A stretch of DNA of 64,000 nt from Fodinibius salipaludis (GTDB lineage Bacteria > Bacteroidota > Rhodothermia > Balneolales > Balneolaceae): NCBI RefSeq assembly GCF_002287075.1, contig NZ_NSKE01000001.1, positions 496,001 to 560,000 on the forward strand, written 5' to 3'. The position numbers were made by a program, and so were the translations under genes. This document shows positions 1-64,000 of this stretch, one piece after another; the first letter of the stretch is position 1; the number at the start of each line of letters is the position of its first letter. Below the pieces are notes generated by a model. That model was not told the DNA's origin. It was given only the letters and a program-made list of their open reading frames with translations, and ran no database searches.

Positions 1-314
1 TCAAGAGCGAGATGCCCGCCCATAGAATTACCCAGTAAAATAGGATTTTGAATGTCCAATGCCTCCATAAAAGAATGCAGCCATTTGGCCATATTCGTAA
101 ATGTCAGCTTTCGGGCCTTAAATTCATAGAGAGGAATAGCTGGCACAAAAACATTATAGTCATCTATATATTCGACCAATGCATCATAATTACTTAACCC
201 CCCAAACATACCATGCAAAAAAACCAGATTAGCTGAATCCTCTGTTCCCTTTGAAATTTTGAGATATTCAAAACTGTTGTGATGATGACTTTCGAAATGA
301 CTACTGCCGAACAT
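1..314 (-). CDS. Alpha/beta hydrolase, N-terminal part (runs off the window)
   Basis: Only the first 104 codons are inside the window; the gene continues to the left. Reading from the ATG at 314 gives a short leader, then LVFLHGMFGG, the oxyanion-loop region after strand beta-3 of alpha/beta hydrolases, and near the cut end GNSMGGH, the nucleophile elbow (Gly-x-Ser-x-Gly) with the catalytic Ser. There is no signal peptide, so it is probably cytoplasmic. Substrate cannot be told from this part; esterases, haloperoxidase-like and MhpC-like hydrolases all fit. It is divergent from the TPR gene that starts at 467, and the 152 bases between must hold both promoters. Confidence 0.8.
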   Translation of the reverse strand, partial: MFGSSHFESHHHNSFEYLKISKGTEDSANLVFLHGMFGGLSNYDALVEYIDDYNVFVPAIPLYEFKARKLTFTNMAKWLHSFMEALDIQNPILLGNSMGGHLAL

Positions 315-466
315 ATAAATTGATACCTGGGTTAATAGACTGTTATTTTTAAGTATATAATATAATAAAATTATGCATTAATATTGCAGAAAGGACTATA
401 TATAGTTACTTTCTTCAATCACAAATGGATATTCTAATAACATTGAATTTATAGCAATCAGAAACC

Positions 467-1795
467 ATGTTTATAAAAAAATTACCACATTTACTTGTAA
501 CATTGCTCGCAGCGATTTTGATAGGATGCGGATCTTCAAATCCGTTAGCTGACGAAGCTCAAAATAATCTTAAAAGTCAGGATTTTGAAGGTGCTATTGC
601 TTCAGCTGAAAAATCCATTGAAAAGTATCCTGGAGATCCTTTGGGATATTACTATAAAGCCGTTGCACTTGGCGAACTTGCAAGTTCTAAAGAGGATCCA
701 AGCGAACGACTCGAGTATTATAAAAAAATGGATGAAACATTTGAAACGGCTAAAGCTGTTGCTGATACTTCTGAAAATAAACCGGGAGAAATTGAAAACA
801 TTTCCGGCGTGAAAGTTGCCGTATGGCAGAATGAATTTCAGAGTGGTGTTAACTACGCTACCGATGACAGCCTTAAGGGTACGGTAGAAAATCCAATGGA
901 GTATTCATTATACCACTTGCGAAATGCTACCGAAATCCAGCCAGACAGTGCAAGCTCTTGGAATGTCCGTGCACAAATAGCTGCTCAGAATAAGAAATTT
1001 GAAGAAGCTGTTACTTCAAAAGAAAAGTATATGGGTATGATCTCTGAGTCAGAGATTGATACCGTAGATTACATGCACTTGGGGAATTACTACTTCAATG
1101 TAGGAAACGATAAAAAAGTCGTTGAGGTCTTTGAAAAAGGAAAAGAGCGATTCCCCGAAAGTAGACCTATTGTTACAAACCTTGCTGATGCTTATAGCAG
1201 AGCTGGGCAACAAGAAAAAGCAATCGCTACACTTGAAGAGCTTGTTCAGCAAGATCCAGATAATGCCCAATACCGCTTGGTAATGGGTACGAAAATTTAT
1301 CAGCAGGCGCTGGAGCTGCAAGATACATTGGGAACAAACTCTGAAAAAATCATGGAGCTGCAGAGGAAGTTTAAACAGGCTGATCCTTCCAAACAGGAAG
1401 AAATTAAGAGTCAAATTGATAAACTCAGTAATCAAAATGAAAAGCTGTTAGCTGAACAAGAAGAACTCACTAACCGTGCTGAGGAAGTAATTAAAAAAGC
1501 TCTGGAAATTGATCCCGATGAGCCAGCTGCTTACGAAACACTGGGCGTCATTTACCAAAATCGAGCCAAAAATCTTTTCGATCGCCGTAACAGAACTGCC
1601 GATAACAAAAAGGCGGCTAAGCTTGACGAACAAGGTAAAAAAGACATCCGCCAGGCTATGGATTATTATGAAAAAGCCGTCGAACTCGATCCTGATAACA
1701 AAAATTACTGGAGGAGCTTATTCCAGATTTACACCTTCCTCGGTATGGACGAAAAAGCTGAAGAAGCAATGGAAAAAGCGGGCATGGACGGATAA
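467..1795 (+). CDS. TPR-repeat lipoprotein
   Basis: A 442-residue protein with a lipoprotein signal: basic start, hydrophobic stretch, then a lipobox ending LIGC around residue 21. The rest is helical with several tetratricopeptide repeats (for example around residues 35-70, 160-190, 200-270 and 340-430, with the usual A/G-Y-A-P spacing such as AIEIDPDEPAAYETLG-like segments). A charged, Gln/Glu/Lys-rich stretch near residues 290-340 looks coiled coil. Likely a membrane-anchored periplasmic scaffold; no enzymatic motif is visible. It is followed 42 bases later by a second TPR lipoprotein that shares the K-x-D/N-P-S-E-R segment and a similar C-terminal LFQIY-FLGM ending, so the two look like a diverged tandem duplication. 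Confidence 0.85.
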   Translation: MFIKKLPHLLVTLLAAILIGCGSSNPLADEAQNNLKSQDFEGAIASAEKSIEKYPGDPLGYYYKAVALGELASSKEDPSERLEYYKKMDETFETAKAVADTSENKPGEIENISGVKVAVWQNEFQSGVNYATDDSLKGTVENPMEYSLYHLRNATEIQPDSASSWNVRAQIAAQNKKFEEAVTSKEKYMGMISESEIDTVDYMHLGNYYFNVGNDKKVVEVFEKGKERFPESRPIVTNLADAYSRAGQQEKAIATLEELVQQDPDNAQYRLVMGTKIYQQALELQDTLGTNSEKIMELQRKFKQADPSKQEEIKSQIDKLSNQNEKLLAEQEELTNRAEEVIKKALEIDPDEPAAYETLGVIYQNRAKNLFDRRNRTADNKKAAKLDEQGKKDIRQAMDYYEKAVELDPDNKNYWRSLFQIYTFLGMDEKAEEAMEKAGMDG

Positions 1796-1837
1796 CATCG
1801 ATCTGATCACTCGCATTAACTAATTTACTACTTATTT

Positions 1838-3058
1838 ATGATTTCCGACTTTACCCGAATAGCAAGCATTGTGCTTGCATTCGGGTTCTTTATTAGTTGT
1901 TCTACATTACAATCATCAACCCAAGAATCTGCTACATCTGAAAACCTTTCCGAACAGCAGATTCAACAACAAATAAATTCCCTCGAAAAGGATATTTCCT
2001 CAAATCCTGGGCAAGCTGATTTATACTTCCAAAAAGGTAAACTCCTCACAAAACTTGCTCAAAAGAAAGAGAATCCTTCAGAACGCGTATCTCCATATAC
2101 AAATGCTCGTCAGGTTTTAAACCGGGCATCAGAACTATATGGTGATGATACAGACCTACAGAACAAAGTAAGCGACTTACTCAACATAACATGGAGTTTA
2201 GAACATAATCAGGGCGTTAAGATGTTGCAGGAAGAGAATGTGGAACAGCCCAATTATGATAAAGCTGCCGCCCATTTCAATAATGCAACTATTGTTATTC
2301 CCGACAGTGCAATTTCTTATACGATGCAGGCACGTGCATTGTACAAAAACCAACAACCGAAAAAAGCGATTAATACATTGGAAAGGGCGCACGGAAAGAT
2401 TGATAATCCACCGACACGTCTTTTAGAACAACTGGCTTATTTATATCTCGAAAATGACGATCCACAAAAAGCGGTTGGAATTTATGAGCAAGCTGAATCC
2501 TTTTCAAATAGGAACTTGAACTTACTACATGGACTTTCAAATGCGTATATTAATGCAGGAGAACATCAGAAAGCAGTAAAACTGCTCGAACAACTGATCG
2601 AGAATGAGCCTGAGAATATTATTTACGGTCAATCATTAGCTACTGAATTATACTTTCTGGGTAAATCGAGCCTCAACTCTGTTGCTACTGCTCTGAAGGA
2701 TGGCAATTCACTTGATGATACCGCATTTGATAGTGCAGATTCTCTAATTACAAAAGCCGAAGAACAGTTTAATCAAATTTCTGAAGCAAATCCTGGGAAC
2801 TCGGAAGTTCAAGAACGTACTGCTACTTTTTACTATAACAGTGCATCACAATATCAAAAACTTGTCCCATTAGTATCGGATATACACCAAGAGCAACTAC
2901 AAGAGAAGATCAAACAATATTTATCAGCTTCAATTCCCCTTTTTGAAAACCTGATAGAACAGGATCAGCAGAATAAAGAAATCTGGAAGAAACTTTTTCA
3001 GGCTTATTCTATTTTAGGAATGGAACAAGAAGCAGAAAATGCTAAGGATAATTTATAA
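1838..3058 (+). CDS. TPR-repeat lipoprotein, paralogue of the upstream gene
   Basis: 406 residues. The N-terminus has a hydrophobic core ending FISC at about residue 21, a lipoprotein-type cleavage site. TPR-like helical pairs occur at roughly residues 55-100, 155-270 and 310-400. It shares with the preceding gene an ENPSER/EDPSER segment near residue 80, a NLSNAYINAG-type repeat in the middle and a closing LFQAYSILGMEQEAENA close to that protein's LFQIYTFLGMDEKAEEA. This supports duplication of one ancestral TPR lipoprotein. The two are probably cotranscribed, and the PLP enzyme follows after 12 bases, so it may belong to the same unit. Role unknown; a periplasmic assembly scaffold is the likeliest general function. 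Confidence 0.85.
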   Translation: MISDFTRIASIVLAFGFFISCSTLQSSTQESATSENLSEQQIQQQINSLEKDISSNPGQADLYFQKGKLLTKLAQKKENPSERVSPYTNARQVLNRASELYGDDTDLQNKVSDLLNITWSLEHNQGVKMLQEENVEQPNYDKAAAHFNNATIVIPDSAISYTMQARALYKNQQPKKAINTLERAHGKIDNPPTRLLEQLAYLYLENDDPQKAVGIYEQAESFSNRNLNLLHGLSNAYINAGEHQKAVKLLEQLIENEPENIIYGQSLATELYFLGKSSLNSVATALKDGNSLDDTAFDSADSLITKAEEQFNQISEANPGNSEVQERTATFYYNSASQYQKLVPLVSDIHQEQLQEKIKQYLSASIPLFENLIEQDQQNKEIWKKLFQAYSILGMEQEAENAKDNL

Positions 3059-3070
3059 TACCTTTCAGTA

Positions 3071-4210
3071 ATGAAATTCAATACCAAAACAATTCATGCA
3101 GGGCAGAAACCGGAGGAAACGTCCGGAGCTGTAATGCCTCCTATCTTTCAAACCTCTACGTATGCCCAGGAGGCCCCAAATGTACATAAAGGCTATGATT
3201 ACGCTCGCGTGGGTAATCCTACCCGCACGGCCCTTGAAAAGCTTATTGCCGGGTTAGAAGATGCCGATGAATGTGCTTGTTTTTCCAGTGGCTGTGCTGC
3301 AATGGATGCCGTTCTCAAAATGTTTCGACCCGGAGACCAAATTATTGCCTCAAACGATCTTTATGGTGGTACGTATCGACTGTTTACCGAAGTGTTTGCT
3401 CCATACGGCATCGACTTTACCTTTGTGGATATGACGGATATCGAGAAGGTTAAAGAAGCTGCTACCGACGATGCCAAATTGCTCTGGATTGAAACCCCAA
3501 CCAATCCCCTATTGCGGGTTGTCGATATTGAGGAGCTTACAGACTTTGCACAAAGTAAGGATATCCTATCATTGGTTGATAACACCTTTGCCTCCCCCTA
3601 TCTCCAGCAACCGTTAGCGATGGGGGCTGACATGGTACTCCACTCCACCACTAAATATTTAGGCGGACACTCTGATATTATTGGAGGTGCTGTAGCCACT
3701 TCAAATGAAGCAGTTATGGAGCAGCTTCGCTTCCAGGTTAAGACTACCGGAGCTGTTCCCGGTCCGATGGATTGTTACCTTACATTACGAGGAATAAAAA
3801 CGCTATCAGTACGCGTGCAGCAATCAGTAGATAATGCCAAAAAAGTTGCTTCCTTTCTGGAAAATCATCCCGATGTTGACGAAACTATTTATCCCGGATT
3901 AAAAAGTCATCAACAGCACGAAATCGCTAAAAAACAGATGAGCGACTTCGGCGCCATGGTTTCATTTTCCTTAAAGGATGATTCCATGGAAAAAGCTCAG
4001 GAATTCATGAGCAGAACAACAATTTTTACATTAGCTGAAAGTCTTGGAGGCGTTGAATCATTAATCAGCCACCCCGCTTCAATGACACACGGGTCGATCC
4101 CTAAAAAAGTTCGCGAAAAAGCGGGACTCAAAGACTCGTTAATCCGACTTTCGGTAGGTATTGAAGATGCCGACGATCTTATAGAAGATCTGGAACAGGC
4201 TTTCGAATAG
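3071..4210 (+). CDS. Cystathionine gamma-synthase/lyase family PLP enzyme
   Basis: 379 residues, the normal length of Cys/Met-metabolism PLP enzymes (fold type I). Visible family features: YDYARVGNPTR near residue 43 (phosphate and neighbouring-subunit contacts), SSGCAAMDAV near 72, D170 in SLVDNTFASP (pairs with the pyridine nitrogen), and the PLP lysine K195 in HSTTKYLGGHSD. The C-terminal ESLGGVESLISHPASMTH near residue 320 is also typical. The family makes or breaks cystathionine, homocysteine or O-acylhomoserine; sequence alone does not separate MetB from MetC/CGL. It starts 12 bases after the TPR gene and the thiolase follows 45 bases downstream, but the functions are unrelated. Confidence 0.9.
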   Translation: MKFNTKTIHAGQKPEETSGAVMPPIFQTSTYAQEAPNVHKGYDYARVGNPTRTALEKLIAGLEDADECACFSSGCAAMDAVLKMFRPGDQIIASNDLYGGTYRLFTEVFAPYGIDFTFVDMTDIEKVKEAATDDAKLLWIETPTNPLLRVVDIEELTDFAQSKDILSLVDNTFASPYLQQPLAMGADMVLHSTTKYLGGHSDIIGGAVATSNEAVMEQLRFQVKTTGAVPGPMDCYLTLRGIKTLSVRVQQSVDNAKKVASFLENHPDVDETIYPGLKSHQQHEIAKKQMSDFGAMVSFSLKDDSMEKAQEFMSRTTIFTLAESLGGVESLISHPASMTHGSIPKKVREKAGLKDSLIRLSVGIEDADDLIEDLEQAFE

Positions 4211-4255
4211 ATTTCGGATCACCAATAAATTTAAACCACAAAAACAGATTAAATT

Positions 4256-5437
4256 ATGCGGAATGTAGTTATTGTTGATGCCAAACGAACACCCGTTGGC
4301 TCTTTCGGTGGAAGCTTATCCTCATTTTCTGCACCGGAATTAGGTGCGGCAACGATTACCGAATTAATAAAATCATCCGGTATCAAACCCGAGCAGATTC
4401 AAGAAGTGGTATTCGGGAATGTACTCACCGCCGGTGTAGGTCAAGCTCCTGCGAGACAGGCTGCACTAAAAGCCGGACTTTCTGAGCTTACTCCTGCAAC
4501 AGCGATTAACAAAGTCTGTGCCTCGGGAATGAAAGCTATCATGATTGCCGCCAATCAAATTCAGCTCGAAGAAGCAGATGTTATTGCTGCCGGTGGTATG
4601 GAAAGCATGAGTAATGTCCCCTATTACCTAAATAAACACCGTTTTGGATCTAAACTGGGACATGCTGAAGCACAAGACGGCATCATCAGAGATGGACTCT
4701 GGGATGTATATAACGATTTCCATATGGGTAATGCAGCGGAAATTTGTGCAAAAGAATGCAATATTAGCCGTGAAGAACAGGACGAATTCGCCATCACCTC
4801 ATATAAGCGGGCTATTAAGGCCCACGAAGAAGGTTATTTTGATGATGAAATCATTGAAATGAAAGTAAAAGATCGCAAGGGCAATGTATCCAAAGTTACA
4901 ATGGATGAGGAGCTCAAACGAATCAATTACGACAAAGTGCCCAAGCTAAACCCTGTTTTTCAAAAAGACGGAACCGTTACCCCTGCTAACGCCAGCAGTA
5001 TTAATGACGGAGCTGCAGGCGTTCTTTTGATGAGTGAAGAAAAAGCGGAAGAACTTGGATTTACTCCACTTGCTCGTATTGTAAGTCAGGCCAGTGCAGC
5101 TAAAAAACCCGAATGGTTTACCACGGCACCTGCCGATGCTATGCCTAAAGCTATGAAAAGAGCCAGTCTTGAAAAAGATGAGATTGACCTTTTTGAAATT
5201 AATGAGGCTTTTTCCGTTGTTTCTCTGGCTAATGAACAAATTTTAGAGCTCAACCCGGAAAAAGTAAACATTCACGGTGGAGCGGTCAGTATTGGTCATC
5301 CCATTGGCTGCTCGGGAGCACGTATCATTGTCACGCTTCTACATGCTCTCAAGCGTACCAAAGGACGGTATGGATGTGCTGGCATTTGTAATGGTGGCGG
5401 TGGAGCATCGGCCATGGTTGTGGAGATGCTTAATTAA
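4256..5437 (+). CDS. Acetyl-CoA C-acetyltransferase (thiolase II type)
   Basis: 393 residues, the normal thiolase length. The acyl-accepting cysteine is C88 in NKVCASGMKA. The second half has GGAVSIGHPIGCSGAR with H348 and the C-terminal CNGGGGAS with C378, completing the Cys-His-Cys catalytic set. The N-terminal DAKRTPVGSFGG and the GGMESMSNVPY segment are typical of biosynthetic or ketolytic acetoacetyl-CoA thiolases rather than long-chain FadA, so it probably interconverts two acetyl-CoA and acetoacetyl-CoA. A clear intrinsic terminator follows. A second, FadA-like thiolase lies in the beta-oxidation operon at 44.7-45.9 kb. Confidence 0.92.
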   Translation: MRNVVIVDAKRTPVGSFGGSLSSFSAPELGAATITELIKSSGIKPEQIQEVVFGNVLTAGVGQAPARQAALKAGLSELTPATAINKVCASGMKAIMIAANQIQLEEADVIAAGGMESMSNVPYYLNKHRFGSKLGHAEAQDGIIRDGLWDVYNDFHMGNAAEICAKECNISREEQDEFAITSYKRAIKAHEEGYFDDEIIEMKVKDRKGNVSKVTMDEELKRINYDKVPKLNPVFQKDGTVTPANASSINDGAAGVLLMSEEKAEELGFTPLARIVSQASAAKKPEWFTTAPADAMPKAMKRASLEKDEIDLFEINEAFSVVSLANEQILELNPEKVNIHGGAVSIGHPIGCSGARIIVTLLHALKRTKGRYGCAGICNGGGGASAMVVEMLN

Positions 5438-5456
5438 GATCCTTTAAGAAATTGAA

Positions 5457-5487
5457 AGCAGGATGAACTATTTCATCCTGCTTTTTT
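5457..5487 (+). terminator. Rho-independent terminator after the thiolase
   Basis: An 11-bp perfect stem (AGCAGGATGAA pairing with TTCATCCTGCT), a 4-base loop and a T-run follow the thiolase stop codon by about 20 bases. It ends the plus-strand unit before the PorV/PorQ-like gene. Confidence 0.9.
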
Positions 5488-5607
5488 ATTTTTCATTTAT
5501 TCTGATAACTTTATGTGAACTATATATTAGAGCAAGTTTTTAGATAAGAAATTAAATTTACTGATTTCTGTTAAACCCTAAATGTACTTCTTTCAACCGA
5601 TTTTGTT

Positions 5608-6711
5608 ATGACTAAGAAAGCATTATCAACTTTTGCCCTTCTATTTCTTTTAGCCGGTTTATCACATGCTCAAGTTGGTATTACTTCGGTACCATTTTTA
5701 CAGATCGAACCCGATTCCCGGGCTGCTGGAATGGGAAATACCGGTGTTGCCATTGCCGATAATGCCTCGGCAGTATTTTGGAACCCCGCCGGGCTTGCTT
5801 TCCAAAAGGGAAATCAAATCAACTTTACGCATAGTGAATGGTTGCCCCAATTTAACGCTGACCTGTTTTATGATTATCTCGGTGGCAAATACTATGTGGA
5901 AGGGATCGGGACATTTGGCGGCCACGTTACTTTTTTGAATTTAGGAGAACAACTTCGTACTGATGAAACTGGACTGGAACAGGGACGTTTTAACAGCTAT
6001 GAACTTGCAGCAGGACTTTCCTATGGACTTAAACTTAATGAAAACTGGTCCCTGGGTTCCGGTTTTAGATTCATTTACAGCAGTCTTGCCGATGGTCGGG
6101 TAAGCCAGCAGCGCATTAACCCAGGTTCCAGTGTAGGCGTTGACCTTGCTGCTATGTATAAATCAAATAATTTTAAATTTATCGGCAATGACGCCAATGT
6201 AAATGCCGGATTAAACATCTCAAACATCGGTCCCGGGGTAAACTATACTGATAATGCCCAAAAAGATCCCCTGCCGACTATCTTCCGTATCGGATGGGCA
6301 TTTAACACAAACCTTGATAACGACGGCATCCACAAATTGACCATTGCCAACGACATCTCCAAGGTAATGGCACGACTCGACTCTGACGACAAGCCCAAAG
6401 GAGTTATAAATTCTCTTTTCTCGTCTTGGGGTAGCTTTACTCGTAATACCGGAACTGGAGAGGTTACTCTTTCTCTTCCACAACAACTGATGTATGCTGT
6501 GGGTACAGAATATTGGTACAACGATCTTTTTGCCGTGCGTGGCGGTTATTATTATGAAGATCCCAATAATGGCGATCGACAGTACATGACTTTGGGGGCT
6601 GGTATCCGATACAAGTTTGTAGGAGTTGATTTTAGCTATATTAACACCCTCGGTGCAGAAAACCATCCTCTTGCCAATACAACTCGTTTTGGCCTGCTCT
6701 TAAACTTCTAA
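5608..6711 (+). CDS. PorV/PorQ-family outer-membrane beta-barrel protein
   Basis: 367 residues with a cleavable signal peptide (hydrophobic stretch ending LSHAQ near residue 22). The mature start has FLQIEPDSRAAGMGNTGVA followed by SAVFWNPAGLA, the hallmark opening of the PorV/PorQ (UPF0164/FadL-like) family. Alternating beta-strand sequence continues to a C-terminal strand ending in FGLLLNF, as in outer-membrane barrels. In Bacteroidota, PorV carries substrates of the type IX secretion system to the attachment complex. No other type IX genes are in this window, so a secretion role is only an inference. It stands alone between two terminators. Confidence 0.82.
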   Translation: MTKKALSTFALLFLLAGLSHAQVGITSVPFLQIEPDSRAAGMGNTGVAIADNASAVFWNPAGLAFQKGNQINFTHSEWLPQFNADLFYDYLGGKYYVEGIGTFGGHVTFLNLGEQLRTDETGLEQGRFNSYELAAGLSYGLKLNENWSLGSGFRFIYSSLADGRVSQQRINPGSSVGVDLAAMYKSNNFKFIGNDANVNAGLNISNIGPGVNYTDNAQKDPLPTIFRIGWAFNTNLDNDGIHKLTIANDISKVMARLDSDDKPKGVINSLFSSWGSFTRNTGTGEVTLSLPQQLMYAVGTEYWYNDLFAVRGGYYYEDPNNGDRQYMTLGAGIRYKFVGVDFSYINTLGAENHPLANTTRFGLLLNF

Positions 6712-6732
6712 ATCGAGCAACCCTTTTTTTGA

Positions 6733-6763
6733 TAAAAGCATGCTATTTATAAGCATGCTTTTA
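6733..6763 (+). terminator. Rho-independent terminator after the PorV/PorQ-like gene
   Basis: A 12-bp stem, TAAAAGCATGCT pairing with AGCATGCTTTTA around a 7-base loop, lies 21 bases after the stop codon. The 3' arm itself ends in four T. The flanking T-run lies on the 5' side, so plus-strand function is less certain than for a classic hairpin with a 3' T-run. Confidence 0.7.
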
Positions 6764-7231
6764 TTATGTGGTCTTCCAAACCTTTTCGTCCTGCACATTT
6801 AAATACAGTGAAGCTTTAGCCGTATCTCCTTCACAAATTCTCAAGCCAAGTTAATCTCCCATCAACTCCTTGTAATCACTCTAATAGTTGAATTTTAGTC
6901 CGACAGAAACTAATTAACCTCAACTCTACCAAATATTTCCTATACCTTCCGAACTTTCAATAAATCAAACATACAGGGTTAACCATCATACTTTTTAAAA
7001 ACTCTACTTAAGAAAATTTCCGGAAAACGCTTGGAAAATTAGCAACTATCTAAAACCAAGTATTAGGGCAAACTGCAAATTATTTTCCAGAACTGCTTTA
7101 TGGATTCAACAAATTTGATGTTACCTTACTCATCGTAATTTATTACCAAATCAACAGGGAGCAAGATAACATACGGAAAAGTTTCCACTTCTTTTTTTTC
7201 GGATAACATTCGATGTTAATGTCCTGACATC
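6764..7231. other. 468-base intergenic region, no gene seen
   Basis: AT-rich sequence without a convincing ORF on either strand and without tRNA or repeat structure. The last 30 bases before the next gene contain a small palindrome, AACAT-TCG-ATGTT (7205-7217), that could be part of a promoter or operator for the DUF5683-like gene. I recognise no gene remnant in it. Confidence 0.5.
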
Positions 7232-8122
7232 ATGATTAAAAAAGTGACATTTTTAGGTATCCTTTTGGGGATAATGGTAAACAGTATAACTGCACAAAAC
7301 GAGCAAACTACACGGAAAATTACCCTTGATGATATTAAGCCTATAATCAATTACACTCAATCCAATCCCTTTTACCAACCGATAAGGGAAAAAGCAGGCT
7401 GGGCACTGTTCAGTTCAGCTGTTATTCCCGGAAGCGGACAAGCTGCTAACAAAAAATGGTTAAGGGCTGGGTTATACTTTTTGGCAGAAGCGGTGCTGAT
7501 CGGTGTTTATCTTAAAGGTTCTCATGATGCAAGAATCGAAGAACGACGGTACAAACAGTTTGCCAATAACAACTGGAGTGTGATCAACTATGCCCAATGG
7601 TTAGTTGAATATCATGAACAAAATAACTTGAGCAATAATCACATTGATGATCTTAAGCAACATATCGAGGGCAAAACAGCTGATTACAATCCCGATAGTG
7701 ATTGGTCGAAAATAGATATTGAACTGCTGCACAATGTGGAACGAAATACGCCGTTTGTATATCCTGAACATGTCGGTAATAATTTTTCACATGTTATGCC
7801 GGATTACGGCTCGCAACAATACTACGAACTCATTAGCAAATACTACCAATATGGTCCGGGCTGGAACGATTTTACAAACCAATACAAACTAAAGTGGGAC
7901 GGTAGTGGCATGCCAGACCATTTTATTTTAGGTGCAAACATGGCTGATGATTTTAATGACAGCTATCGCCTGGCCGGGAACATGGTTTCATTTCTGATAT
8001 TAAATCATGTTGTATCGGCTTTTGATGCCTATTTAACAGTCAAGGTTAAAAATCGAAAACTGGAAACCGAAACAAACCTGTTAAATCCGCATCGCACCTT
8101 TACACTAAAATTTCATTTTTAA
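7232..8122 (+). CDS. DUF5683-like secreted or membrane protein
   Basis: 296 residues with an N-terminal signal peptide ending near ITAQN (residue 23). The segment SSAVIPGSGQAANKKWLRAGLYFLAEAVL at about residues 65-95 is the conserved core of DUF5683, where a hydrophobic helix follows a PGSGQ turn. A second hydrophobic stretch (MVSFLILNHVVSAFDAYLTV) lies near residues 255-275. The family is widespread in Bacteroidota and often sits by cell-envelope or chromosome-partition genes; its function is unknown. It is the first gene of a tight plus-strand run (31 bases to the PASTA gene). Identity as a DUF5683 relative is by pattern only. Confidence 0.7.
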   Translation: MIKKVTFLGILLGIMVNSITAQNEQTTRKITLDDIKPIINYTQSNPFYQPIREKAGWALFSSAVIPGSGQAANKKWLRAGLYFLAEAVLIGVYLKGSHDARIEERRYKQFANNNWSVINYAQWLVEYHEQNNLSNNHIDDLKQHIEGKTADYNPDSDWSKIDIELLHNVERNTPFVYPEHVGNNFSHVMPDYGSQQYYELISKYYQYGPGWNDFTNQYKLKWDGSGMPDHFILGANMADDFNDSYRLAGNMVSFLILNHVVSAFDAYLTVKVKNRKLETETNLLNPHRTFTLKFHF

Positions 8123-8152
8123 GTAATTCCCAAATAATCATATTTTTAAGAC

Positions 8153-8974
8153 ATGCGGTCACAAATAAAATCATTACTCACAAATAAAATATTTTACCTG
8201 GGGTTAGGTGGTTTAATTGCCGTCGGAGCATTGTTTCTAACACTGCTCGATTTTGTAATTATGCCGGCCTATACCAATTACAACGAAGGGGTTACCGTAC
8301 CCAATATTACCCAGGTTTCGTTAGATGAAGCCCAGGAACGTCTCACTTCTTATGGCCTGCGATATGAGGTCTCTGAACGTCGCTCCAATTCAGCTTATCC
8401 AGCTGATTATGTTATTGACCAGATGCCGGCAGCATCGGAAATTGTGAAGCCTAACCGTAAAGTCTATCTTACCGTAAATACCGAGGCGAATCCCACAGTT
8501 GAAGTCCCGAAAGTAGTTGATCTCTCGTTGCGCAATGCCCGGGTTCAACTGGAAAATTACGGTTTGAGCGTAGGTACGATTAGTTATGAATCATCCCGAT
8601 TTAAAAATGTGGTACTTCGTCAGTCTGTACCAGCTGAAAATATTGTTCCAAAAGGCACCACAATAGATTTAGCCGTAAGTGACGGGCTTGGCGAAAAGAT
8701 GGTGGATATTCCAAATATCAAAGGGCTTCGTCTTTCTGAAGCACAACAGAAATTACAGAAAGTAGGGCTTCGGATTAGTGAGATCCAATTTCAGCCAAGT
8801 AAAGAATTTGATCCCAATGTCATCATTAATTACGAGCCACAAAAAGACCAACTTACAGAAGGCGAAACGCTAAAACTTATTGTTTCGGAACGATTTGAAG
8901 TAGAAGAACAGGATGAATCCGGAGCCGTCATTGACACCTCAAATGTATCCTCACCAGAAGATAACAACAATTAA
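8153..8974 (+). CDS. Membrane-anchored protein with three PASTA domains
   Basis: 273 residues: a short cytoplasmic start, one transmembrane helix (about residues 14-38), then three successive PASTA domains at about residues 47-110, 113-178 and 181-245, each opening with a V/I-P-N/K motif (VTVPNITQVSLDEA, VEVPKVVDLSLRNA, VDIPNIKGLRLSEA). PASTA domains bind peptidoglycan fragments or act as spacers in penicillin-binding proteins and Ser/Thr kinases. There is no kinase or transpeptidase domain here, so this is a free periplasmic PASTA module. The acidic, low-complexity tail ends at rpe, only 5 bases away, so the genes are almost certainly cotranscribed. Confidence 0.88.
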   Translation: MRSQIKSLLTNKIFYLGLGGLIAVGALFLTLLDFVIMPAYTNYNEGVTVPNITQVSLDEAQERLTSYGLRYEVSERRSNSAYPADYVIDQMPAASEIVKPNRKVYLTVNTEANPTVEVPKVVDLSLRNARVQLENYGLSVGTISYESSRFKNVVLRQSVPAENIVPKGTTIDLAVSDGLGEKMVDIPNIKGLRLSEAQQKLQKVGLRISEIQFQPSKEFDPNVIINYEPQKDQLTEGETLKLIVSERFEVEEQDESGAVIDTSNVSSPEDNNN

Positions 8975-8979
8975 TTGAT

Positions 8980-9666
8980 ATGGATTTTACGTTACCCATT
9001 TTAGCTCCCTCAATTTTAGCCTCTGACTACACACGCCTTGGTGAAGAAATCGACAAGTGTAATCAGGCTGACATTCAATGGTTACACTGTGATATCATGG
9101 ATGGTCATTTTGTTCCTAACATCAGCTATGGGCCCAAGCTTGTAAAAGCAGCAGGAAGTTGTACTGATGCCTTTTTAGATGTTCATTTGATGATTGAAAA
9201 TCCCGATCAATATATCGAACGTTTTGCTGATGCCGGAGCCGATCAAATCACAGTACACCAAGAGGCCTGCCCCCATTTACATCGCACCATTCAAAATATT
9301 CATAATCAAGGAATTACCGCGGGAGTTGCCATAAATCCCGGGACCTCCCTGCAAACAATTGAACCAGTTATTAATAATGTTGATTTAGTACTTCTAATGA
9401 GTGTAAATCCCGGTTTTGGTGGACAATCCTTTATCGAAAACACCTATCAGCGCTTGCAAAAGATGAGCGCTATGCGTGATGAAAACGGGGCCGGTTTTCT
9501 TATTGAAGTGGATGGAGGCATAAACCTCGATAATATCCGGAAAGTCACTCAGTACGGTGCCGATGTTCTTGTAGCAGGAAGTGCTGTATTTAAAGCTAAA
9601 AACATTCCCAAACGAATTGAAAATCTGACACAGAAAGCAAAATTGGGAAAAGGAACAATTGCTTAA
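8980..9666 (+). CDS. rpe: Ribulose-phosphate 3-epimerase
   Basis: 228 residues, full length for this TIM-barrel enzyme. Visible motifs: LAPSILASDYTRLGEE at the N-terminus, HCDIMDGHFVPNISYG (metal-binding His and catalytic Asp), DVHLMIENP, the MSVNPGFGGQSF phosphate loop, and EVDGGINLDNI with the second catalytic Asp, then GADVLVAGSAVF. It interconverts D-ribulose 5-phosphate and D-xylulose 5-phosphate in the pentose phosphate pathway. That is also where the L-arabinose pathway encoded further along (AraD product, xylulose 5-phosphate) joins central metabolism. It begins 5 bases after the PASTA gene. Confidence 0.97.
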   Translation: MDFTLPILAPSILASDYTRLGEEIDKCNQADIQWLHCDIMDGHFVPNISYGPKLVKAAGSCTDAFLDVHLMIENPDQYIERFADAGADQITVHQEACPHLHRTIQNIHNQGITAGVAINPGTSLQTIEPVINNVDLVLLMSVNPGFGGQSFIENTYQRLQKMSAMRDENGAGFLIEVDGGINLDNIRKVTQYGADVLVAGSAVFKAKNIPKRIENLTQKAKLGKGTIA

Positions 9667-9767
9667 ATCTCGTTTAACCGATTTACGAAAAATTCATACA
9701 ATTTCCTTATTTTAGGGGTTCGGATTTTTAATTAAAGTAGAGGCCATTTATCGCAGACCAATCGACC

Positions 9768-10754
9768 ATTAGCAAAGAAACCTATCAAATAGAGGATGTT
9801 GAGCCTGTCCTGATTTTAGGGTTTCAGGATAATTATCTGAAAAAAATTGATAAAGCTTATCCCGACTCCAAAATTACGGCTCGTGGCAATACGATTAAAA
9901 TATCAGGACCGAAAGAAGATTGTAAAGAGCTCCTTGATATTTTCAATGAACTCGAACGCATGGCTTTGCGCAATGAGGATCTCACGGAAAGTGATCTCGA
10001 AACCGTTCTTGCTTTAAAGCACAGCGACCGTGAAAGCGAAAAGCCCAACCCACTGCGCGATACCCGTGTTACCGGTGATTTTATCCTTAATACTCATACC
10101 GGCGATGCAATTACGGCCAAAACACCGGGGCAAAAACGAATTCTGAAAGCGGCCGCTGCAAACGATATTGTTTTTACAATTGGCCCGGCCGGGACTGGAA
10201 AAACCTATACCTCGGTAGCTTTAGCCGTTAAAGCACTTAAAGAGCGAAAAGTTAAGAAAATTGTGCTCGCGCGTCCCGCTGTTGAAGCCGGTGAAACGCT
10301 CGGATTCTTACCTGGCGATCTGCGCGAAAAAATTGATCCCTATCTACGCCCGCTTTATGATGCGCTTGAAGATATGATTGAGTATGATCGACTGGAAATG
10401 CATCTGGCCAAGAATAGTATTGAAATTGCCCCCCTGGCTTATATGCGCGGACGTACCCTCAACAATGCCTTTGTGATATTGGATGAAGCCCAAAATACTA
10501 CCAATATGCAGATGAAGATGTTTTTAACGCGTATTGGATTTAACAGCAAGGCCATTATCACCGGAGATATCACTCAAACCGACCTGCCCCACAAACAAAA
10601 ATCGGGACTCATCTCCATCCAAAAAATCTTAAAAGATATTGATGGCATCTCGTTTGTTTACCTGGATGAAAAAGATGTGGTTCGCCATAAATTAGTGCGT
10701 GATATTATCGAAGCCTACGACAAGTACGAAAATAAAAAGAATAAAAAATCATAA
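9768..10754 (+). CDS. phoH: PhoH-family ATPase with an apparent non-AUG start
   Basis: PhoH-like protein: P-loop GPAGTGKTY, then ARPAVEAGE.LGFLPGD, APLAYMRGRTLNNAF, Walker B VILDEAQNTT and GDITQTDLP. The first in-frame ATG is at 9960 and would give 264 residues. The reading frame stays open back to the TAG at 9738 and encodes the conserved family N-terminus (IEDVEPVLILGFQDNYL... KITARGNTIKISG). No ATG, GTG or TTG lies in that stretch, so an ATT at 9768 (328 residues, the usual family length) or an ATC at 9750, 6 bases after GAGG, is the probable start. PhoH proteins are RNA-associated ATPases, often next to ybeY. A mutated or misread start codon is the alternative. Confidence 0.88.
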   Translation: MSKETYQIEDVEPVLILGFQDNYLKKIDKAYPDSKITARGNTIKISGPKEDCKELLDIFNELERMALRNEDLTESDLETVLALKHSDRESEKPNPLRDTRVTGDFILNTHTGDAITAKTPGQKRILKAAAANDIVFTIGPAGTGKTYTSVALAVKALKERKVKKIVLARPAVEAGETLGFLPGDLREKIDPYLRPLYDALEDMIEYDRLEMHLAKNSIEIAPLAYMRGRTLNNAFVILDEAQNTTNMQMKMFLTRIGFNSKAIITGDITQTDLPHKQKSGLISIQKILKDIDGISFVYLDEKDVVRHKLVRDIIEAYDKYENKKNKKS

Positions 10755-10755
10755 G

Positions 10756-11550
10756 ATGGCAACCAAGGAACTAACGGCCTACCCCCTTTACGAAGGGACT
10801 TTCAGCGTTGGATTAGATAAAAAATTTAATCGCATTAATCGTGACGACCCTCCCGCCAAAGGAGCTCTAAAAATATCACTTAACCCCTTTTTGATACAAT
10901 CCGGTGATAAAAATATTCTTTTTGATGTAGGAATCGGTGACTTCGGCGAAGATACCAGTACTGACATCATTAAGGAAAATCTCGATGAGATAGGACTCAC
11001 CGAATACGATATCACTGATATCTTTGCCAGTCACCTTCATTATGATCATATTGGCGGTTTGGCCGGACGTTCATCAGGATACTGGGAGCTCACCTTTCCT
11101 GATGCTAACGTTTGGGTTTCTAAGAAAGGCTGGGAAAAGGTCATGGCCCAAGAGGAATATTATGATGAGGAAAAGACGGCTTTTACTCACTTTTTAGATG
11201 CCAAGGCAAATCTGCAATTTTTGGACGAGAAAGATCAGCCTTATCCCGAGGTAACCGTCAAGAAAATTGGCGGACATACCGAATTTTCACAGGTGTTGCT
11301 CTTTGATGACGACAGTCACAAATATATGATGGCCGGAGATGTATTGGCTACGCGGGGAGAAGTAAATCGAAAATTTGCGGCTAAATATGATTTTGACGCC
11401 GATCAAAGCATGAAGGTTCGCCAAGAGCTAACGGAGAAAGCTTATGAAGAAGGCTATACGGTCATGGGATACCACGACTCACACCATCCCCTGTTTAATC
11501 TCACCGACTACGACGAACAGCAAGGTTACAAAATTGAATCTGTTGTATAA
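10756..11550 (+). CDS. Metallo-beta-lactamase-fold hydrolase
   Basis: 264 residues from the ATG at 10756, one base after the phoH stop; an upstream in-frame start inside phoH (10699) is unlikely. Metal-binding motif ASHLHYDHIGGLAG (HxHxDH) is near residue 95, a second His is in GGHTEFSQ, an Asp in MMAGDVLAT, and a terminal His in the MGYHDSHHP segment, so both zinc sites look complete. No signal peptide, so cytoplasmic. The sequence resembles lactonase or general MBL hydrolases of the quorum-quenching type, but the substrate cannot be assigned. The stop overlaps the next start (TAATG), which suggests translational coupling with the purine nucleoside phosphorylase. Confidence 0.88.
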   Translation: MATKELTAYPLYEGTFSVGLDKKFNRINRDDPPAKGALKISLNPFLIQSGDKNILFDVGIGDFGEDTSTDIIKENLDEIGLTEYDITDIFASHLHYDHIGGLAGRSSGYWELTFPDANVWVSKKGWEKVMAQEEYYDEEKTAFTHFLDAKANLQFLDEKDQPYPEVTVKKIGGHTEFSQVLLFDDDSHKYMMAGDVLATRGEVNRKFAAKYDFDADQSMKVRQELTEKAYEEGYTVMGYHDSHHPLFNLTDYDEQQGYKIESVV

Positions 11551-12341
11551 TGTCATACCCCGAATTTACTACTGATATTTTTAACTATTTAGATAAACAG
11601 ACGCTGCCCGACACCTTCGAAGCCGCTGTTATTTTAGGTTCCGGTCTGGGCGGCTTTGTAGATCAGATCAAAAACACCTCTACCATTCCCTACCATGATA
11701 TTCCCGGAATGCCGGTTTCATCTGTAGAGGGACATGCCGGAGAACTTATTTTCGGTAAGCTTAAGGGTCAGAATGTAATGGCATTTTCAGGCCGTTTTCA
11801 CCATTACGAGGGATTCCCATTTAAGGAAACAGCCACACCGGTATATATCGCTAACCACCTTGGGGCCAAGAAACTCATCGTTTCCAATGCTGCCGGAGCC
11901 ATTAACACCTCCTTTTCGGTTGGCGATCTGATGGTCATAGAAAGTGTTATACGAAGTAATGTGGCGATTTCTCCTCGTGGCAATAAGAGACATCGCTACA
12001 ACCACCATCAGTGGGTTCCAAAAGTACGAAAAATTGCCGCTGAATTGGGATTAGTCACCCAGCAAGGTACATATATGTATGTAACCGGACCCAACTACGA
12101 GACAAAAGCTGAAATTCGATCTTTCCGCAAAATGGGCGCCGATGCGGTGGGTATGTCAACGGCTACTGAACTTTTTGAAGCCGCTCGCCTTGATCTAAAA
12201 AGTTCAGCTATTTCACTGATTACCAATATGTCAACCGGCGTTACCGGCGAAAAACTTGATCATGAGGAAGTAAAAGAAGCTGCTGACGCACGCAAAGATG
12301 ATTTCGCTAAGCTGGTTAAGGCTCTTATTGAAAAATTATAA
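11550..12341 (+). CDS. Purine-nucleoside phosphorylase (trimeric PNP type)
   Basis: 263 residues, typical for the low-molecular-mass trimeric class. Motifs: VILGSGLGGFVD (phosphate loop), SVEGHAGELIFGKLKG, FSGRFHHYEG (catalytic His region), SNAAGAINTSFSVGDLM, YVTGPNYETKAEIR (purine-site Glu region) and GADAVGMSTATE, plus a late ITNMSTG. It cleaves purine (deoxy)nucleosides with phosphate, giving base and (deoxy)ribose 1-phosphate, in the cytoplasm. The ATG overlaps the stop of the upstream hydrolase. It is the last gene of the 7.2-12.3 kb run. The inosine/guanosine versus adenosine preference is not certain from sequence. Confidence 0.95.
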   Translation: MSYPEFTTDIFNYLDKQTLPDTFEAAVILGSGLGGFVDQIKNTSTIPYHDIPGMPVSSVEGHAGELIFGKLKGQNVMAFSGRFHHYEGFPFKETATPVYIANHLGAKKLIVSNAAGAINTSFSVGDLMVIESVIRSNVAISPRGNKRHRYNHHQWVPKVRKIAAELGLVTQQGTYMYVTGPNYETKAEIRSFRKMGADAVGMSTATELFEAARLDLKSSAISLITNMSTGVTGEKLDHEEVKEAADARKDDFAKLVKALIEKL

Positions 12342-12414
12342 GCCACTGATTTACACAGATTCAAGACTGATAGAATCTCGTTTTGTTGCTCTGCTGCGAA
12401 ACATCATATTAAAG

Positions 12415-12464
12415 ATCCTGAAACAAGCACAACTACGCCAAGCTTCGCTATACCAGTTCAGGAT
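12415..12464. repeat. Imperfect inverted-repeat intergenic element
   Basis: Between the convergent pnp and photolyase genes, ATCCTGAA (12415-12422) is inverted as TTCAGGAT (12457-12464) around a 34-base middle. There is no T-run, so it is a poor intrinsic terminator. The wording resembles dispersed palindromic intergenic repeats seen in many genomes; copies elsewhere could not be searched for. Confidence 0.35.
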
Positions 12465-12490
12465 GACATGATATCTTAGGCAGAAGAGTT

Positions 12491-13972
12491 CTATATATCC
12501 ATTGTCTTTTGGGAGCCGTATTGTTCTAAATATTGGTTCAGCTTTAGTTTTTTACGCGTGGAATCGCTTGTCATATAGCGCACCTTTCCGTAAATGGGAC
12601 GCTCCTGCCAGGCACGATCAAAGCGGCCAAATATCCAGAAAATACCTGAATAGCTATTGGGATCACGCCCGTCAATGGCATAGCGATTATTGAGCTCAAT
12701 CAAATAAGCCAGCGCTATTTCAGGATTGGGCGTCCATTCCAGCACCTTTTTTCCCCAGAGCATCCGAAGGTAATTATGCATCACACCCTCTTCTCGGAGC
12801 TGCGTCTGAGCAGCATTCCAGATCTCATCATGGGTCTGCGACTGGGCAAACTCTTCCAACTCATATACATATTCACGGGGATCATCTTTATGCTTTTCCA
12901 ACGTTTTAAGTGCCCAATCCGGTAACGTTTCGTATTGATCGTAATTGGATTCATGATGGGCAAAATGGAACCCAACTTCCCGCCACGTAATAACTTCATC
13001 CAAAAAACCATCTACGTTGGGATCACCATTAAAAAATCCACCGGTAGATCCCTTATTAAAGGTTATATTATCTAAACTCCATCCCTGGGGCTGATGATCA
13101 AGCACCGCATCCACAATTTCGTATTCCGATATCTTACCAAAGTGTAGCCAAGGACTTAGCCCGCTTGTAGCATTGATATCGGGATCATTGCGATGGTCAT
13201 CATATTTCGAAAGACCGTATTCGATAAACTGTCCCAACTTACCCAGTGCCGCCTGACGTGTGCCTTCCAAGTCAATTTTACCAATCGTATGATTTATGGA
13301 CAACGAGCTAATAAACGATGATCGGTTTTTCAGCTTTTCATCTGCCAGAGGATATTTCTCCAGAAAGTTATCACTTAATGAAACGGTATTTCTGTTTTCT
13401 AAATCATCCAACGATTCTTTTTTTGGCGGATGGGTAAAACACTCCACAAAATTCCGCTGCATGATCTTCCGGAAAAAATAGGCGTTGTAGGGTGCTTTTT
13501 CCGTCAATCCCAATGGAATAATGCCATTTGAATCTACCGTGATATAGGGGACCTCTAATGTGGGACCCACTTTCTCATTATGCTCCCGAATAATATACAC
13601 CGGATATTCATCCGAAATAACAGTACAGGCATTATCTGCTAACTCATAAAGTAATCCATTACCGGCTTCCGGTACATCTTCCAGATATGAGTAATAGTTA
13701 ATATTATTCTCTTTAGCATAAGACAGGTTCTCCTCCATCCCCTCCATCAGAAAGTGATGAAAACGATCAGAGGCCCACGGATAATCACAACTCAACCCTT
13801 CATAAATCAACAGTGGCTTACCTAACTTATTAGCCCAACCTACTGCATATTCCAGCGCATAATTGTACTGAAAGCGACGATTTATCTGCATCCAATACAG
13901 TATATAATCCCCATCCGTATTAGGCTCCTTCTCGTTTCGTTTAAAAACACGCTTGCTGTTGATGTTTTTCAT
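12491..13972 (-). CDS. Class II CPD photolyase (deoxyribodipyrimidine photolyase)
   Basis: 493 residues. The N-terminal Rossmann part has YILYWMQINRRFQYNYALEYA, the class II signature. The FAD-binding C-terminal half has WREVGFHFAHHESNY, then LPDWALKTLEKHKDDPRE, THDEIWNAAQTQL, MHNYLRMLWGKKVLEWTP, DGRDPNSYSGIFWIFGRFDRAW and PIYGKVRYM, all characteristic of class II enzymes. It repairs cyclobutane pyrimidine dimers using blue light and reduced FAD. It stands alone on the minus strand, divergent from the GH43 unit. The likely start ATG is at 13972; the first 20 residues are basic and not conserved, so a later start is possible. Confidence 0.95.
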   Translation of the reverse strand: MKNINSKRVFKRNEKEPNTDGDYILYWMQINRRFQYNYALEYAVGWANKLGKPLLIYEGLSCDYPWASDRFHHFLMEGMEENLSYAKENNINYYSYLEDVPEAGNGLLYELADNACTVISDEYPVYIIREHNEKVGPTLEVPYITVDSNGIIPLGLTEKAPYNAYFFRKIMQRNFVECFTHPPKKESLDDLENRNTVSLSDNFLEKYPLADEKLKNRSSFISSLSINHTIGKIDLEGTRQAALGKLGQFIEYGLSKYDDHRNDPDINATSGLSPWLHFGKISEYEIVDAVLDHQPQGWSLDNITFNKGSTGGFFNGDPNVDGFLDEVITWREVGFHFAHHESNYDQYETLPDWALKTLEKHKDDPREYVYELEEFAQSQTHDEIWNAAQTQLREEGVMHNYLRMLWGKKVLEWTPNPEIALAYLIELNNRYAIDGRDPNSYSGIFWIFGRFDRAWQERPIYGKVRYMTSDSTRKKLKLNQYLEQYGSQKTMDI

Positions 13973-14047
13973 AAAGAAAACTTGTTCGAACTACTTTGGA
14001 TTAGCAACAGCAATAATTTGCAGGACATTCCAATAGAAATTACCTAC

Positions 14048-14076
14048 TTGCAAAAATAACAATAAATGCCTATTAA
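14048..14076 (+). promoter_or_regulatory. Possible sigma-70-like promoter for the GH43 unit
   Basis: TTGCAA (14048-14053), a 17-base spacer and TATTAA (14071-14076) match the -35/-10 arrangement in 4 of 6 positions each. The AraR-like operator begins two bases downstream, where a bound repressor would block initiation. Promoter consensus for this phylum is uncertain. Confidence 0.4.
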
Positions 14077-14077
14077 T

Positions 14078-14096
14078 AAGTGTATTTTTAACACTT
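14078..14096. promoter_or_regulatory. AraR-like operator upstream of the GH43 pair
   Basis: AAGTGTATTTTTAACACTT: arms AAGTGT and ACACTT around a 7-base AT spacer. The first 15 bases are identical, in inverted orientation, to the site in front of araB, and the arms match both sites in front of susC. It lies 26 bases before the GH43 start codon. The assignment to AraR rests on its presence only at arabinose-locus promoters and on the araR gene in the locus. Confidence 0.72.
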
Positions 14097-14122
14097 TGTA
14101 AGTATTCTTCGGTTCCCAACCT

Positions 14123-15136
14123 ATGAGTTTACGTTTACCAGTGCAATGGATTATCCTATTTCTTTTCACGCTTTTGCTTGGTTTCATTTCCCTTGCAAAT
14201 GCTCAATCCAAGAATACCCGCGTTCACGATCCCGTGATGATCCAACAAAATGGCACCTATTATCTATTTAGTACCGGACGAGGTATCTCGGTACAATCCT
14301 CAGATAATCTAAAAGACTGGACCCGTGAAAAGCCGGTATTCGAAAGTGCCCCCGGTTGGACCTCGAAAACTCATCCTAATTTTAGAAATCATATTTGGGC
14401 ACCAGATATTGCCGAACATAATGGTACTTACTACCTGTATTACTCAATCTCCAATTTTGGCACCAATAATTCTGCTATTGGAGTAGCCACCAATCAAACA
14501 CTTGATCCGAATGCACCCAATTTCGAATGGAAAGACCATGGCTTTGTTGTACGATCGGTACCCGGTCGCGACATGTGGAACGCAATTGATCCTAATCTAA
14601 CATTTGACAATAGTGGTACCCCCTGGCTCACATTTGGTTCTTATTGGTTAGGAATTAAAATCGTGAAGCTAAAAAAAGACGACCTCACAGAAATTGCCAG
14701 CTCTCCCAAATCCTGGCAAACTATAGCTTCGCGCCATCGCTACTGGAAGCTTGACGAACGCGATGCGGGAAACAGTTCCAACGGAGATATAGAAGCTCCC
14801 TTTATTTTCAAGAAGTACAATTATTATTACCTCTTTGCTTCCTGGGATCAATGCTGTTCGGGTAACGAAAGTACCTATAAAATTGTAGTGGGACGCTCAA
14901 AAGATATTACCGGTCCCTATTTTGACCGAGCCGGCAAAAAAATGATCCACGGTGGGGGTTCCCTTGTGGCTAAAGGAAATGACCAATGGACAGCCGTTGG
15001 CCATAATGCTGCCTATACCTTTGACGGCACCGACTACTTGGTCTTTCACGGTTATGATAAATCTGACGAGGGAAACTCTAAACTCATCATAAAAGAAATT
15101 AACTGGCAAGATGGCTGGCCTACAATAGATTTTTAA
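14123..15136 (+). CDS. GH43 arabinan endo-1,5-alpha-L-arabinanase (copy 1)
   Basis: 337 residues with a Sec signal peptide (hydrophobic stretch ending LANAQS near residue 28). Five-bladed beta-propeller GH43 with the three acidic positions visible: base Asp in VHDPVM near residue 35, pKa-modulating Asp in WNAIDPNL near 157, and acid Glu in IEAPFIFKKYNYYYLF near 222. The segments WAPDIAEHNGTYYLYYSIS, SVPGRDMWNAIDPN and FASWDQCCSG are typical of endo-arabinanases that cut the alpha-1,5 backbone. Secreted or periplasmic. It is the first gene of an operon with a second GH43 26 bases downstream and a HAD phosphatase, under an AraR-like operator. Confidence 0.92.
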   Translation: MSLRLPVQWIILFLFTLLLGFISLANAQSKNTRVHDPVMIQQNGTYYLFSTGRGISVQSSDNLKDWTREKPVFESAPGWTSKTHPNFRNHIWAPDIAEHNGTYYLYYSISNFGTNNSAIGVATNQTLDPNAPNFEWKDHGFVVRSVPGRDMWNAIDPNLTFDNSGTPWLTFGSYWLGIKIVKLKKDDLTEIASSPKSWQTIASRHRYWKLDERDAGNSSNGDIEAPFIFKKYNYYYLFASWDQCCSGNESTYKIVVGRSKDITGPYFDRAGKKMIHGGGSLVAKGNDQWTAVGHNAAYTFDGTDYLVFHGYDKSDEGNSKLIIKEINWQDGWPTIDF

Positions 15137-15162
15137 TATATCCACAATTAATCTCATCAATT

Positions 15163-16245
15163 ATGAAAGTCACAAACATTCTATTTGTACTCGGTTCCTT
15201 TCTTTTCTTTTTAATGATATCGATACCGGCACAAGCGCAATTTGATCATGAGCAGATTCCTATACATGACCCTGTTATGATTGAAGATGATGGCACCTAT
15301 TACGCCTTTGGAACCGGAAAAGGTATTGCAGTGTGGTCTTCTCCCAATATGAAAGAGTGGACTGCTGAGAAACCTGTTTTTGAACAAGCACCGGAGTGGA
15401 GTTTCGATCTTGTCCCAGATTTTGACAATGTAATTTGGGCACCGGATATCGCTGAGTATAACGGCACTTTTTATCTTTATTATTCAGTATCCCAATTTGG
15501 ACGTAATAATTCAGCGATCGGAGTTGCAACTAACGAGACCTTGAATCCAGATGATCCCGAATTTGGATGGGACGATCACGGAATAGTTGTACAATCTGTG
15601 CCCGGCCGTGATATGTGGAACGCGATAGACCCTAACCTGGCATTCGACGATAACGGTACCCCTTGGCTTACATTTGGTTCTTTTTGGATGGGATTGAAAA
15701 TCGTTAAACTAAAAGATAACCTAACAGAAGTGGTCGAGGCACCTCAAGAGCAGGAATGGCACACTATTGCCGCCCGTCACCGCCACTGGAAAGTAGATGA
15801 GCGCGATGCCGGTGATGCTGCCAATCCCGAGTTGGATTATGAAAAGTTGTATTCCGAAGATCTGCTCGAAGCCAACAAGAATATGGAAAATGGAGCTGTA
15901 GAAGCCCCTTTCGTCTTTAAGAAAAACGGCTACTACTACCTCTTTGTATCGATGGACCGTTGCTGTCGTGGCCTAAATAGCTCTTACAAAATTAAAGTGG
16001 GGCGTTCCAAAGATATCACCGGCCCCTACCTTGATAAATCCGGTGAAAAGTTAATTCATGGAGGTGGAACACTCATCGCAAAAGGTAACGAGGATTGGGC
16101 TGCGGTAGGGCATCAAGCTGCTTATACCTTTGATGGTACTGATTACCTGATCTTTCACGGTTATGATAAATCCGATGAGGGAAAAGCTAAGTTGATCATC
16201 CGAAAAATAAAATGGAATGAGGGATGGCCCGATATTTCACTATAA
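15163..16245 (+). CDS. GH43 arabinan endo-1,5-alpha-L-arabinanase (copy 2)
   Basis: 360 residues, signal peptide ending AQAQF near residue 27. Strongly similar to the preceding gene along its whole length, with base Asp in IHDPVM, middle Asp in WNAIDPNL and acid Glu in VEAPFVFKKNGYYYLF. It differs by a roughly 23-residue acidic insertion between DERDAG and the catalytic-acid strand (about residues 220-245), which may change the substrate cleft. The pair is a local duplication 26 bases apart. The role is breakdown of alpha-1,5-arabinan to oligosaccharides; an exo-type or shorter-chain preference for one copy is possible but not shown. Confidence 0.92.
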   Translation: MKVTNILFVLGSFLFFLMISIPAQAQFDHEQIPIHDPVMIEDDGTYYAFGTGKGIAVWSSPNMKEWTAEKPVFEQAPEWSFDLVPDFDNVIWAPDIAEYNGTFYLYYSVSQFGRNNSAIGVATNETLNPDDPEFGWDDHGIVVQSVPGRDMWNAIDPNLAFDDNGTPWLTFGSFWMGLKIVKLKDNLTEVVEAPQEQEWHTIAARHRHWKVDERDAGDAANPELDYEKLYSEDLLEANKNMENGAVEAPFVFKKNGYYYLFVSMDRCCRGLNSSYKIKVGRSKDITGPYLDKSGEKLIHGGGTLIAKGNEDWAAVGHQAAYTFDGTDYLIFHGYDKSDEGKAKLIIRKIKWNEGWPDISL

Positions 16246-16377
16246 GTATTTAATTTTTTTTAATCCGGACTCTATTTTTGCAGGGAACCTATTCTTGTGC
16301 TTTAGAGTTGTACTTTCTCCATAAATTGATGTCAAAAATCTATTCGAATAGCTTATACAATCACTAATCTAACTACA

Positions 16378-17037
16378 ATGTCTAATACTCCCGGCGTAAT
16401 TTTTGATATGGATGGCGTAATTGTTGACAGTAACCCTGCACATAAAAAAACCATCCAGATATTTTGCGAAAAACACAATCAGGATGTTTCCAAAACCTTT
16501 CTTGAAAATCGCTTATATGGGCGCACGAATAAAGAGTGGATTCCCGAACTTTTTGGAAAAATAAGTGATGATAGGCTCAAGAAACTGGCTGACGAAAAAG
16601 AGCAGCTGTTTCGTGATATGTTTACCCCAGAAGATCATATCGTTGAAGGAATTCATGAATTCTTAGAGAAGCTTGAAAAAAAGAATATTTCAATGGCAGT
16701 GGCAACCTCCGCGCCAAGAGAAAACGCCGATTATATTCTTTCTCGTCTTTTCTTGACCGACTATTTTGAAACTGTTCTTGATTCCTCCCATGTAACATCC
16801 GGAAAGCCCCATCCAGAAGTGTATCTTAAAGCTGCAAAAGCGCTCGGCAAAAAGCCTACAAATTGTATTGTTTTTGAGGATTCGGTTTCAGGAGTGTCCG
16901 CTGGTAGAAAGGCAGGAGCCAATGTAATTGGAGTAACTACCACTCACACAAACGAAGAATTATCACCTTGTACTATGGTTATTGAAAACTTTGTGGGGTT
17001 TGAGCCAAAACATATAACGCAAATGTTATTAGCTTGA
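16378..17037 (+). CDS. HAD-family sugar-phosphatase/phosphomutase-like hydrolase
   Basis: 219 residues. HAD motif I IFDMDGVIVDS (both Asp present), motif II VATSAPRENA, motif III K in SGKPHPEVYLKAA, motif IV FEDSVSGVSAGRKAG. The N-terminal helical cap (about residues 17-90) places it with beta-phosphoglucomutase-like and small sugar-phosphatase HADs (subfamily IA). Cytoplasmic, no signal. It lies 132 bases after GH43 copy 2 and ends just before a bidirectional terminator, so it may share the arabinose-controlled unit. Its substrate is unknown; removing a stray sugar phosphate made during pentose catabolism would fit but is inference. Confidence 0.88.
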   Translation: MSNTPGVIFDMDGVIVDSNPAHKKTIQIFCEKHNQDVSKTFLENRLYGRTNKEWIPELFGKISDDRLKKLADEKEQLFRDMFTPEDHIVEGIHEFLEKLEKKNISMAVATSAPRENADYILSRLFLTDYFETVLDSSHVTSGKPHPEVYLKAAKALGKKPTNCIVFEDSVSGVSAGRKAGANVIGVTTTHTNEELSPCTMVIENFVGFEPKHITQMLLA

Positions 17038-17094
17038 TCTCCTCATAAAGCTTATGTAATAACTAAAGTAAAGTTTCTTCGAGTTTAGCTATTT

Positions 17095-17133
17095 AAAAAA
17101 GGCTCACTAATCAATGATTAGTGAGCCTTTTAA
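17095..17133. terminator. Bidirectional terminator between HAD and symporter genes
   Basis: A 13-bp perfect stem, GGCTCACTAATCA with TGATTAGTGAGCC, flanked by six A on the left and four T on the right, so it works in both directions. It separates the converging plus-strand GH43 unit and minus-strand araBDA-symporter unit. Confidence 0.92.
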
Positions 17134-17151
17134 CATTTATAGGATTCTTTT

Positions 17152-18900
17152 TCAGCTGAAATAAATGTAAATGAATCCAATTACGGCTACCAGTAATACA
17201 GATAGCGTTACATCCACCCAATTCCAACTTTCACGGGATTTTCGTTTGTCTTCCTCGGTAAGCGTACCGTATGTAAGCCCCGAAATTTTCTCATATTTTG
17301 GAGGATCTGTGGCATAGCTCACACCAAACATTACTGCAATACAGGTTAAGAAAATAAACAGGCTATAATATTGGAAGAAGATATTATTAATAATCCAAAA
17401 GAAGGATCCTTCTGCGTACGTCATATCTCCTAACATTACGGGCGTATCTACTGCTAACCGAAATATACCCAGAAATAACCCTATAAACAGTGCCCATAGT
17501 GCCCCTTGTTTGTTGAGCCTTTTAAAAAAGATCCCAAAGAAAAAGACCACAAATATAGGTGGTGCCAAATATGCCTGTACCCCTTGTAAGTAATCATATA
17601 GTCCACGGCTTCCTTGAATTACTGGAATCCAAAGCAAACCAATGATAACCATTACAACAGTAGCAAGACGCCCCATCAACACAAGGTGTTCTTCAGATGC
17701 ATCGGGTTTAAATTTACTGTAAAAGTCCATTGTAAATAGCGTAGATGAAGCATTAAACACACCGGCTAATGAACTCATTAAAGCAGCTAATAATCCTGCA
17801 ACAACAATACCCCGAATTCCTACAGGCAAAATATGGGCTACCAACAGCGGGAAAGAAGCTTGGGCATTTTGATTGATAATTTTCCCTTGTTCATTTAGCA
17901 GTTCTTGCTGCATGATCGCTAAATCTCCAGATTTCGCCAATGCAAAAGCAATAATCCCGGGAATGATAAATAAAAATACCGGTAACAGCTTCAAAAAAGC
18001 AGCCGCAATAGTTCCCCGCCGACCTTCTTTTTCATTGGGAGCACCTAAAGCACGCTGAACAATATATTGATCGGTAGTCCAGTACCATAACCCAACAATA
18101 GGTGCAGCAAACAACATCCCCAGCCAAGGATAATTACTGTTAAAATACCAAGCCATTTTGCCATCTCCCATCACGGGAGCCCAAGTCGCTTCGGTGCCTT
18201 CAGGTACAATCGGTTTCCATAAGTCAAACATCTCGGGACCAGCAACCTCAACAAGGCGATTCCACCCGCCGATAGCATCTAAACCGTAATAAAGTACCAT
18301 TACCGATCCAAAAATAAGGACCAATGTCTGCACGGCCTCGGTGTACGCTACTGCTCGGAGACCTCCCAAAACCGTATATAGTCCGGTAAATACAATAACA
18401 AGTACGGAACCAAGCCAAAAACTATTCATTCCCATAAAAGAAAGTTCAGGCATGAGCACGCTGAATACGATCCCCCCGGCAAAAATACCAACAGCAATTT
18501 TAGTAAGCACATATGCCAAAAGTGACACTCCCGAAAGTACTGTCCGAGCCATGGGAGAAAACCGTTTTTCGAGAAATTCGGGCATCGTAAAAACACGTGA
18601 CCGAATATAAAATGGTAACATCACCCATCCCAGAATTAGCAAACACCAGGCGTGCAACTCGTAATGCGCCATTGCCACACCATCCGTGGCCCCCGTTCCG
18701 GTAAGCCCTACCAGATGCTCAGAACCAATATTGGAAGCAAATATTGACGTTCCGACAATAATCCAGCCCAAATGGCGACCGGCAAGAAAATAATCGGTCG
18801 TTGTATCTGTTTTTTGTTTTATAACCCACCAGGCCAATCCTGCGATCAACAAGAAATACAACCCAATGACAATCCAATCAATTGCCGCTAAAGTTCCCAT
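17152..18900 (-). CDS. Sodium:solute symporter (SSS/SGLT family), probable L-arabinose importer
   Basis: 582 residues with about 13-14 hydrophobic helices. Typical SSS features: N-terminal DWIVIGLYF, GRHLGWIIVGTSIFASNIGSEHLVGLTGTG in the first core helices (the residues lining the sodium and sugar sites), the FTMPEFLEKRF loop, and WYWTTDQYIVQRALGA in the middle, close to SglT-type sugar symporters. It follows araA by 129 bases, the last gene in the araB-araD-araA order, so uptake of L-arabinose or another released pentose or galactose is likely. The gap holds a small palindrome (TTGTATACAA, 18939-18948). Confidence 0.9.
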   Translation of the reverse strand: MGTLAAIDWIVIGLYFLLIAGLAWWVIKQKTDTTTDYFLAGRHLGWIIVGTSIFASNIGSEHLVGLTGTGATDGVAMAHYELHAWCLLILGWVMLPFYIRSRVFTMPEFLEKRFSPMARTVLSGVSLLAYVLTKIAVGIFAGGIVFSVLMPELSFMGMNSFWLGSVLVIVFTGLYTVLGGLRAVAYTEAVQTLVLIFGSVMVLYYGLDAIGGWNRLVEVAGPEMFDLWKPIVPEGTEATWAPVMGDGKMAWYFNSNYPWLGMLFAAPIVGLWYWTTDQYIVQRALGAPNEKEGRRGTIAAAFLKLLPVFLFIIPGIIAFALAKSGDLAIMQQELLNEQGKIINQNAQASFPLLVAHILPVGIRGIVVAGLLAALMSSLAGVFNASSTLFTMDFYSKFKPDASEEHLVLMGRLATVVMVIIGLLWIPVIQGSRGLYDYLQGVQAYLAPPIFVVFFFGIFFKRLNKQGALWALFIGLFLGIFRLAVDTPVMLGDMTYAEGSFFWIINNIFFQYYSLFIFLTCIAVMFGVSYATDPPKYEKISGLTYGTLTEEDKRKSRESWNWVDVTLSVLLVAVIGFIYIYFS

Positions 18901-19029
18901 AAAAAGCTCCTATGTAGATAGTTTTGATTAGCATTTTATTGTATACAAATACCTGAAAGTATAGTTAGTTCTTCAAGCAAGATGGCCAACTTTAAAACAT
19001 GTTGACCATCACTCAAACAGGATAAATTA

Positions 19030-20430
19030 TCAAACTTCGATATATTCAATCCCGAGAATGTTACAAAGCATCTTCCATTTCTGTCTTTGGTCACCCAAAA
19101 GAAGGGTTTGATGATGGGTCCCCCCTGCTTTAAGCCACGCATCGTTGCAGTCCCGCACTCCTGAATCTGGTTTAAAATGGAAATACGGCATTTCTATGGT
19201 GGGATATTTCTGAGAATCTAATACCTCACCCTGTGCTACCACCAATCGAAACTCCTCTCCTTCAAGGTGTACTAATGACACAATAGTTGCAGGACCCGGT
19301 TCAACACGAAACACCGTTGTTGGTGGGTTATTCAAATCCCCTATTCCCAACTCACGGTTAGCCAGACGTACAGGTTCATCTTTTCGGGCTACTTTCCAGT
19401 TTCCTTCTCCCATATGACTCATGAGCATGGACTTACGCTTAAAATCCATAGCATACATCTCGGTAAAGTGGGCATCACCACCCAATATATGCCCCGCTGC
19501 TACCATACTGGCTGTATTAGTATCTCCTTCGGCAGCGTAACCATAGCCTTCGGCCATCAGGTTCGATGCTGCTAACATATTAATTTGCTCAAAACGCCCA
19601 TCTCCTTTAAACGTATCAAAGTGGGCTGAAAAGCCACGGTAATTTCCTTCTTCCAAAAACTTTTTAAACCCAAGATACATCCGAACAGCATAGCGGAAAT
19701 TTTTATCGGGCATATCATCATCTACATCAAAACGCTTACGATCCACCGCCATCTGCTTTTCGACTTCGTCTTTAGAAATGGTTTCCATATTTCGAAATAC
19801 TTGCCCCATATATTCCCGATTAACTTCGGGACCGATGATGCGGGTAAAAGCCGCCTCATCAGAAAGAGTATCTCCCATGCCATGCATTTTCCCGATGGAG
19901 GCAATCTTCATTTTTCTTAATTCGGATGCTGCCTGAGCTGCACTTGCCCAATCTGCAACATAATTCTCAAACTCATCACTCTTCCAATCAGCAGAAATTA
20001 CTTCGAAGTTATTGCCACAGGTTCGCAGAATTGCATTTGCCATATCCTGTGCCCCATGAATACCCTGATTGTAAGTCAAATCATCCATATCCCAATCGGT
20101 TGTGACTTCAGAAACCGGTTGAATATTAGCTAACAACAGGGGAAGGTTATTTTTCTGTAATGCACGAACAGTTCGCATTGCCGGCCCGTAGGTGAGCATG
20201 ACAATCATCACACCATCCAGATTTTTGTGGTTAAAACCACCAAGGATTTCTTCAATATCATCACGATTTCGGGCTGCGCGAGGAAAGTCCCACTCAGCTA
20301 CATCACTTAGTTGTTCGCAGACCTCTCGGGCATATTTTTCTTGGTGTTCTGTTATACCCGGGATATCATCATCGTATAATTCCTGCATGATACCCAAAAG
20401 GCCTATTCGAGGTTTTCGCTGTTCAATCAT
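19030..20430 (-). CDS. araA: L-arabinose isomerase, divergent short form
   Basis: 466 residues, about 35 shorter than the E. coli enzyme. The C-terminal metal site matches the family: Glu in EGYGYAAEGDTNTA, Glu in AHFTEMYAMDF, His in MLMSHMGEGNW and His in AGGTHHQTLL. The N-terminal half (IGLLGIMQELYDDDIPG) is only remotely like classical AraA and reads more like the general fucose/arabinose isomerase fold. It converts L-arabinose to L-ribulose. It sits 30 bases after araD and upstream of the symporter in the araB-araD-araA unit, which makes the assignment firm despite the divergence. Confidence 0.9.
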   Translation of the reverse strand: MIEQRKPRIGLLGIMQELYDDDIPGITEHQEKYAREVCEQLSDVAEWDFPRAARNRDDIEEILGGFNHKNLDGVMIVMLTYGPAMRTVRALQKNNLPLLLANIQPVSEVTTDWDMDDLTYNQGIHGAQDMANAILRTCGNNFEVISADWKSDEFENYVADWASAAQAASELRKMKIASIGKMHGMGDTLSDEAAFTRIIGPEVNREYMGQVFRNMETISKDEVEKQMAVDRKRFDVDDDMPDKNFRYAVRMYLGFKKFLEEGNYRGFSAHFDTFKGDGRFEQINMLAASNLMAEGYGYAAEGDTNTASMVAAGHILGGDAHFTEMYAMDFKRKSMLMSHMGEGNWKVARKDEPVRLANRELGIGDLNNPPTTVFRVEPGPATIVSLVHLEGEEFRLVVAQGEVLDSQKYPTIEMPYFHFKPDSGVRDCNDAWLKAGGTHHQTLLLGDQRQKWKMLCNILGIEYIEV

Positions 20431-20460
20431 TTGTAGATAATTCTAAAATTTAAGTGTTAA

Positions 20461-21165
20461 TTAATTTTCTTGTCCGTAGTATGCGTCATCTCCGTGTTTC
20501 CGTTCCCAATGCTTTTTAATAAGCGTATCTTTTAATCGTGGAGCATCGGGATTTATTTGTCGCGCCAAATATGTCATCTTTGCTACCTCCTCAAGTACCG
20601 CACTATTATAAACTGCTTTTTCAGCAGTTTTTCCCCATGTAAATGGCGCATGATTACCAACCAAAATCATCTCTACTTCTTCATATGACAATTCCCGGGC
20701 ATCCAGGGCATTAATAATTTGATGACCCGTTTGCTCTTCATAGTCACCTTCTATCATCTCATCGCTCATCGGTGGAGCACACGGGATATCATGCGTCAAA
20801 TGGTCGGCATGGGTCGTCCCCATAATCGGGATATCTTTTTGTGCCTGCGCCCAAGCCGTACCATAGGTCGAATGTGTATGGACAATTCCACCAATGTTTT
20901 CCCAATGTTTATACAAAACGGCATGTGTTTCGGTATCCGAAGAGGGACGCATATCTCCTTCTACTACATTACCGTTAAAATCGACGATCACAATATCATC
21001 GACCTTTAATTCATCATAAGGAACCCCACTCGGCTTGATGGCAAAAACTTCGCGTTTATGATCTGCTGTACTGGCATTGCCGAAGGTGAAGAGTACTAAT
21101 CCCAGCTCCGGAAGCCGCATGTTACTGCGATAGGCAATTTCTTTTAATTCCTGAAATTCACTCAT
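20461..21165 (-). CDS. araD: L-ribulose-5-phosphate 4-epimerase
   Basis: 234 residues, the usual size for the class II aldolase/AraD fold. Visible: GNASTADHKREVFAIKPSG, the phosphate-binding N-terminal part; SSDTETHAVLY with the catalytic Asp; GGIVHTHSTYGTAWAQ with two zinc His residues; TTHADHL; and a third His in LVGNHAPFTWGKTAEKAV. It converts L-ribulose 5-phosphate to D-xylulose 5-phosphate. It lies 16 bases after araB and 30 before araA, in one operon. Confidence 0.96.
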   Translation of the reverse strand: MSEFQELKEIAYRSNMRLPELGLVLFTFGNASTADHKREVFAIKPSGVPYDELKVDDIVIVDFNGNVVEGDMRPSSDTETHAVLYKHWENIGGIVHTHSTYGTAWAQAQKDIPIMGTTHADHLTHDIPCAPPMSDEMIEGDYEEQTGHQIINALDARELSYEEVEMILVGNHAPFTWGKTAEKAVYNSAVLEEVAKMTYLARQINPDAPRLKDTLIKKHWERKHGDDAYYGQEN

Positions 21166-21181
21166 TATTCTAATAATCGAT

Positions 21182-22870
21182 TTACTTATGTTTGTCTTGT
21201 ATACGTTTCTCTATAGTCTGTCCCAATGATTTATACTGCTTATACAATGTCTGATATTGTTCGGTTTTATCTGGATTCGGTTCATAGATCTTTCCAAATC
21301 CCTTTCCCATAGCATTCTTGGCCTTATTTACATCAGTAAACAAACCGGCTGCTGTCGCTGCAAACATAGCTGCCCCTGTTGCACAAACCTGATCTGATTT
21401 AGCAATTTTGATCGGCATATCAAGCACATTTGCCAGCGTTTGCATTACATAAGGAGACTTTTTGGCAACACCTCCCAAACCTATTATTCCTTCTATACGA
21501 ATACCTTCATCCCGAAACCGCTCAACTATAGCCTTGGCTCCAAAACAGGTAGCTTCAACAAGAGCCTTGAAAATACGTCCCGCATCACTACCAAGATCCA
21601 AGCCTTCAATAGAACTTTTTAAAAGTTGGTTAGCATCCGGCGTACGCCGTCCGTTCAGCCAATCAAGAGCTACAATGCCCGTATCAACTTCTTCGACTTC
21701 GGCTGCGGCTTCTGATAATTGCGGAATCAGTTTTTCTTCTGCTTCATCTACCAATTGCTTTTTTTGGCCTTCAGAAAGGAGGTCAGAATTTTCGACGACT
21801 TGGGTAAAGGGACCAAGAATCACATCTCGAAACCACGCATAAACATCCCCAAAAGCGGATTGTCCGGCTTCAAGTCCGACCATACCGGGAATAACCGAGC
21901 CATCAACCTGTCCACAGATACCCTTTACAAGATTATCTTGCACGTCTTCATAAGGAGCAACCAAAATATCACAGGTAGAAGTACCCATAACCCTGCTTAA
22001 AAAGTAGGGCTCAATTTCGCCCCCTACCGCTCCCATGTGAGCATCAAACGCCCCCACTGATACAACTACCTCTTCCGATAAACCAAGCTTTTGAGCCCAT
22101 TCTGTTGACAACGTTCCCGCCGGCTGATCTGAAGTATACGTATCGTCAAACAATCGATCTCGAAGGTCGGCAAGATCGGGATCTAATTTCGAAAGGTATT
22201 CTTTGCTCGGCAACCCATCGAATTCTTCGTGCCACATAGCCTTGTGACCGGCTGCGCAACGACTTCGTTTCATCTCATTTACATCATCACCACCCGTGAG
22301 TTCGTAGGGAATCCAATCGCAAAGCTCAACCCAAGAGTAAGCTGCATTGCAAATATTCTCATCATTGCGGATGGTATGCAAAATTTTAGCCCAAAACCAT
22401 TCAGAAGAATAAATCCCACCTACATATTTCGTATAATCAGGTCCATCCCACGATCGTGCAAGTTTTGTAATTTCCTCGGCCTCATTCACGGCTGTATGAT
22501 CTTTCCAGAGAATAAACATGGCATTGGGATTCTCTGCATATTCATCTGTAAGCGCTAATGGCTTACCAGTTTTATCTACTGCAACCGGCGTAGAACCGGT
22601 CGTATCAACAGCAATACCTTTCACTTTGGCTGCAGTTTCATTGTCCACCTTTTGCAACACATTACTTAAGGTATTTTCCAACCCTTCAAGATAATCCAGC
22701 GGATGGTGGCGAAACTGATTTTGTGTGGGACTGCAATACATCCCTTCTTTCCAGCGTGAATAATGGTGTACAGCTTCCGCAAGCTGATTTCCTTCGGTAT
22801 CGACCAAAACCGAGCGTACCGAATCCGTACCATAATCAATACCAATTACACAATTGTTATCAGAACTCAT
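21182..22870 (-). CDS. araB: Ribulokinase (FGGY family)
   Basis: 562 residues, the usual ribulokinase length. The N-terminal ATPase opening IGIDYGTDSVRSVLVDTEG and the GIAVDTTGSTPVAVD loop mark an FGGY sugar kinase; the TEWAQKLGLSEEVVVSVGAFDAHMGAVG segment contains the catalytic Asp, and ATCFGAKAIVERF with IIGLGGVAKKSPYVMQ is the C-terminal nucleotide part. It phosphorylates L-ribulose. It is the first gene of the araB-araD-araA-symporter unit. The start at 22870 is preceded by AGGA-like bases, and an AraR-like operator lies 56 bases upstream. Confidence 0.96.
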   Translation of the reverse strand: MSSDNNCVIGIDYGTDSVRSVLVDTEGNQLAEAVHHYSRWKEGMYCSPTQNQFRHHPLDYLEGLENTLSNVLQKVDNETAAKVKGIAVDTTGSTPVAVDKTGKPLALTDEYAENPNAMFILWKDHTAVNEAEEITKLARSWDGPDYTKYVGGIYSSEWFWAKILHTIRNDENICNAAYSWVELCDWIPYELTGGDDVNEMKRSRCAAGHKAMWHEEFDGLPSKEYLSKLDPDLADLRDRLFDDTYTSDQPAGTLSTEWAQKLGLSEEVVVSVGAFDAHMGAVGGEIEPYFLSRVMGTSTCDILVAPYEDVQDNLVKGICGQVDGSVIPGMVGLEAGQSAFGDVYAWFRDVILGPFTQVVENSDLLSEGQKKQLVDEAEEKLIPQLSEAAAEVEEVDTGIVALDWLNGRRTPDANQLLKSSIEGLDLGSDAGRIFKALVEATCFGAKAIVERFRDEGIRIEGIIGLGGVAKKSPYVMQTLANVLDMPIKIAKSDQVCATGAAMFAATAAGLFTDVNKAKNAMGKGFGKIYEPNPDKTEQYQTLYKQYKSLGQTIEKRIQDKHK

Positions 22871-22925
22871 CTTCTTTTTCCTTTCTTTAACTTCAATTTT
22901 TTAATCTTTGAGCCAATAAAATATT

Positions 22926-22944
22926 AGTTGTTAAAAATACACTT
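22926..22944. promoter_or_regulatory. AraR-like operator upstream of araB
   Basis: On the minus strand it reads AAGTGTATTTTTAACAACT: one perfect half-site, AAGTGTA, and a degenerate second half. Fifteen consecutive bases match the operator in front of the GH43 pair. It sits between the end of araR and araB, so the araBDA unit probably has its own regulated promoter as well as read-through from upstream. Confidence 0.7.
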
Positions 22945-22995
22945 TATATTTTTGCGTACAATAATCCCTATAGTTAGCCAAAGTTCAAAGTTTTA

Positions 22996-23700
22996 CTACA
23001 GTTTTATGGGTTTAAAGGTAAGATTATCTCCCTTATCAACTTTTTCCTCGTATTTATCTTCGTTGAACCTATAAAAATAGGCTCCCTTCTTGGAATATTT
23101 CTTCTGTTTCTCGTCGGTTTTTGTCAAAATATTCATAGATAAAATACGACGACGAAAATTTCGTTTATCGAGCTCGGTTTCATAAATGCCTTCATACAAA
23201 ATCTGTAGCTCGGGCATGGTAAATTTTTCGGGTAATAGCTCAAAACCTACCGGCTCATGAGAGGCCCTATACCGAAGCCGTGATTTAGCGGCTTCAACCA
23301 TTTCGTTATGGTCAAAAATAAGATCCGGTAAATCATCAATCGGGAACCAACGGGCACTATATTTATCCATCAACTCCTTGTCATGCTCATGAATATTAAT
23401 CAGTGCGTAATACGCAATGGAAACCGTTCGCTCAACAGGATCACGATCCACTTCTCCAAAGCCATAGAGTTGTTCAAGATAAACATTTTCAAGTCCCGTT
23501 AGTTTATGAAGAATACGATCGGCGGCATCTTCGAGACTCTCATCCCGGTTTAAAAACCCGCCCATAAGCGACCAGCTACCCTTCTCGGGTTCGAAATCTC
23601 TTTTAATAAGCAACAGCTTAAGTCCATTACGATCAAATCCAAAAATTATACAATCCAGTGCTACAAGTATTCGGTCGTGATCTTTATAATAATTTCCCAT
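22996..23700 (-). CDS. araR: NUDIX-type transcriptional regulator of arabinose use (AraR)
   Basis: Taken from the ATG at 23700 (234 residues); an upstream in-frame ATG at 23742 would add 14 residues not typical of the family. The N-terminal NUDIX-like domain begins MGNYYKDHDRILVALDCIIF and includes GSWSLMGGFLNRDESLEDAA, while the NUDIX box is eroded (RILHKLTGLENVYLEQ lacks the catalytic REx2ExE glutamates), as expected for a sugar sensor, not a hydrolase. The C-terminal winged helix (ELDKRNFRRRILSMNIL.TDEKQKK) binds DNA. Close in layout to the Bacteroides NUDIX-family AraR, which represses and is released by L-arabinose. It is encoded within the susC-led unit, giving feedback control. Confidence 0.92.
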   Translation of the reverse strand: MGNYYKDHDRILVALDCIIFGFDRNGLKLLLIKRDFEPEKGSWSLMGGFLNRDESLEDAADRILHKLTGLENVYLEQLYGFGEVDRDPVERTVSIAYYALINIHEHDKELMDKYSARWFPIDDLPDLIFDHNEMVEAAKSRLRYRASHEPVGFELLPEKFTMPELQILYEGIYETELDKRNFRRRILSMNILTKTDEKQKKYSKKGAYFYRFNEDKYEEKVDKGDNLTFKPIKL

Positions 23701-23759
23701 GAAAAAACACTTGATTACAGCGTTGCAGGCGTATTCCCGCAACGCCTTAAACTTTAATT

Positions 23760-25304
23760 TTATCGGATGCGTAAGACGATAACAGATTTTGAGGGAATGC
23801 GCAACGTCAACTCACCTTCTTTGAGATCATAATCTGTGTAGTCCTGCGGTGATACGTTATCGGGATTGTCAAAAGTATTAATCGCATCAACTGCATCCGC
23901 AGTAAGAATACGGGCCTCACTTACCGATGACAAATCAATACCTCGGATATCAGCTGTAACCTCCTGCAATTCGGAAGCATGCAAATTAGTGACCGTAAGA
24001 TTTACCGTCCCATCATCACTTTTAGAAGCTGTGGCACTTACCGTCGGAATGCTTTCGCTTTCATATTCGTACTGCTCGGCATTCAGGTGCAGCGGCAAAA
24101 GTTTCGTATTATGATGTACGGTATAAAAATCAAAAACGTGATAGGTCGGTGTTTTCAACATTTGATCACCATCAGTAAGTACCATCGCCTGCAGCACATT
24201 TACGGTTTGAGCAATGTTAGCAATACGTACCCGATCGCTGTGCTTATTCAAAATATCGAGTGTGGTCGAAGCCACTAAGGCATCCCTAATAGAATTCTGC
24301 TGCTGCAAAAATCCGGGGTTACTACCTTCAATCGGATCAGTCCAAACGCCCCATTCATCCACAGCCAAAGTAATACGCTTTTCAGGATCATATTTATCCA
24401 TGCGAGTGGAATGACGAGTCACATATTCATCCATCATAAGTCCCTGTTTGAGGGTAGAAAAATACATATCTTCACCGAAGTCTTTCGAAGGACCCTTTTT
24501 CTGCCACTCACCGGTTGGCAAGGTATAATAATGGAGAGAAATGGCATCCATCTGGTAACCGGCCTCCTCTACAACTGTTTCGGTCCACTCATACCTGTCA
24601 TCAGAAAAACCACTGGCAATTTTAAAGAGCTCATTGCCACTGTAATCTTTGGCAAAGGTTGCATATCGGCGGTATAGGTCGGCATAATAATCAGCCTGCA
24701 TATTTCCACCACAACCCCAGCTTTCGTTGCCAATGCCCCAGAATTTTACTTCCCAGGCCTCTTCCTGACCATTTTCGCGACGCATATTGGCCAGCGTGCT
24801 ATTACCGTCATAAGTCATATATTCAATCCAGTTTGCCATTTCTTTAGGCGTGCCACTGCCCACATTGGCAGAAATATAAGGCTCACTGTCAATCAATTCG
24901 GTGAGGCGCATAAACTCATGGATCCCTACCTGATTTTTTTCCTCAACCATGCCCCAGTGCGTGTTAATACGAACGGGACGTTCATCTCGGGGACCAATAC
25001 CATCTCTCCAATGGTATTCGTCAGCAAAACAACCGCCGGGCCAGCGAATATTGGGGATTTGTAATTCTTTTAGAGCTTCTATTACATCATCCCGAAAACC
25101 ATCGGTGTTGGGGATATCAGAGTCCTCACCAACCCATAAACCGCCATACATTCCCGTGCCCAAATGTTCGGAAAATTGACCATAAATGTGTTCACTAATT
25201 GTACTCTGTGGTTGATCAGCTGTAATAACCATACTGTTTTGGGCTTCAGCTGTAAAACAACCCACCAACAAAGCCATGGATAACATTAACAATAGCTTTT
25301 TCAT
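23760..25304 (-). CDS. GH51 alpha-L-arabinofuranosidase (copy 1)
   Basis: About 514 residues from the ATG at 25304 (an ATG at 25319 adds five residues). Signal sequence MKKLLLMLSMALLVGCFTAEAQ: either a lipobox at LVGC or cleavage after AEA. GH51 marks: SEHIYGQFSEHLGTGMYGG, RWPGGCFADEYHWRDGIGPRDERP, acid/base Glu in GIGNESWGCGG and nucleophile Glu in LAVDEWGVW. A C-terminal beta-sandwich ends at RIPSKSVIVLRIR. It removes alpha-L-arabinofuranosyl groups from arabinan oligosaccharides in the periplasm. It follows the aldose epimerase by about 40 bases and precedes araR. Confidence 0.94.
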   Translation of the reverse strand: MKKLLLMLSMALLVGCFTAEAQNSMVITADQPQSTISEHIYGQFSEHLGTGMYGGLWVGEDSDIPNTDGFRDDVIEALKELQIPNIRWPGGCFADEYHWRDGIGPRDERPVRINTHWGMVEEKNQVGIHEFMRLTELIDSEPYISANVGSGTPKEMANWIEYMTYDGNSTLANMRRENGQEEAWEVKFWGIGNESWGCGGNMQADYYADLYRRYATFAKDYSGNELFKIASGFSDDRYEWTETVVEEAGYQMDAISLHYYTLPTGEWQKKGPSKDFGEDMYFSTLKQGLMMDEYVTRHSTRMDKYDPEKRITLAVDEWGVWTDPIEGSNPGFLQQQNSIRDALVASTTLDILNKHSDRVRIANIAQTVNVLQAMVLTDGDQMLKTPTYHVFDFYTVHHNTKLLPLHLNAEQYEYESESIPTVSATASKSDDGTVNLTVTNLHASELQEVTADIRGIDLSSVSEARILTADAVDAINTFDNPDNVSPQDYTDYDLKEGELTLRIPSKSVIVLRIR

Positions 25305-25345
25305 ATCAAGTAATTTCATTATAAATTTATTTTTAAATTAATAAG

Positions 25346-26503
25346 TTATCGGGTTGAAAACTGATAAACGGTTGTGGTCTTATAGGTTTCACCAGGTTCT
25401 ATTATTGTTGAGGGAAATTCCGGTTCATTGGGAGAATTCGGAAAATGCTGAGTCTCCAGACAAAGTGCTGCATGTTGTATATATGATGTACCTTCAGGCC
25501 CTTCTAAACTACCATCCAGAAAATTTCCGGAATAAAATTGTATGCCCGGCTCTTCGGTAAACACTTTCATTTCTCGACCACTCTCTTTATGAAAAAGCGT
25601 GGCGGCATGGAATAAAGAATCACCTTCAGAACGATTCAATACCCAGTTATGATCGTATCCCCCTTCTACTTCATTGATTCGTGCCCCAATCTCGTGCGGA
25701 CTCGTAAAATTAAATGGCGTACCTTCTACTTCTGCTAATTCGCCGGTGGGTATCAATTCATCATTAACTGGTGTGTATTGATCAGCATTAATCATCAAGT
25801 TATGGTCCAGAATAGTGCTATCTGGCTGACTGCTAAGATTAAAATAGCTATGATTCGTCAAGTTCACTGGCGTTGCCTTATCGGTCGTTGCCTCATATTC
25901 TATTTTTAACTCATTATCATTTGTCAATGAATACACCACTTCCACTTCCAAATTTCCCGGATAAACTTCTTCGCCATCCTCACTCAAATAGGTTAACCGA
26001 AGCGAGCCATCATCCTGCATATCAGCATCCCAGAGTTTTTTATCAAATCCCTCTTCTCCACCATGCAAGTGATTATCGCCATCATTGGTAGCCAGTTTAT
26101 ACTCAGTACCGTCAATTGTGAAAGTGCCATCCTCTATACGATTACCGTAACGTCCCACAATAGCTCCAAAATAAGGGGTTCCTTCGAGGTATTTATCAAG
26201 TGTCTCAAATCCCAGCACTACATTATCTATATTACCGTCTTTATCTGGAGTATTAATAGCTGTCACAATTCCTCCGTAATTGGTGATCTCAACTTCCATA
26301 TCTTTGGCATTGGTTAAGGTAAAAAGAGAAACCTTCCTTCCATCATCGAGTGTACCAAACGGTTCCTCCTCGATAGTTACCTTTTCGACTGTTTCTGTCT
26401 GTGGACTTGAGCAACCTGCTACCAGCACCGACAGTAAACTGATGGAAAATATCAGGCTAAAGAGTGAGATCATCTCCTGTTGATAAAATAATGTTGTAGT
26501 CAT
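25346..26503 (-). CDS. galM: Aldose 1-epimerase (mutarotase), lipoprotein
   Basis: 385 residues with a lipoprotein signal (hydrophobic run ending VAGC at about residue 31; a later ATG, residue 11, gives a more usual length). Mutarotase motifs: ITNYGGIVTAINTPD, YFGAIVGRYGNRI, LHGGEEGFDKKLW (catalytic His), VNLTNHSYFNL with the second His, and the final Glu in EPGIQFYSGNFLDG. It interconverts sugar anomers, here presumably arabinose or galactose released by the neighbouring hydrolases in the periplasm. It starts 12 bases after the GH97 stop. Confidence 0.93.
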   Translation of the reverse strand: MTTTLFYQQEMISLFSLIFSISLLSVLVAGCSSPQTETVEKVTIEEEPFGTLDDGRKVSLFTLTNAKDMEVEITNYGGIVTAINTPDKDGNIDNVVLGFETLDKYLEGTPYFGAIVGRYGNRIEDGTFTIDGTEYKLATNDGDNHLHGGEEGFDKKLWDADMQDDGSLRLTYLSEDGEEVYPGNLEVEVVYSLTNDNELKIEYEATTDKATPVNLTNHSYFNLSSQPDSTILDHNLMINADQYTPVNDELIPTGELAEVEGTPFNFTSPHEIGARINEVEGGYDHNWVLNRSEGDSLFHAATLFHKESGREMKVFTEEPGIQFYSGNFLDGSLEGPEGTSYIQHAALCLETQHFPNSPNEPEFPSTIIEPGETYKTTTVYQFSTR

Positions 26504-26515
26504 TTGTATAGTAGA

Positions 26516-28489
26516 TTAGTTATTAGTTTTATTTTCTTGAGTGAATAAGGCAACAAACCCCCCATTGCCTTTCATTGTTATTTTTAGGTCATCAGAAGGC
26601 GCCACTTCTTTTCGTGAAAACGTAAACTGAGAGGCCCCGTCTTTAATCATACCCCCATTAAATTTTTCAGCAATAAAGGACAAATCTGCGGTTATTTCTT
26701 TAGGGGTTTCCTCCCCGTTTATTCCTGCTACAAACCACTTATTGCCCGATCTGCGGGCAATAACAACATATTCACCGGGAAAACCTTCGATAAAATGCAT
26801 TTCATCCCATGCCACAGGAATTTGCTTAACAAATTCCTTGACATAAGTTGGTATTTTCTCCATTCCACGTGCAGTTTCGGCATAATGCTGAACACCAGAA
26901 GTAAACAGCACAGGCAGCGCCAACTCATGAGCACTTGTAGTTTTACGTTCCACATTAAATAATTCAGTCAAACTCATGGGCGTATAATCCATCGGACTAA
27001 AAACATTGCGTGTAAACGGTAGCATAGCATTGTGGTTAGCAGTTTTATCAGCATTTTCCTGCTCAAAAGTGATGAATTCAAATCCCCTAACCGATTCCAT
27101 AGTCATAAGATTAGGCCATGTTCGGTGCCAGCCACGGGGCAAAGTAGTGCCATGCGTATTAACCAGCAAATTGTGATCAGCCGCATCTTTAAAAATATCG
27201 ATATAATACTGCATCATCGACTGACCATCACCAGCAAAGAAATCGACCTTAATTCCAGCAATACCCATCTCACGAATTCTGCTAAATTCTTCAACACGAT
27301 CTTCATGGGTAAGTAATTGACTTTTAGGCGCAAAATCGGTCGTGTTCCAGCTTCCCGATGAATTATACCAGAGAAAAAGTTCAACATTTTTGCTATCGGC
27401 GTAGTCAACAAGATCCACCATCTTATCATAGCCAATATTTTGATCCCAGTTCACATCCACCAATGTGTATTTCCAACCCATATCCGCGGCATAATCGATA
27501 AAACGTTTTTGATCCTCATAATTAACGGACTCATCCTTGAGTTTAGCCCAACTCCATGAGGCACTTCCCGGTTCAATCCAGGAAGTATCTGCTATTTGAG
27601 AGTCATTTGCTAAATCTGTTCCCAATGTAGATTCTGTAATGGTTTTTAAATCACCGATTGCAATGATACGCCAAGGTGTAGTCCACGGAAGCGCAGATTG
27701 AGGACCAAGGGCTTTGCCCGGAAATTGTTCTCCCTCCTGCGGAAAGCCAACTTGATAGATCCCTTGAGGAGATTCCGGCTGTAATCGCGTAGCCGGATAG
27801 CTACCATTTATACCCGACTCAGAAACCAGCATCCAGGTTTCCCCCGTTTTAAACAGCGCCGGATAGGCCCAGCCTGCACTATCGGGAGCAGATGTTCCCA
27901 CTTCCACATCTTGTACGTAATATTCTTCGTACGAGGGATTAGTCTCAGCAAAACCGGTATTTACATTTGCCAGCGGTTCGAACCATGCCCGGCTGTTATC
28001 CGGGAAATTAAAAGAGGTCTTTTCTTCTGTTATGTGATGGATTTCTTCGCTCGTTCCTGGAAAGTGATAGCGAAACGCCACGCCGTCATCAGAAACACGA
28101 AAGGTAATATCCAAAGGGGCCCCGGATTGATGTTGCAAGTGATAAGTTTGCTCTGTTGCTTCGTAAGTAATTTCTTTTTGCTTACCGTGAAGCAATGAAT
28201 AGGTTTCCGTAACTTCTGCCGGATCCGATACCGATTTCAAGCTCATATTGCGAGAAAAGTCGATATCTTCACGAATCATCCCTAATTGGGATCGACCTAA
28301 AACTTCTGCCCCTTGGTGCCAAATAGAATAAGTTGGCTGACCTTCTTCAGTAAGTTCAAATTTGATTTCAATATTTGAATCTGGACTCTGTACTGCTTGA
28401 TCTCCATTCGTGCAAGAGATCACAACTGAAGTAATAACCAGTAGAAATAAGTATTTACGGCTATAAAATCTTATCACATTCATATTCAT
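26516..28489 (-). CDS. GH97 glycoside hydrolase, probably retaining
   Basis: 657 residues, the normal GH97 length; lipoprotein-like start ending VVISC near residue 27. N-terminal beta-supersandwich (about 30-290), TIM barrel (about 300-570), C-terminal beta domain. The barrel has GIKVDFFAGDGQSMMQYY: an Asp at the position that serves as nucleophile in retaining GH97 enzymes and is Gly in inverting SusB-type ones. HGTTLPRGWHRTWPNLMTMESVRG follows. Retaining members include alpha-galactosidases and a beta-L-arabinopyranosidase, which would suit the arabinose context. Two bases after the GH43 gene, so cotranscribed. Confidence 0.9.
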   Translation of the reverse strand: MNMNVIRFYSRKYLFLLVITSVVISCTNGDQAVQSPDSNIEIKFELTEEGQPTYSIWHQGAEVLGRSQLGMIREDIDFSRNMSLKSVSDPAEVTETYSLLHGKQKEITYEATEQTYHLQHQSGAPLDITFRVSDDGVAFRYHFPGTSEEIHHITEEKTSFNFPDNSRAWFEPLANVNTGFAETNPSYEEYYVQDVEVGTSAPDSAGWAYPALFKTGETWMLVSESGINGSYPATRLQPESPQGIYQVGFPQEGEQFPGKALGPQSALPWTTPWRIIAIGDLKTITESTLGTDLANDSQIADTSWIEPGSASWSWAKLKDESVNYEDQKRFIDYAADMGWKYTLVDVNWDQNIGYDKMVDLVDYADSKNVELFLWYNSSGSWNTTDFAPKSQLLTHEDRVEEFSRIREMGIAGIKVDFFAGDGQSMMQYYIDIFKDAADHNLLVNTHGTTLPRGWHRTWPNLMTMESVRGFEFITFEQENADKTANHNAMLPFTRNVFSPMDYTPMSLTELFNVERKTTSAHELALPVLFTSGVQHYAETARGMEKIPTYVKEFVKQIPVAWDEMHFIEGFPGEYVVIARRSGNKWFVAGINGEETPKEITADLSFIAEKFNGGMIKDGASQFTFSRKEVAPSDDLKITMKGNGGFVALFTQENKTNN

Positions 28490-28491
28490 TA

Positions 28492-30105
28492 TTAATTATC
28501 CGAAACTTTTTTGCCCCAAATTGAGCGTCCGTTAGAAGACAAACCAGCATAGGTTATGGTTGTAACCCGTGGGGAGGCTTCCCAATCCCAGGCATTATCA
28601 ACATTAAGTTGAGTATCATTGACTGTCAGTGTATTGGACTCTTCATCATACGACCAAGTGCCTTCCAATCCACCTCCCAGCGTATTATCTTCATTAAAAA
28701 TTACATCATAAGAGCTTTGCATCGTTTGATATTGATATTCCAGATTAATCTCCTCCCAGGTTCCCACAATATCTTCCTTCGTAATATTACTTTCGGGCAC
28801 ATCGGCATAACGTTCTGGTGCAACCACAGGCCAACCTTCTTCTGTCCAGTATATTTCGCGAACGTGTCCCATCATTACAGCATTGGAAGCATTGATACCA
28901 GATATATTGGGAGGCAAACGACCCTGTGAGGAATAAAACCACTTCCCGGATTCAGGATCTTGGAATATTGAAGGGTGAGAAATTCCTACCCATCCATAAT
29001 GCCCGTCAAATTTATACGGATGTGTTACTATTGGCCATGCTTCGGCACCATTAGTTATATTATTTCCATCAATACCATAATAAGGGCCTGTAATATTTTC
29101 TGATCTTACTACACGGGTATTATAGGCTACTGATAATTCATCATAAGCCAAGAATAAATAGTAATAACCGGTTTTTTCGTTGTAGATAATTTCCGCGGCT
29201 TCGAGAGCTTGCCACCTGTTAGTACTCACATTTCCACGCCCCGCTATTCTTATCCCATAGTCATCCACCTCATTAAGTGCGTACGGCTTACCGGTTTCCG
29301 GATCAACTTGAACCGCGGCTATGCCTGAGTGCCATGATCCGTAAATCAACCAATGTTCTCCTTCAGGTGTAGTCACATACGAAGGATCGATGGCATTAAA
29401 CTTAAAATAAGCACTCCAATCATCCTCTCCATCACGATCATAAGTTTCTTCACCATCAGCAATAGAATGGATAACCATGCCTTTGTCCTCCCAGTTATTG
29501 GAAGAAAGATCTTTGGATTCTGCCAATCCTATAAATGCCCGCTCTGTCCACGATGCGCTCGGATCATCTCCTTCAATAGGATTATCAATAATTACGCTGT
29601 AATACATTCGAAAAGTATCCTCCACTTTTGTGATATGAGGTGCCCAAAACCCATAATTTGGATTTTCAATGGGAGGCCGCTCCATATCAGCCCGTATATT
29701 GTTCAACGAATCTTTTACCCACGAATGTACTTCCGAAAATGCTGCTCCTTGATACTCCCAGTTCACTAAATCTTTTGAACGACGGTATGGGTAGTTCCCA
29801 TGTCCCTGATGGACATCCCCATACGATGCGTTCGTTTGATACATATAAAAATAGTCCCCATCCTTTACTACCGTGGGATCATGTACATTTGCGAGATTCC
29901 ACTCGTCGCGATCCGACCATGTAGATCGGGAGGTATAATCATCCGAATAAGTCGGCCCATCAAAAGATTCTGTTTCTTCTTCTGATTCACCATTATCCTC
30001 TCCACCATTTTCTACTCCCGTTGAATTATCGCCACATCCTGTCAATAGACTGAGCGAGCATAATCCAATAAGAGCCAATTTAAGAAATTTCATTTTCTTG
30101 CACAT
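28492..30105 (-). CDS. GH43 arabinanase with C-terminal accessory domain, lipoprotein
   Basis: 537 residues. Lipoprotein signal with lipobox LLTGC near residue 24, then an acidic linker rich in Glu and Gly. GH43 propeller with base Asp in NVHDPTVVKDGDYFYMYQT, middle Asp in FNAIDPSYVTTPEG and acid Glu in EAAEIIYNEKTGYYYLFLAY. After residue about 430 comes a separate beta-barrel domain (IVGTWEEINLEYQYQ... VIFNEDNTLGGGLEGTW) found in some long GH43 endo-arabinanases. The lipid anchor and linker suggest display at the outer membrane, so it may make the first cut in polymeric arabinan for SusCD. Confidence 0.92.
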   Translation of the reverse strand: MCKKMKFLKLALIGLCSLSLLTGCGDNSTGVENGGEDNGESEEETESFDGPTYSDDYTSRSTWSDRDEWNLANVHDPTVVKDGDYFYMYQTNASYGDVHQGHGNYPYRRSKDLVNWEYQGAAFSEVHSWVKDSLNNIRADMERPPIENPNYGFWAPHITKVEDTFRMYYSVIIDNPIEGDDPSASWTERAFIGLAESKDLSSNNWEDKGMVIHSIADGEETYDRDGEDDWSAYFKFNAIDPSYVTTPEGEHWLIYGSWHSGIAAVQVDPETGKPYALNEVDDYGIRIAGRGNVSTNRWQALEAAEIIYNEKTGYYYLFLAYDELSVAYNTRVVRSENITGPYYGIDGNNITNGAEAWPIVTHPYKFDGHYGWVGISHPSIFQDPESGKWFYSSQGRLPPNISGINASNAVMMGHVREIYWTEEGWPVVAPERYADVPESNITKEDIVGTWEEINLEYQYQTMQSSYDVIFNEDNTLGGGLEGTWSYDEESNTLTVNDTQLNVDNAWDWEASPRVTTITYAGLSSNGRSIWGKKVSDN

Positions 30106-30176
30106 TTAGTCAATGAATTATCTCAAGTTTCGACGTTCGAATAGGGGTTCGACTTTAATATCCATTCCATACTAAT

Positions 30177-31775
30177 TTAATCGGTTGTTATTTTTCCTTT
30201 GATTAACGTGTAGGAGTGAGCCGGAAAAGAATAGGTCACCTTTGAACCATCGGCCTGAATAGAGGATTTTTCTTCGGTCTCTACATTCGTTTCCTCAAAG
30301 TTATTTTGCGCTTTCACATCTGGTCCATTCACTTCGTACACTTTAAAACCACCGGTGAATTTTCCTTTCTGAGAAATAATATCAGTGGTAATTGCCTTAT
30401 CCTTATGTCGGTTTACCACGTTGATAATCACTTCGCCATTATCTTTATATGAGGCCGATACATCTAAGTATGGAACATCACTCTGCTGTGTTTGGGATTC
30501 ACCCAGGCCAACAAAAAATCGCTCGGTGTCGTAGGTCTCGGAATCCACATACACATCCAGTGCCGTACCATAGGTATGTTCGGAAAAAAGTTGTAGCGGA
30601 TAATAAATCGTCTGCTTAAACATGTCATTTTCATTGGTGTACATGGGCGCAATCACATTCACTAACTGAGCCATGTTGGCCATCTTGACGATATCAGCAT
30701 TACGGACAAAAGCATTCAAAAATCCAGCAACAACCAGCGCATCCTCAAGATTATACCGCTCCTCAAGCGCACGTTCACCACTCATCGATTCTCCGGCCCG
30801 CGCGCGATACCAGACATTCCATTCATCCCACGCAATTTTGATCGAAGGGCGATCACCGCGATCAGCACGACTCATGATTTCACGAATAAGTCCCTCTACA
30901 AGTTCTGTACGCTCTTCGAGCACCAATGGAGTGGACAAAAAGTTATAGTAATTATTATCGGGATTACCGACGTAAATATGCAGCGCGAGGTAATCAACAA
31001 CATTCTTTAATTCTTCGAGCACTACACGGTTCCAGTGCATAGGATTGGCATCAGGACGAAAGTTAGATGCACCGGCAGCAATCAAACTAATAGCTGGGTC
31101 AGTCAGCTGCATCACTTTGGCTGTCTCACGGGCTTTTTTGGCATAATCTTCGGCATTAAGGTGACCAATCTGCCAAAAACCGTCCATCTCATTACCCAAG
31201 CTCCAATATTTGATATTCCAGGGTTCTTCGTAACCATGTTTCTTGCGGAGTTCCGCATAATACGGTCCCTCTTCAACATTCGTGTATTCCACCCAGCGTT
31301 GGGCTTCAGTCATTGTTCCGGTTCCCATATTCACCGCGAAATAGGGCTTAGCCCCAATTTTATTCGTAAACTGCATAAATTCATTCGTCCCAAACTCATT
31401 GCTTTCCAATCGTCCCCAGGCCAACTCCATTCGGGGAACTCGGTCGGAACCCACCCCATCCTGCCAATGATAGTTAGAAACAAAATTACCGCCCGGATAG
31501 CGCAACTGTGTTACATTGAGATCTTTCGCCGCCTGAATCACATCTTTACGGAACCCATCCTCATCAGCAAGAGGAGAATCCGGATCATATGCGCCGCTAT
31601 AAACCGCTCGTCCCAAATGCTCCAGGAAATTACCATAGATTAGAGAATCAACTTCTCCAACAATACGGTCCACATCAATTTTAATACGTGCATTTTGCGC
31701 CTTCATCGGCTGTGTCATTACAGCAAAAATAAATAGTCCCAGCCCAGCAACAACTATATAGTTCAACCTTTTCAT
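30177..31775 (-). CDS. GH51 alpha-L-arabinofuranosidase (copy 2)
   Basis: About 532 residues from the ATG at 31775, which gives a good signal peptide (hydrophobic stretch ending QPMKAQN). An upstream ATG at 31841 overlaps the GH127/146 stop as ATGA and would add 22 polar residues. GH51 marks: SLIYGNFLEHLGRAVYSG, LRYPGGNFVSNYHWQDG, acid/base Glu in SLGNEMDGFWQIG and nucleophile Glu in AWDEWNVWYRAR. It is only moderately like copy 1 (copy 1 has GNESWGCGG), so the two probably prefer different linkages or substituents. A short hairpin (ACAGGTT/AACCTGT, 31810-31838) precedes the chosen start. Confidence 0.93.
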   Translation of the reverse strand: MKRLNYIVVAGLGLFIFAVMTQPMKAQNARIKIDVDRIVGEVDSLIYGNFLEHLGRAVYSGAYDPDSPLADEDGFRKDVIQAAKDLNVTQLRYPGGNFVSNYHWQDGVGSDRVPRMELAWGRLESNEFGTNEFMQFTNKIGAKPYFAVNMGTGTMTEAQRWVEYTNVEEGPYYAELRKKHGYEEPWNIKYWSLGNEMDGFWQIGHLNAEDYAKKARETAKVMQLTDPAISLIAAGASNFRPDANPMHWNRVVLEELKNVVDYLALHIYVGNPDNNYYNFLSTPLVLEERTELVEGLIREIMSRADRGDRPSIKIAWDEWNVWYRARAGESMSGERALEERYNLEDALVVAGFLNAFVRNADIVKMANMAQLVNVIAPMYTNENDMFKQTIYYPLQLFSEHTYGTALDVYVDSETYDTERFFVGLGESQTQQSDVPYLDVSASYKDNGEVIINVVNRHKDKAITTDIISQKGKFTGGFKVYEVNGPDVKAQNNFEETNVETEEKSSIQADGSKVTYSFPAHSYTLIKGKITTD

Positions 31776-31837
31776 AATATTTGATCTCTTATTAATATTT
31801 GCAGTGGATACAGGTTGTTTATAAGCTGATAAACCTG

Positions 31838-33805
31838 TCATTCAACCGAATTTTTGTTCAGATTCCAATAGATGGTATAGTAATCGTGGTTTACTTCGTA
31901 AAATGGTGCAAGCTGAATCCCAGATGCTTCACCAACACCAGTTAATTCAAACTGTAACGGTTTTTCTTCGGATTTAACCCATTCCTGTACTTCCTCATTT
32001 TTTGGATTCAACGTTGGTACATCTACCGTAGGTAAGTCAAAGAATTCGTATTGTTCACTCCCGGCATATTGTCCCTGAATCGGAACTTCTTCACCAACGA
32101 TACCAGCTAATAAAATAGGTCCATATAAAAATGTAACCTGATCATCACCGCTTAAAGACTCGGTATGTAATTCCATTGGCAGACTTATTGTTAATTCATC
32201 ACCATTCTTCCATGTTTTTTCAATTCCAATATATCCGGATTGCTCCGATGTTTTTACTTTGTTTCCGTTAACATGAATTTCAACGCCATCTTTAGTCCAA
32301 TATGGACGGCGGATTTTCATGTTAAATTTTTGGGGTGTCTCGGTGCTAATAGTAAATGAACTCTTCTCTGACTCCGGAAAATCTGTCTCCTGCTGTATCG
32401 TCACGCCCTGAGCCTTCCAATCCAATTCCGAGGGAATAAATAAATTCACATAAAGATCATCATTACTATGCATATAAATATAGCGACCGTACTTAGTATG
32501 GTTTTCCATCCCACTACCCACACAACACCAAAACGAATCAAAGGGCTTGCTAAATGTCTTATAAAAGCCCGGTTCCATATTAATATAATAGGCAAACATC
32601 CCGGTTTGAGGGTCCTGAGAAGCCAGAATATGATTATACAGGGCACGCTCATAGTAATCAGCATATCGAGAGTCTGCTTTCCACTGACTCAAGTGACGCG
32701 TGAGCTTAAGCATGTTATAGGTATTGCATGTTTCAGAGCTGGCCTGTGATAATTCTTCCGAAATAATACCTTCTTTAGATCCAAAGTGCTCGTGATCACT
32801 ATTGCCTCCATTGGCGTAGGTCCGATTATTTACTACTATCTCCCAAAAAAAGGTAGAGATATCTCGCATCTTTTCGTTCCCGGAAACCTCGTAATGACGC
32901 GCTGCGCCAATTATTTTGGGGATTTGGGTATTTGCATGTAATCCCTCGAGCTGATCTTGTTTTTTAGCCAACGGATCTTCAATAGCGTAATGTGTAAATC
33001 GCTCTGACAGGTTGAGGTATTTCCGGTCATTCGTAATCGCATATAAATCAGCCATTACCTCTTTCATACCACCATGCTCAGTCTGCAACATTTCCTGGAA
33101 TTGCTCATCAGAAAGATCATTTGCCCACTCAACGGTCCAGTCAGAGAGCTTAATTAGAACATCCAACGCTTGTTGATTTTCGGCATGACGATAGGCATCG
33201 CGCAATCCTGCAAAGAGTTTATGCAAATTGTACCACGGAACCCAACTACCGTTGAGCGCAAACGGTTCGGCTTTGATATCACCCGATTGAACTTCATTCA
33301 ATATTTTTTCTCCATTGGGTACCCCTCCAATATAGTCTGTCGGGTTAGCTTTTTGGACTCGTTCTAATTCATCCACTACATAATTCAATCGATCCCCATA
33401 AACCTGACGCCCGGTAGAAGCATATATCATTGACAAGGCCGATAAATAATGACCAAGCGAATGACCATCGAGCCCCTCTCCTATTTCGCCCTGTTTCTCC
33501 CAACCGCCATAGCTTTCACCCTTGGGATCCAGCCCAGCTTCTTTCAAATACGGAGCCAATAGCCGGTCAGCCTCAAGTTTTAACAAATATCTTCCATCGA
33601 GTTCCATCGCTTTCTTGAAAGGACTATCCAGCAACTGTACATCACCAAGCGAAAAAGTATTCAACTTAACTGGCTCATTACTGTTTTGCCCTTTAGAAAC
33701 ATCAGCACTCACCATAATAATTGCAGCTACAAGTAAAACCCTGAGCCATCGGTACTTTAAAAGCTGATATAAATGAAAATTAAAAAGCATTTCTTTCCCT
33801 ACCAT
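31838..33805 (-). CDS. Beta-L-arabinofuranosidase, GH127/GH146 type
   Basis: 655 residues, one hydrophobic N-terminal signal (cleavage near SKGQN). Alpha/alpha barrel fold with the zinc-thiolate catalytic set: Glu and Cys in SSETCNTYNMLKL and a Cys pair in SFWCCVGSGMENHTKYG. The V-G-S-G-M-E-N-H continuation of the Cys pair is what I expect for GH146 rather than HypBA1-type GH127. A C-terminal beta-sandwich starts near residue 470. It removes beta-L-arabinofuranosyl groups, which occur in some pectin side chains and in extensin. It lies after susD and a strong intergenic hairpin. Confidence 0.9.
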   Translation of the reverse strand: MVGKEMLFNFHLYQLLKYRWLRVLLVAAIIMVSADVSKGQNSNEPVKLNTFSLGDVQLLDSPFKKAMELDGRYLLKLEADRLLAPYLKEAGLDPKGESYGGWEKQGEIGEGLDGHSLGHYLSALSMIYASTGRQVYGDRLNYVVDELERVQKANPTDYIGGVPNGEKILNEVQSGDIKAEPFALNGSWVPWYNLHKLFAGLRDAYRHAENQQALDVLIKLSDWTVEWANDLSDEQFQEMLQTEHGGMKEVMADLYAITNDRKYLNLSERFTHYAIEDPLAKKQDQLEGLHANTQIPKIIGAARHYEVSGNEKMRDISTFFWEIVVNNRTYANGGNSDHEHFGSKEGIISEELSQASSETCNTYNMLKLTRHLSQWKADSRYADYYERALYNHILASQDPQTGMFAYYINMEPGFYKTFSKPFDSFWCCVGSGMENHTKYGRYIYMHSNDDLYVNLFIPSELDWKAQGVTIQQETDFPESEKSSFTISTETPQKFNMKIRRPYWTKDGVEIHVNGNKVKTSEQSGYIGIEKTWKNGDELTISLPMELHTESLSGDDQVTFLYGPILLAGIVGEEVPIQGQYAGSEQYEFFDLPTVDVPTLNPKNEEVQEWVKSEEKPLQFELTGVGEASGIQLAPFYEVNHDYYTIYWNLNKNSVE

Positions 33806-33840
33806 CTAATTTCGCTCGGCCATTGGTATTTAGTAACACT

Positions 33841-33880
33841 ATCGATGCGATAATCACATAAATTATTTTATCGCATCGAT
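33841..33880 (-). other. 13-bp perfect hairpin between susD and the first hydrolase gene
   Basis: ATCGATGCGATAA (33841-33853) pairs perfectly with TTATCGCATCGAT (33868-33880) around a 14-base AT loop. No U-run follows on either strand, so it is not a classic intrinsic terminator. In the minus-strand transcript it falls after susD and 35 bases before GH127/146, where an RNA-processing or 3'-end-protecting stem could set SusCD expression above the enzymes. Confidence 0.75.
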
Positions 33881-33947
33881 GGTATTACCTTCGGTTAAAA
33901 AACTCTGCCGGAGAATTATATCCCCGACAGAACAGTAATTAATTGAA

Positions 33948-35519
33948 TTAATTGTTAGCAGGATTAGGCTCAAGATTTGGATTCACATCAAGTTCACGCT
34001 GTGGAATCGGCAAATATTCATCCCCGGTATCCCAACTGTCAAATTCCGAATCACGCTGCCGTAGCTCAGGAACCTTATAGCGAGGACTACTTTCATCAAA
34101 CCAACCCCAGCGAATCATGTCGTGGATGCGCTGCCCTTCGATTGCAAATTCGAGTGCTCGTTCATGAACAATCTGTTCCCGCATTTCTTCCTGGGTATAA
34201 CCAGAAAATTCTGCAACCCTGTCAGGCAAATTAGCACGGTCGCGAACCCGTTGCATATACTGCGCCGCCGTAGCCTGATCGTTAAGCTCATTTTGCGCTT
34301 CAGCGTACATCAAGTAAATATCAGCAAAACGTAACACTCGGTAATTGATCCCCGACTGTTCTCTTAATTCGGGTTGTGGGAGTCCTTCATTGGTATATTT
34401 ACGAGGATATATTTCATCCTGTCCATAAGGCCAGGGATCACCGTACACTGTTGTTGAGTTTTCAGATGGTTCATAGGATACGATAGTATCAATCAACCGC
34501 GGATCTTTGTTACCACTAACAGTCTGCTCTTTATTAAATTCATCATACAGCCATTGGGTAGGTAAAAAGTCGGAATATCCGTACCCTTCAGCTGCATAAG
34601 TATAGGCTTGGGATGAAACTTGCATCCAATTGCTGTTAGGCTCACAGCAATAATTCATATCTGATCCACCGACCTCGTCAGGACTGGCAAACTGCACTTC
34701 AAACAGTGACTCTTCGTTATTTTCATTATTGACATTAAAATTATGCCGATAATCATCCACGAGGCTATAAATAGCCATTGGACTGTTTCCATCCATAAGA
34801 AGTTCAAATTCGTCAGCAGCATCTTGCCATTGCTCACGGTACAGATAGGCTTTACCTAACATACCGGTTGCAGCACCAGCGGTAGCTCTCCCTACTTGCC
34901 CTTGATCAGGACCATCCACGTTTTCATATGATACAGGAAGACGATCTTTGGCAGCACTAAAGTCATCAATGATTTGTTGCCACAAATCTTCTTCGGATGC
35001 GGTTGGTTCATTAAACTCTTCCGGTTCCGGAAGCGCATCGGAGATTGGCACTCTATGGAAATTATTGGCCAGATTAAAGTAAGCCAATCCTCTCAAAAAG
35101 TGAGCCTGTCCAATTACCCGCTCTTTCAATGCTTCATCAATTTCCATTTCCGGCACATATTCCAAAACTTGATTGGTCCGGTATATAAGAACATAATGTT
35201 CACGCCAGACCCACTCAACAGGACCCGACGTTGCCGGAACGTTAAAAGCAGCTGTCTGCCACAAATCGGGCCAGGGTGTATCGGCCTTGAAGCCGTCACT
35301 CCGTCCGTCTGTTAAAGCCGGTATCATACGCATATACGTACCGTCCATAATCAAACCGTTATACATGGCATAACTGGCTCTTACCGCATCAGATTCTGTT
35401 TCCCAGAATGTTTCAGCAGTGGGCTCATTGGGATTAGTTAAATCCAACTGATCATCGCAACCCATAAACATCACAAGTGCAATTGTTATAAATATTAGTT
35501 TCTTCATGGTCTTAGTCAT
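33948..35519 (-). CDS. susD: SusD/RagB-family glycan-binding outer-membrane lipoprotein
   Basis: 523 residues with a lipoprotein signal (MKKLIFITIALVMFMGC, lipobox FMGC). SusD features: TEAETFW-type TAETFWETESDAVRASYAMYNG at the mature start, TPR-like helices through the middle, and the RVLRFADIYLMYAEAQNEL and ERALEFAIEGQRIHDMIRWG segments near the C-terminus. It caps the SusC barrel and binds the oligosaccharide, here presumably arabinan-derived. It starts 42 bases after susC. No SusE/F-like surface glycan-binding protein follows. Used as a family name, not as proof of starch binding. Confidence 0.95.
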   Translation of the reverse strand: MTKTMKKLIFITIALVMFMGCDDQLDLTNPNEPTAETFWETESDAVRASYAMYNGLIMDGTYMRMIPALTDGRSDGFKADTPWPDLWQTAAFNVPATSGPVEWVWREHYVLIYRTNQVLEYVPEMEIDEALKERVIGQAHFLRGLAYFNLANNFHRVPISDALPEPEEFNEPTASEEDLWQQIIDDFSAAKDRLPVSYENVDGPDQGQVGRATAGAATGMLGKAYLYREQWQDAADEFELLMDGNSPMAIYSLVDDYRHNFNVNNENNEESLFEVQFASPDEVGGSDMNYCCEPNSNWMQVSSQAYTYAAEGYGYSDFLPTQWLYDEFNKEQTVSGNKDPRLIDTIVSYEPSENSTTVYGDPWPYGQDEIYPRKYTNEGLPQPELREQSGINYRVLRFADIYLMYAEAQNELNDQATAAQYMQRVRDRANLPDRVAEFSGYTQEEMREQIVHERALEFAIEGQRIHDMIRWGWFDESSPRYKVPELRQRDSEFDSWDTGDEYLPIPQRELDVNPNLEPNPANN

Positions 35520-35561
35520 TAAATTTGATATTTGACAATAAAAATCAGTGTGGTTTTAGAA

Positions 35562-38500
35562 TTAGAATCCAATATCGACACCTACGGTTAATGTTCTTGG
35601 CACTGGATAGGATCCATTGTTATAGCCAGGCTCAAACACACCGGATGTAAAATCAGGATTGTATCCTTTATAAGCCGTGAATGTGTACACGTTTTGTGCA
35701 TTTACATAAATCCGGGCATTCCTGATCGACAAATAATCTATCAGGTTCTCTGGGAGGGTATATCCTAATTGCAAGGTATTTATCCGAAGATGAGTACCAT
35801 CTTGCAACCATCCTGCACGATCAGAATTTCGGTTGTTATTATTCGGATCACCCACAATTCTACGTGGAACATCCGTATTGGTATTTTCCGGTGTCCACCG
35901 ATCTAACATATCAGTGTGATAGTTCATGTAGTCGCTGGTAGCCATAAGTGTCCGATACATGCGGCTGTGGATCAGATAGTCCCCCATACCCGAGGCAAAT
36001 ATGGTGAAGTCGAAGTTTTTGTATTCCCCGGCAAAGTTCAGCCCATAGTTGATACTCGGTAATCCACTTCCAAGATAGGTTCTGTCCTCATCATTAATTA
36101 TCCCATCATCGTTTAGATCTTTGAATCTAAGATCTCCTGGAGCGGTTCCTGCATTTTGGAAAGCATGATCATCAATCTCATCCTGAGATTGGAAAATGCC
36201 ATCTGCTACATATCCATAATGGCGTCCTACCTCACCGCCCACTTCGGTACGTGTTCCGACCCCACTAATGGGTTCGTCATTCCCCCCGAGTGCCAATACT
36301 TCATTTCTGAGGGTACTTAGGTTCGCCGTAATTTCAAAGGTAAAATCTCCACGGCTCTTGCGGTAGGTTGCGGAAAATTCCAACCCTGTATTTTGAAGCT
36401 CACCGGCATTCACAGTCGGGTCGTTATTAGCTCCTACTGATAAAGGAATGGGTACACCCACTAAAATATCGGAAGTTACACTTTCATAGTATTCAGCAGA
36501 AAAGTCAATTGTTCTATCCAAGAAAGAAGCATCAACACCTATATTTTTGGTTGTCTTCGTTTCCCATTTAATACCGGAGTCAGTAATTTGAGTTTGAATA
36601 CTTCCAATAACCTTAGACCCATCAAAGTTATACACAACACCAGGATTTACCGTGCTGGAATACAAGTAATCGTCAATATTCTGATTACCTAACTTTCCAT
36701 AACTTGCACGCAACTTGAGTTCAGAAATGAAGTCAGGCAAAGGAATAAACTCTTCGTTATGTAAATTCCATCCTACAGAAGCAGACGGAAAGTTACCGTA
36801 CCTGTTTTCGGGTGCAAATCGAGATGATCCATCCCGACGAATGGTCGCTGTTAATAGGTACCGGTCATCATAATTATAGTTCAGGCGACTGAAATATGAG
36901 GCCAGGGCATTTTCATACTCTTCTCCAGATGCTGTTTTGTTTGAGCCGTTATCAAGCACGGGAAAGTATGGTTGTCCATAAGCCTCCGAATATCCATTTC
37001 GCAATACGGATGATCCCTTTTGATAGGTCTGTCCGATAAGAGCGGTTACATCATGGCGATCAGCAAAAACCTTTTCATAAGTTAATGTATTCTCAACAAC
37101 GGCCGTTGTATAAATATCCTGACCATCATTAAGGCGGGCACTCGTATTGTTAAAGAAGAAACCCATTTCAAATTCAGGAACCCAGTTAAAGTTACGAACA
37201 TTCGTACGGTCGTAACTTACATTTAACTTATAAGTCAATGCCTGGTCATCCTGATCCAGGATGTTAGCTTGCGCGTATCCTGATGCAAATGAACGATCAA
37301 CATTGGTAACTCCTTCAAGCAATTGGTTTGTACAAGGCACATTCAACACAATTACATTGTGAACATCTGATTTTGTACCAGCACATCCACCGATATTAGA
37401 TTCGTCGTATACTTTAAGCGTAGGTACAGCGATATTCAAATCTACAATCATCGGAGGACGCCCACCCGTAAGCACATTGGTATTGTAATTCAATGCTTTT
37501 TCATCGGTATGGGTGTAATAAAAATTCTGGCCGAATTCGAATATCCCTTTTTCCATGGTTGTATTAAGCCGAGCCGAATACCGCTTATAATCGGGACCGT
37601 GGCCAACTAATGTTCCCCGATCATCCACATAATCAAGCGAAACATTATAAGTGGTATAATCTCCACCGCCAGAAAATTTAAGGGTATGATTCATCCGTTG
37701 ACCAGTTTTTAGCCCCTCCTCTTGCCAATCTGTATTTACATCATCAACAAAATTTGGATGATTGGGGTCGTTGCCAGGATTTAACGTTTCTCCAGCATTA
37801 ATTTGGCCTTCGTTGCTTAACATCTGATAATTCTCTCTCTCCGTAACGGGAATATCCTGCCAAATCTCACTTACCCCGAATGTACCACTATAATTTACCT
37901 GCAGAGGCGTGTCTTTTGTTCCTGTTTCTGTGGTAATCAGTACAACACCGTTAGCAGCACGAGAACCATAAATAGCAGCAGCAGATGCATCCTTCAATAC
38001 CTCTATTGAGGCAATATTATTAGGATTAAAATCTCGTATACTCGTCCCAACCGGAACACCATCAATAACATAAAGGGGTTGGCTGTTTCCAAAAGTACCC
38101 ACTCCACGAATTTGAATATTAGGCGCTGCTCCGGGTTCTCCGTCAGATTTTACCTGTAAACCGGGTACCCTCCCACGCAGCACCCCAGACGGATCTGTAG
38201 TACTATACTTTTCAATTTCTTCTGAACTCACCTGAGAAATGGAACCGGTTACATCTTCGCGTTGTTGAGTTCCATAACCCACCACTACAAGATCTTCACC
38301 AACAAAAGCCTTGGCTTGTAAAGAAACATTTATTTCCGAGCGTCCCTGTATCGGCACTTCTTGTGACTCATATCCAACATATGAAAAAACCAGTGTATCG
38401 GTAGAGGATTCAACTGGTAATTCATACTGTCCGTTAGTATCTGATGTAGTACCTCGAGTGGTCCCCTTCACAAGTATATTTACTGCCGGAAGTGGCTCCG

Positions 38501-38618
38501 AAGTGCTTGCATCTATCACCATCCCTGAAACTTCATGCTGAGCTAAAGTATCCACCGAAAAAAAGACGATAAATACTGCCAACATTGACACAATTTTAAT
38601 ATGTAAATGTGATTTCAT
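35562..38618 (-). CDS. susC: SusC/RagA-family TonB-dependent transporter
   Basis: 1018 residues. Signal peptide, then a carboxypeptidase-like CarbopepD_reg domain (about 28-115: EVSGMVIDASTSEPLPAVNILV, TNGQYELPV, LVFSYVGYESQEV), a TonB plug (about 120-230) with VVVGYGTQQREDVTGSIS, IRGVGTF and PLYVIDGVPV, IEVLKDASAAAIYGSRAANGVVLITT, and a 22-strand barrel ending TVGVDIGF. It imports oligosaccharides together with SusD. Two AraR-like palindromes lie in the upstream 190 bases, making this the head of a minus-strand unit of about 20 kb. No HTCS or anti-sigma pair is next to it. Confidence 0.96.
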   Translation of the reverse strand: MKSHLHIKIVSMLAVFIVFFSVDTLAQHEVSGMVIDASTSEPLPAVNILVKGTTRGTTSDTNGQYELPVESSTDTLVFSYVGYESQEVPIQGRSEINVSLQAKAFVGEDLVVVGYGTQQREDVTGSISQVSSEEIEKYSTTDPSGVLRGRVPGLQVKSDGEPGAAPNIQIRGVGTFGNSQPLYVIDGVPVGTSIRDFNPNNIASIEVLKDASAAAIYGSRAANGVVLITTETGTKDTPLQVNYSGTFGVSEIWQDIPVTERENYQMLSNEGQINAGETLNPGNDPNHPNFVDDVNTDWQEEGLKTGQRMNHTLKFSGGGDYTTYNVSLDYVDDRGTLVGHGPDYKRYSARLNTTMEKGIFEFGQNFYYTHTDEKALNYNTNVLTGGRPPMIVDLNIAVPTLKVYDESNIGGCAGTKSDVHNVIVLNVPCTNQLLEGVTNVDRSFASGYAQANILDQDDQALTYKLNVSYDRTNVRNFNWVPEFEMGFFFNNTSARLNDGQDIYTTAVVENTLTYEKVFADRHDVTALIGQTYQKGSSVLRNGYSEAYGQPYFPVLDNGSNKTASGEEYENALASYFSRLNYNYDDRYLLTATIRRDGSSRFAPENRYGNFPSASVGWNLHNEEFIPLPDFISELKLRASYGKLGNQNIDDYLYSSTVNPGVVYNFDGSKVIGSIQTQITDSGIKWETKTTKNIGVDASFLDRTIDFSAEYYESVTSDILVGVPIPLSVGANNDPTVNAGELQNTGLEFSATYRKSRGDFTFEITANLSTLRNEVLALGGNDEPISGVGTRTEVGGEVGRHYGYVADGIFQSQDEIDDHAFQNAGTAPGDLRFKDLNDDGIINDEDRTYLGSGLPSINYGLNFAGEYKNFDFTIFASGMGDYLIHSRMYRTLMATSDYMNYHTDMLDRWTPENTNTDVPRRIVGDPNNNNRNSDRAGWLQDGTHLRINTLQLGYTLPENLIDYLSIRNARIYVNAQNVYTFTAYKGYNPDFTSGVFEPGYNNGSYPVPRTLTVGVDIGF

Positions 38619-38691
38619 AAATCCCTAATTTGGTTAACATGATAGCGTTAAAAACTGGCCTTACTTCTTAGGTCAGACCAAGAATGTTACG

Positions 38692-38710
38692 AAGTGTATT
38701 TTATACACTT
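38692..38710. promoter_or_regulatory. AraR-like operator 1 upstream of susC
   Basis: AAGTGTATTTTATACACTT: perfect 7-base arms AAGTGTA and TACACTT around TTTTA, the most symmetric of the four sites. It starts 74 bases upstream of the susC ATG. Confidence 0.75.
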
Positions 38711-38789
38711 TATATCACCACTCCTATTTTTAACTATTCTCAGAATTAGATGCAACCAAACAGATAAATCTAAAAATAAAGAATGTTTT

Positions 38790-38808
38790 AAGTGTAAAAT
38801 TTACAATT
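38790..38808. promoter_or_regulatory. AraR-like operator 2 upstream of susC
   Basis: AAGTGTAAAATTTACAATT: arms AAGTGTA and TACAATT with one mismatch, around AAATT. Its centre is 98 bases from operator 1, which would allow cooperative binding or looping. Confidence 0.62.
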
Positions 38809-39163
38809 ATTATAGCTTTTCGATAATCTTATTATTGAATAATATATTACCTAAGAACGTGTAAGAGGACTTTTTTTATAAGAATTGCACAAAAATTAGA
38901 ACCGCAGTACATGCCGGTTGGTCCTATCTATAATAATGGAACTACAAAAAAATTTTGGGCTATTTAGGTTAAATCTGTTCTTAATTTATTCTTAACACTG
39001 TGTTAATCTTTTTTTAATTAATCTGTCAGATCTTCAAATTTCAGCATTTTATCATGCTGATTTTCTTCACTAAAAATAGTTGAAGTAATGATAGTCTGAT
39101 CTGTCTCATTGATTGCATTTTTACTATCACAGGTTAAGTGTCTTAGACCATTCATTTTCCTAA

Positions 39164-39655
39164 ATTGAAGGGCTTAGATCAGAGCTAATTATTGGAGTGA
39201 TGGGGCCCGGCGATGGAGCAACAAAACAAGATACTGAAAATGCTTATAAGCTTGATCGGCTAATTACAGAACAAAACTGGGTCTTACTTACCGGCGGGCG
39301 AAACGTAGGTGCATTAGACACCCTTTCAAGAAGTGCTAAAAAATTGGACGGTTAATTATCGGCATCCTCCCTCTCGAAAACAAAAACGGGATGTCTTAAT
39401 TTATAGATATACCTATTTATATCAGGATGAGAGGCACACAAAATCATATCAACATTGCTTTCATCTGATGTGGTCGTCACACGCGGCACAGGTGCCGGAA
39501 CTACCTCAGAAATGATACTGGCTCTAAAAGCTAATAACCCATAGTTCTAATTAATACATTAAAAAAATCTGAAAAAACTTTTGGATGTGCTGCCTATCCT
39601 AAACCCAATTCACGCCTTTTCCACAAGATGCTATTGACCTTATTCGTCCAGTTAT
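39164..39655 (+). pseudogene. Decayed TIGR00725/LOG-like (SLOG) family gene
   Basis: Reading across frames recovers a family-like protein. Frame A (from about 39188): LIIGVMGPGDGATKQDTENA then TEQNWVLLTGGRNVGALDTLS, stopping at TAA 39352-39354. The sense continues one frame over as LIIGILPLENKNG with a TAA soon after, and again in a third frame as SDVVVTRGTGAGTTSEMILA with TAG at about 39541. A last trace, PQDAIDLI, lies near 39630. Matching pieces are MGPGDGAT, LLTGGR, GILP and GxGAGTxSE of these Rossmann-like proteins. At least two frameshifts and two stops, plus loss of the start, make it a pseudogene. Confidence 0.85.
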
Positions 39656-39677
39656 TTAGATGATTATCCTTCCAAGT

Positions 39678-39713
39678 TTGACAAAATCAATAATACTATT
39701 ATATTAGTACTAA
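39678..39713 (+). promoter_or_regulatory. Likely promoter and BlaI-type operator for blaI-M56
   Basis: TTGACA (39678-39683) and TATATT (39700-39705) are spaced 16 bases. Overlapping the -10 box is a near-palindrome TACTATTATATTAGTA (39694-39709, two symmetric mismatches) and next to it the perfect palindrome TTAGTACTAA (39704-39713). BlaI/MecI repressors bind TACA-like dyads at their own promoters, so autoregulation is likely; direct evidence is lacking. Confidence 0.55.
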
Positions 39714-39757
39714 CTGATTAAGACTAAAAGGATAATATCTAAATAAATCTATCTACC

Positions 39758-40141
39758 ATGAAAAAGTCACTCACATCTTTGGGCGAAACAGAAATGGAAG
39801 TGCTTAATCATGTTTGGGACATGGGTGAAGCTACGGTAAAACAGGTACGTAAACGGATTTTAGAAGACCGGGAAGTAGCGTATACCACCATTATGACCGT
39901 CATGAAAAACCTGGCCGACAAAGATCTGCTTAAATATCGTAAAGACGGCGTAACCTATGTCTACAGTCCTGCGCAAAAACCGGAATCCGTGCGCTCTAAC
40001 ATTATCACCAATTTAATGAAAAAGGCTTTTAAAGGTTCTCCCAAAGAATTGGTGCAGGCCCTGGTTAACAGTGATGATTTAACGTCGGAGGACCTTAATG
40101 AAATTAAATCTATGATTGATAATATGGAGGATAATCAATAA
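39758..40141 (+). CDS. BlaI/MecI/CopY-family transcriptional repressor
   Basis: 127 residues. Winged helix with LTSLGETEMEVLNHVWDMGEATVKQVRKRI and the recognition part EVAYTTIMTVMKNLADKDLLKYRKDG, where family members have TTV-T-L-RL; then YVYSPAQKPESVRSNIITNLMKKAF and a short dimerisation helix. The stop TAA overlaps the ATG of the M56 peptidase gene, the usual arrangement in which the peptidase inactivates the repressor. No beta-lactamase is adjacent, so the target is probably its own operon and unlinked genes. Confidence 0.94.
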   Translation: MKKSLTSLGETEMEVLNHVWDMGEATVKQVRKRILEDREVAYTTIMTVMKNLADKDLLKYRKDGVTYVYSPAQKPESVRSNIITNLMKKAFKGSPKELVQALVNSDDLTSEDLNEIKSMIDNMEDNQ

Positions 40142-41787
40142 TGGAATTCGTAAACCTATTTCAATCATTTGGCGATCAATTGATCGAGTATTTATGGCTC
40201 CCGGTCATTATCTGGACACTGGTAGCTGCACCCGTCGCATGGGCATTATCCAAATATGAATTGCGCAATGCTATCTACCATTACCACATTCGAACCGCTC
40301 TTCTGCTGGTTCTTCCCCTGGGTCTTTTGGGAACATACCTCACAGACAAAATAAACAGCAGTACAGAATCGGTTGTGGCAGGAATATCCATCATAATACA
40401 AAATCCAATACCAGTTTCAGCCTCAAGCTCTGATCCGTCTATACTAAATGCAATAATGACCCCTCAATTTTTGACCGGTGCTATCAGCCTGATACTTCTT
40501 CTTGGTGCTGTATTACTATTGCTAAAGCTAATGTTTGATTTTGCCCAACTCCGGGCAACAGGGAATAAGCTAAACTTTAGCCCCCTTTCGAATGAAAAAG
40601 AGCTGTTAAACACTCTACCGGGCAGCAGTGACCAATATAAAAATACGCAAATTGCATATTCCGAAGATACTGCTATCCCCTACACCTTCGGTTGGCTAAA
40701 TACCAAAATCGTATTACCAACTGATTTGAAACGGAACCCTGAATCACTTGCTATGGCCGTTCAGCACGAGCTGGTTCATATTAAGAATCACGACTTTTTA
40801 CTTAACAGTTTATTAGTATCAATAAAAAGTCTTTTCTGGTTCCATCCACTGGTTTACTATCTCCATTCATCGCGTGAAGAATACCGCGAAATTTTATGCG
40901 ACAGCCAAGTTTTAGCTACCAATCAGTTTTCAAAGAAAAAATATGCTTCCCTGCTTTTTGAGCTTGCAAAGCGAGATTGCCATCAACGATTAGCTTTATC
41001 TATGGCCGTTAATAAATCGTCATTAAAAAAACGTATCCAAATTATGTCTAACCAAAACCTCACCACTATGAATTTTCGATCCAGCTTTTTAATCACATTA
41101 TTTGCTGCCGCTCTTTTAACTGTCACTATTTCCTGTACGGATATGGCTGACGATAACATTACAAAAAGTGATGTAGAAAAAACACAGGCACAAATGAGTA
41201 ACAATTCTTCTGATAACTTCCCTTTATATGTTATCAACGGAGAAGAGTGGGATAGAACGGAAGAAAACAAAAACAAGTTAACTCGCCTTAAGCCAAAGTA
41301 TATAAAATCTGTTGATGTACTGAAGGGAGAAAAAGCAACAAACAAATATGGTGACAAAGGCAAGAACGGTGTTATTCAAATGAACGTAAATAATCCGGAT
41401 AAAGCCTTTACTGATCTTAAGGATGAGGCTCTATCGCCGCCTCCTCCACCATCAAAGGCAAATGACGGAAATTATTACGTTGCTGTGGAAGACATGCCGG
41501 AATTGGTCGGTGGACTAAGCTCATTACAAAAAATGATCAATTATCCCGAAGAGGCAAGCGAAGCGGGAGCCGAAGGACGTGTAATCGTACAATTCATCAT
41601 TGACAAAGACGGCAATGTTGAAAATCCAACAATCATTAAGGGGGTTCATGAAAGCTTAGATCAAGAGGCATTGCGTGTTGTCAAACAGGCAGATTTTACC
41701 CCCGGCAAAGTTAAAGGCGAACCGGTTCGAGTTCAGTACTCATTACCTATCAGCTTTCAACTTTCAACAGATGATGAGGAATCATAA
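40141..41787 (+). CDS. M56 (BlaR1-like) metallopeptidase with plug-like and TonB C-terminal parts
   Basis: 548 residues. N-terminal half is a BlaR1-type membrane peptidase: hydrophobic helices near 16-35, 50-68, 108-132 and 318-338, and zinc motif HELVH at 209-213 with EYREILCDSQ as the third-ligand region. The extracytoplasmic part has no penicillin-binding domain. Instead it has a short stretch like a TonB-receptor plug (PLYVINGEEWD, IKSVDVLKGEKATNKYGDKGKNGVIQM, about 355-420), then a Pro-rich linker and a TonB C-terminal domain (YPEEASEAGAEGRVIVQFIIDKDGNV, about 460-545). Likely acts on the neighbouring BlaI-like repressor. Confidence 0.9.
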   Translation: MEFVNLFQSFGDQLIEYLWLPVIIWTLVAAPVAWALSKYELRNAIYHYHIRTALLLVLPLGLLGTYLTDKINSSTESVVAGISIIIQNPIPVSASSSDPSILNAIMTPQFLTGAISLILLLGAVLLLLKLMFDFAQLRATGNKLNFSPLSNEKELLNTLPGSSDQYKNTQIAYSEDTAIPYTFGWLNTKIVLPTDLKRNPESLAMAVQHELVHIKNHDFLLNSLLVSIKSLFWFHPLVYYLHSSREEYREILCDSQVLATNQFSKKKYASLLFELAKRDCHQRLALSMAVNKSSLKKRIQIMSNQNLTTMNFRSSFLITLFAAALLTVTISCTDMADDNITKSDVEKTQAQMSNNSSDNFPLYVINGEEWDRTEENKNKLTRLKPKYIKSVDVLKGEKATNKYGDKGKNGVIQMNVNNPDKAFTDLKDEALSPPPPPSKANDGNYYVAVEDMPELVGGLSSLQKMINYPEEASEAGAEGRVIVQFIIDKDGNVENPTIIKGVHESLDQEALRVVKQADFTPGKVKGEPVRVQYSLPISFQLSTDDEES

Positions 41788-41834
41788 CCCAACATTTTCA
41801 CAGATGTAAAAAGATTACATTTTTCTGATCGATT

Positions 41835-41866
41835 AAAAGCGGGACTTCATAGGTTCCGCTTTTTTT
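41835..41866 (+). terminator. Rho-independent terminator after the blaI-M56 pair
   Basis: AAAAGCGGGAC pairs with GTTCCGCTTTT (one G-T pair) around a 7-base loop, followed by more T. It lies 47 bases after the M56 stop. Confidence 0.85.
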
Positions 41867-41918
41867 ATTTTATTAAGGGTGGTTAAAAGAAGGATTACAT
41901 TAATAACATAATCTGTTT

Positions 41919-42602
41919 GTGAAAAAAACAGCAGCGTACGGAGTCCATTTACTCACTGCTTTAGGGGCAGGACTTGGCTTGTGGGCACTTATTTTAACAT
42001 ATAACGGGTTTTATAAAGAAACAGTTTGGATACTTGCTGTGGCCGCCATCATCGATTCTGTTGATGGGGCACTCGCACGACTTACTCAAACAAAAGAACA
42101 TGCCCCAGCAATTGACGGTGCCCTAATGGACAACATCGTTGATTTTATGACCTGGACTATTGCTCCCCTACTATGGATTTTTGCAACAATGAACATCCCT
42201 ACGTGGGTACTGGTGATTTGTGCCATAGCAAGCATCTTTGGGTTTTCTAATACCAAAGCTAAAACGGATGACCATTTTTTCCTGGGTTTTCCATCCTATT
42301 GGAACATTGTAGTATTCTACATTTTTCTACTTGACCTGCCTATTACTTTTGCTTCTGCAATTTTATTGATGTTTGCAATCGTAACATTCTTGCCTGTCAA
42401 GTTTGTTTATCCATCCCGAACAGAATATTTGCGTCTTTTTACTTTAGTCCTCGGTGGAGTGTTTATACTTCAACTTTCTATATTACTGTATTATTTTGAT
42501 CAGTCTCCGTCGTGGTTAATTTACAGTTCCTTTTTATTTCCGTTCTACTACTTCGGACTCTCCTTTTTTGTTAATATTAAATCACCCGAAACATCCCACT
42601 AA
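41919..42602 (+). CDS. CDP-alcohol phosphatidyltransferase, phosphatidylcholine-synthase-like
   Basis: 227 residues, six to eight hydrophobic helices. The CDP-alcohol motif is DGALAR, then 12 residues, GALMDNIVD: the longer spacing is typical of bacterial phosphatidylcholine synthase (Pcs), where the usual family has 8. It would join CDP-diacylglycerol to choline (or another alcohol) in the inner membrane. The start is a GTG at 41919; no ATG lies near it. It follows the terminator, so it is its own unit. The Pcs assignment is by motif spacing only. Confidence 0.8.
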   Translation: MKKTAAYGVHLLTALGAGLGLWALILTYNGFYKETVWILAVAAIIDSVDGALARLTQTKEHAPAIDGALMDNIVDFMTWTIAPLLWIFATMNIPTWVLVICAIASIFGFSNTKAKTDDHFFLGFPSYWNIVVFYIFLLDLPITFASAILLMFAIVTFLPVKFVYPSRTEYLRLFTLVLGGVFILQLSILLYYFDQSPSWLIYSSFLFPFYYFGLSFFVNIKSPETSH

Positions 42603-42655
42603 CTCTTCCGTATTATTTCTACAAAGACCAACAAAACCACTAACTGATATTGCTT

Positions 42656-42838
42656 ATGGGAGCTCGTTTAAAAAAGTCTCGAACTGATAAAATGATTACC
42701 GGTGTCTGTGGTGGCATTGCTGAATATTTGGGATGGGATCCCACAATCGTCAGAATTATTTTTGTGGTGACCACTTTTCTTGGATGGGGTAGCCCCGTTC
42801 TCCTCTATTTTATCCTCGCTTTGGTAATGCCGGAATAA
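42656..42838 (+). CDS. PspC-domain mini-protein
   Basis: 60 residues from the ATG at 42656. Basic start KKSRTDKMITGVCGGIAEYLGWDPTIVR, then one hydrophobic helix ending LVMPE. This is a complete PspC domain alone; such proteins are small inner-membrane parts associated with the phage-shock or envelope-stress response. Neither pspA nor other psp genes are in the window. Confidence 0.92.
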   Translation: MGARLKKSRTDKMITGVCGGIAEYLGWDPTIVRIIFVVTTFLGWGSPVLLYFILALVMPE

Positions 42839-42884
42839 CTCTCTCCCGAACGGTGTAATCAGTTTTGAAATTATAGCCCTATTT

Positions 42885-42929
42885 CATAACTATGGATAGT
42901 TATCCATCTTAACGAAAAACATAGTTATG
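42885..42929 (+). promoter_or_regulatory. 5' leader with alternative hairpins, one pairing the start codon
   Basis: CATAACTATG (42885-42894) pairs perfectly with CATAGTTATG (42920-42929), whose last three bases are the ATG of the next gene. The same left arm can instead pair with ATAGTTAT (42896-42903), and ATGGATA-GT-TATCCAT (42892-42907) is a third, overlapping stem. The mutually exclusive stems suggest a start-codon switch or overlapping operators. Confidence 0.55.
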
Positions 42930-43778
42930 AGAATAGGCATCGTTGGTCCTGCCGACAGAGCAGTTGCATGGGAAAAACATTTGCGTCCCCATCGCACCGT
43001 CTCAGAGGTGGTTATCGCCGGCAAGCTGTCAGAAATTGGTGAAGTTAATGCATGCCTTCTGATGGATAACTACTCCAAAAACCTGGATCGCTTACTTGCA
43101 GCAGTTAAAGCTGGATATCATACCTTTTTGATTGCCCCCATCCCCACCCAGACTAAGCAGATTGAAAAAGTTTATCACGCTGCTGAAGAATCAAATGTTC
43201 TTGTTCAGTTTTCACACTGGCCTACTCTTGCTCCCGCTTCAAAATGGATGTCAAAAAAGATTGCAAAACCCTCATTTCTGCAAGTTAACCGTGAGCTGAA
43301 TTATTCCGAATTTGTAGAGTCGGATCATCCTTTTGAGTATTACTGGATTGATGAGCTTGCGTTTTGCCTGCGATGGATAAACGGATCAGTACATCACATA
43401 GATTTAAAAACAGTCGAACTATCAAAACAGCATTTGTACGCACTACATATACTATTACGCTTTGAAAGCGGGGCAACGGCCAATATTTATGTCAACGTAA
43501 CAGCAACGAACTCCCGACATCATCGGCTTGCCGCAAACAATCATTTTATTTTAGATTGCGATGTGTTAGAACAGTCCGTGCGGTTGGGAGAGGAAAATAG
43601 AGATGGGCACTTGTTCTTCAACAGTAAATCGTTCGATGCCAGCAAAGCAGCTGAATTAGCAGCGTTGAGCTTTCTGAAAGCTATCCAGTTTAATCGTGAG
43701 ACCATTTACAATGCCTACCATCTTTGGGAGTTAAACAAAACAATCGATAAGATTAAAAAAAGGCTGACCCGCGTTTAG
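42927..43778 (+). CDS. Degenerate Gfo/Idh/MocA-like protein
   Basis: 283 residues. MRIGIVGPADRA opens like a Rossmann dinucleotide fold, and LLAAVKAGYHTFLIAPIPTQTKQIEKVYHAAEESNVLVQFSHWPTLAPA aligns by pattern with the central Gfo/Idh/MocA block. The family's E-K-P signature is replaced by I-A-P, and the catalytic Lys is absent, so redox activity is doubtful. The second half is a weakly recognisable alpha/beta domain. It follows a structured leader. Its TAG overlaps the stop of the converging SDR gene by three bases. Could be a regulator or a structural relative of the family. Confidence 0.65.
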   Translation: MRIGIVGPADRAVAWEKHLRPHRTVSEVVIAGKLSEIGEVNACLLMDNYSKNLDRLLAAVKAGYHTFLIAPIPTQTKQIEKVYHAAEESNVLVQFSHWPTLAPASKWMSKKIAKPSFLQVNRELNYSEFVESDHPFEYYWIDELAFCLRWINGSVHHIDLKTVELSKQHLYALHILLRFESGATANIYVNVTATNSRHHRLAANNHFILDCDVLEQSVRLGEENRDGHLFFNSKSFDASKAAELAALSFLKAIQFNRETIYNAYHLWELNKTIDKIKKRLTRV

Positions 43779-44653
43779 CCTTCTTTTTTGTGCATCATCT
43801 TAAAAAATCCCTTCAACTCTTCGCGCGATCCAAGCTTATCAATAAAATTAAACTGTCCTGCGGAAAGACGTTCCCCTCCATCAATGACCACACATTCTCC
43901 GGTAATATACGGAGCCATATCCGACATTAAGAACGTTGCAAGGTTAGCCAGTTCTTCTTTATCTCCATATCGTCCGGCGGGAATTTTAGACAAGAATTTT
44001 TGCTCAGCACTTTCATCGGGAACCAATCGCTCCCAAGCGCCCTTGGTGGGAAATGGCCCCGGAGCAATAGCATTTAATCGAATATCGTACGTTGCCCACT
44101 CATAGGCCAGCGACCGTGTCATAGCCAACACACCCGCTTTTCCACATGCAGAAGGCAATACAAACGCCGATCCGGTATCCTCAGAATAGGTGGTCACCAT
44201 ATTCAAGATATTGCCTTTACGATCTTCGTCAATTAGATAGTTGCCAAATACGTGTGTACAGTTAAACGAGCCATGCAATACGATATCAACTACGGCTTTA
44301 AAACCTCCGGGCGAAAGATCCTCGGAAGCCGACAAAAAGTTACCGGCCGCATTATTAACAAGACCGGTCATATTGCCAAAGTCGGATACAATTTCTCCAA
44401 TCATCTCTTCGATGCGATCATAATTGCGCACATCAGCCACATAGTATTTTGCTGTGCTGTCACTGCTGACTTCTTCAATTTCCTCGACGGCCTTTTGGAG
44501 CTTCTCCTCCGTCCGACCGCAAATAGCAATATTACTGCCAAGTGAAGCAAATTTCTTGGCCATCGCTAATCCTAATCCACTTCCACCGCCTGTAATTAAA
44601 ATCGTTTGATCTGCTAACGTATCTGATGTAAACATAAAGGATAGATTTTGCAA
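43775..44653 (-). CDS. SDR oxidoreductase, 2,4-dienoyl-CoA reductase-like
   Basis: 292 residues (a later ATG at 44635 is also possible). Rossmann opening ILITGGGSGLGLAMAKKFASLG, then NNAAGNF, and the catalytic region SACGKAGVLAMTRSLAYEW where the normal Tyr is Ser and the Lys is kept, as in the dienoyl-CoA reductase (DECR) branch of SDRs; GPFPTKGAWERL follows. It would reduce 2,4-dienoyl-CoA intermediates of unsaturated fatty acids with NADPH. It lies 33 bases after the thiolase and is the last gene of the beta-oxidation operon. Confidence 0.88.
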   Translation of the reverse strand: MQNLSFMFTSDTLADQTILITGGGSGLGLAMAKKFASLGSNIAICGRTEEKLQKAVEEIEEVSSDSTAKYYVADVRNYDRIEEMIGEIVSDFGNMTGLVNNAAGNFLSASEDLSPGGFKAVVDIVLHGSFNCTHVFGNYLIDEDRKGNILNMVTTYSEDTGSAFVLPSACGKAGVLAMTRSLAYEWATYDIRLNAIAPGPFPTKGAWERLVPDESAEQKFLSKIPAGRYGDKEELANLATFLMSDMAPYITGECVVIDGGERLSAGQFNFIDKLGSREELKGFFKMMHKKEG

Positions 44654-44686
44654 GGGCTTATCGCAGTAAGCCCTTGCATTGCAAAG

Positions 44687-45874
44687 TTAATTTAAATTCT
44701 CAAAAATACCGGCAGCACCCATACCTCCCCCCACACACATAGTCACCATACCGAACTGTTTATCCAGTCGCTGAAGGTCGTGTAGAATTTGTGTCGTAAG
44801 CTTTGCACCGGTACAGCCAAGCGGATGTCCCATAGCAATAGCACCGCCATTAATATTGACGATTTCTTCATCCAACCCGAGTTCACGAATTACAGCTAAA
44901 GACTGTGCCGCAAACGCTTCATTTAACTCTATTAAATCGATATTCTCCAAATCAAATCCGGTTTGCTTAAGCACTTTTGGCACTGCCTCAACCGGACCGA
45001 TTCCCATAATTTCTGGCGGCACACCGGCTACTGAAAAACCGTGGTACTTCGCGATGGGCTTTAGTCCCAGTTCATCTGCTTTTTCTCTACTCATCACAAT
45101 TACCGCTGCCGCAGCATCATTCATTTGTGATGAATTTCCTGCCGTTACCGATCCCCCTTGCTTAAAAGCGGGATTTAGCTTAGCCAGAATTTCTTCGGAG
45201 GTGTCGCTCCGCGGACCTTCATCCGTATCAAAAATAAATTCGGTCTCCTCTACTTCACCATCAGCCGTTACTTTCTTTTCTTTCACTTCGATGGGTACAA
45301 TCTGATCCTCAAAATAGCCTTCATCCCAAGCCTTCAAGGCACGCTGGTGACTGCGATAGGCAAAAGCGTCCTGGTCTTCACGACTCACATCATACTTATC
45401 TGCCACATTTTCGGCCGTCAATCCCATATTGATATATATTTCGGGATAATTGTCCACCAAATCGGCATTTAAGCGTGAAACATATCCCCCCATGGGCACA
45501 AGCGACATCGATTCTACGCCTCCGGCAATGATTACGTCCGCACCTCCCACCATGATACGCTCAGCGGCTTGAGCTATCGTTTGTAATCCGGATGAACAGA
45601 ACCGATTCATCGTGGCAGCCGGAACAGAAGGCGGAAGTCCACCTAAAGCAGCAGCTTGACGGGCAATATTCAATCCCTGTGCCGCTTCAGGAAATGCACA
45701 ACCCATGATTACGTCATCGACCTGTTCGGGTTGCAGATTTGGTGCCCGTTGTAGTAAATTCTTGATCACTTCTCCACCCAGCGTATCAGGTGCAGTAAAA
45801 CGCAGTGATCCCTTATTCGCTTTTCCAGTTGGCGTTCGCGCAGCAGCAACAATTACAGCTTCTTTGGTAGTCAT
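44687..45874 (-). CDS. fadA: Acetyl-CoA C-acyltransferase (3-ketoacyl-CoA thiolase)
   Basis: 395 residues. Nucleophile C93 in [12 protein letters not shown], then [17 protein letters not shown] with H350, and the final C380 in [11 protein letters not shown]. The SSG-L after the Cys and the [13 protein letters not shown] segment place it with beta-oxidation thiolases rather than the biosynthetic one at 4.3 kb. It performs the last step of fatty-acid oxidation, splitting 3-ketoacyl-CoA. Between it and the upstream FadN-like gene lies an inverted-repeat element. Confidence 0.95.
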
Positions 45875-45926
45875 AAGTCAAAGTATTAAGTAGAAAGTTT
45901 TAGGGAGTTTCTTCATCAAATTATCA

Positions 45927-45985
45927 AAGAATTCAGGAGTCAGAACACAGAAAAACTTCTTCTATATTCTGAGTTCAGAATTCTT
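45927..45985. repeat. Heptamer-built inverted-repeat element, about 59 bases
   Basis: Left arm units AGAATTC-AGGAGTC-AGAACAC-AG; right arm read on the opposite strand AGAATTC-TGAACTC-AGAATAT-AG. The arms pair over about 26 bases with five or six mismatches around a short loop, and AAGAATTC/GAATTCTT is perfect at the tips. The right tip overlaps the stop codon of the FadN-like gene. Compare the elements near 50.8-51.3 and 52.2 kb. Confidence 0.75.
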
Positions 45986-48356
45986 AATTCCTCAGTGGTT
46001 TACCTTTCTTGAGCATGTGCTCTATTCGGGCTTGGGTTCGTTCATCTTCCAAGAGTTCTAAAAAGGCCTCACGTTCAAGACGCAAGATATAATCTTCAGG
46101 CACCTCTTGCGGCTCGCTCAAATCACCACCACTCATTACATAGGCTACCTTCTCAGCCACCACCTTGTCATAATCCGTAATAAAATTTGCCTCCTGCATG
46201 ATATGAAGCATCATCTTCAATGAACTTAACGCCTCATTTCCAAGCACTTTAACCATTGGTTTTTTTGGTGGGTAGTACCCAGCATCTGCCATTTGTTTGG
46301 CCTCTGCTTTGGCATTGGCTATCAGTAGATCCCGATTCATAATGATGGAATCCGAATCGCGCAAATACCCATATTCTCTGGCCTTGGGCGCGCCGTCAGA
46401 CACTTTAGCCATCCCAATCGTCTTAAACTTCTCTTTAATATTCGGCATGGGATCAACTTGTTCATCTTCTAACAAACCTTGCATCGTTCGCAGCAGTACT
46501 TCCTTTGTTCCCCCTCCGGCCGGGAGTAATCCAACGCCCACTTCCACCAAGCCGGCATACAATTCATGATGCGCTACCACCTTATCAGCATGGAGAATAA
46601 ATTCCACTCCGCCGCCAAGTGACCGGCCAAAAGGTGCTACGACTACAGGAAACGGACGATACCGTAATCCCACGGCCACATCCTGGAAATTCTTTGCCGC
46701 TTGCCTGACCTGTTCTTTCTCTCCTTTCTGCCAGGCCCCCATCGCCTCCATCAAGTTGGCACCATAGGTAAAATTATTGCCATCATGACTAATAACCAGT
46801 CCATCAAATTGTTCCTCAACTATATCACAGGCTTTCTTCAGTGATTGGACGAGCTCAAAGCCCAGCGTGTACTGCTTAGTTCGAAATTCAAAAAGTGCAA
46901 TGCCATCACCTAAATCGTACAACCCGGCGCTGTCGTTGCCAAAAACCTCTTTATTATTAGATTTAAGTGTAGCAACCTGAATAGCTCCCTTTGCTGGCGG
47001 ACTCAGCTTCTCAACGTCTCCGGTTGCCAAATTATAGACCGTTCCCTCTTCCTTGTCATAAAAGTGATCTCGTCCGCTGTCGAGCATAGCCAGAACATTG
47101 TGAGGCACATCCAGTCCTTCATCCTGCATACGCTCGACTGATTCCTTAACACCAATAGCATCCCAGCGCTCAAACGGCCCCAATTCCCAGTTGAAGCCCC
47201 ATTTCATAGCGCGGTCAATGGCTTCCACTGAGTCTGTTATTTCAGGAATACGATTAGCTGAATACAGCAGCAAATCGCAGTGTACTTTCCATAAAAACTG
47301 TCCTACTTCGTCATCCTGATTGACTAAAAATTTCAATCGTTCCTCGGAAGTTTTAAACTTTTTCTTAGCCTCGGTTGCGCTTTCAAATTCAGGCTCAATC
47401 TGCGATTCGTATTTCCCCGTTTCGGGATTGATGACTTTATATTCCTTGCCCGAATCGGTGCGCACCTTTTTGTAAAACCCTTCTCCCGCTTTGTTGCCGT
47501 GTTTCCCATCTTCTACCATCTGCTCAAAAGTATCAGGCAGATCGAACACTTTGCGCCGTTCGTCATCTGGAATAGCTGGATACAAATTCGTTGCCACGTG
47601 ATGAATTACATCCAAGCCGGACATATCGGCAGTTCTAAAGGTTGCTGCTTTAGAGTAGCCGGTAAGTGTTCCCAACAGATAATCAATCTCCTCGGCACGG
47701 AAATTCCCGTTAAAAAAGTGCGGCATGATACTGGCCATCGAGAAGATTCCGATGCGATTGGCAATAAAATTGGGCGTATCCTTACACTTCACCACACCCT
47801 TACCCAAATCACGCTCACAAAAACGACTCATATATTCTACGACTTCATCAGCAGTGGATTCGGTGGGAATAAGCTCCAACAGTTTCATATACCGGGGCGG
47901 ATTGAAAAAATGTGTGCCCAGAAAATGCTCTTTAAATTCATCCGAACAATCCTCACTAATATCTCCAATTGGCAAACCGGAGGTATTCGAACTCACGATC
48001 GTCCCCTCAGTTCGAACATCTTCAATTTGAGACATCATATCTTTTTTGATATCCATTTTTTCGATGATGGCCTCGCAAACCCAATCAACTTCCTTGATGA
48101 TATCCAGATCATCGGTAAAATTTCCGGGCTCGATGCGGTCCGCGTATTCCGGCAATCCCAGCGGCGACGGATTCATCTTTTTGAGTTTTTTTATATTATC
48201 TAAAACCGTCTGATTGGGATTCTCACTCTCCTCATCCTTGAGATCAAGGAGCCATACCTGCATTCCGGCATTAACACAATGTGCCGCAATTTGGCTACCC
48301 ATCGTTCCTGATCCAAGTACCGCTACTTTCTGAATATCATATTTGCTTGTGGACAT
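45984..48356 (-). CDS. fadN: 3-hydroxyacyl-CoA dehydrogenase/enoyl-CoA hydratase fusion (FadN-like)
   Basis: 790 residues with the dehydrogenase first. Rossmann VAVLGSGTMGSQIAAHCVNAG at residue 12, the catalytic His in GTHFFNPPRYMKLLELIP, and the second dehydrogenase domain to about residue 430. The hydratase/isomerase part follows (about 470-660): SLGGGVEFILHADKVVAHHELYAGLVEVGVGLLPAGGGT, with both catalytic Glu (GGGVE and LVEVG). The domain order is reversed from E. coli FadB and matches FadN of Bacillus. It makes 3-ketoacyl-CoA from enoyl-CoA. Downstream of the ligase by 83 bases. Confidence 0.95.
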   Translation of the reverse strand: MSTSKYDIQKVAVLGSGTMGSQIAAHCVNAGMQVWLLDLKDEESENPNQTVLDNIKKLKKMNPSPLGLPEYADRIEPGNFTDDLDIIKEVDWVCEAIIEKMDIKKDMMSQIEDVRTEGTIVSSNTSGLPIGDISEDCSDEFKEHFLGTHFFNPPRYMKLLELIPTESTADEVVEYMSRFCERDLGKGVVKCKDTPNFIANRIGIFSMASIMPHFFNGNFRAEEIDYLLGTLTGYSKAATFRTADMSGLDVIHHVATNLYPAIPDDERRKVFDLPDTFEQMVEDGKHGNKAGEGFYKKVRTDSGKEYKVINPETGKYESQIEPEFESATEAKKKFKTSEERLKFLVNQDDEVGQFLWKVHCDLLLYSANRIPEITDSVEAIDRAMKWGFNWELGPFERWDAIGVKESVERMQDEGLDVPHNVLAMLDSGRDHFYDKEEGTVYNLATGDVEKLSPPAKGAIQVATLKSNNKEVFGNDSAGLYDLGDGIALFEFRTKQYTLGFELVQSLKKACDIVEEQFDGLVISHDGNNFTYGANLMEAMGAWQKGEKEQVRQAAKNFQDVAVGLRYRPFPVVVAPFGRSLGGGVEFILHADKVVAHHELYAGLVEVGVGLLPAGGGTKEVLLRTMQGLLEDEQVDPMPNIKEKFKTIGMAKVSDGAPKAREYGYLRDSDSIIMNRDLLIANAKAEAKQMADAGYYPPKKPMVKVLGNEALSSLKMMLHIMQEANFITDYDKVVAEKVAYVMSGGDLSEPQEVPEDYILRLEREAFLELLEDERTQARIEHMLKKGKPLRN

Positions 48357-48439
48357 AAATATCTATGTTCTATGTAATAAGTTATTAATTGCTAAATTAA
48401 CCACGCAAAATCACGAAGGCCCCAAGACACTAAAAGTAT

Positions 48440-50272
48440 TTAATTATTTGCCTTTGGCTCCTCTTCCTGGTAAATCGATTCGATTTCATCTTCATAACGT
48501 TCTTTAACGACCGGGCGTTTAACTTTCAGTGTGGGCGTAAGTTCACCGGATTCGATAGAGAAAGGAGTTTCCAGCAACACAAACTTTTTGACCGTTTCCC
48601 AAGGGGAAAGTTGCTTATTCACTTTATCGACTTCACGCTGTATAAGTCTTTGAACTTCCGGGTCTTCATTTGCAGGATCCGAAACAGACTTACCACGTCC
48701 CTTCAACCACTTTTTGGCATTTCCATAATCCGGTACGATCAAGGCCGAGCAGAATTTTCGCTGATAGCCAATCACCATAGCCTGATCAATAAATCCACTT
48801 TCGCTGAGTAAGTTTTCAATAGTCTGTGGAGCAACATATTTACCGGTAGATAACTTAAATACCGATTTTTTTCGATCAGTAATATACAAGTAATCATCTT
48901 CAAGCTTACCTACATCACCAGTCATAAACCAGCCGTCATCGTTAAATACTTCGTCCGTTTTTTCTGGATTATTATAGTATCCTTCCATTACATTGGGCCC
49001 TTTTGCAAGAATCTCTCCATCATCGGCAATTTTAATATCTACATTCGAAAGCGGTCTCCCGGAACTACCTACACGCATATGATCTTTGTCATTAACGGAC
49101 AACACAGGCGATGTCTCTGTAAGTCCGTATCCCTGCATACAAATGAGTCCCAAGGCATTCATAAATCGGAATAAATTAGGCGAAAGAGCGGCACCACCAC
49201 TTACCATTCCCAACAGGTTGCCTCCGAAAAGTTCACGGATTTTTGAATACACCAGTTTATCCGCAATCTTATGCTTAATGGCATCCAATCCGCTGGGGGG
49301 ATTTTCGGGATCATATTCCTCAGCCCGATTTATAGCCCAGTAATAGAGCTGCTTTTTGAGTCCGCTCATCTCCTGTCCCTTTACCTTAATTCCGGTATGA
49401 ATTTTTTCCAGAAGTCGAGGCACTGTTGCAAAGTAATAGGGTTTTACATATTCAAAGTCATCACGAATTTCATCTACTTCCTCGATATAATAAATAGGAT
49501 ATCCCATACTCAGATACATATAGGTAATCATTCGCTCAAAAACATGCGAAAGCGGCAGATAGGATAGCATCTTTTCATGCTCTCGGACGGTTTCATCAAA
49601 CGGAACACGCTCCAACGATGCCAGCAAGTTCGAAGCAATGTTATTGTGTGTGAGCATTACCCCTTTGGGATCGCCGGTTGTGCCCGATGTATAGATAAGC
49701 GAAGCGAGATCATCCGGCCCTACCTTTGATCGCAATTCTTCAAACAGATCCGGATTCTCTTCATGCTTTTTTGCTCCCATTTCGAGGATGTCATCAAACT
49801 CTTTGAGTTTACCGTGCTTGGAGCCAAATATGGAAATTATAGCTTTAACATTCTCTATCTCTTTAATAATTGGCTTCGTTTCGGCAAAAAGCTCATCATT
49901 AGAAACAATGTGCACTTTTGCCTCAGAGTTCTCCAAAATGTACTTAATCTGCTCTGCCGGCTGCGTAGTATAAATAGGAACGTTTACCGCACTTAATGAA
50001 AGAATTGCCTGATCGCAAATCACCCATTCAGCGCTGTTTTCAGAATGCAGGCTTACTGTATCACCGGCTCGTACACCGAGCTCGTACAACCCAAGGGCAA
50101 AATTACGAACTTTCTCCTGGAACTCCTCCTTACTCGTTTCAACCCATTCTCCATTCCGTTTTGTAGAAATGAATACATCTTTGTCATGCTTTTGTATCCC
50201 CTTTTCAATCTCTGAAACAATAGTAGTCGGATCGTAAGCCATAGCAGTACTATATTTAATTGTTGATGACAA
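48440..50272 (-). CDS. Long-chain fatty-acid--CoA ligase (AMP-forming)
   Basis: 610 residues, normal for bacterial long-chain ligases. Motif A3/P-loop YTSGTTGDPKG near residue 195, A5 GYGLTETSP, A7 GWFMTGDVG, A8 DRKKSVFKLSTGKYVAPQ, consistent with long-chain (FadD/FAA type) members. The final acceptor Lys is probably in GELTPTLKVKRPVV. The first residues before PTTIVSEIEKG are weakly conserved, so the ATG eleven codons later is possible. First gene of the minus-strand beta-oxidation operon. No acyl-CoA dehydrogenase is in it. Confidence 0.93.
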   Translation of the reverse strand: MSSTIKYSTAMAYDPTTIVSEIEKGIQKHDKDVFISTKRNGEWVETSKEEFQEKVRNFALGLYELGVRAGDTVSLHSENSAEWVICDQAILSLSAVNVPIYTTQPAEQIKYILENSEAKVHIVSNDELFAETKPIIKEIENVKAIISIFGSKHGKLKEFDDILEMGAKKHEENPDLFEELRSKVGPDDLASLIYTSGTTGDPKGVMLTHNNIASNLLASLERVPFDETVREHEKMLSYLPLSHVFERMITYMYLSMGYPIYYIEEVDEIRDDFEYVKPYYFATVPRLLEKIHTGIKVKGQEMSGLKKQLYYWAINRAEEYDPENPPSGLDAIKHKIADKLVYSKIRELFGGNLLGMVSGGAALSPNLFRFMNALGLICMQGYGLTETSPVLSVNDKDHMRVGSSGRPLSNVDIKIADDGEILAKGPNVMEGYYNNPEKTDEVFNDDGWFMTGDVGKLEDDYLYITDRKKSVFKLSTGKYVAPQTIENLLSESGFIDQAMVIGYQRKFCSALIVPDYGNAKKWLKGRGKSVSDPANEDPEVQRLIQREVDKVNKQLSPWETVKKFVLLETPFSIESGELTPTLKVKRPVVKERYEDEIESIYQEEEPKANN

Positions 50273-50381
50273 TCTTTACCAATAATTTAAACGATTGCGG
50301 ATGATTTAAAAGTCTATTTAAATTTATCTTCCATTTTGGTAATTAACCTGCATCCACTAATCAATTGTAACAGAATCATTT

Positions 50382-50810
50382 ATGTATATCCAACCTAATA
50401 TTAAAAAACGTGTTGAAAAATTTCTTTCTATTTCAGAAAAAAACATGGGAGATGCTCTTGGCATCGAATTCACTTCCTTCAAATCTGACGAAGTAAAAGC
50501 CACTATGCCCGTCAATAAAAATACCGTACAACCCTTCGGATTACTCCATGGAGGAGCTTCTGTTGCTCTTGCTGAAACCTTGGCATCTGTCGGGGCCTGG
50601 CTCAATATCGAGGAAGAAGGAAAAACAGCAGTGGGTGTTGAGATCAATGCCAATCATGTACGTGCTGCCCGTAAAGGAGAAACGGTGCACGGCGTTTCTA
50701 AACCCATCCACAAAGGACGTCAAACCCAGGTGTGGGAAACCAAAATTTTTAATGAGGATGAGAAGTTGGTTTGTATATCAAGGTGTACGCTGGCTGTGGT
50801 AGATGTTTAG
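50382..50810 (+). CDS. Hotdog-fold thioesterase (PaaI/YdiI-like)
   Basis: 142 residues. The segment VQPFGLLHGGASVALAETLASVGAWLN holds the HGG loop and the catalytic Glu of PaaI/MenI-type enzymes; VGVEINANHVRAARKGETVHGVSKPIHKGRQTQVWE is the rest of the fold. It hydrolyses acyl- or aryl-CoA thioesters. It is divergent from the fatty-acid ligase gene, separated by 109 bases, so fatty-acyl-CoA balance is plausible, but aromatic or quinone-precursor CoA thioesters are equally possible. Confidence 0.92.
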   Translation: MYIQPNIKKRVEKFLSISEKNMGDALGIEFTSFKSDEVKATMPVNKNTVQPFGLLHGGASVALAETLASVGAWLNIEEEGKTAVGVEINANHVRAARKGETVHGVSKPIHKGRQTQVWETKIFNEDEKLVCISRCTLAVVDV

Positions 50811-50813
50811 TTG

Positions 50814-50834
50814 TGAGTATTGAGATATGAGACT
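50814..50834 (+). repeat. Left heptamer array of an inverted pair around the S23-like gene
   Basis: Three consecutive 7-base units, TGAGTAT, TGAGATA and TGAGACT, begin just after the thioesterase stop. GTGAGTATTGAGAT (50813-50826) is exactly inverted at 51299-51312. Confidence 0.8.
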
Positions 50835-50924
50835 TCAGTGCAATTTCTTATAAAATAATCTGTAAGGATAGTCTGACTATTCGGTCATACTAACAAGCTA
50901 AATAGTAATTAAAAAACTTCTATT

Positions 50925-51281
50925 ATGCACCGATACAAAAAGTTAGATATCTGGAAACGATCAATCTCCTTAGCAACTGATATTTATGAGGTAACTACAA
51001 ACTTTCCGGCTGAAGAAAAATATGGATTAGTATCTCAACTACGAAGATGTGTTGTATCAATTGGATCAAATATTGCTGAAGGAGCAGGACGAAATACTAA
51101 TAAGGATTTCAAACGCTTCTTAAGTATTGCATACGCATCTTCCTGTGAATTAGAAACGCAACTGATCATTGCAAAAAATTTAGATATACTGCCTTCCAAA
51201 GCTGGCAAAATCCTATTGAGTGAGATTAATCAACTTCAAAAGATGATTTTCACTTTCTCCAAGAAATTAACTCCTGCATAG
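50925..51281 (+). CDS. Four-helix-bundle protein (S23/IVS family), free-standing
   Basis: 118 residues. It has the family pattern KLDIWKRSISLATDIYEVTTNFPAEEKYGLVSQLRR, then CVVSIGSNIAEGAGRNTNKDFKRFLSIAYASSCELETQL, in four helices (TIGR02436/Pfam 23S_rRNA_IVP). Related ORFs lie in intervening sequences of 23S rRNA and as free genes in many Bacteroidota, where the function is unknown; structural relatives are accessory proteins of diversity-generating retroelements. No rRNA or reverse transcriptase is here. The gene is bracketed by inverted heptamer arrays, which is striking. Confidence 0.93.
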   Translation: MHRYKKLDIWKRSISLATDIYEVTTNFPAEEKYGLVSQLRRCVVSIGSNIAEGAGRNTNKDFKRFLSIAYASSCELETQLIIAKNLDILPSKAGKILLSEINQLQKMIFTFSKKLTPA

Positions 51282-51297
51282 AAAAATACTACCAAAC

Positions 51298-51332
51298 AAT
51301 CTCAATACTCACTACTCAAGACTCATCACCCA
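51298..51332 (-). repeat. Right heptamer array of the inverted pair
   Basis: On the plus strand, NNNCTCA units: AATCTCA, ATACTCA, CTACTCA, AGACTCA, then a decayed TCACCCA. On the opposite strand this is TGAGTNN repeated four times, the same unit as the left array. It ends 8 bases before the stop codon of the next, minus-strand gene. Confidence 0.8.
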
Positions 51333-51340
51333 ATACTACT

Positions 51341-52057
51341 CTACTCATACAGCTGCTGCAATAATTTTCGTTTGGTAACCGGAAAAATCGTCTCCCGAAA
51401 TGGGAAATCCAGATCAGTGTTAAACGCAAAAGTTGCCGGGTTAGGTAAGTCCTTATTTTCATCGATGAGATTAAGTTTAATAGCATTTGGAGACCGATAA
51501 GCTCCGTCCTGCTCTAATCCTTTCAGAAAAGCCGTTTTCAGTGATCGATATCTATCCTGTGAACTTTCAAAAACAGTGAGCTCATACTGGAAAAGTAACA
51601 ATTTCGATTCCTCGTTATCAGGCACAAAAAAATATCCCTCATCCGTATAATTAGGAATAATACCGACTTCTTCGAGCTTGATTTCATCGTTCACAAATTC
51701 ATAAATCGTTTTACCCTCTTCGATTTTTGCTTTAATCAATGGTAATCCCCACTCAATTAGATCTTCAACTTTTGACAGATCGGATCCATCTACAAAAACA
51801 ACTTCGTGCTCAATAACTTCATTTACAAAATCGATCTTTTTGATCCGTTTGGGAAACTCATCCCGCAAATCCCGAAGTCGACTTAATATATCATCCAGGG
51901 TTGTATAAAGCTCTACCAGATGACTTAAGTGCGGATAAATCTTGTTCATCTGAAAATCATCAGAAATCGATTTGAGTCCCGCCAATATTTTGTACTGCTG
52001 AGATTCAAAATCAGATTGAAGGTGTGTAAAAAGATCAAGATCGAGTGAATGAGCCAT
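51341..52057 (-). CDS. Hypothetical cytoplasmic protein, helical N-terminus
   Basis: 238 residues, unrecognised. No signal peptide or transmembrane helix. The first 75 residues are strongly helical with a coiled-coil look (LVELYTTLDDILSRLRDLRDEF). The middle is acidic alpha/beta, with a repeated I-E-E/V-E-V-G pattern; residues 195-235 end in NPATFAFNTDLDFPFRETIFPVTKRK. It could be a structural or partner protein. It has its own start 239 bases upstream of the AMP ligase stop, and lies between two heptamer repeat elements. Confidence 0.7.
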   Translation of the reverse strand: MAHSLDLDLFTHLQSDFESQQYKILAGLKSISDDFQMNKIYPHLSHLVELYTTLDDILSRLRDLRDEFPKRIKKIDFVNEVIEHEVVFVDGSDLSKVEDLIEWGLPLIKAKIEEGKTIYEFVNDEIKLEEVGIIPNYTDEGYFFVPDNEESKLLLFQYELTVFESSQDRYRSLKTAFLKGLEQDGAYRSPNAIKLNLIDENKDLPNPATFAFNTDLDFPFRETIFPVTKRKLLQQLYE

Positions 52058-52154
52058 AGTGACCTCCTGCCTTTGTACCGTAGTGAAGATGATATCCTTT
52101 TTTCAACTTTAATTAATAACGAAGAGAGGAGCAAGTTTTATTGTTTAAACGGTG

Positions 52155-52294
52155 GCCAGGAGCTTGGGGCATCGGGCAGAGAGTAAAATCCTGGAATCGA
52201 AATTGACTCATAGCTTTCCTCTCTCTTAATTTAAATTTTAGAATATATTTATCGGTCACCCACACTCCACTCTCTATGCACCGTACCCCATGCC
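52155..52294. repeat. Second bracketed heptamer inverted-repeat element, no gene inside
   Basis: Left arm (52159-52184) reads GGAGCTT-GGGGCAT-CGGGCAG-AGAGT. The right arm (52269-52294), read on the opposite strand, gives GGCATGG-GGTACGG-TGCATAG-AGAGT. AGAGAGT/ACTCTCT is a perfect 7-bp match and TGGGG is shared, with gaps. About 85 bases of ordinary AT-rich sequence lie between. It falls between the hypothetical gene and the ligase stop. Confidence 0.55.
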
Positions 52295-52295
52295 A

Positions 52296-53951
52296 TTATT
52301 CATCCCGAAACTGCACATCTTTCCACTGCTCGAAATGATGCGTTACTTTTCGTCGCTGATACTTTCCTGTAGAGGTCACCGGAATCTGATCCCCAAAAAC
52401 AACAACCTTCGGGGACTTCGAAAATGGCAAATACTCTCTGCAATACTCCAGAATAGCTTCCTCATCTTCCTCTGCGCCTTCTTTAAGTTGGACATAGGCG
52501 CCCACCTCTTCCCCATACCAATCATTTTCAAATCCGACGGCTATACCGGCTTGAACACCCGGCGCCTTATTAATCACCTCATCAATTTCGAGGGGGGCCA
52601 GATTTACTCCCCCCCGGATAATCAGTTCCTTTAACCGGCCGGTAATAAAAAAATACGGACGCCCTTCCTCATCATTAACATAGAATCCCTCATCTCCACT
52701 GCGAAACCAACCGTGTTTAAACGTCTTTTCGTTTGCTTCCCGGTTGTTATAATACTTCAACATCACATTTACCCCGCGGATTACAATTTCGCCGCGCTCC
52801 TCTTCTTCCAGCTCGTTACCATCTTCGTCGTGGATCGCCATCTCATTTGCCGGAATAGGTACCCCAATACTGGGATAGCCGTAATCAGCAATCCACTTTT
52901 TGTGTTCTTCTTCGTCCAGATCGACAGGAAGAAAACATGAGTAGCAGGTCGTCTCCGAAAGTCCGTAACCATGGATGATTGGGATATCAAAGCGCTCTTC
53001 AAAGGTCGTTGCCACTTTGACGGTTAACGGCCCTGCCCCACAAATTATGTGCTTTAAGGTTGAGGTATCAGACGTCTCTTTTTCTGAATAATAATTATTG
53101 AGATACTGCAGTAACGTAGGCACAACACTAACGATGTGAACCCCCTCTTCTTTAATAATGGGGAAAAAGCGACTGGTTCTAAACTTTTGATTGAGCACCG
53201 TGGATCCGCCCGCAAAAAATGGGGTCATCAAAGTAACTACGGTCCCATTGACATGATGGATGGGGAGCACGCACATCATTCGCGTTTGATTATCGATATT
53301 ATGCCAATCAGCAATGCTCCGGGCATCTTCAAGTAAATTACGCTGACTTAGTGCTACTCCTTTGGGGGCACCTGTGGTGCCTGATGTAAAGACAATCAGG
53401 GCTTCTGAATCATCCAATACATCATCAGGGAGTTCAAGATCTCCCTTTTCATGAGTGAAATTTTCAATCTCTCCTTCACAAACAATCCACTCCACATTTT
53501 TCAAATACTTGTGGGATTCCAGAATCCCCCGAAATCGCTCCCGGTATTCGGTACGTACGAACGCCAGTTCCACTTCCCCGTTCTCCAAGATGTAGGCAAT
53601 ACGCTCATCATCTTCCCCCAAATTGATTGGCACAACCACTAATCCCAAGAGCCAGGCTGCAAAATATTGCACAACGGTATGCCAGTGATTATATGAGATC
53701 GTAGCAATACGATCACCGTGACTTAGTCCATGGTTCTGCATTAACCGCGCGCAGTTTATTACATGCTGATAAAATACGGTATAACTAACCTCGGTCCGGT
53801 TCTCATTTTCATCAATGTAGGTCAAATAATTACCTTTATTATCCGAGCGTTGTTGTAACAACTCTGGGATATCATTAACAGGCAAAGGAGGTAACTGTTC
53901 AGAAGTATTTCGCGCGTATTCAATTTTTTGCCGAAGTTCTTTAAAATCCAT
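52296..53951 (-). CDS. AMP-dependent acyl-CoA synthetase/ligase
   Basis: About 551 residues from the ATG at 53951, which begins MDFKELRQKIEYARN; an ATG at 53987 would add 12 poorly conserved residues. Class I adenylate-forming enzyme: A3 FTSGTTGAPKG, A5 GYGLSETTC, A7 GWFRSGDEG, A8 TGRLKELIIRGGVNLAPLEID, and the A10 lysine in STGKYQRRKV. Substrate uncertain: HHVNG and IHGYGLSETT resemble medium-chain or aryl/long-chain ligases. Monocistronic, minus strand, divergent from the isoaspartate methyltransferase. Confidence 0.9.
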   Translation of the reverse strand: MDFKELRQKIEYARNTSEQLPPLPVNDIPELLQQRSDNKGNYLTYIDENENRTEVSYTVFYQHVINCARLMQNHGLSHGDRIATISYNHWHTVVQYFAAWLLGLVVVPINLGEDDERIAYILENGEVELAFVRTEYRERFRGILESHKYLKNVEWIVCEGEIENFTHEKGDLELPDDVLDDSEALIVFTSGTTGAPKGVALSQRNLLEDARSIADWHNIDNQTRMMCVLPIHHVNGTVVTLMTPFFAGGSTVLNQKFRTSRFFPIIKEEGVHIVSVVPTLLQYLNNYYSEKETSDTSTLKHIICGAGPLTVKVATTFEERFDIPIIHGYGLSETTCYSCFLPVDLDEEEHKKWIADYGYPSIGVPIPANEMAIHDEDGNELEEEERGEIVIRGVNVMLKYYNNREANEKTFKHGWFRSGDEGFYVNDEEGRPYFFITGRLKELIIRGGVNLAPLEIDEVINKAPGVQAGIAVGFENDWYGEEVGAYVQLKEGAEEDEEAILEYCREYLPFSKSPKVVVFGDQIPVTSTGKYQRRKVTHHFEQWKDVQFRDE

Positions 53952-54089
53952 AAAGCACCTATTTATTCCCCATTGATCTGTGTTCAATTTTAGGTTTTGA
54001 AGGGCGGAAAGGCAAATGACTTCCCTATTTTGAACGAACTGTTGTAGAAACTATGTTTTTAAAATACACACGAAAGAATATCATTTTTC

Positions 54090-54896
54090 ATGAAAACGCT
54101 GAATAGTTTTCTCATTTTAATTATAGCAGCTGCCGGAATATGGCTTGCTTTCGACGATCCTGCCCCTTTGCCGACTGACAATTTACCATCACCACAATTT
54201 AAAGATACTGTTGCAGCAGATACCGTAGAATGGGAACGACCTCGTTTTGATCAGCGAAAAAGTGAACGCCGCAAAATGGTCGAGCAAGGTATTGAAAACC
54301 GCGGTATTATAGATGACCAAAAAGTACTGGATGCCATGCGTCATGTGCCACGGCATTTTTTTGTGCCCAAAAACCATCAGGAATATGCCTACGATAATCG
54401 TCCCCTGCCAATCGGTTATGACCAAACGATTTCTCAACCTTTAATTGTCGCCTACATGACCGACCTTCTGGATATTGAATCTGGTGAAAAAGTACTGGAA
54501 ATTGGCACGGGCAGCGGCTACCAGGCGGCGGTTTTATCTGAACTTACCCCACATGTTTATACCATAGAAATTGTAAAACCATTGGGAGATCAGGCAATCA
54601 AGCGATTTGAAATACTGGGATATGATACCATCCAAACCAAAATTGGTGATGGCTACAAGGGATGGCCCAAACATGCCCCCTTCGAGGCAATAATTTTAAC
54701 GGCGGCACCTGAAGATATCCCTCAGCCTTTAATTGATCAGCTGGCTCCTGAAGGGGTGTTAGTAGCGCCGGTTGGTAACGTCAACGAGAACCAGGTCTTA
54801 ACAAAAATCACCAAAACAAAAGACGGTGAAATAACCAGAGAACAAAAAATGCCGGTTCGATTTGTTCCAATGACTGGCAAAAGTCAAAAACAGTAA
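54090..54896 (+). CDS. pcm: Protein-L-isoaspartate O-methyltransferase with an N-terminal anchor
   Basis: 268 residues. A hydrophobic N-terminal segment (about 4-22) suggests export or a membrane anchor, unusual for a repair enzyme that is normally cytoplasmic; about 60 linker residues follow. The PCMT domain then has MRHVPRHFFVP, the Q-T-I-S-Q-P-L-I-V-A-Y-M loop, EIGTGSGYQAAVLSEL as SAM motif I, and the ILTAAPEDIP substrate part. It methylates isoaspartyl residues for repair. A few bacteria have periplasmic-type variants with such anchors; the location is inference. Confidence 0.9.
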   Translation: MKTLNSFLILIIAAAGIWLAFDDPAPLPTDNLPSPQFKDTVAADTVEWERPRFDQRKSERRKMVEQGIENRGIIDDQKVLDAMRHVPRHFFVPKNHQEYAYDNRPLPIGYDQTISQPLIVAYMTDLLDIESGEKVLEIGTGSGYQAAVLSELTPHVYTIEIVKPLGDQAIKRFEILGYDTIQTKIGDGYKGWPKHAPFEAIILTAAPEDIPQPLIDQLAPEGVLVAPVGNVNENQVLTKITKTKDGEITREQKMPVRFVPMTGKSQKQ

Positions 54897-54933
54897 TTCT
54901 TTTTCAATAGTATTCTATATCTTTCTTTGACCG

Positions 54934-56535
54934 TTACTTGGCAGGTTCCCAGGAACCGAAATGCGAGGGAGAATCTTTTTTATCAAACGTAAATTCTAAA
55001 ACTATACCTTCTCCCTGACCTTGTATCTGATTTAATTCAGTATTTAGCTGTTTAGTAAGTTTATTAATTAATGTTTCGTCCAGAGATCCAGAGCCTGCAA
55101 TTTCAAATGGTGATGAAATGCCCTGAAATACAGTTTTAATACTCTCATCTCCTTCTTCTACAAGAATAGAAATTTTGGTAGTACCATTGGAATTATTACC
55201 CTCATACCTACAAATAAGAGTCAACAGCTCATTAAGTAACAATCCATATGTTACGGCCTGATTGATCGTCAGTTTAAAAGGGGAGCAAAACAATTTAATC
55301 CGGACATCATCTATCTCTCCAAAATTACCTTTTATCTGCTTTATCACGCTCTCTATATATACATCTACATTAACATCGGCAGCATCTTCGTGCTGGTAGG
55401 TCTGCTCATGTACTTTACCCATAGAATAAATACGGGAATGACTTTTTCGCAATTCATCTTCTACGAGCTTGTTTTCTGTATTTTGAAGCTGGAGCTCAAT
55501 AAGTCCGGATACTAACTGCATATTATTTTTGACCCGATGATGGATTTCAGCTATCAGTGACCTTTTAATACGAACCTGTTCTTTTAACGCCTTATTCCAG
55601 CTTTCTACCAATCGAATACCTCCCAATCCGGCAGCAAGCAAAATCACAATAGCAATCCAAGCAGTTAACTCAAACGTTTGTGAAGCACTTAAAATCTCAT
55701 TTGCAAGATCTGACGGTGTATTCCTTAATGCCTCTTCTATCCGCAGGGTTCCCAATTGTTCGGCAGAGAGTATAAAAATCACCAGTACGGTTACTACGGA
55801 TATAATAGCACTATACACCCATCCCAGTGAAATTTCAGGTCGTTCAGGGACATCAAAATATTTGTCCTTAAGACGCTCTATCCTATTGCCCACAACAAAA
55901 AGAATGGGAGCATTAATAAAAACGAGCTGAAGAAAGGTGCCGGTCCACCAACTTTGCCAGGCAATAAGTGTCTCTTCAATTGTCAGACCATGAACATGGC
56001 TCCATATCAAGGATCCCAGAGAAGAAGCCATCGACGCTACCAATGCAACACCTACAAAAAACGCAAAATGCGTAACACTGTTTAATGTGTAATTAAAATG
56101 AGTGCTGTAATATACAACTGCAAAAATCCCCATCCCTAAAACAACTGCTATACCAAATAGTATAGACCATTGCATGGGCATATTAAAAGCCAGCGCCACC
56201 ATAAATGTAGAGAGATATGCAGGAATAAATCCCCATTCAAATCCCAACCAAAACAGTAATAAGTTTGATATTAATAGCGGGGGATAAAACAACAAAAACA
56301 ACGAAATTGCTTGTCTCGTACTTGCCAGCGTATCCCAGTCTGACGGTATCCAGTAAATAACGGAGAGGAAACTAATAATAAATAAGACAAGCCATAAGCC
56401 CAGTAGCAGCACTACCTTTTTACTAAACAACCCATACTCTTCCAGCAAATACCCTAACGGCAGCGGGCGCCAATACCCTCTATCTTGCCCCCTTGCACTC
56501 TTTTTTTCGTTCTTCATCTTAATAATACGTTCCAA
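54934..56535 (-). CDS. MASE1-like sensor histidine kinase, HisKA_2 type, with eroded ATP-binding part
   Basis: 533 residues. About nine hydrophobic helices in the first 310 residues resemble a MASE1-type membrane sensor. The phosphoacceptor is H333 in LIAEIHHRVKNNMQLVSGL, HisKA_2 style. The ATP-binding part has an N-box-like AVTYGLLLNELLTL but lacks the second Asn and the D-x-G-x-G lid motif; the lid position reads FQGISSPFEIAGSGSL and ends in QGEGIVLEFTF. No response regulator lies beside it. The start may be the ATG six codons later (56517). ATP hydrolysis is therefore doubtful. Confidence 0.85.
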   Translation of the reverse strand: MERIIKMKNEKKSARGQDRGYWRPLPLGYLLEEYGLFSKKVVLLLGLWLVLFIISFLSVIYWIPSDWDTLASTRQAISLFLLFYPPLLISNLLLFWLGFEWGFIPAYLSTFMVALAFNMPMQWSILFGIAVVLGMGIFAVVYYSTHFNYTLNSVTHFAFFVGVALVASMASSLGSLIWSHVHGLTIEETLIAWQSWWTGTFLQLVFINAPILFVVGNRIERLKDKYFDVPERPEISLGWVYSAIISVVTVLVIFILSAEQLGTLRIEEALRNTPSDLANEILSASQTFELTAWIAIVILLAAGLGGIRLVESWNKALKEQVRIKRSLIAEIHHRVKNNMQLVSGLIELQLQNTENKLVEDELRKSHSRIYSMGKVHEQTYQHEDAADVNVDVYIESVIKQIKGNFGEIDDVRIKLFCSPFKLTINQAVTYGLLLNELLTLICRYEGNNSNGTTKISILVEEGDESIKTVFQGISSPFEIAGSGSLDETLINKLTKQLNTELNQIQGQGEGIVLEFTFDKKDSPSHFGSWEPAK

Positions 56536-56797
56536 TTTTTAGGGTTAGCCAAGTTCTGCCCCTCTTTTTAAACTCCTTTTGATTATTATATCCTCCTCAA
56601 AACATCTCTATCGAATTTGTCTTTGCATACGTAATAATCAGTCTATTTTGATTCTACTATAAGTTTTTATGAATACAAAAAATCAGCTCTCTAATTAAAA
56701 AAAACTAATAATCAATACACCATTTGAAGCTTTTGACCATTGGAAATAATCGTTAGATTATTTTTCATCTTTTCTATTTCCATTAATATCATAAATC

Positions 56798-57613
56798 ATG
56801 AAATATACGCGGTCAACGATCTTTATTTGTTTTCTCCTACTTCCTTTTCTGGGTTTTGCCCAAGAATCTTCAAGTAGTAATAAGGGAAATAATATAGATC
56901 AGCTTTTGGAATTAGTCCCAATCCAACAAACTTTAAATGATATTCCAAAGGATCTGGAGCAACAATTCACACAAAATCCATTTGGTATATCCGCTTCAAA
57001 AAATGAGCAGCTAATAGAACTATTCAACGAAGCATATAACGCTGACTCTCTTTCCAAGATCGCTCACAAAAACTTTAAAGAGAACTTTGACCCCAGCTAT
57101 TCCGACTCCGTTCTTAGCATCCTCGATTCAGAAGCAATCAAACCTATTCTAAATACTGAGGCCGATTTTTATACCGTTCAGGGCATCCGTAAGCAGATTG
57201 TCACAAAATATGAGCTGGAACAAGATGAACCGTCCCAAGAACGGATTTCTATTGTCAAAGACATTATTGATCAAAGGTCTACAAAAGAATCTGAAATAGA
57301 ATCTCAAACTATCCTATTTCGCTCTTTGGTTATTGGTACTGATGCAATCAGCAGTAAGCTTAGCTTAAGTGAGACACAGATTGACGGTGTTCTCAACAAT
57401 TTTAAGAACCGCCTGCAGATGCAGTTAGAAAATGAGTTAGTCAACAATTACTTGGTCATGTACCACGGACTGGAAGATGAACAACTCAAAAAATATGCTG
57501 ATTTTTATGCTACCGAAGCGGGAACTGAATTTAAGGAATCCCTGAATGAAGCTATTCATACTGCTTTTCAGGAAGCTTCTGATCGATTTATCACCAACGT
57601 TGAGTCGTTGTAA
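56798..57613 (+). CDS. Secreted helical protein, DUF2059-like
   Basis: 271 residues with a signal peptide ending LGFAQE near residue 23. The C-terminal part (about 220-265: YADFYATEAGTEFKESLNEAIHTAF) resembles DUF2059, in which a short helix-loop-helix contains conserved F-x-x-T/S-x-x-G-x-x-F. The earlier part is mostly helical and rich in Gln, Asn, Glu. Function unknown. It is 45 bases upstream of the subtilase, so they may be cotranscribed. Confidence 0.72.
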   Translation: MKYTRSTIFICFLLLPFLGFAQESSSSNKGNNIDQLLELVPIQQTLNDIPKDLEQQFTQNPFGISASKNEQLIELFNEAYNADSLSKIAHKNFKENFDPSYSDSVLSILDSEAIKPILNTEADFYTVQGIRKQIVTKYELEQDEPSQERISIVKDIIDQRSTKESEIESQTILFRSLVIGTDAISSKLSLSETQIDGVLNNFKNRLQMQLENELVNNYLVMYHGLEDEQLKKYADFYATEAGTEFKESLNEAIHTAFQEASDRFITNVESL

Positions 57614-57658
57614 ATCAATATCACATTTAGTTGTAATCAATTTATACCCATTACCTAT

Positions 57659-59350
57659 ATGAAAAAGCGTTTTTTAATTATTCTGGCTTTTGCTGTTTCA
57701 TTGTACAGCTGCTCTACAACACAACAAACAACGTCTGATGATGGAGTTACTGAACAATATGAGCAAGAAGAAGCTCCGGACTCTGTAAATTTTGAAACGA
57801 TGCTGGAACCCCCTGAGGGATGGCACCATTGGGATGAGGAAGTTACTCGATTCCGCGGTATTAGCAGCGACAAAGCTTATTTTGAGTTACTGGCTGATAG
57901 ATCCCCACAAAAAACAGTTACAGTTGCCGTTATAGACGGTGGAGTAGATACTGACCATGAAGATCTCGATGATATTATGTGGATCAATGAAGATGAGGTT
58001 CCAAATAATGGCAAGGATGATGACAATAATGGCTATGTGGATGATGTAAATGGCTGGAATTTTATTGGCGGTGCGGACGGAGAAAATATAAATCACGATA
58101 CCTTTGAACTAACCCGTCTTTATCAAAAGCTGACAGAGAAATATGGGCAAATGAAATCATCTGCTTTAACGGACGAAGAAAGAGAAGAATATCTCTATTA
58201 CCGGGAAATTAAATCGGATTATGAAGACAAAATCCGAGAGATCAATCAACAGTATAAAAATATTCAAAATATAGAACAGAGTAAGGCAGAAGCTGAAAAT
58301 ATTTTAAATAACCATTTTGCCGACTCGTCTTACTCCTATAAAGATCTCCAAAATCTACAGCCTACCAGCCAGGATCTTAACTTTGCCAAAAATGTAATGC
58401 TGTATGTGATGGAAAATGATATCGACTCTACACTTATTGCTGATCAGAAAAAACAGATTTACGAGTTTGCAAAATACGGTTACAATCCTGATTTCAATCC
58501 ACGCGATATAGTGGGCGATGACTATGAAGATAAATCGGAGCGATATTACGGTAATAACGATGTAGCGGGTCCCGATCCTTCTCACGGAACACATGTAGCC
58601 GGAATTATTGGAGCAGAACGCAATAATGGGGTTGGGATAAATGGTGTGGCAAACAATGTTGAAATTATGGCCATTCGCGCCGTGCCCAATGGCGATGAGC
58701 GCGACAAAGACGTGGCCAACGCCATCCGCTATGCCGTAGATAACGGGGCGGATATCATCAATATGAGTTTTGGTAAAAGCTATTCTCCCCACAAGGAAGT
58801 TGTTGACAAAGCCGTGGCACAAGCCAACAAAAACAATGTACTGATGGTGCACGGAGCGGGTAACAGTGCTCAAAATACTGATACAACGGCAAACTATCCC
58901 ACTGACAAATATAGCAGTGCCATAAGTGATTCTGCTGCCACTCTTTGGCTTAGTGTGGGAGCCACAAGCTGGAAACCAAACCAGAAATTTGTCGCTAACT
59001 TCAGCAACTATGGCGACCAAACGGTTGACCTATTTGCTCCCGGAGTGGATATTTACTCCACCATGCCTGACAATGAATACAAGTTTCAGGAAGGAACCAG
59101 TATGGCATCGCCGGTTGTAGCGGGTGTTACTGCTCTTATTATGGCTTATTATCCGGAATTATCGGCCCAGCAAGTTCGGCAAGTTATTCTCGAAAACACC
59201 ACTCAATATCCCGATCAGCAAGTAAATGTACCGAGCGAGGGAAATCCCGAGGAAGCCGAACAGACCGCCTTTGCAAAATTATCTGTTTCTGATGGTGTAG
59301 TAAATGTATATAAAGCCCTATGGGCAGCAGAGCAGATGAGTAAGAAATAA
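57659..59350 (+). CDS. S8 family serine peptidase (subtilase), lipoprotein
   Basis: 563 residues, lipoprotein signal with lipobox LYSC near residue 18. Catalytic residues from direct counting: D93 (VAVIDGGVDTDHEDL), H309 (DPSHGTHVAGIIG), N402 oxyanion (VHGAGNSAQ) and S481 (GTSMASPVVAGVTAL). The Asp-to-His spacing is about 216 residues, much longer than usual, because of an inserted helical charged stretch at about 150-295 (for example KLTEKYGQMKSSALTDEERE) that looks coiled coil. It probably acts in the periplasm or on the cell surface; the insert may bind a partner or regulate access. Confidence 0.9.
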   Translation: MKKRFLIILAFAVSLYSCSTTQQTTSDDGVTEQYEQEEAPDSVNFETMLEPPEGWHHWDEEVTRFRGISSDKAYFELLADRSPQKTVTVAVIDGGVDTDHEDLDDIMWINEDEVPNNGKDDDNNGYVDDVNGWNFIGGADGENINHDTFELTRLYQKLTEKYGQMKSSALTDEEREEYLYYREIKSDYEDKIREINQQYKNIQNIEQSKAEAENILNNHFADSSYSYKDLQNLQPTSQDLNFAKNVMLYVMENDIDSTLIADQKKQIYEFAKYGYNPDFNPRDIVGDDYEDKSERYYGNNDVAGPDPSHGTHVAGIIGAERNNGVGINGVANNVEIMAIRAVPNGDERDKDVANAIRYAVDNGADIINMSFGKSYSPHKEVVDKAVAQANKNNVLMVHGAGNSAQNTDTTANYPTDKYSSAISDSAATLWLSVGATSWKPNQKFVANFSNYGDQTVDLFAPGVDIYSTMPDNEYKFQEGTSMASPVVAGVTALIMAYYPELSAQQVRQVILENTTQYPDQQVNVPSEGNPEEAEQTAFAKLSVSDGVVNVYKALWAAEQMSKK

Positions 59351-59362
59351 TTATAAGAAAAG

Positions 59363-61597
59363 TTATAGTTCAATCACTCTTCCCTTTTCTCGTACATAAT
59401 CAATAAAGTCAGCGTAAACTTCATGGGATGATACGGTAGAGCTATCTCCAACCATAATAAGCTTCCGTTTTGCGCGAGTCAGTGATACATTGAGTCTTCT
59501 AACATCCTCGAGAAAACCTATGTTTCCATTTTTATTGCTTCGGGTCAGTGATATAATAACTACTTCTTTCTCTCGTCCCTGAAAACCATCCACCGATTTT
59601 GTTTCCAGGTTTTCCGTATCAATTTTACGGTCCAGCAAATCAACCTGATCTTTATACGGACTGATAACAGCAATATCTTCCGGCTGTACCCCTGATCGCA
59701 GTAAATTATCCGCCATCTTTGCTACCAGAAGAGCTTCCTCGGGATTTTCTTTGGATGTTGATCCCTGCTTGGTCCGCTCTGCAGCATCGCGTCCGGCCGT
59801 ATCTACAAATATAACCGGTTCACGTGGATCAAGAATCTCCGTCAAATTGTTATCAAATAAATTGATATCCAACTGGAAATCTTCAAGGGTATACTCTTTT
59901 ACACTTTCATTGGCAGATAAAATCCCATCATAGAATTGCTTATTTGAAAATGCCATAATGTTCTCATGCATGCGATACTGTACATCCAGCATATTTTTGA
60001 TATCAGAATGCTTTTCAGCCAGTCGTTCAAAAAGCGTGTCTTCCAATCCTTTGTCAGCAGCTTTTCGATTCTTCACCGTAGGAGGCAGCTGCCGATGATC
60101 TCCGGCCATTACCACCTTTTTAGCACGAGTAATAGGTATCAAACAGCTCGGCTCAGTCGACTGTGTAGCCTCATCAATCACGACGAGATCAAACTCCCGG
60201 TTTTCCATCAGTTCACTGCCGGCGGTGCTGTTGGTGGTACAAATAACCTGCTTGGTCTCCAGAATTTCATTAACGGCTTCCTCCCGAAGCTGGTCCGCTT
60301 CCTCAAAAAGCTCCTCGATCTTATTCTGCAGCTCAATCCAGCGGGCCATCTCCTGAATTTTATCTTCGGATACCCCGCGCGAACCGCGCCCCTCTTCAGC
60401 AAGCTCTTTTATTTTGGTATTACTCATACCTCGTCGATATTTACCGGATGGATGGGGGAACTTTTCCTGCTCCTCTTTCTTCTCAAATGCCTGGGCTCGT
60501 AACTCTTCCGACTTACGATACTGGTCATTTTCCTCGATCAGGCTGTCCAGGGTATGATTCTGAAGCTGTGGCGTTACTCGTGCCGGATGTCCTACCCGAA
60601 CGGCTTTTACTCCACGATCCAGCAGGAAATCCAGCATATTATCAACAGCAATATTTGATGCAGCCGTAGCGAGCACTTTCTGTCCGTTGGCTACTGCTTG
60701 TTCAATCACCTCAATAACTGTTGTTGTCTTACCGGTACCCGGCGGACCGTGAATAAGATGCACATCTTCAGCACCCAAACTGTGGGCTACCGCCTCTTTT
60801 TGGGATTCATTCAGCTCTTTGTTGAACCACTTATCTACCTCTGCTTTTTCTGGTTCCTCAGGTGAACGCAACCCTACTATAATATTCCGAAGATCGGCCA
60901 ATCGTCCGGTTGCTTCCTCTACCCTTGTCAATGCATCCTTCATACGCTGGTAGGTAATATCATTGACATATAGATCCATCCGCAATCCTTTGTCAAATAT
61001 AAAGCTCCGGGGCTGATCAAAAGCAACAGTAATAGAATAGTTAGTTTTCTGCACAACCGTACCCGTGGGATTATCGCTGAGCAACGGATCTCTGCGCGAA
61101 ATCATCACCAGATCGCCAACAGCTATTTCAGTCTCCGGGAGCGGCTCTCCTTTATGCTGTCGCATAAATTTTACCAGCTTACCTTCGAGCGCATTGCCTT
61201 CGTCACGTCCTCTTAAATGAAGAATAGCTTTTCCTTCAGCCTCCCGCTGTTGGCCGGAAAGAGTACGAATACTCTCTTCATGCTCCCGCATTTCCTCCTT
61301 GCGTTCCAGCTCAACCAGTTGTTTGAACCGGTCTACATAGCCATAAATGGTTTCAATATCCTTAAAATCTTCCTCTTCTATATTCCGGACCGATACCCTG
61401 GAATGATCCACTTTTTTTCCATTCAATTGAGTTGCCAACTCTTCTGCCTTACCATTATTTACTTCTATAAGAGCTCTTGATCCGTTGATATCAATATTGC
61501 CAATAATGCCCGGATCTATATCTGTTTCACCGCCAATGGCGCCAAGAATATCGCCCGGACCTTGGTTTTTCAGTTCAGTGATTAAAATATTGCTCAT
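59363..61597 (-). CDS. SF1 helicase (IGHMBP2/UPF1-like) with an N-terminal DbpA-type RNA-binding domain
   Basis: 744 residues. Residues 13-75 (GPGDILGAIGGETDIDPG, IIGNIDINGSRALIEV, LNGKKVDHSRVSVRNI) match the RNA-binding tail of DEAD-box DbpA/CsdA proteins. Then a coiled-coil linker with an S/R-R-R-D-P region, and the SF1B core: GPPGTGKTTT Walker A (about 290), LATAASNIAVDNM, VIDEATQSTEPS Walker B, GDHRQLPPT, VQYRMHENIM, and SVDGFQGREKEVVIISLTRS with the arginine-finger region NVSLTRAKRKLIMVGD. It unwinds nucleic acid with ATP; the RNA domain suggests an RNA or ribosome-assembly role. Converging, 12 bases from the subtilase stop. Confidence 0.93.
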   Translation of the reverse strand: MSNILITELKNQGPGDILGAIGGETDIDPGIIGNIDINGSRALIEVNNGKAEELATQLNGKKVDHSRVSVRNIEEEDFKDIETIYGYVDRFKQLVELERKEEMREHEESIRTLSGQQREAEGKAILHLRGRDEGNALEGKLVKFMRQHKGEPLPETEIAVGDLVMISRRDPLLSDNPTGTVVQKTNYSITVAFDQPRSFIFDKGLRMDLYVNDITYQRMKDALTRVEEATGRLADLRNIIVGLRSPEEPEKAEVDKWFNKELNESQKEAVAHSLGAEDVHLIHGPPGTGKTTTVIEVIEQAVANGQKVLATAASNIAVDNMLDFLLDRGVKAVRVGHPARVTPQLQNHTLDSLIEENDQYRKSEELRAQAFEKKEEQEKFPHPSGKYRRGMSNTKIKELAEEGRGSRGVSEDKIQEMARWIELQNKIEELFEEADQLREEAVNEILETKQVICTTNSTAGSELMENREFDLVVIDEATQSTEPSCLIPITRAKKVVMAGDHRQLPPTVKNRKAADKGLEDTLFERLAEKHSDIKNMLDVQYRMHENIMAFSNKQFYDGILSANESVKEYTLEDFQLDINLFDNNLTEILDPREPVIFVDTAGRDAAERTKQGSTSKENPEEALLVAKMADNLLRSGVQPEDIAVISPYKDQVDLLDRKIDTENLETKSVDGFQGREKEVVIISLTRSNKNGNIGFLEDVRRLNVSLTRAKRKLIMVGDSSTVSSHEVYADFIDYVREKGRVIEL

Positions 61598-61822
61598 AGC
61601 CTTATTCTAATCTCTTCTTATCTTCTTTTTATTTTGATTTAGCTTCATCTAAACACAAAAAAAAGTAAAAGGAATTCCAAGCATCTCCGAAAATTACAGA
61701 TTACATTTTTGAAAATTCTCTGATGAAACTAAAAATAGATATGCCTATCCTAAAAACGATATAACTATCCCACTAAATAATTAGAATCAACTTGCTAACC
61801 CTTTTTCTTCTTTAGATATGTT

Positions 61823-62644
61823 TTATCCGGATTTTCTACCCGACACTATCACAAATTCTCCCGGAATTTCATATCCAGACCCATTACTGTAAGACTTGAT
61901 GGATTCTATATATTCGGCATGAACCTCATTTTTGGTTTTTTCATCAAACTTGCGATATGCCAAGGCTACGGCTCCTCCCAGGAAAGCGGCAGTAATAGCC
62001 TGTTCATCCGAATCGAAATGTAGTGTCATATCAAATCGATCAGACCTCAGATCTTCAAAGCCAGCTTTTTGAAATGTTTTGTGCAAATTCTCTCCCGTTC
62101 CCAACTGGAAAAAGAGTGGACATACATCTGACTCTACCCGACGGTCTACGATAGGAAAAAGTTCTGTCCATCCACAAGCACTGCGACGACCCCAAACCAA
62201 AGCCGTAGCTCGTCCACCCGGTTTTACCACCCGATACATTTCCTTTATCGCATTATCCGGATTTGGATAATACATCAATCCCAGCGAGTTGATAGCAATA
62301 TCAAACAACGAATCCGGCAGATCAAGATCTTCAGCATCCATATGTTCAAAAGTGATATGTGAAAATCCTTTCTTTTCTGTTTCCTCAGCCGCTTTTTGAA
62401 TCATACCTTCGGAAAGATCGATCCCCACAACTTCGCCCTCCGATCCTACGGCCCGGGCGATAGGAATCGTCACTAATCCCGTACCGCAGGATATATCTAA
62501 CACCTTCGCTCCTTTTTGAAGGTTCGACTTTTTAAGCAGCCGCTCCTGGGCCGGACTAAGCTGGTGCTGCCAACCTGCATCATAATGCGGGGAAGAATAA
62601 TCCCATCCATATCGCTGTACTCTACGTTGTAGTTCCGGTTTCAT
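61823..62644 (-). CDS. Class I SAM-dependent methyltransferase (UbiE/COQ5-like)
   Basis: 273 residues. SAM motif I VLDISCGTGLVTIPIARAVG, the DLSEGMIQKAAE acidic-loop residue, EHMDAEDLDLP and NSLGLMYYPNPDNAIKEMYRVVKPGGRATALVWG, so a complete Rossmann methyltransferase domain. It starts with MKPELQRRVQRYGWDYSSPHYDAGW, typical of the UbiE-like branch. Substrate unknown. It lies 28 bases from the next gene upstream, in an operon with a second methyltransferase and an OsmC protein. Confidence 0.88.
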   Translation of the reverse strand: MKPELQRRVQRYGWDYSSPHYDAGWQHQLSPAQERLLKKSNLQKGAKVLDISCGTGLVTIPIARAVGSEGEVVGIDLSEGMIQKAAEETEKKGFSHITFEHMDAEDLDLPDSLFDIAINSLGLMYYPNPDNAIKEMYRVVKPGGRATALVWGRRSACGWTELFPIVDRRVESDVCPLFFQLGTGENLHKTFQKAGFEDLRSDRFDMTLHFDSDEQAITAAFLGGAVALAYRKFDEKTKNEVHAEYIESIKSYSNGSGYEIPGEFVIVSGRKSG

Positions 62645-62672
62645 AATTGTTGAACTAAGTGTTGATTGAATT

Positions 62673-63368
62673 TTAATTTTTTATAGCAACTACGCAGCAA
62701 GACTCAAGCCTAAGCTCACTACCGTTAAATTCCATTTTTGGATCTAATCTTGACGTTGTTTCCAGCAGGGAAAACCCATTCTCAATTAGTATTTCTTTCC
62801 ATTCTTCAACTTTATACAGATTGAATCCAAACTGTACGAATGGAAAATTGAGCATGCTTTCCCTGGTCCTCATCCCTGTATAAAATCTGCCTCCCGACTT
62901 GAGTACACGGTGAATTTCTTGCAGATGAGGCTCAGGATCATCCCAAAAATAGATTACCATATTGCAAAATACTTTATCAAAGAATTGATCGTCATACGGA
63001 AGCGCATCACTACATCCCCACTGAAGATCCAACCTGCCGGAAGTAATAGGTGCGCTGTTATTTTCCTTTGCAGTCTCAACCATTTCTTTGGAATAATCTA
63101 TTCCGGCAACTTCCAGTCCGTTAACATTTGAAAACAGCTTGTCGAAAAACTTACCGTTGCCAAACCCTATTTCCAGTATCCGGTCGTTATCCTTTGGCTC
63201 TATCAGATCAATCATCACATCATAAAGAGGTTTATTGGCCTCGTTCATTTTAAAACCAACTTCTTCAGCTAAGTCTCCCGAAGGTTGACGGAGTTGTTGG
63301 GCTATAGTTTTCGGATCGGGATCAGGTCTGAAATAATTTTGAAGTTTTTGCAGAATAGTTGGCGTCAC
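62673..63368 (-). CDS. Class I SAM-dependent methyltransferase (short form)
   Basis: 231 residues. Motif I RILEIGFGNGKFFDKLF, AGIDYSKEMVETAKE, the CSDALPYDDQFFDKVFCN region and LQEIHRVLKSGGRFYTGM. It is distinct from the neighbouring methyltransferase. Its start overlaps the OsmC stop by four bases (ATGA-like), so translation is probably coupled. Substrate unknown; arsenite, tellurite, phospholipid or small-molecule methylation are all possible in the family, and no sequence feature decides. Confidence 0.87.
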   Translation of the reverse strand: MTPTILQKLQNYFRPDPDPKTIAQQLRQPSGDLAEEVGFKMNEANKPLYDVMIDLIEPKDNDRILEIGFGNGKFFDKLFSNVNGLEVAGIDYSKEMVETAKENNSAPITSGRLDLQWGCSDALPYDDQFFDKVFCNMVIYFWDDPEPHLQEIHRVLKSGGRFYTGMRTRESMLNFPFVQFGFNLYKVEEWKEILIENGFSLLETTSRLDPKMEFNGSELRLESCCVVAIKN

Positions 63369-63892
63369 GTTGCCTCCTTCTCTTTTGATTTGATGATCAC
63401 TTCCCGCTCAACCGGAATAGCTCGACTAAAATCATCTAACACCGGACTGTGTTTATCTGCATCTTCGATCATCTTCATTATTTGATCTTTCGTAGCCGGA
63501 CTTTCGATGTAAACTCTGTATCGAATGGCCTCAAATCCGGGCGGATCATCTGTAATATGCAACATGCCCCGAGCATCAAAATCCGACTCGACATCAATTT
63601 CGATGTTATCTATCGGGATTCCCAGCACGGCAGCTCGCTGCGAATAAGCAATTGCCAGGCAACTGCCTAAGGCACCACGTTCTAAAATTCCGGGTCCCGG
63701 CCCTGCGTCATTTCCTCCCTCGGCTTCGCCGATATCCACCTTGAATTTCCAGTGTTTATGCTCCACCTCACAGGTCGTTCCGTCAAACAATCGCACTTTT
63801 GTTGTAGTCGTACTCTTCGCTTTTGACGGACGCATCTGTAACGCCTTTTTGTTTCGTTCAAAGGCTTCTTTAATCATTTTTGGATCAGCCAT
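63365..63892 (-). CDS. OsmC/Ohr-family protein
   Basis: 175 residues. The OsmC fold is visible in DGTTCEVEHKHWKFKVDIGEAEGGNDAGPGPGILERGALGSCLAIAYSQRAAVLGIPIDNIEIDVESDFDARGML-type order: a G-S-C-L-A block at about 75-80 with one Cys at the usual peroxidatic position, then VESDFD. The second, C-terminal Cys of classical OsmC/Ohr peroxidases is not obvious, so peroxidase activity is uncertain. The family detoxifies organic hydroperoxides or binds small thiols. It starts the three-gene unit with the methyltransferases. Confidence 0.85.
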   Translation of the reverse strand: MADPKMIKEAFERNKKALQMRPSKAKSTTTTKVRLFDGTTCEVEHKHWKFKVDIGEAEGGNDAGPGPGILERGALGSCLAIAYSQRAAVLGIPIDNIEIDVESDFDARGMLHITDDPPGFEAIRYRVYIESPATKDQIMKMIEDADKHSPVLDDFSRAIPVEREVIIKSKEKEAT

Positions 63893-63920
63893 AATTGCTT
63901 TTTTTTACAGTTAGTTTCAC

Positions 63921-64000
63921 TCAATTGGTAGCAAGAAAATTGCGCACCTTTTTAAACATTGGTCGCTCCACTTCTTCGGGTGATGCGGTGGCAACCAGCG
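63921..64000 (-). CDS. C-terminal end of an unidentified protein (runs off the window)
   Basis: The minus-strand frame ending at TGA 63921-63923 reads LVATASPEEVERPMFKKVRNFLATN before the window ends. It stops 28 bases upstream of the OsmC start, so it may be the first gene of the unit. Too short to identify; it could also be a spurious frame. Confidence 0.4.
   Translation of the reverse strand, partial: LVATASPEEVERPMFKKVRNFLATN

Follow-up and report, generated by a model that had tools for sequence, protein, structure and literature searches.

An S23-family gene between inverted heptad arrays in Fodinibius salipaludis: a probable free-standing relative of 23S rRNA intervening sequences

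In REP/REPIN systems, one lineage of RAYT transposase is accompanied by its own cognate short hairpin repeats between genes. The STRR of cyanobacteria are heptamer repeats. Heptamer repeats have also been reported for P6b stems of the trnL intron, whose class II motif is NNTGAGT (PMC4476775), for Xanthomonas (GGGAATC; PMC4692102), and for Beggiatoaceae (TAACTGA; PMC4679880); their origin is an open question (PMC4692102). The 23S rRNA intervening sequence (IVS) carries an S23 open reading frame (ORF) between terminal inverted repeats, and in Coxiella burnetii tandem heptameric repeats precede this ORF in numbers that vary between strains; the function of S23 is likewise an open question (PMC4990558). 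Our search of the open-access literature found no link between S23 and heptads beyond that report.

The window analyzed here is a 64,000-nt stretch of the genome of F. salipaludis (3,583,276 bases in 39 contigs, with 12 copies of S23). An initial annotation had placed an S23-like gene between inverted TGAGNNN arrays in this window, with a 14-base stretch exactly inverted at both ends. Both features were confirmed (Table 1), the exact complementarity within the arms extending over 50813–50826 and 51299–51312. The pattern TGAGNNNTGAGNNNTGAG matched three times in the window, always at the S23 locus. In the predicted RNA fold of 50800–51345 (MFE −110.2 kcal/mol, z −2.53), the arms were paired in the stem that had been proposed to enclose the ORF. 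The earlier statement that there is no rRNA at this locus also held, since an Rfam search of 50300–51500 at E up to 1 gave no family. Another lag-7 stretch in the window, at 41733–41768, was set aside as the apparent end of a coding region.

Table 1. Features of the S23 locus and its immediate neighbours (window positions).
Feature	Position	Strand	Basis
Left neighbour, a hotdog thioesterase gene that forms one wall of a conserved slot	50382–50810	+	Pfam/NCBIfam
Left arm of inverted pair (partner 51299–51319)	50806–50826	+	21 nt, 90% complementary; RNA-fold pairing
Left array, three TGAGNNN units (TGAGTAT-TGAGATA-TGAGACT)	50814–50834	+	Read from sequence; pattern count
Promoter-like motif TGTAAGG-N17-TCNTAY, after the left arm and ahead of the gene	50861–50890	+	Pattern match; common to S23 loci of relatives
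Gene for S23-family four-helix-bundle protein, 118 aa	50925–51281	+	PF05635, TIGR02436, predicted fold
Right arm of inverted pair (partner 50806–50826)	51299–51319	−	Inverted-repeat search
Right array, minus-strand TGAGNNN (CTCA-type), four exact units and one degenerate	51301–51332	−	Read from sequence; pattern count
Gene for 238-aa protein, right neighbour, other wall of the slot	51341–52057	−	No Pfam or NCBIfam match

The window locus resembles the 23S rRNA IVS in that its S23 ORF lies between terminal inverted repeats (PMC4990558), and its complementary ends pair in the predicted fold. Unlike the IVS, it lies outside any rRNA gene and has its own promoter-like motif, and its genome holds many S23 copies with differing units as well as gene-less hairpins elsewhere. 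The remaining 11 S23 copies of the window genome lacked TGAG heptads and carried their own arms with other units. The unit TGAGNNN resembles the class II motif of the P6b stems (PMC4476775).

The window ORF encodes an S23 protein. It matched PF05635 (E 5.3e-39, 133.2 bits against a cut-off of 33.8) and TIGR02436 (E 1.5e-36, 124.9 bits against 24). Its predicted structure (pLDDT 96.2) was closest in a fold search to 2gsc (TM 0.88–0.95) and 2rld (TM 0.77–0.83), both five-chain entries, and the next relative was Avd of diversity-generating retroelement ribonucleoproteins (4dwl, 8ub7; TM 0.74–0.78). Avd has a fold in common with the S23 model and, from the titles of these entries, works in a ribonucleoprotein, but the bAvd profile gave the window protein only 26.5 bits, below its cut-off of 40. 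At E up to 0.001 the only Pfam matches were 23S_rRNA_IVP and bAvd, with no transposase domain among them. Five residues were invariant in S23 (Q38, S45, N49, E52, E75); to our knowledge they form no known active site, and we know of no catalytic motif for S23.

The motif TGTAAGG-N17-TCNTAY precedes many S23 genes with fixed spacing (the window locus, L002, L005, L039, L048, L135, and others). It was found in 29 of 161 S23 loci, several of which are copies of one place, and a slightly looser pattern matched once in the window against 0.08 matches expected. In some loci the motif sits inside the left array and in others outside it. It may be a dedicated promoter. A reading as a covarying hairpin was rejected by eye, because the left half is constant while the right half varies.

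To score arrays, short-lag self-matches were counted in 250 nt on each side of S23 genes against a 99% null. The first set comprised 92 loci, namely the 12 of the window genome and the best 80 of 86 relatives. In this set the null was exceeded by 51 flanks upstream of S23 and 48 downstream of it (99 of 184 flanks), and of the 32 loci positive on both sides, 31 had one and the same period. As a control, flanks of other genes lying more than 300 nt from S23 in these loci passed the cut in 17 of 148 and 20 of 165 cases (37 of 313 together; Fisher 1e-23), and some of these were gene-less arrays. The upstream flank compared with the reversed downstream flank beat all 20 shuffles in 74 of the 92 loci, and the direct comparison did so in 11. 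An inverted-flank score of 14 was reached by 57 of 92 true pairs versus 10 of 453 mismatched loci.

These counts bear on chance or composition as an alternative, namely that AT-rich simple-sequence spacers happen to flank the gene. The window arrays are short, and the general periodicity score of the locus (combined 20) is just below the cut, which requires more than 21, as chance would allow. However, the locus passed the inverted-flank test (16 versus 12.5), the three pattern matches in the window compare with 0.01 expected from 100 shuffles, inverted flanks are far above direct ones, and lag 7 rises above lags 4, 5, 10, 11, and 13 in a set that includes five misoriented loci and several broken frames. 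Shuffles and the comparison with other lags refute this reading, and we regard it as having almost no chance of being right.

A wider set of 170 distinct S23 loci remained from 180 after removal of one that was not located and nine that were near-identical. Arrays were detected in 103 loci, inverted flanks in 103, direct ones in 11, and arrays or inversion in 127; neither was found in 43. The period of the array-bearing loci was 7 in 72, 8 in 21, 6 in 6, and another value in 4, and where both flanks were separately significant (46 loci) it was equal in 43. Array length was most often four or five units, the cut removing shorter arrays. Array-bearing loci carried 12 NCBI phylum names, although single labels may be wrong because many of the records are metagenome bins. 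We place the window element in this widespread class, where every S23 lineage would have a cognate unit, mostly of 7 nt and in some lineages of 8 or 6. Units of 6 nt (AACGAA-like) were seen in S23 loci of Prevotellaceae and other Bacteroidetes (L062, L064, L069, L085), and units of 8 nt in the Phycisphaerae loci L112 and L113 and also in L093.

A further set consisted of 22 of 31 plasmid records with S23, 19 of the 22 being cyanobacterial. With the same cuts it gave arrays in 18 loci, inverted flanks in 14, and direct ones in 5; a few of these loci are near-copies of one another. Their units were heptads such as GGGAACA and AGTAGGG, and S23 genes on cyanobacterial plasmids carry heptads like the cyanobacterial heptamers. 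In three loci on cyanobacterial plasmids S23 lies inside a CRISPR-Cas operon, between cas6 and cas4 (L301, L307) or between cas10/cmr2 and a cmr3-family gene (L308). None of 50,697 phage records contained S23; viral contigs held 11 S23 loci, several near-identical, of which 5 had arrays. In the Bacteroidota locus L199, positions 1009–1086 matched the SAM_alpha riboswitch just above the cut-off (37.6 versus 36 bits).

The arms of the window locus pair in the predicted fold, and we considered a long, specific stem as a general rule. When the order of units was shuffled, arm complementarity was significant (p ≤ 0.05) in only 14 of 121 loci, with a median p of 0.25. This is a modest excess, and a long specific stem is therefore not general. 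Conservation seems to lie in how the unit is read more than in the perfection of the stem.

Twenty array-poor S23 loci were scanned with Rfam for rRNA context, and only one of them, L117, lies in a 23S rRNA gene. Its S23 gene is decayed, and direct reading revealed heptads of the ACTAGAA type upstream of the gene and, downstream, their inverse; the automatic score (20) had missed them because the reading frame is broken. We take the insertion site to be helix 45 of 23S rRNA. Helix 45 is a known IVS site (PMC4990558). The likeness to S23-bearing IVSs drawn by the initial annotation is real, and inverted heptads are found inside a 23S gene as well as outside. We conclude that the window element is probably a free-standing relative of the S23-bearing 23S rRNA IVS.

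The relation between unit and protein was examined in 124 loci of the bacterial family of the window genome, 85 of them with usable arms. Pairs were taken from different genomes and from places without shared neighbours, although some may share an old site, because neighbours were compared only within about 0.9–1.5 kb. Arm similarity was 0.456 for S23 pairs of at least 0.6 identity and 0.348, 0.260, 0.245, and 0.239 for identities of 0.5–0.6, 0.4–0.5, 0.3–0.4, and 0.2–0.3; for S23 pairs of the same genome it was 0.254 (n = 115). The Mantel correlation of arm similarity with S23 identity was 0.36, a value reached in none of 999 permutations. On the S23 tree, which is short of columns, the period changed 14 times, compared with a mean of 24.9 and a minimum of 20 in 500 shuffles. 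In this family the unit goes with the S23 lineage, whatever the genome or position, and not with the host genome.

We next compared array content between genomes. PF05635 was present in 47 of 58 genomes of the family and in 157 of 198 in a phylum sample. Of the 47 family genomes with S23, 41 contained the pattern (TGAGNNN)x3-TGAG, versus none of the 11 without S23 (p 5e-8); by genus it was 14 of 16 versus 0 of 5 (p 0.001). The S23-free genomes are all small (1.5–2.8 Mb) and belong to five genera; among genomes of 2.2–2.8 Mb only, TGAG arrays were present in 6 of 6 with S23 versus 0 of 4 without. A backward-read control of the pattern search was unfair here, because arrays of TGAGTNN match the backward pattern too. 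TCAGC heptad arrays were found in 21 of the 47 genomes with S23 versus none of the 11 without, and in 9 of 11 genomes with TCAGC-type S23 versus 12 of 36 other S23 genomes (p 0.006). A unit-blind search for lag-7 arrays gave 18 in 380,000 nt of S23 genomes (7 of 19 random stretches) versus none in 237,808 nt of S23-free genomes (15 random stretches), while lags other than 7 gave 0 to 3 arrays in either group. In other families the contrast was weak, with 5 and 1 lag-7 arrays, respectively, in 160,000 nt each. Array content within one family depends on the presence of S23.

Arrays might instead come from slippage or from another factor, with S23 settling or surviving between them as a passive guest, much as an IVS does in rRNA hairpin loops. 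Such an origin would fit the S23-less arrays common in S23 genomes, the fast change of copy number between orthologues, and the slippage to which heptamers elsewhere have been ascribed (PMC4679880). However, the unit tracks S23 lineage and not genome, and S23-free genomes of the family lack arrays, including those in the narrow size range. We consider passive settlement decidedly unlikely.

TGAG arrays occurred at 12 other places of the window genome without S23 (clustered from 26 overlapping matches). These gene-less arrays are intergenic, and a strict opposite pair within 400 nt was found at only 3 of the 12; one inverted pair without S23 lies at C3:75476–75691. The suggested tie of TGAGNNN arrays to S23 is partly contradicted for this particular unit by the gene-less places and the 11 other S23 copies with other units, but it holds in a general form: S23 genes as a class carry inverted arrays, and the unit follows the S23 lineage. 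A TGAG hairpin at C1:573030–573115 occupies a slot between another thioesterase gene and a thiolase gene; in nine relatives S23 is found there. Two histories would fit, loss of the gene from within its arms or entry of a gene into a hairpin.

The window slot, between the thioesterase and 238-aa protein genes, was compared in 12 genomes of the genus. S23 was present in 4 (one with stops), absent from 7, and unjudgeable in 1. Gap lengths of the S23-less versions varied too strongly to give a clear junction at which a target-site duplication could be read, and one gap of 157 nt retained arm-like ends and the promoter-like motif. Arm units at this slot differed between orthologues and matched within each. 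In 2 of the 4 holders the gene was in the opposite orientation (L154 and L158 versus L149 and L156), which is expected if recombination between inverted arms flips the loop. For the window site, these comparisons suggest an old S23 gene that was passed on vertically, lost in some genomes and turned round in others. The initial annotation had suggested that the locus may be a small mobile or domesticated RNA element; arms and gene do belong together, but the inheritance here looks vertical.

Family S23 genes were often found beside beta-oxidation genes: thiolase (21 loci in 18 genomes), thioesterase (12 loci), and enoyl-CoA hydratase (13 loci), for example at 45984–53987 of the window and in L120, L129, and L133. 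A partner gene beside S23 was considered and rejected, since these recurrent neighbours lie in long-conserved slots and are read as shared site ancestry, not partnership.

We propose that gene and arms form one genetic unit, a hairpin with S23 in its loop; the arms are inverted arrays, and their short unit, TGAGNNN at this locus, is rich in G. The five-chain structures 2gsc and 2rld, together with arrays mostly of four or five units, led us to propose that S23 forms a pentameric ring in which each subunit would recognize one unit of the array. The most likely target would be the strand rich in G, in the form of either RNA or single-stranded DNA. Such reading of the unit could link an S23 protein with the arms around its gene and with hairpin copies elsewhere in the genome that lack the gene. 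These copies may be remnants, or they may be non-autonomous and stand to S23 as REP sequences stand to RAYT. That the S23 ring recognizes its repeat, and that gene-less hairpins were left or spread by it, is the most likely explanation, with both recognition and movement inferred.

If nothing moves, S23 could act after transcription as a TRAP-like regulator whose ring binds the spaced units in its own leader for autoregulation and in a regulon of array-bearing mRNAs. Of 85 family loci, 83 have an upstream array that is rich in G on the coding strand (the bias is weaker over all phyla, with 86 G-rich and 14 C-rich of 103), the units are regularly spaced, the gene-less arrays are intergenic, the gene has long been kept in the same slot, and a promoter-like motif lies ahead of it, all of which suit such a regulator. 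Regulation alone, however, does not account for the inverted array behind the gene, for S23 within rRNA, or for the presence in a single genome of several unrelated S23 lineages whose units differ. At some loci, moreover, the array precedes the promoter-like motif, and transcripts starting from that motif would not include it. We consider this regulator improbable as a full account.

For the ring-reader proposal we counted the anatomy, its recurrence, the match of unit and lineage, the dependence of arrays on S23, the slot with either a gene or a bare hairpin, the G-rich polarity of the arms in the family, the five-chain structures with Avd as next relative, and the usual array length of four or five units. 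Counted against it were the 12 gene-less TGAG places, the TCAGC arrays in 12 of 36 genomes without TCAGC-type S23, the 43 of 170 loci with neither arrays nor inversion, the modest complementarity beyond the unit, and the weaker polarity over all phyla. Also on this side were the small S23-free genomes from five genera, the weak contrast in other families, the vertical inheritance at the window site with no copying event caught in the data, and the lack of a known catalytic motif. That gene and arms are one evolutionary unit is highly probable. For the whole statement, which adds the lineage-cognate class and the ring-recognition mechanism, we see an even chance.

Compared with REP/RAYT, the S23 loci also pair a protein lineage with a repeat type, although more weakly for TCAGC arrays. 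The RAYT partner, however, is a Y1 tyrosine transposase, whereas S23 is a four-helix bundle without a transposase match in Pfam, and the S23-linked repeat is an array of 7-nt units. Known heptamer repeats share with S23 arrays the 7-nt tandem unit, often in hairpins or inverted pairs, but none of the P6b, GGGAATC, and TAACTGA repeats is tied to S23 in the available text of the reports (PMC4476775, PMC4692102, PMC4679880). We conclude that the S23 arrangement is real and general, and is not described as a system within the literature searched; the lineage-matched repeat and the dependence of arrays on S23 are its new elements.

More broadly, and only tentatively, S23 proteins could be ring-shaped, unit-specific readers that make and keep hairpin arrays of 6-, 7-, and 8-nt units. 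The protein would set the unit length, and protein and repeat would co-evolve, selfish or domesticated, without a transposase. This might be the system behind the heptamers of cyanobacteria and Bacteroidota, the trnL P6b stems, and the 23S IVS, but we would sooner expect this wide reading to fail than to hold. The match of S23 lineage and unit joins two open questions, the function of S23 and the origin of heptamer repeats, and S23 with its repeat may account for how some of these repeats arose in bacteria. If true, this would be a partnership of protein and repeat of the REP/RAYT type without a transposase, present in many phyla, and the rRNA intervening sequence would be one special landing site of a general element.
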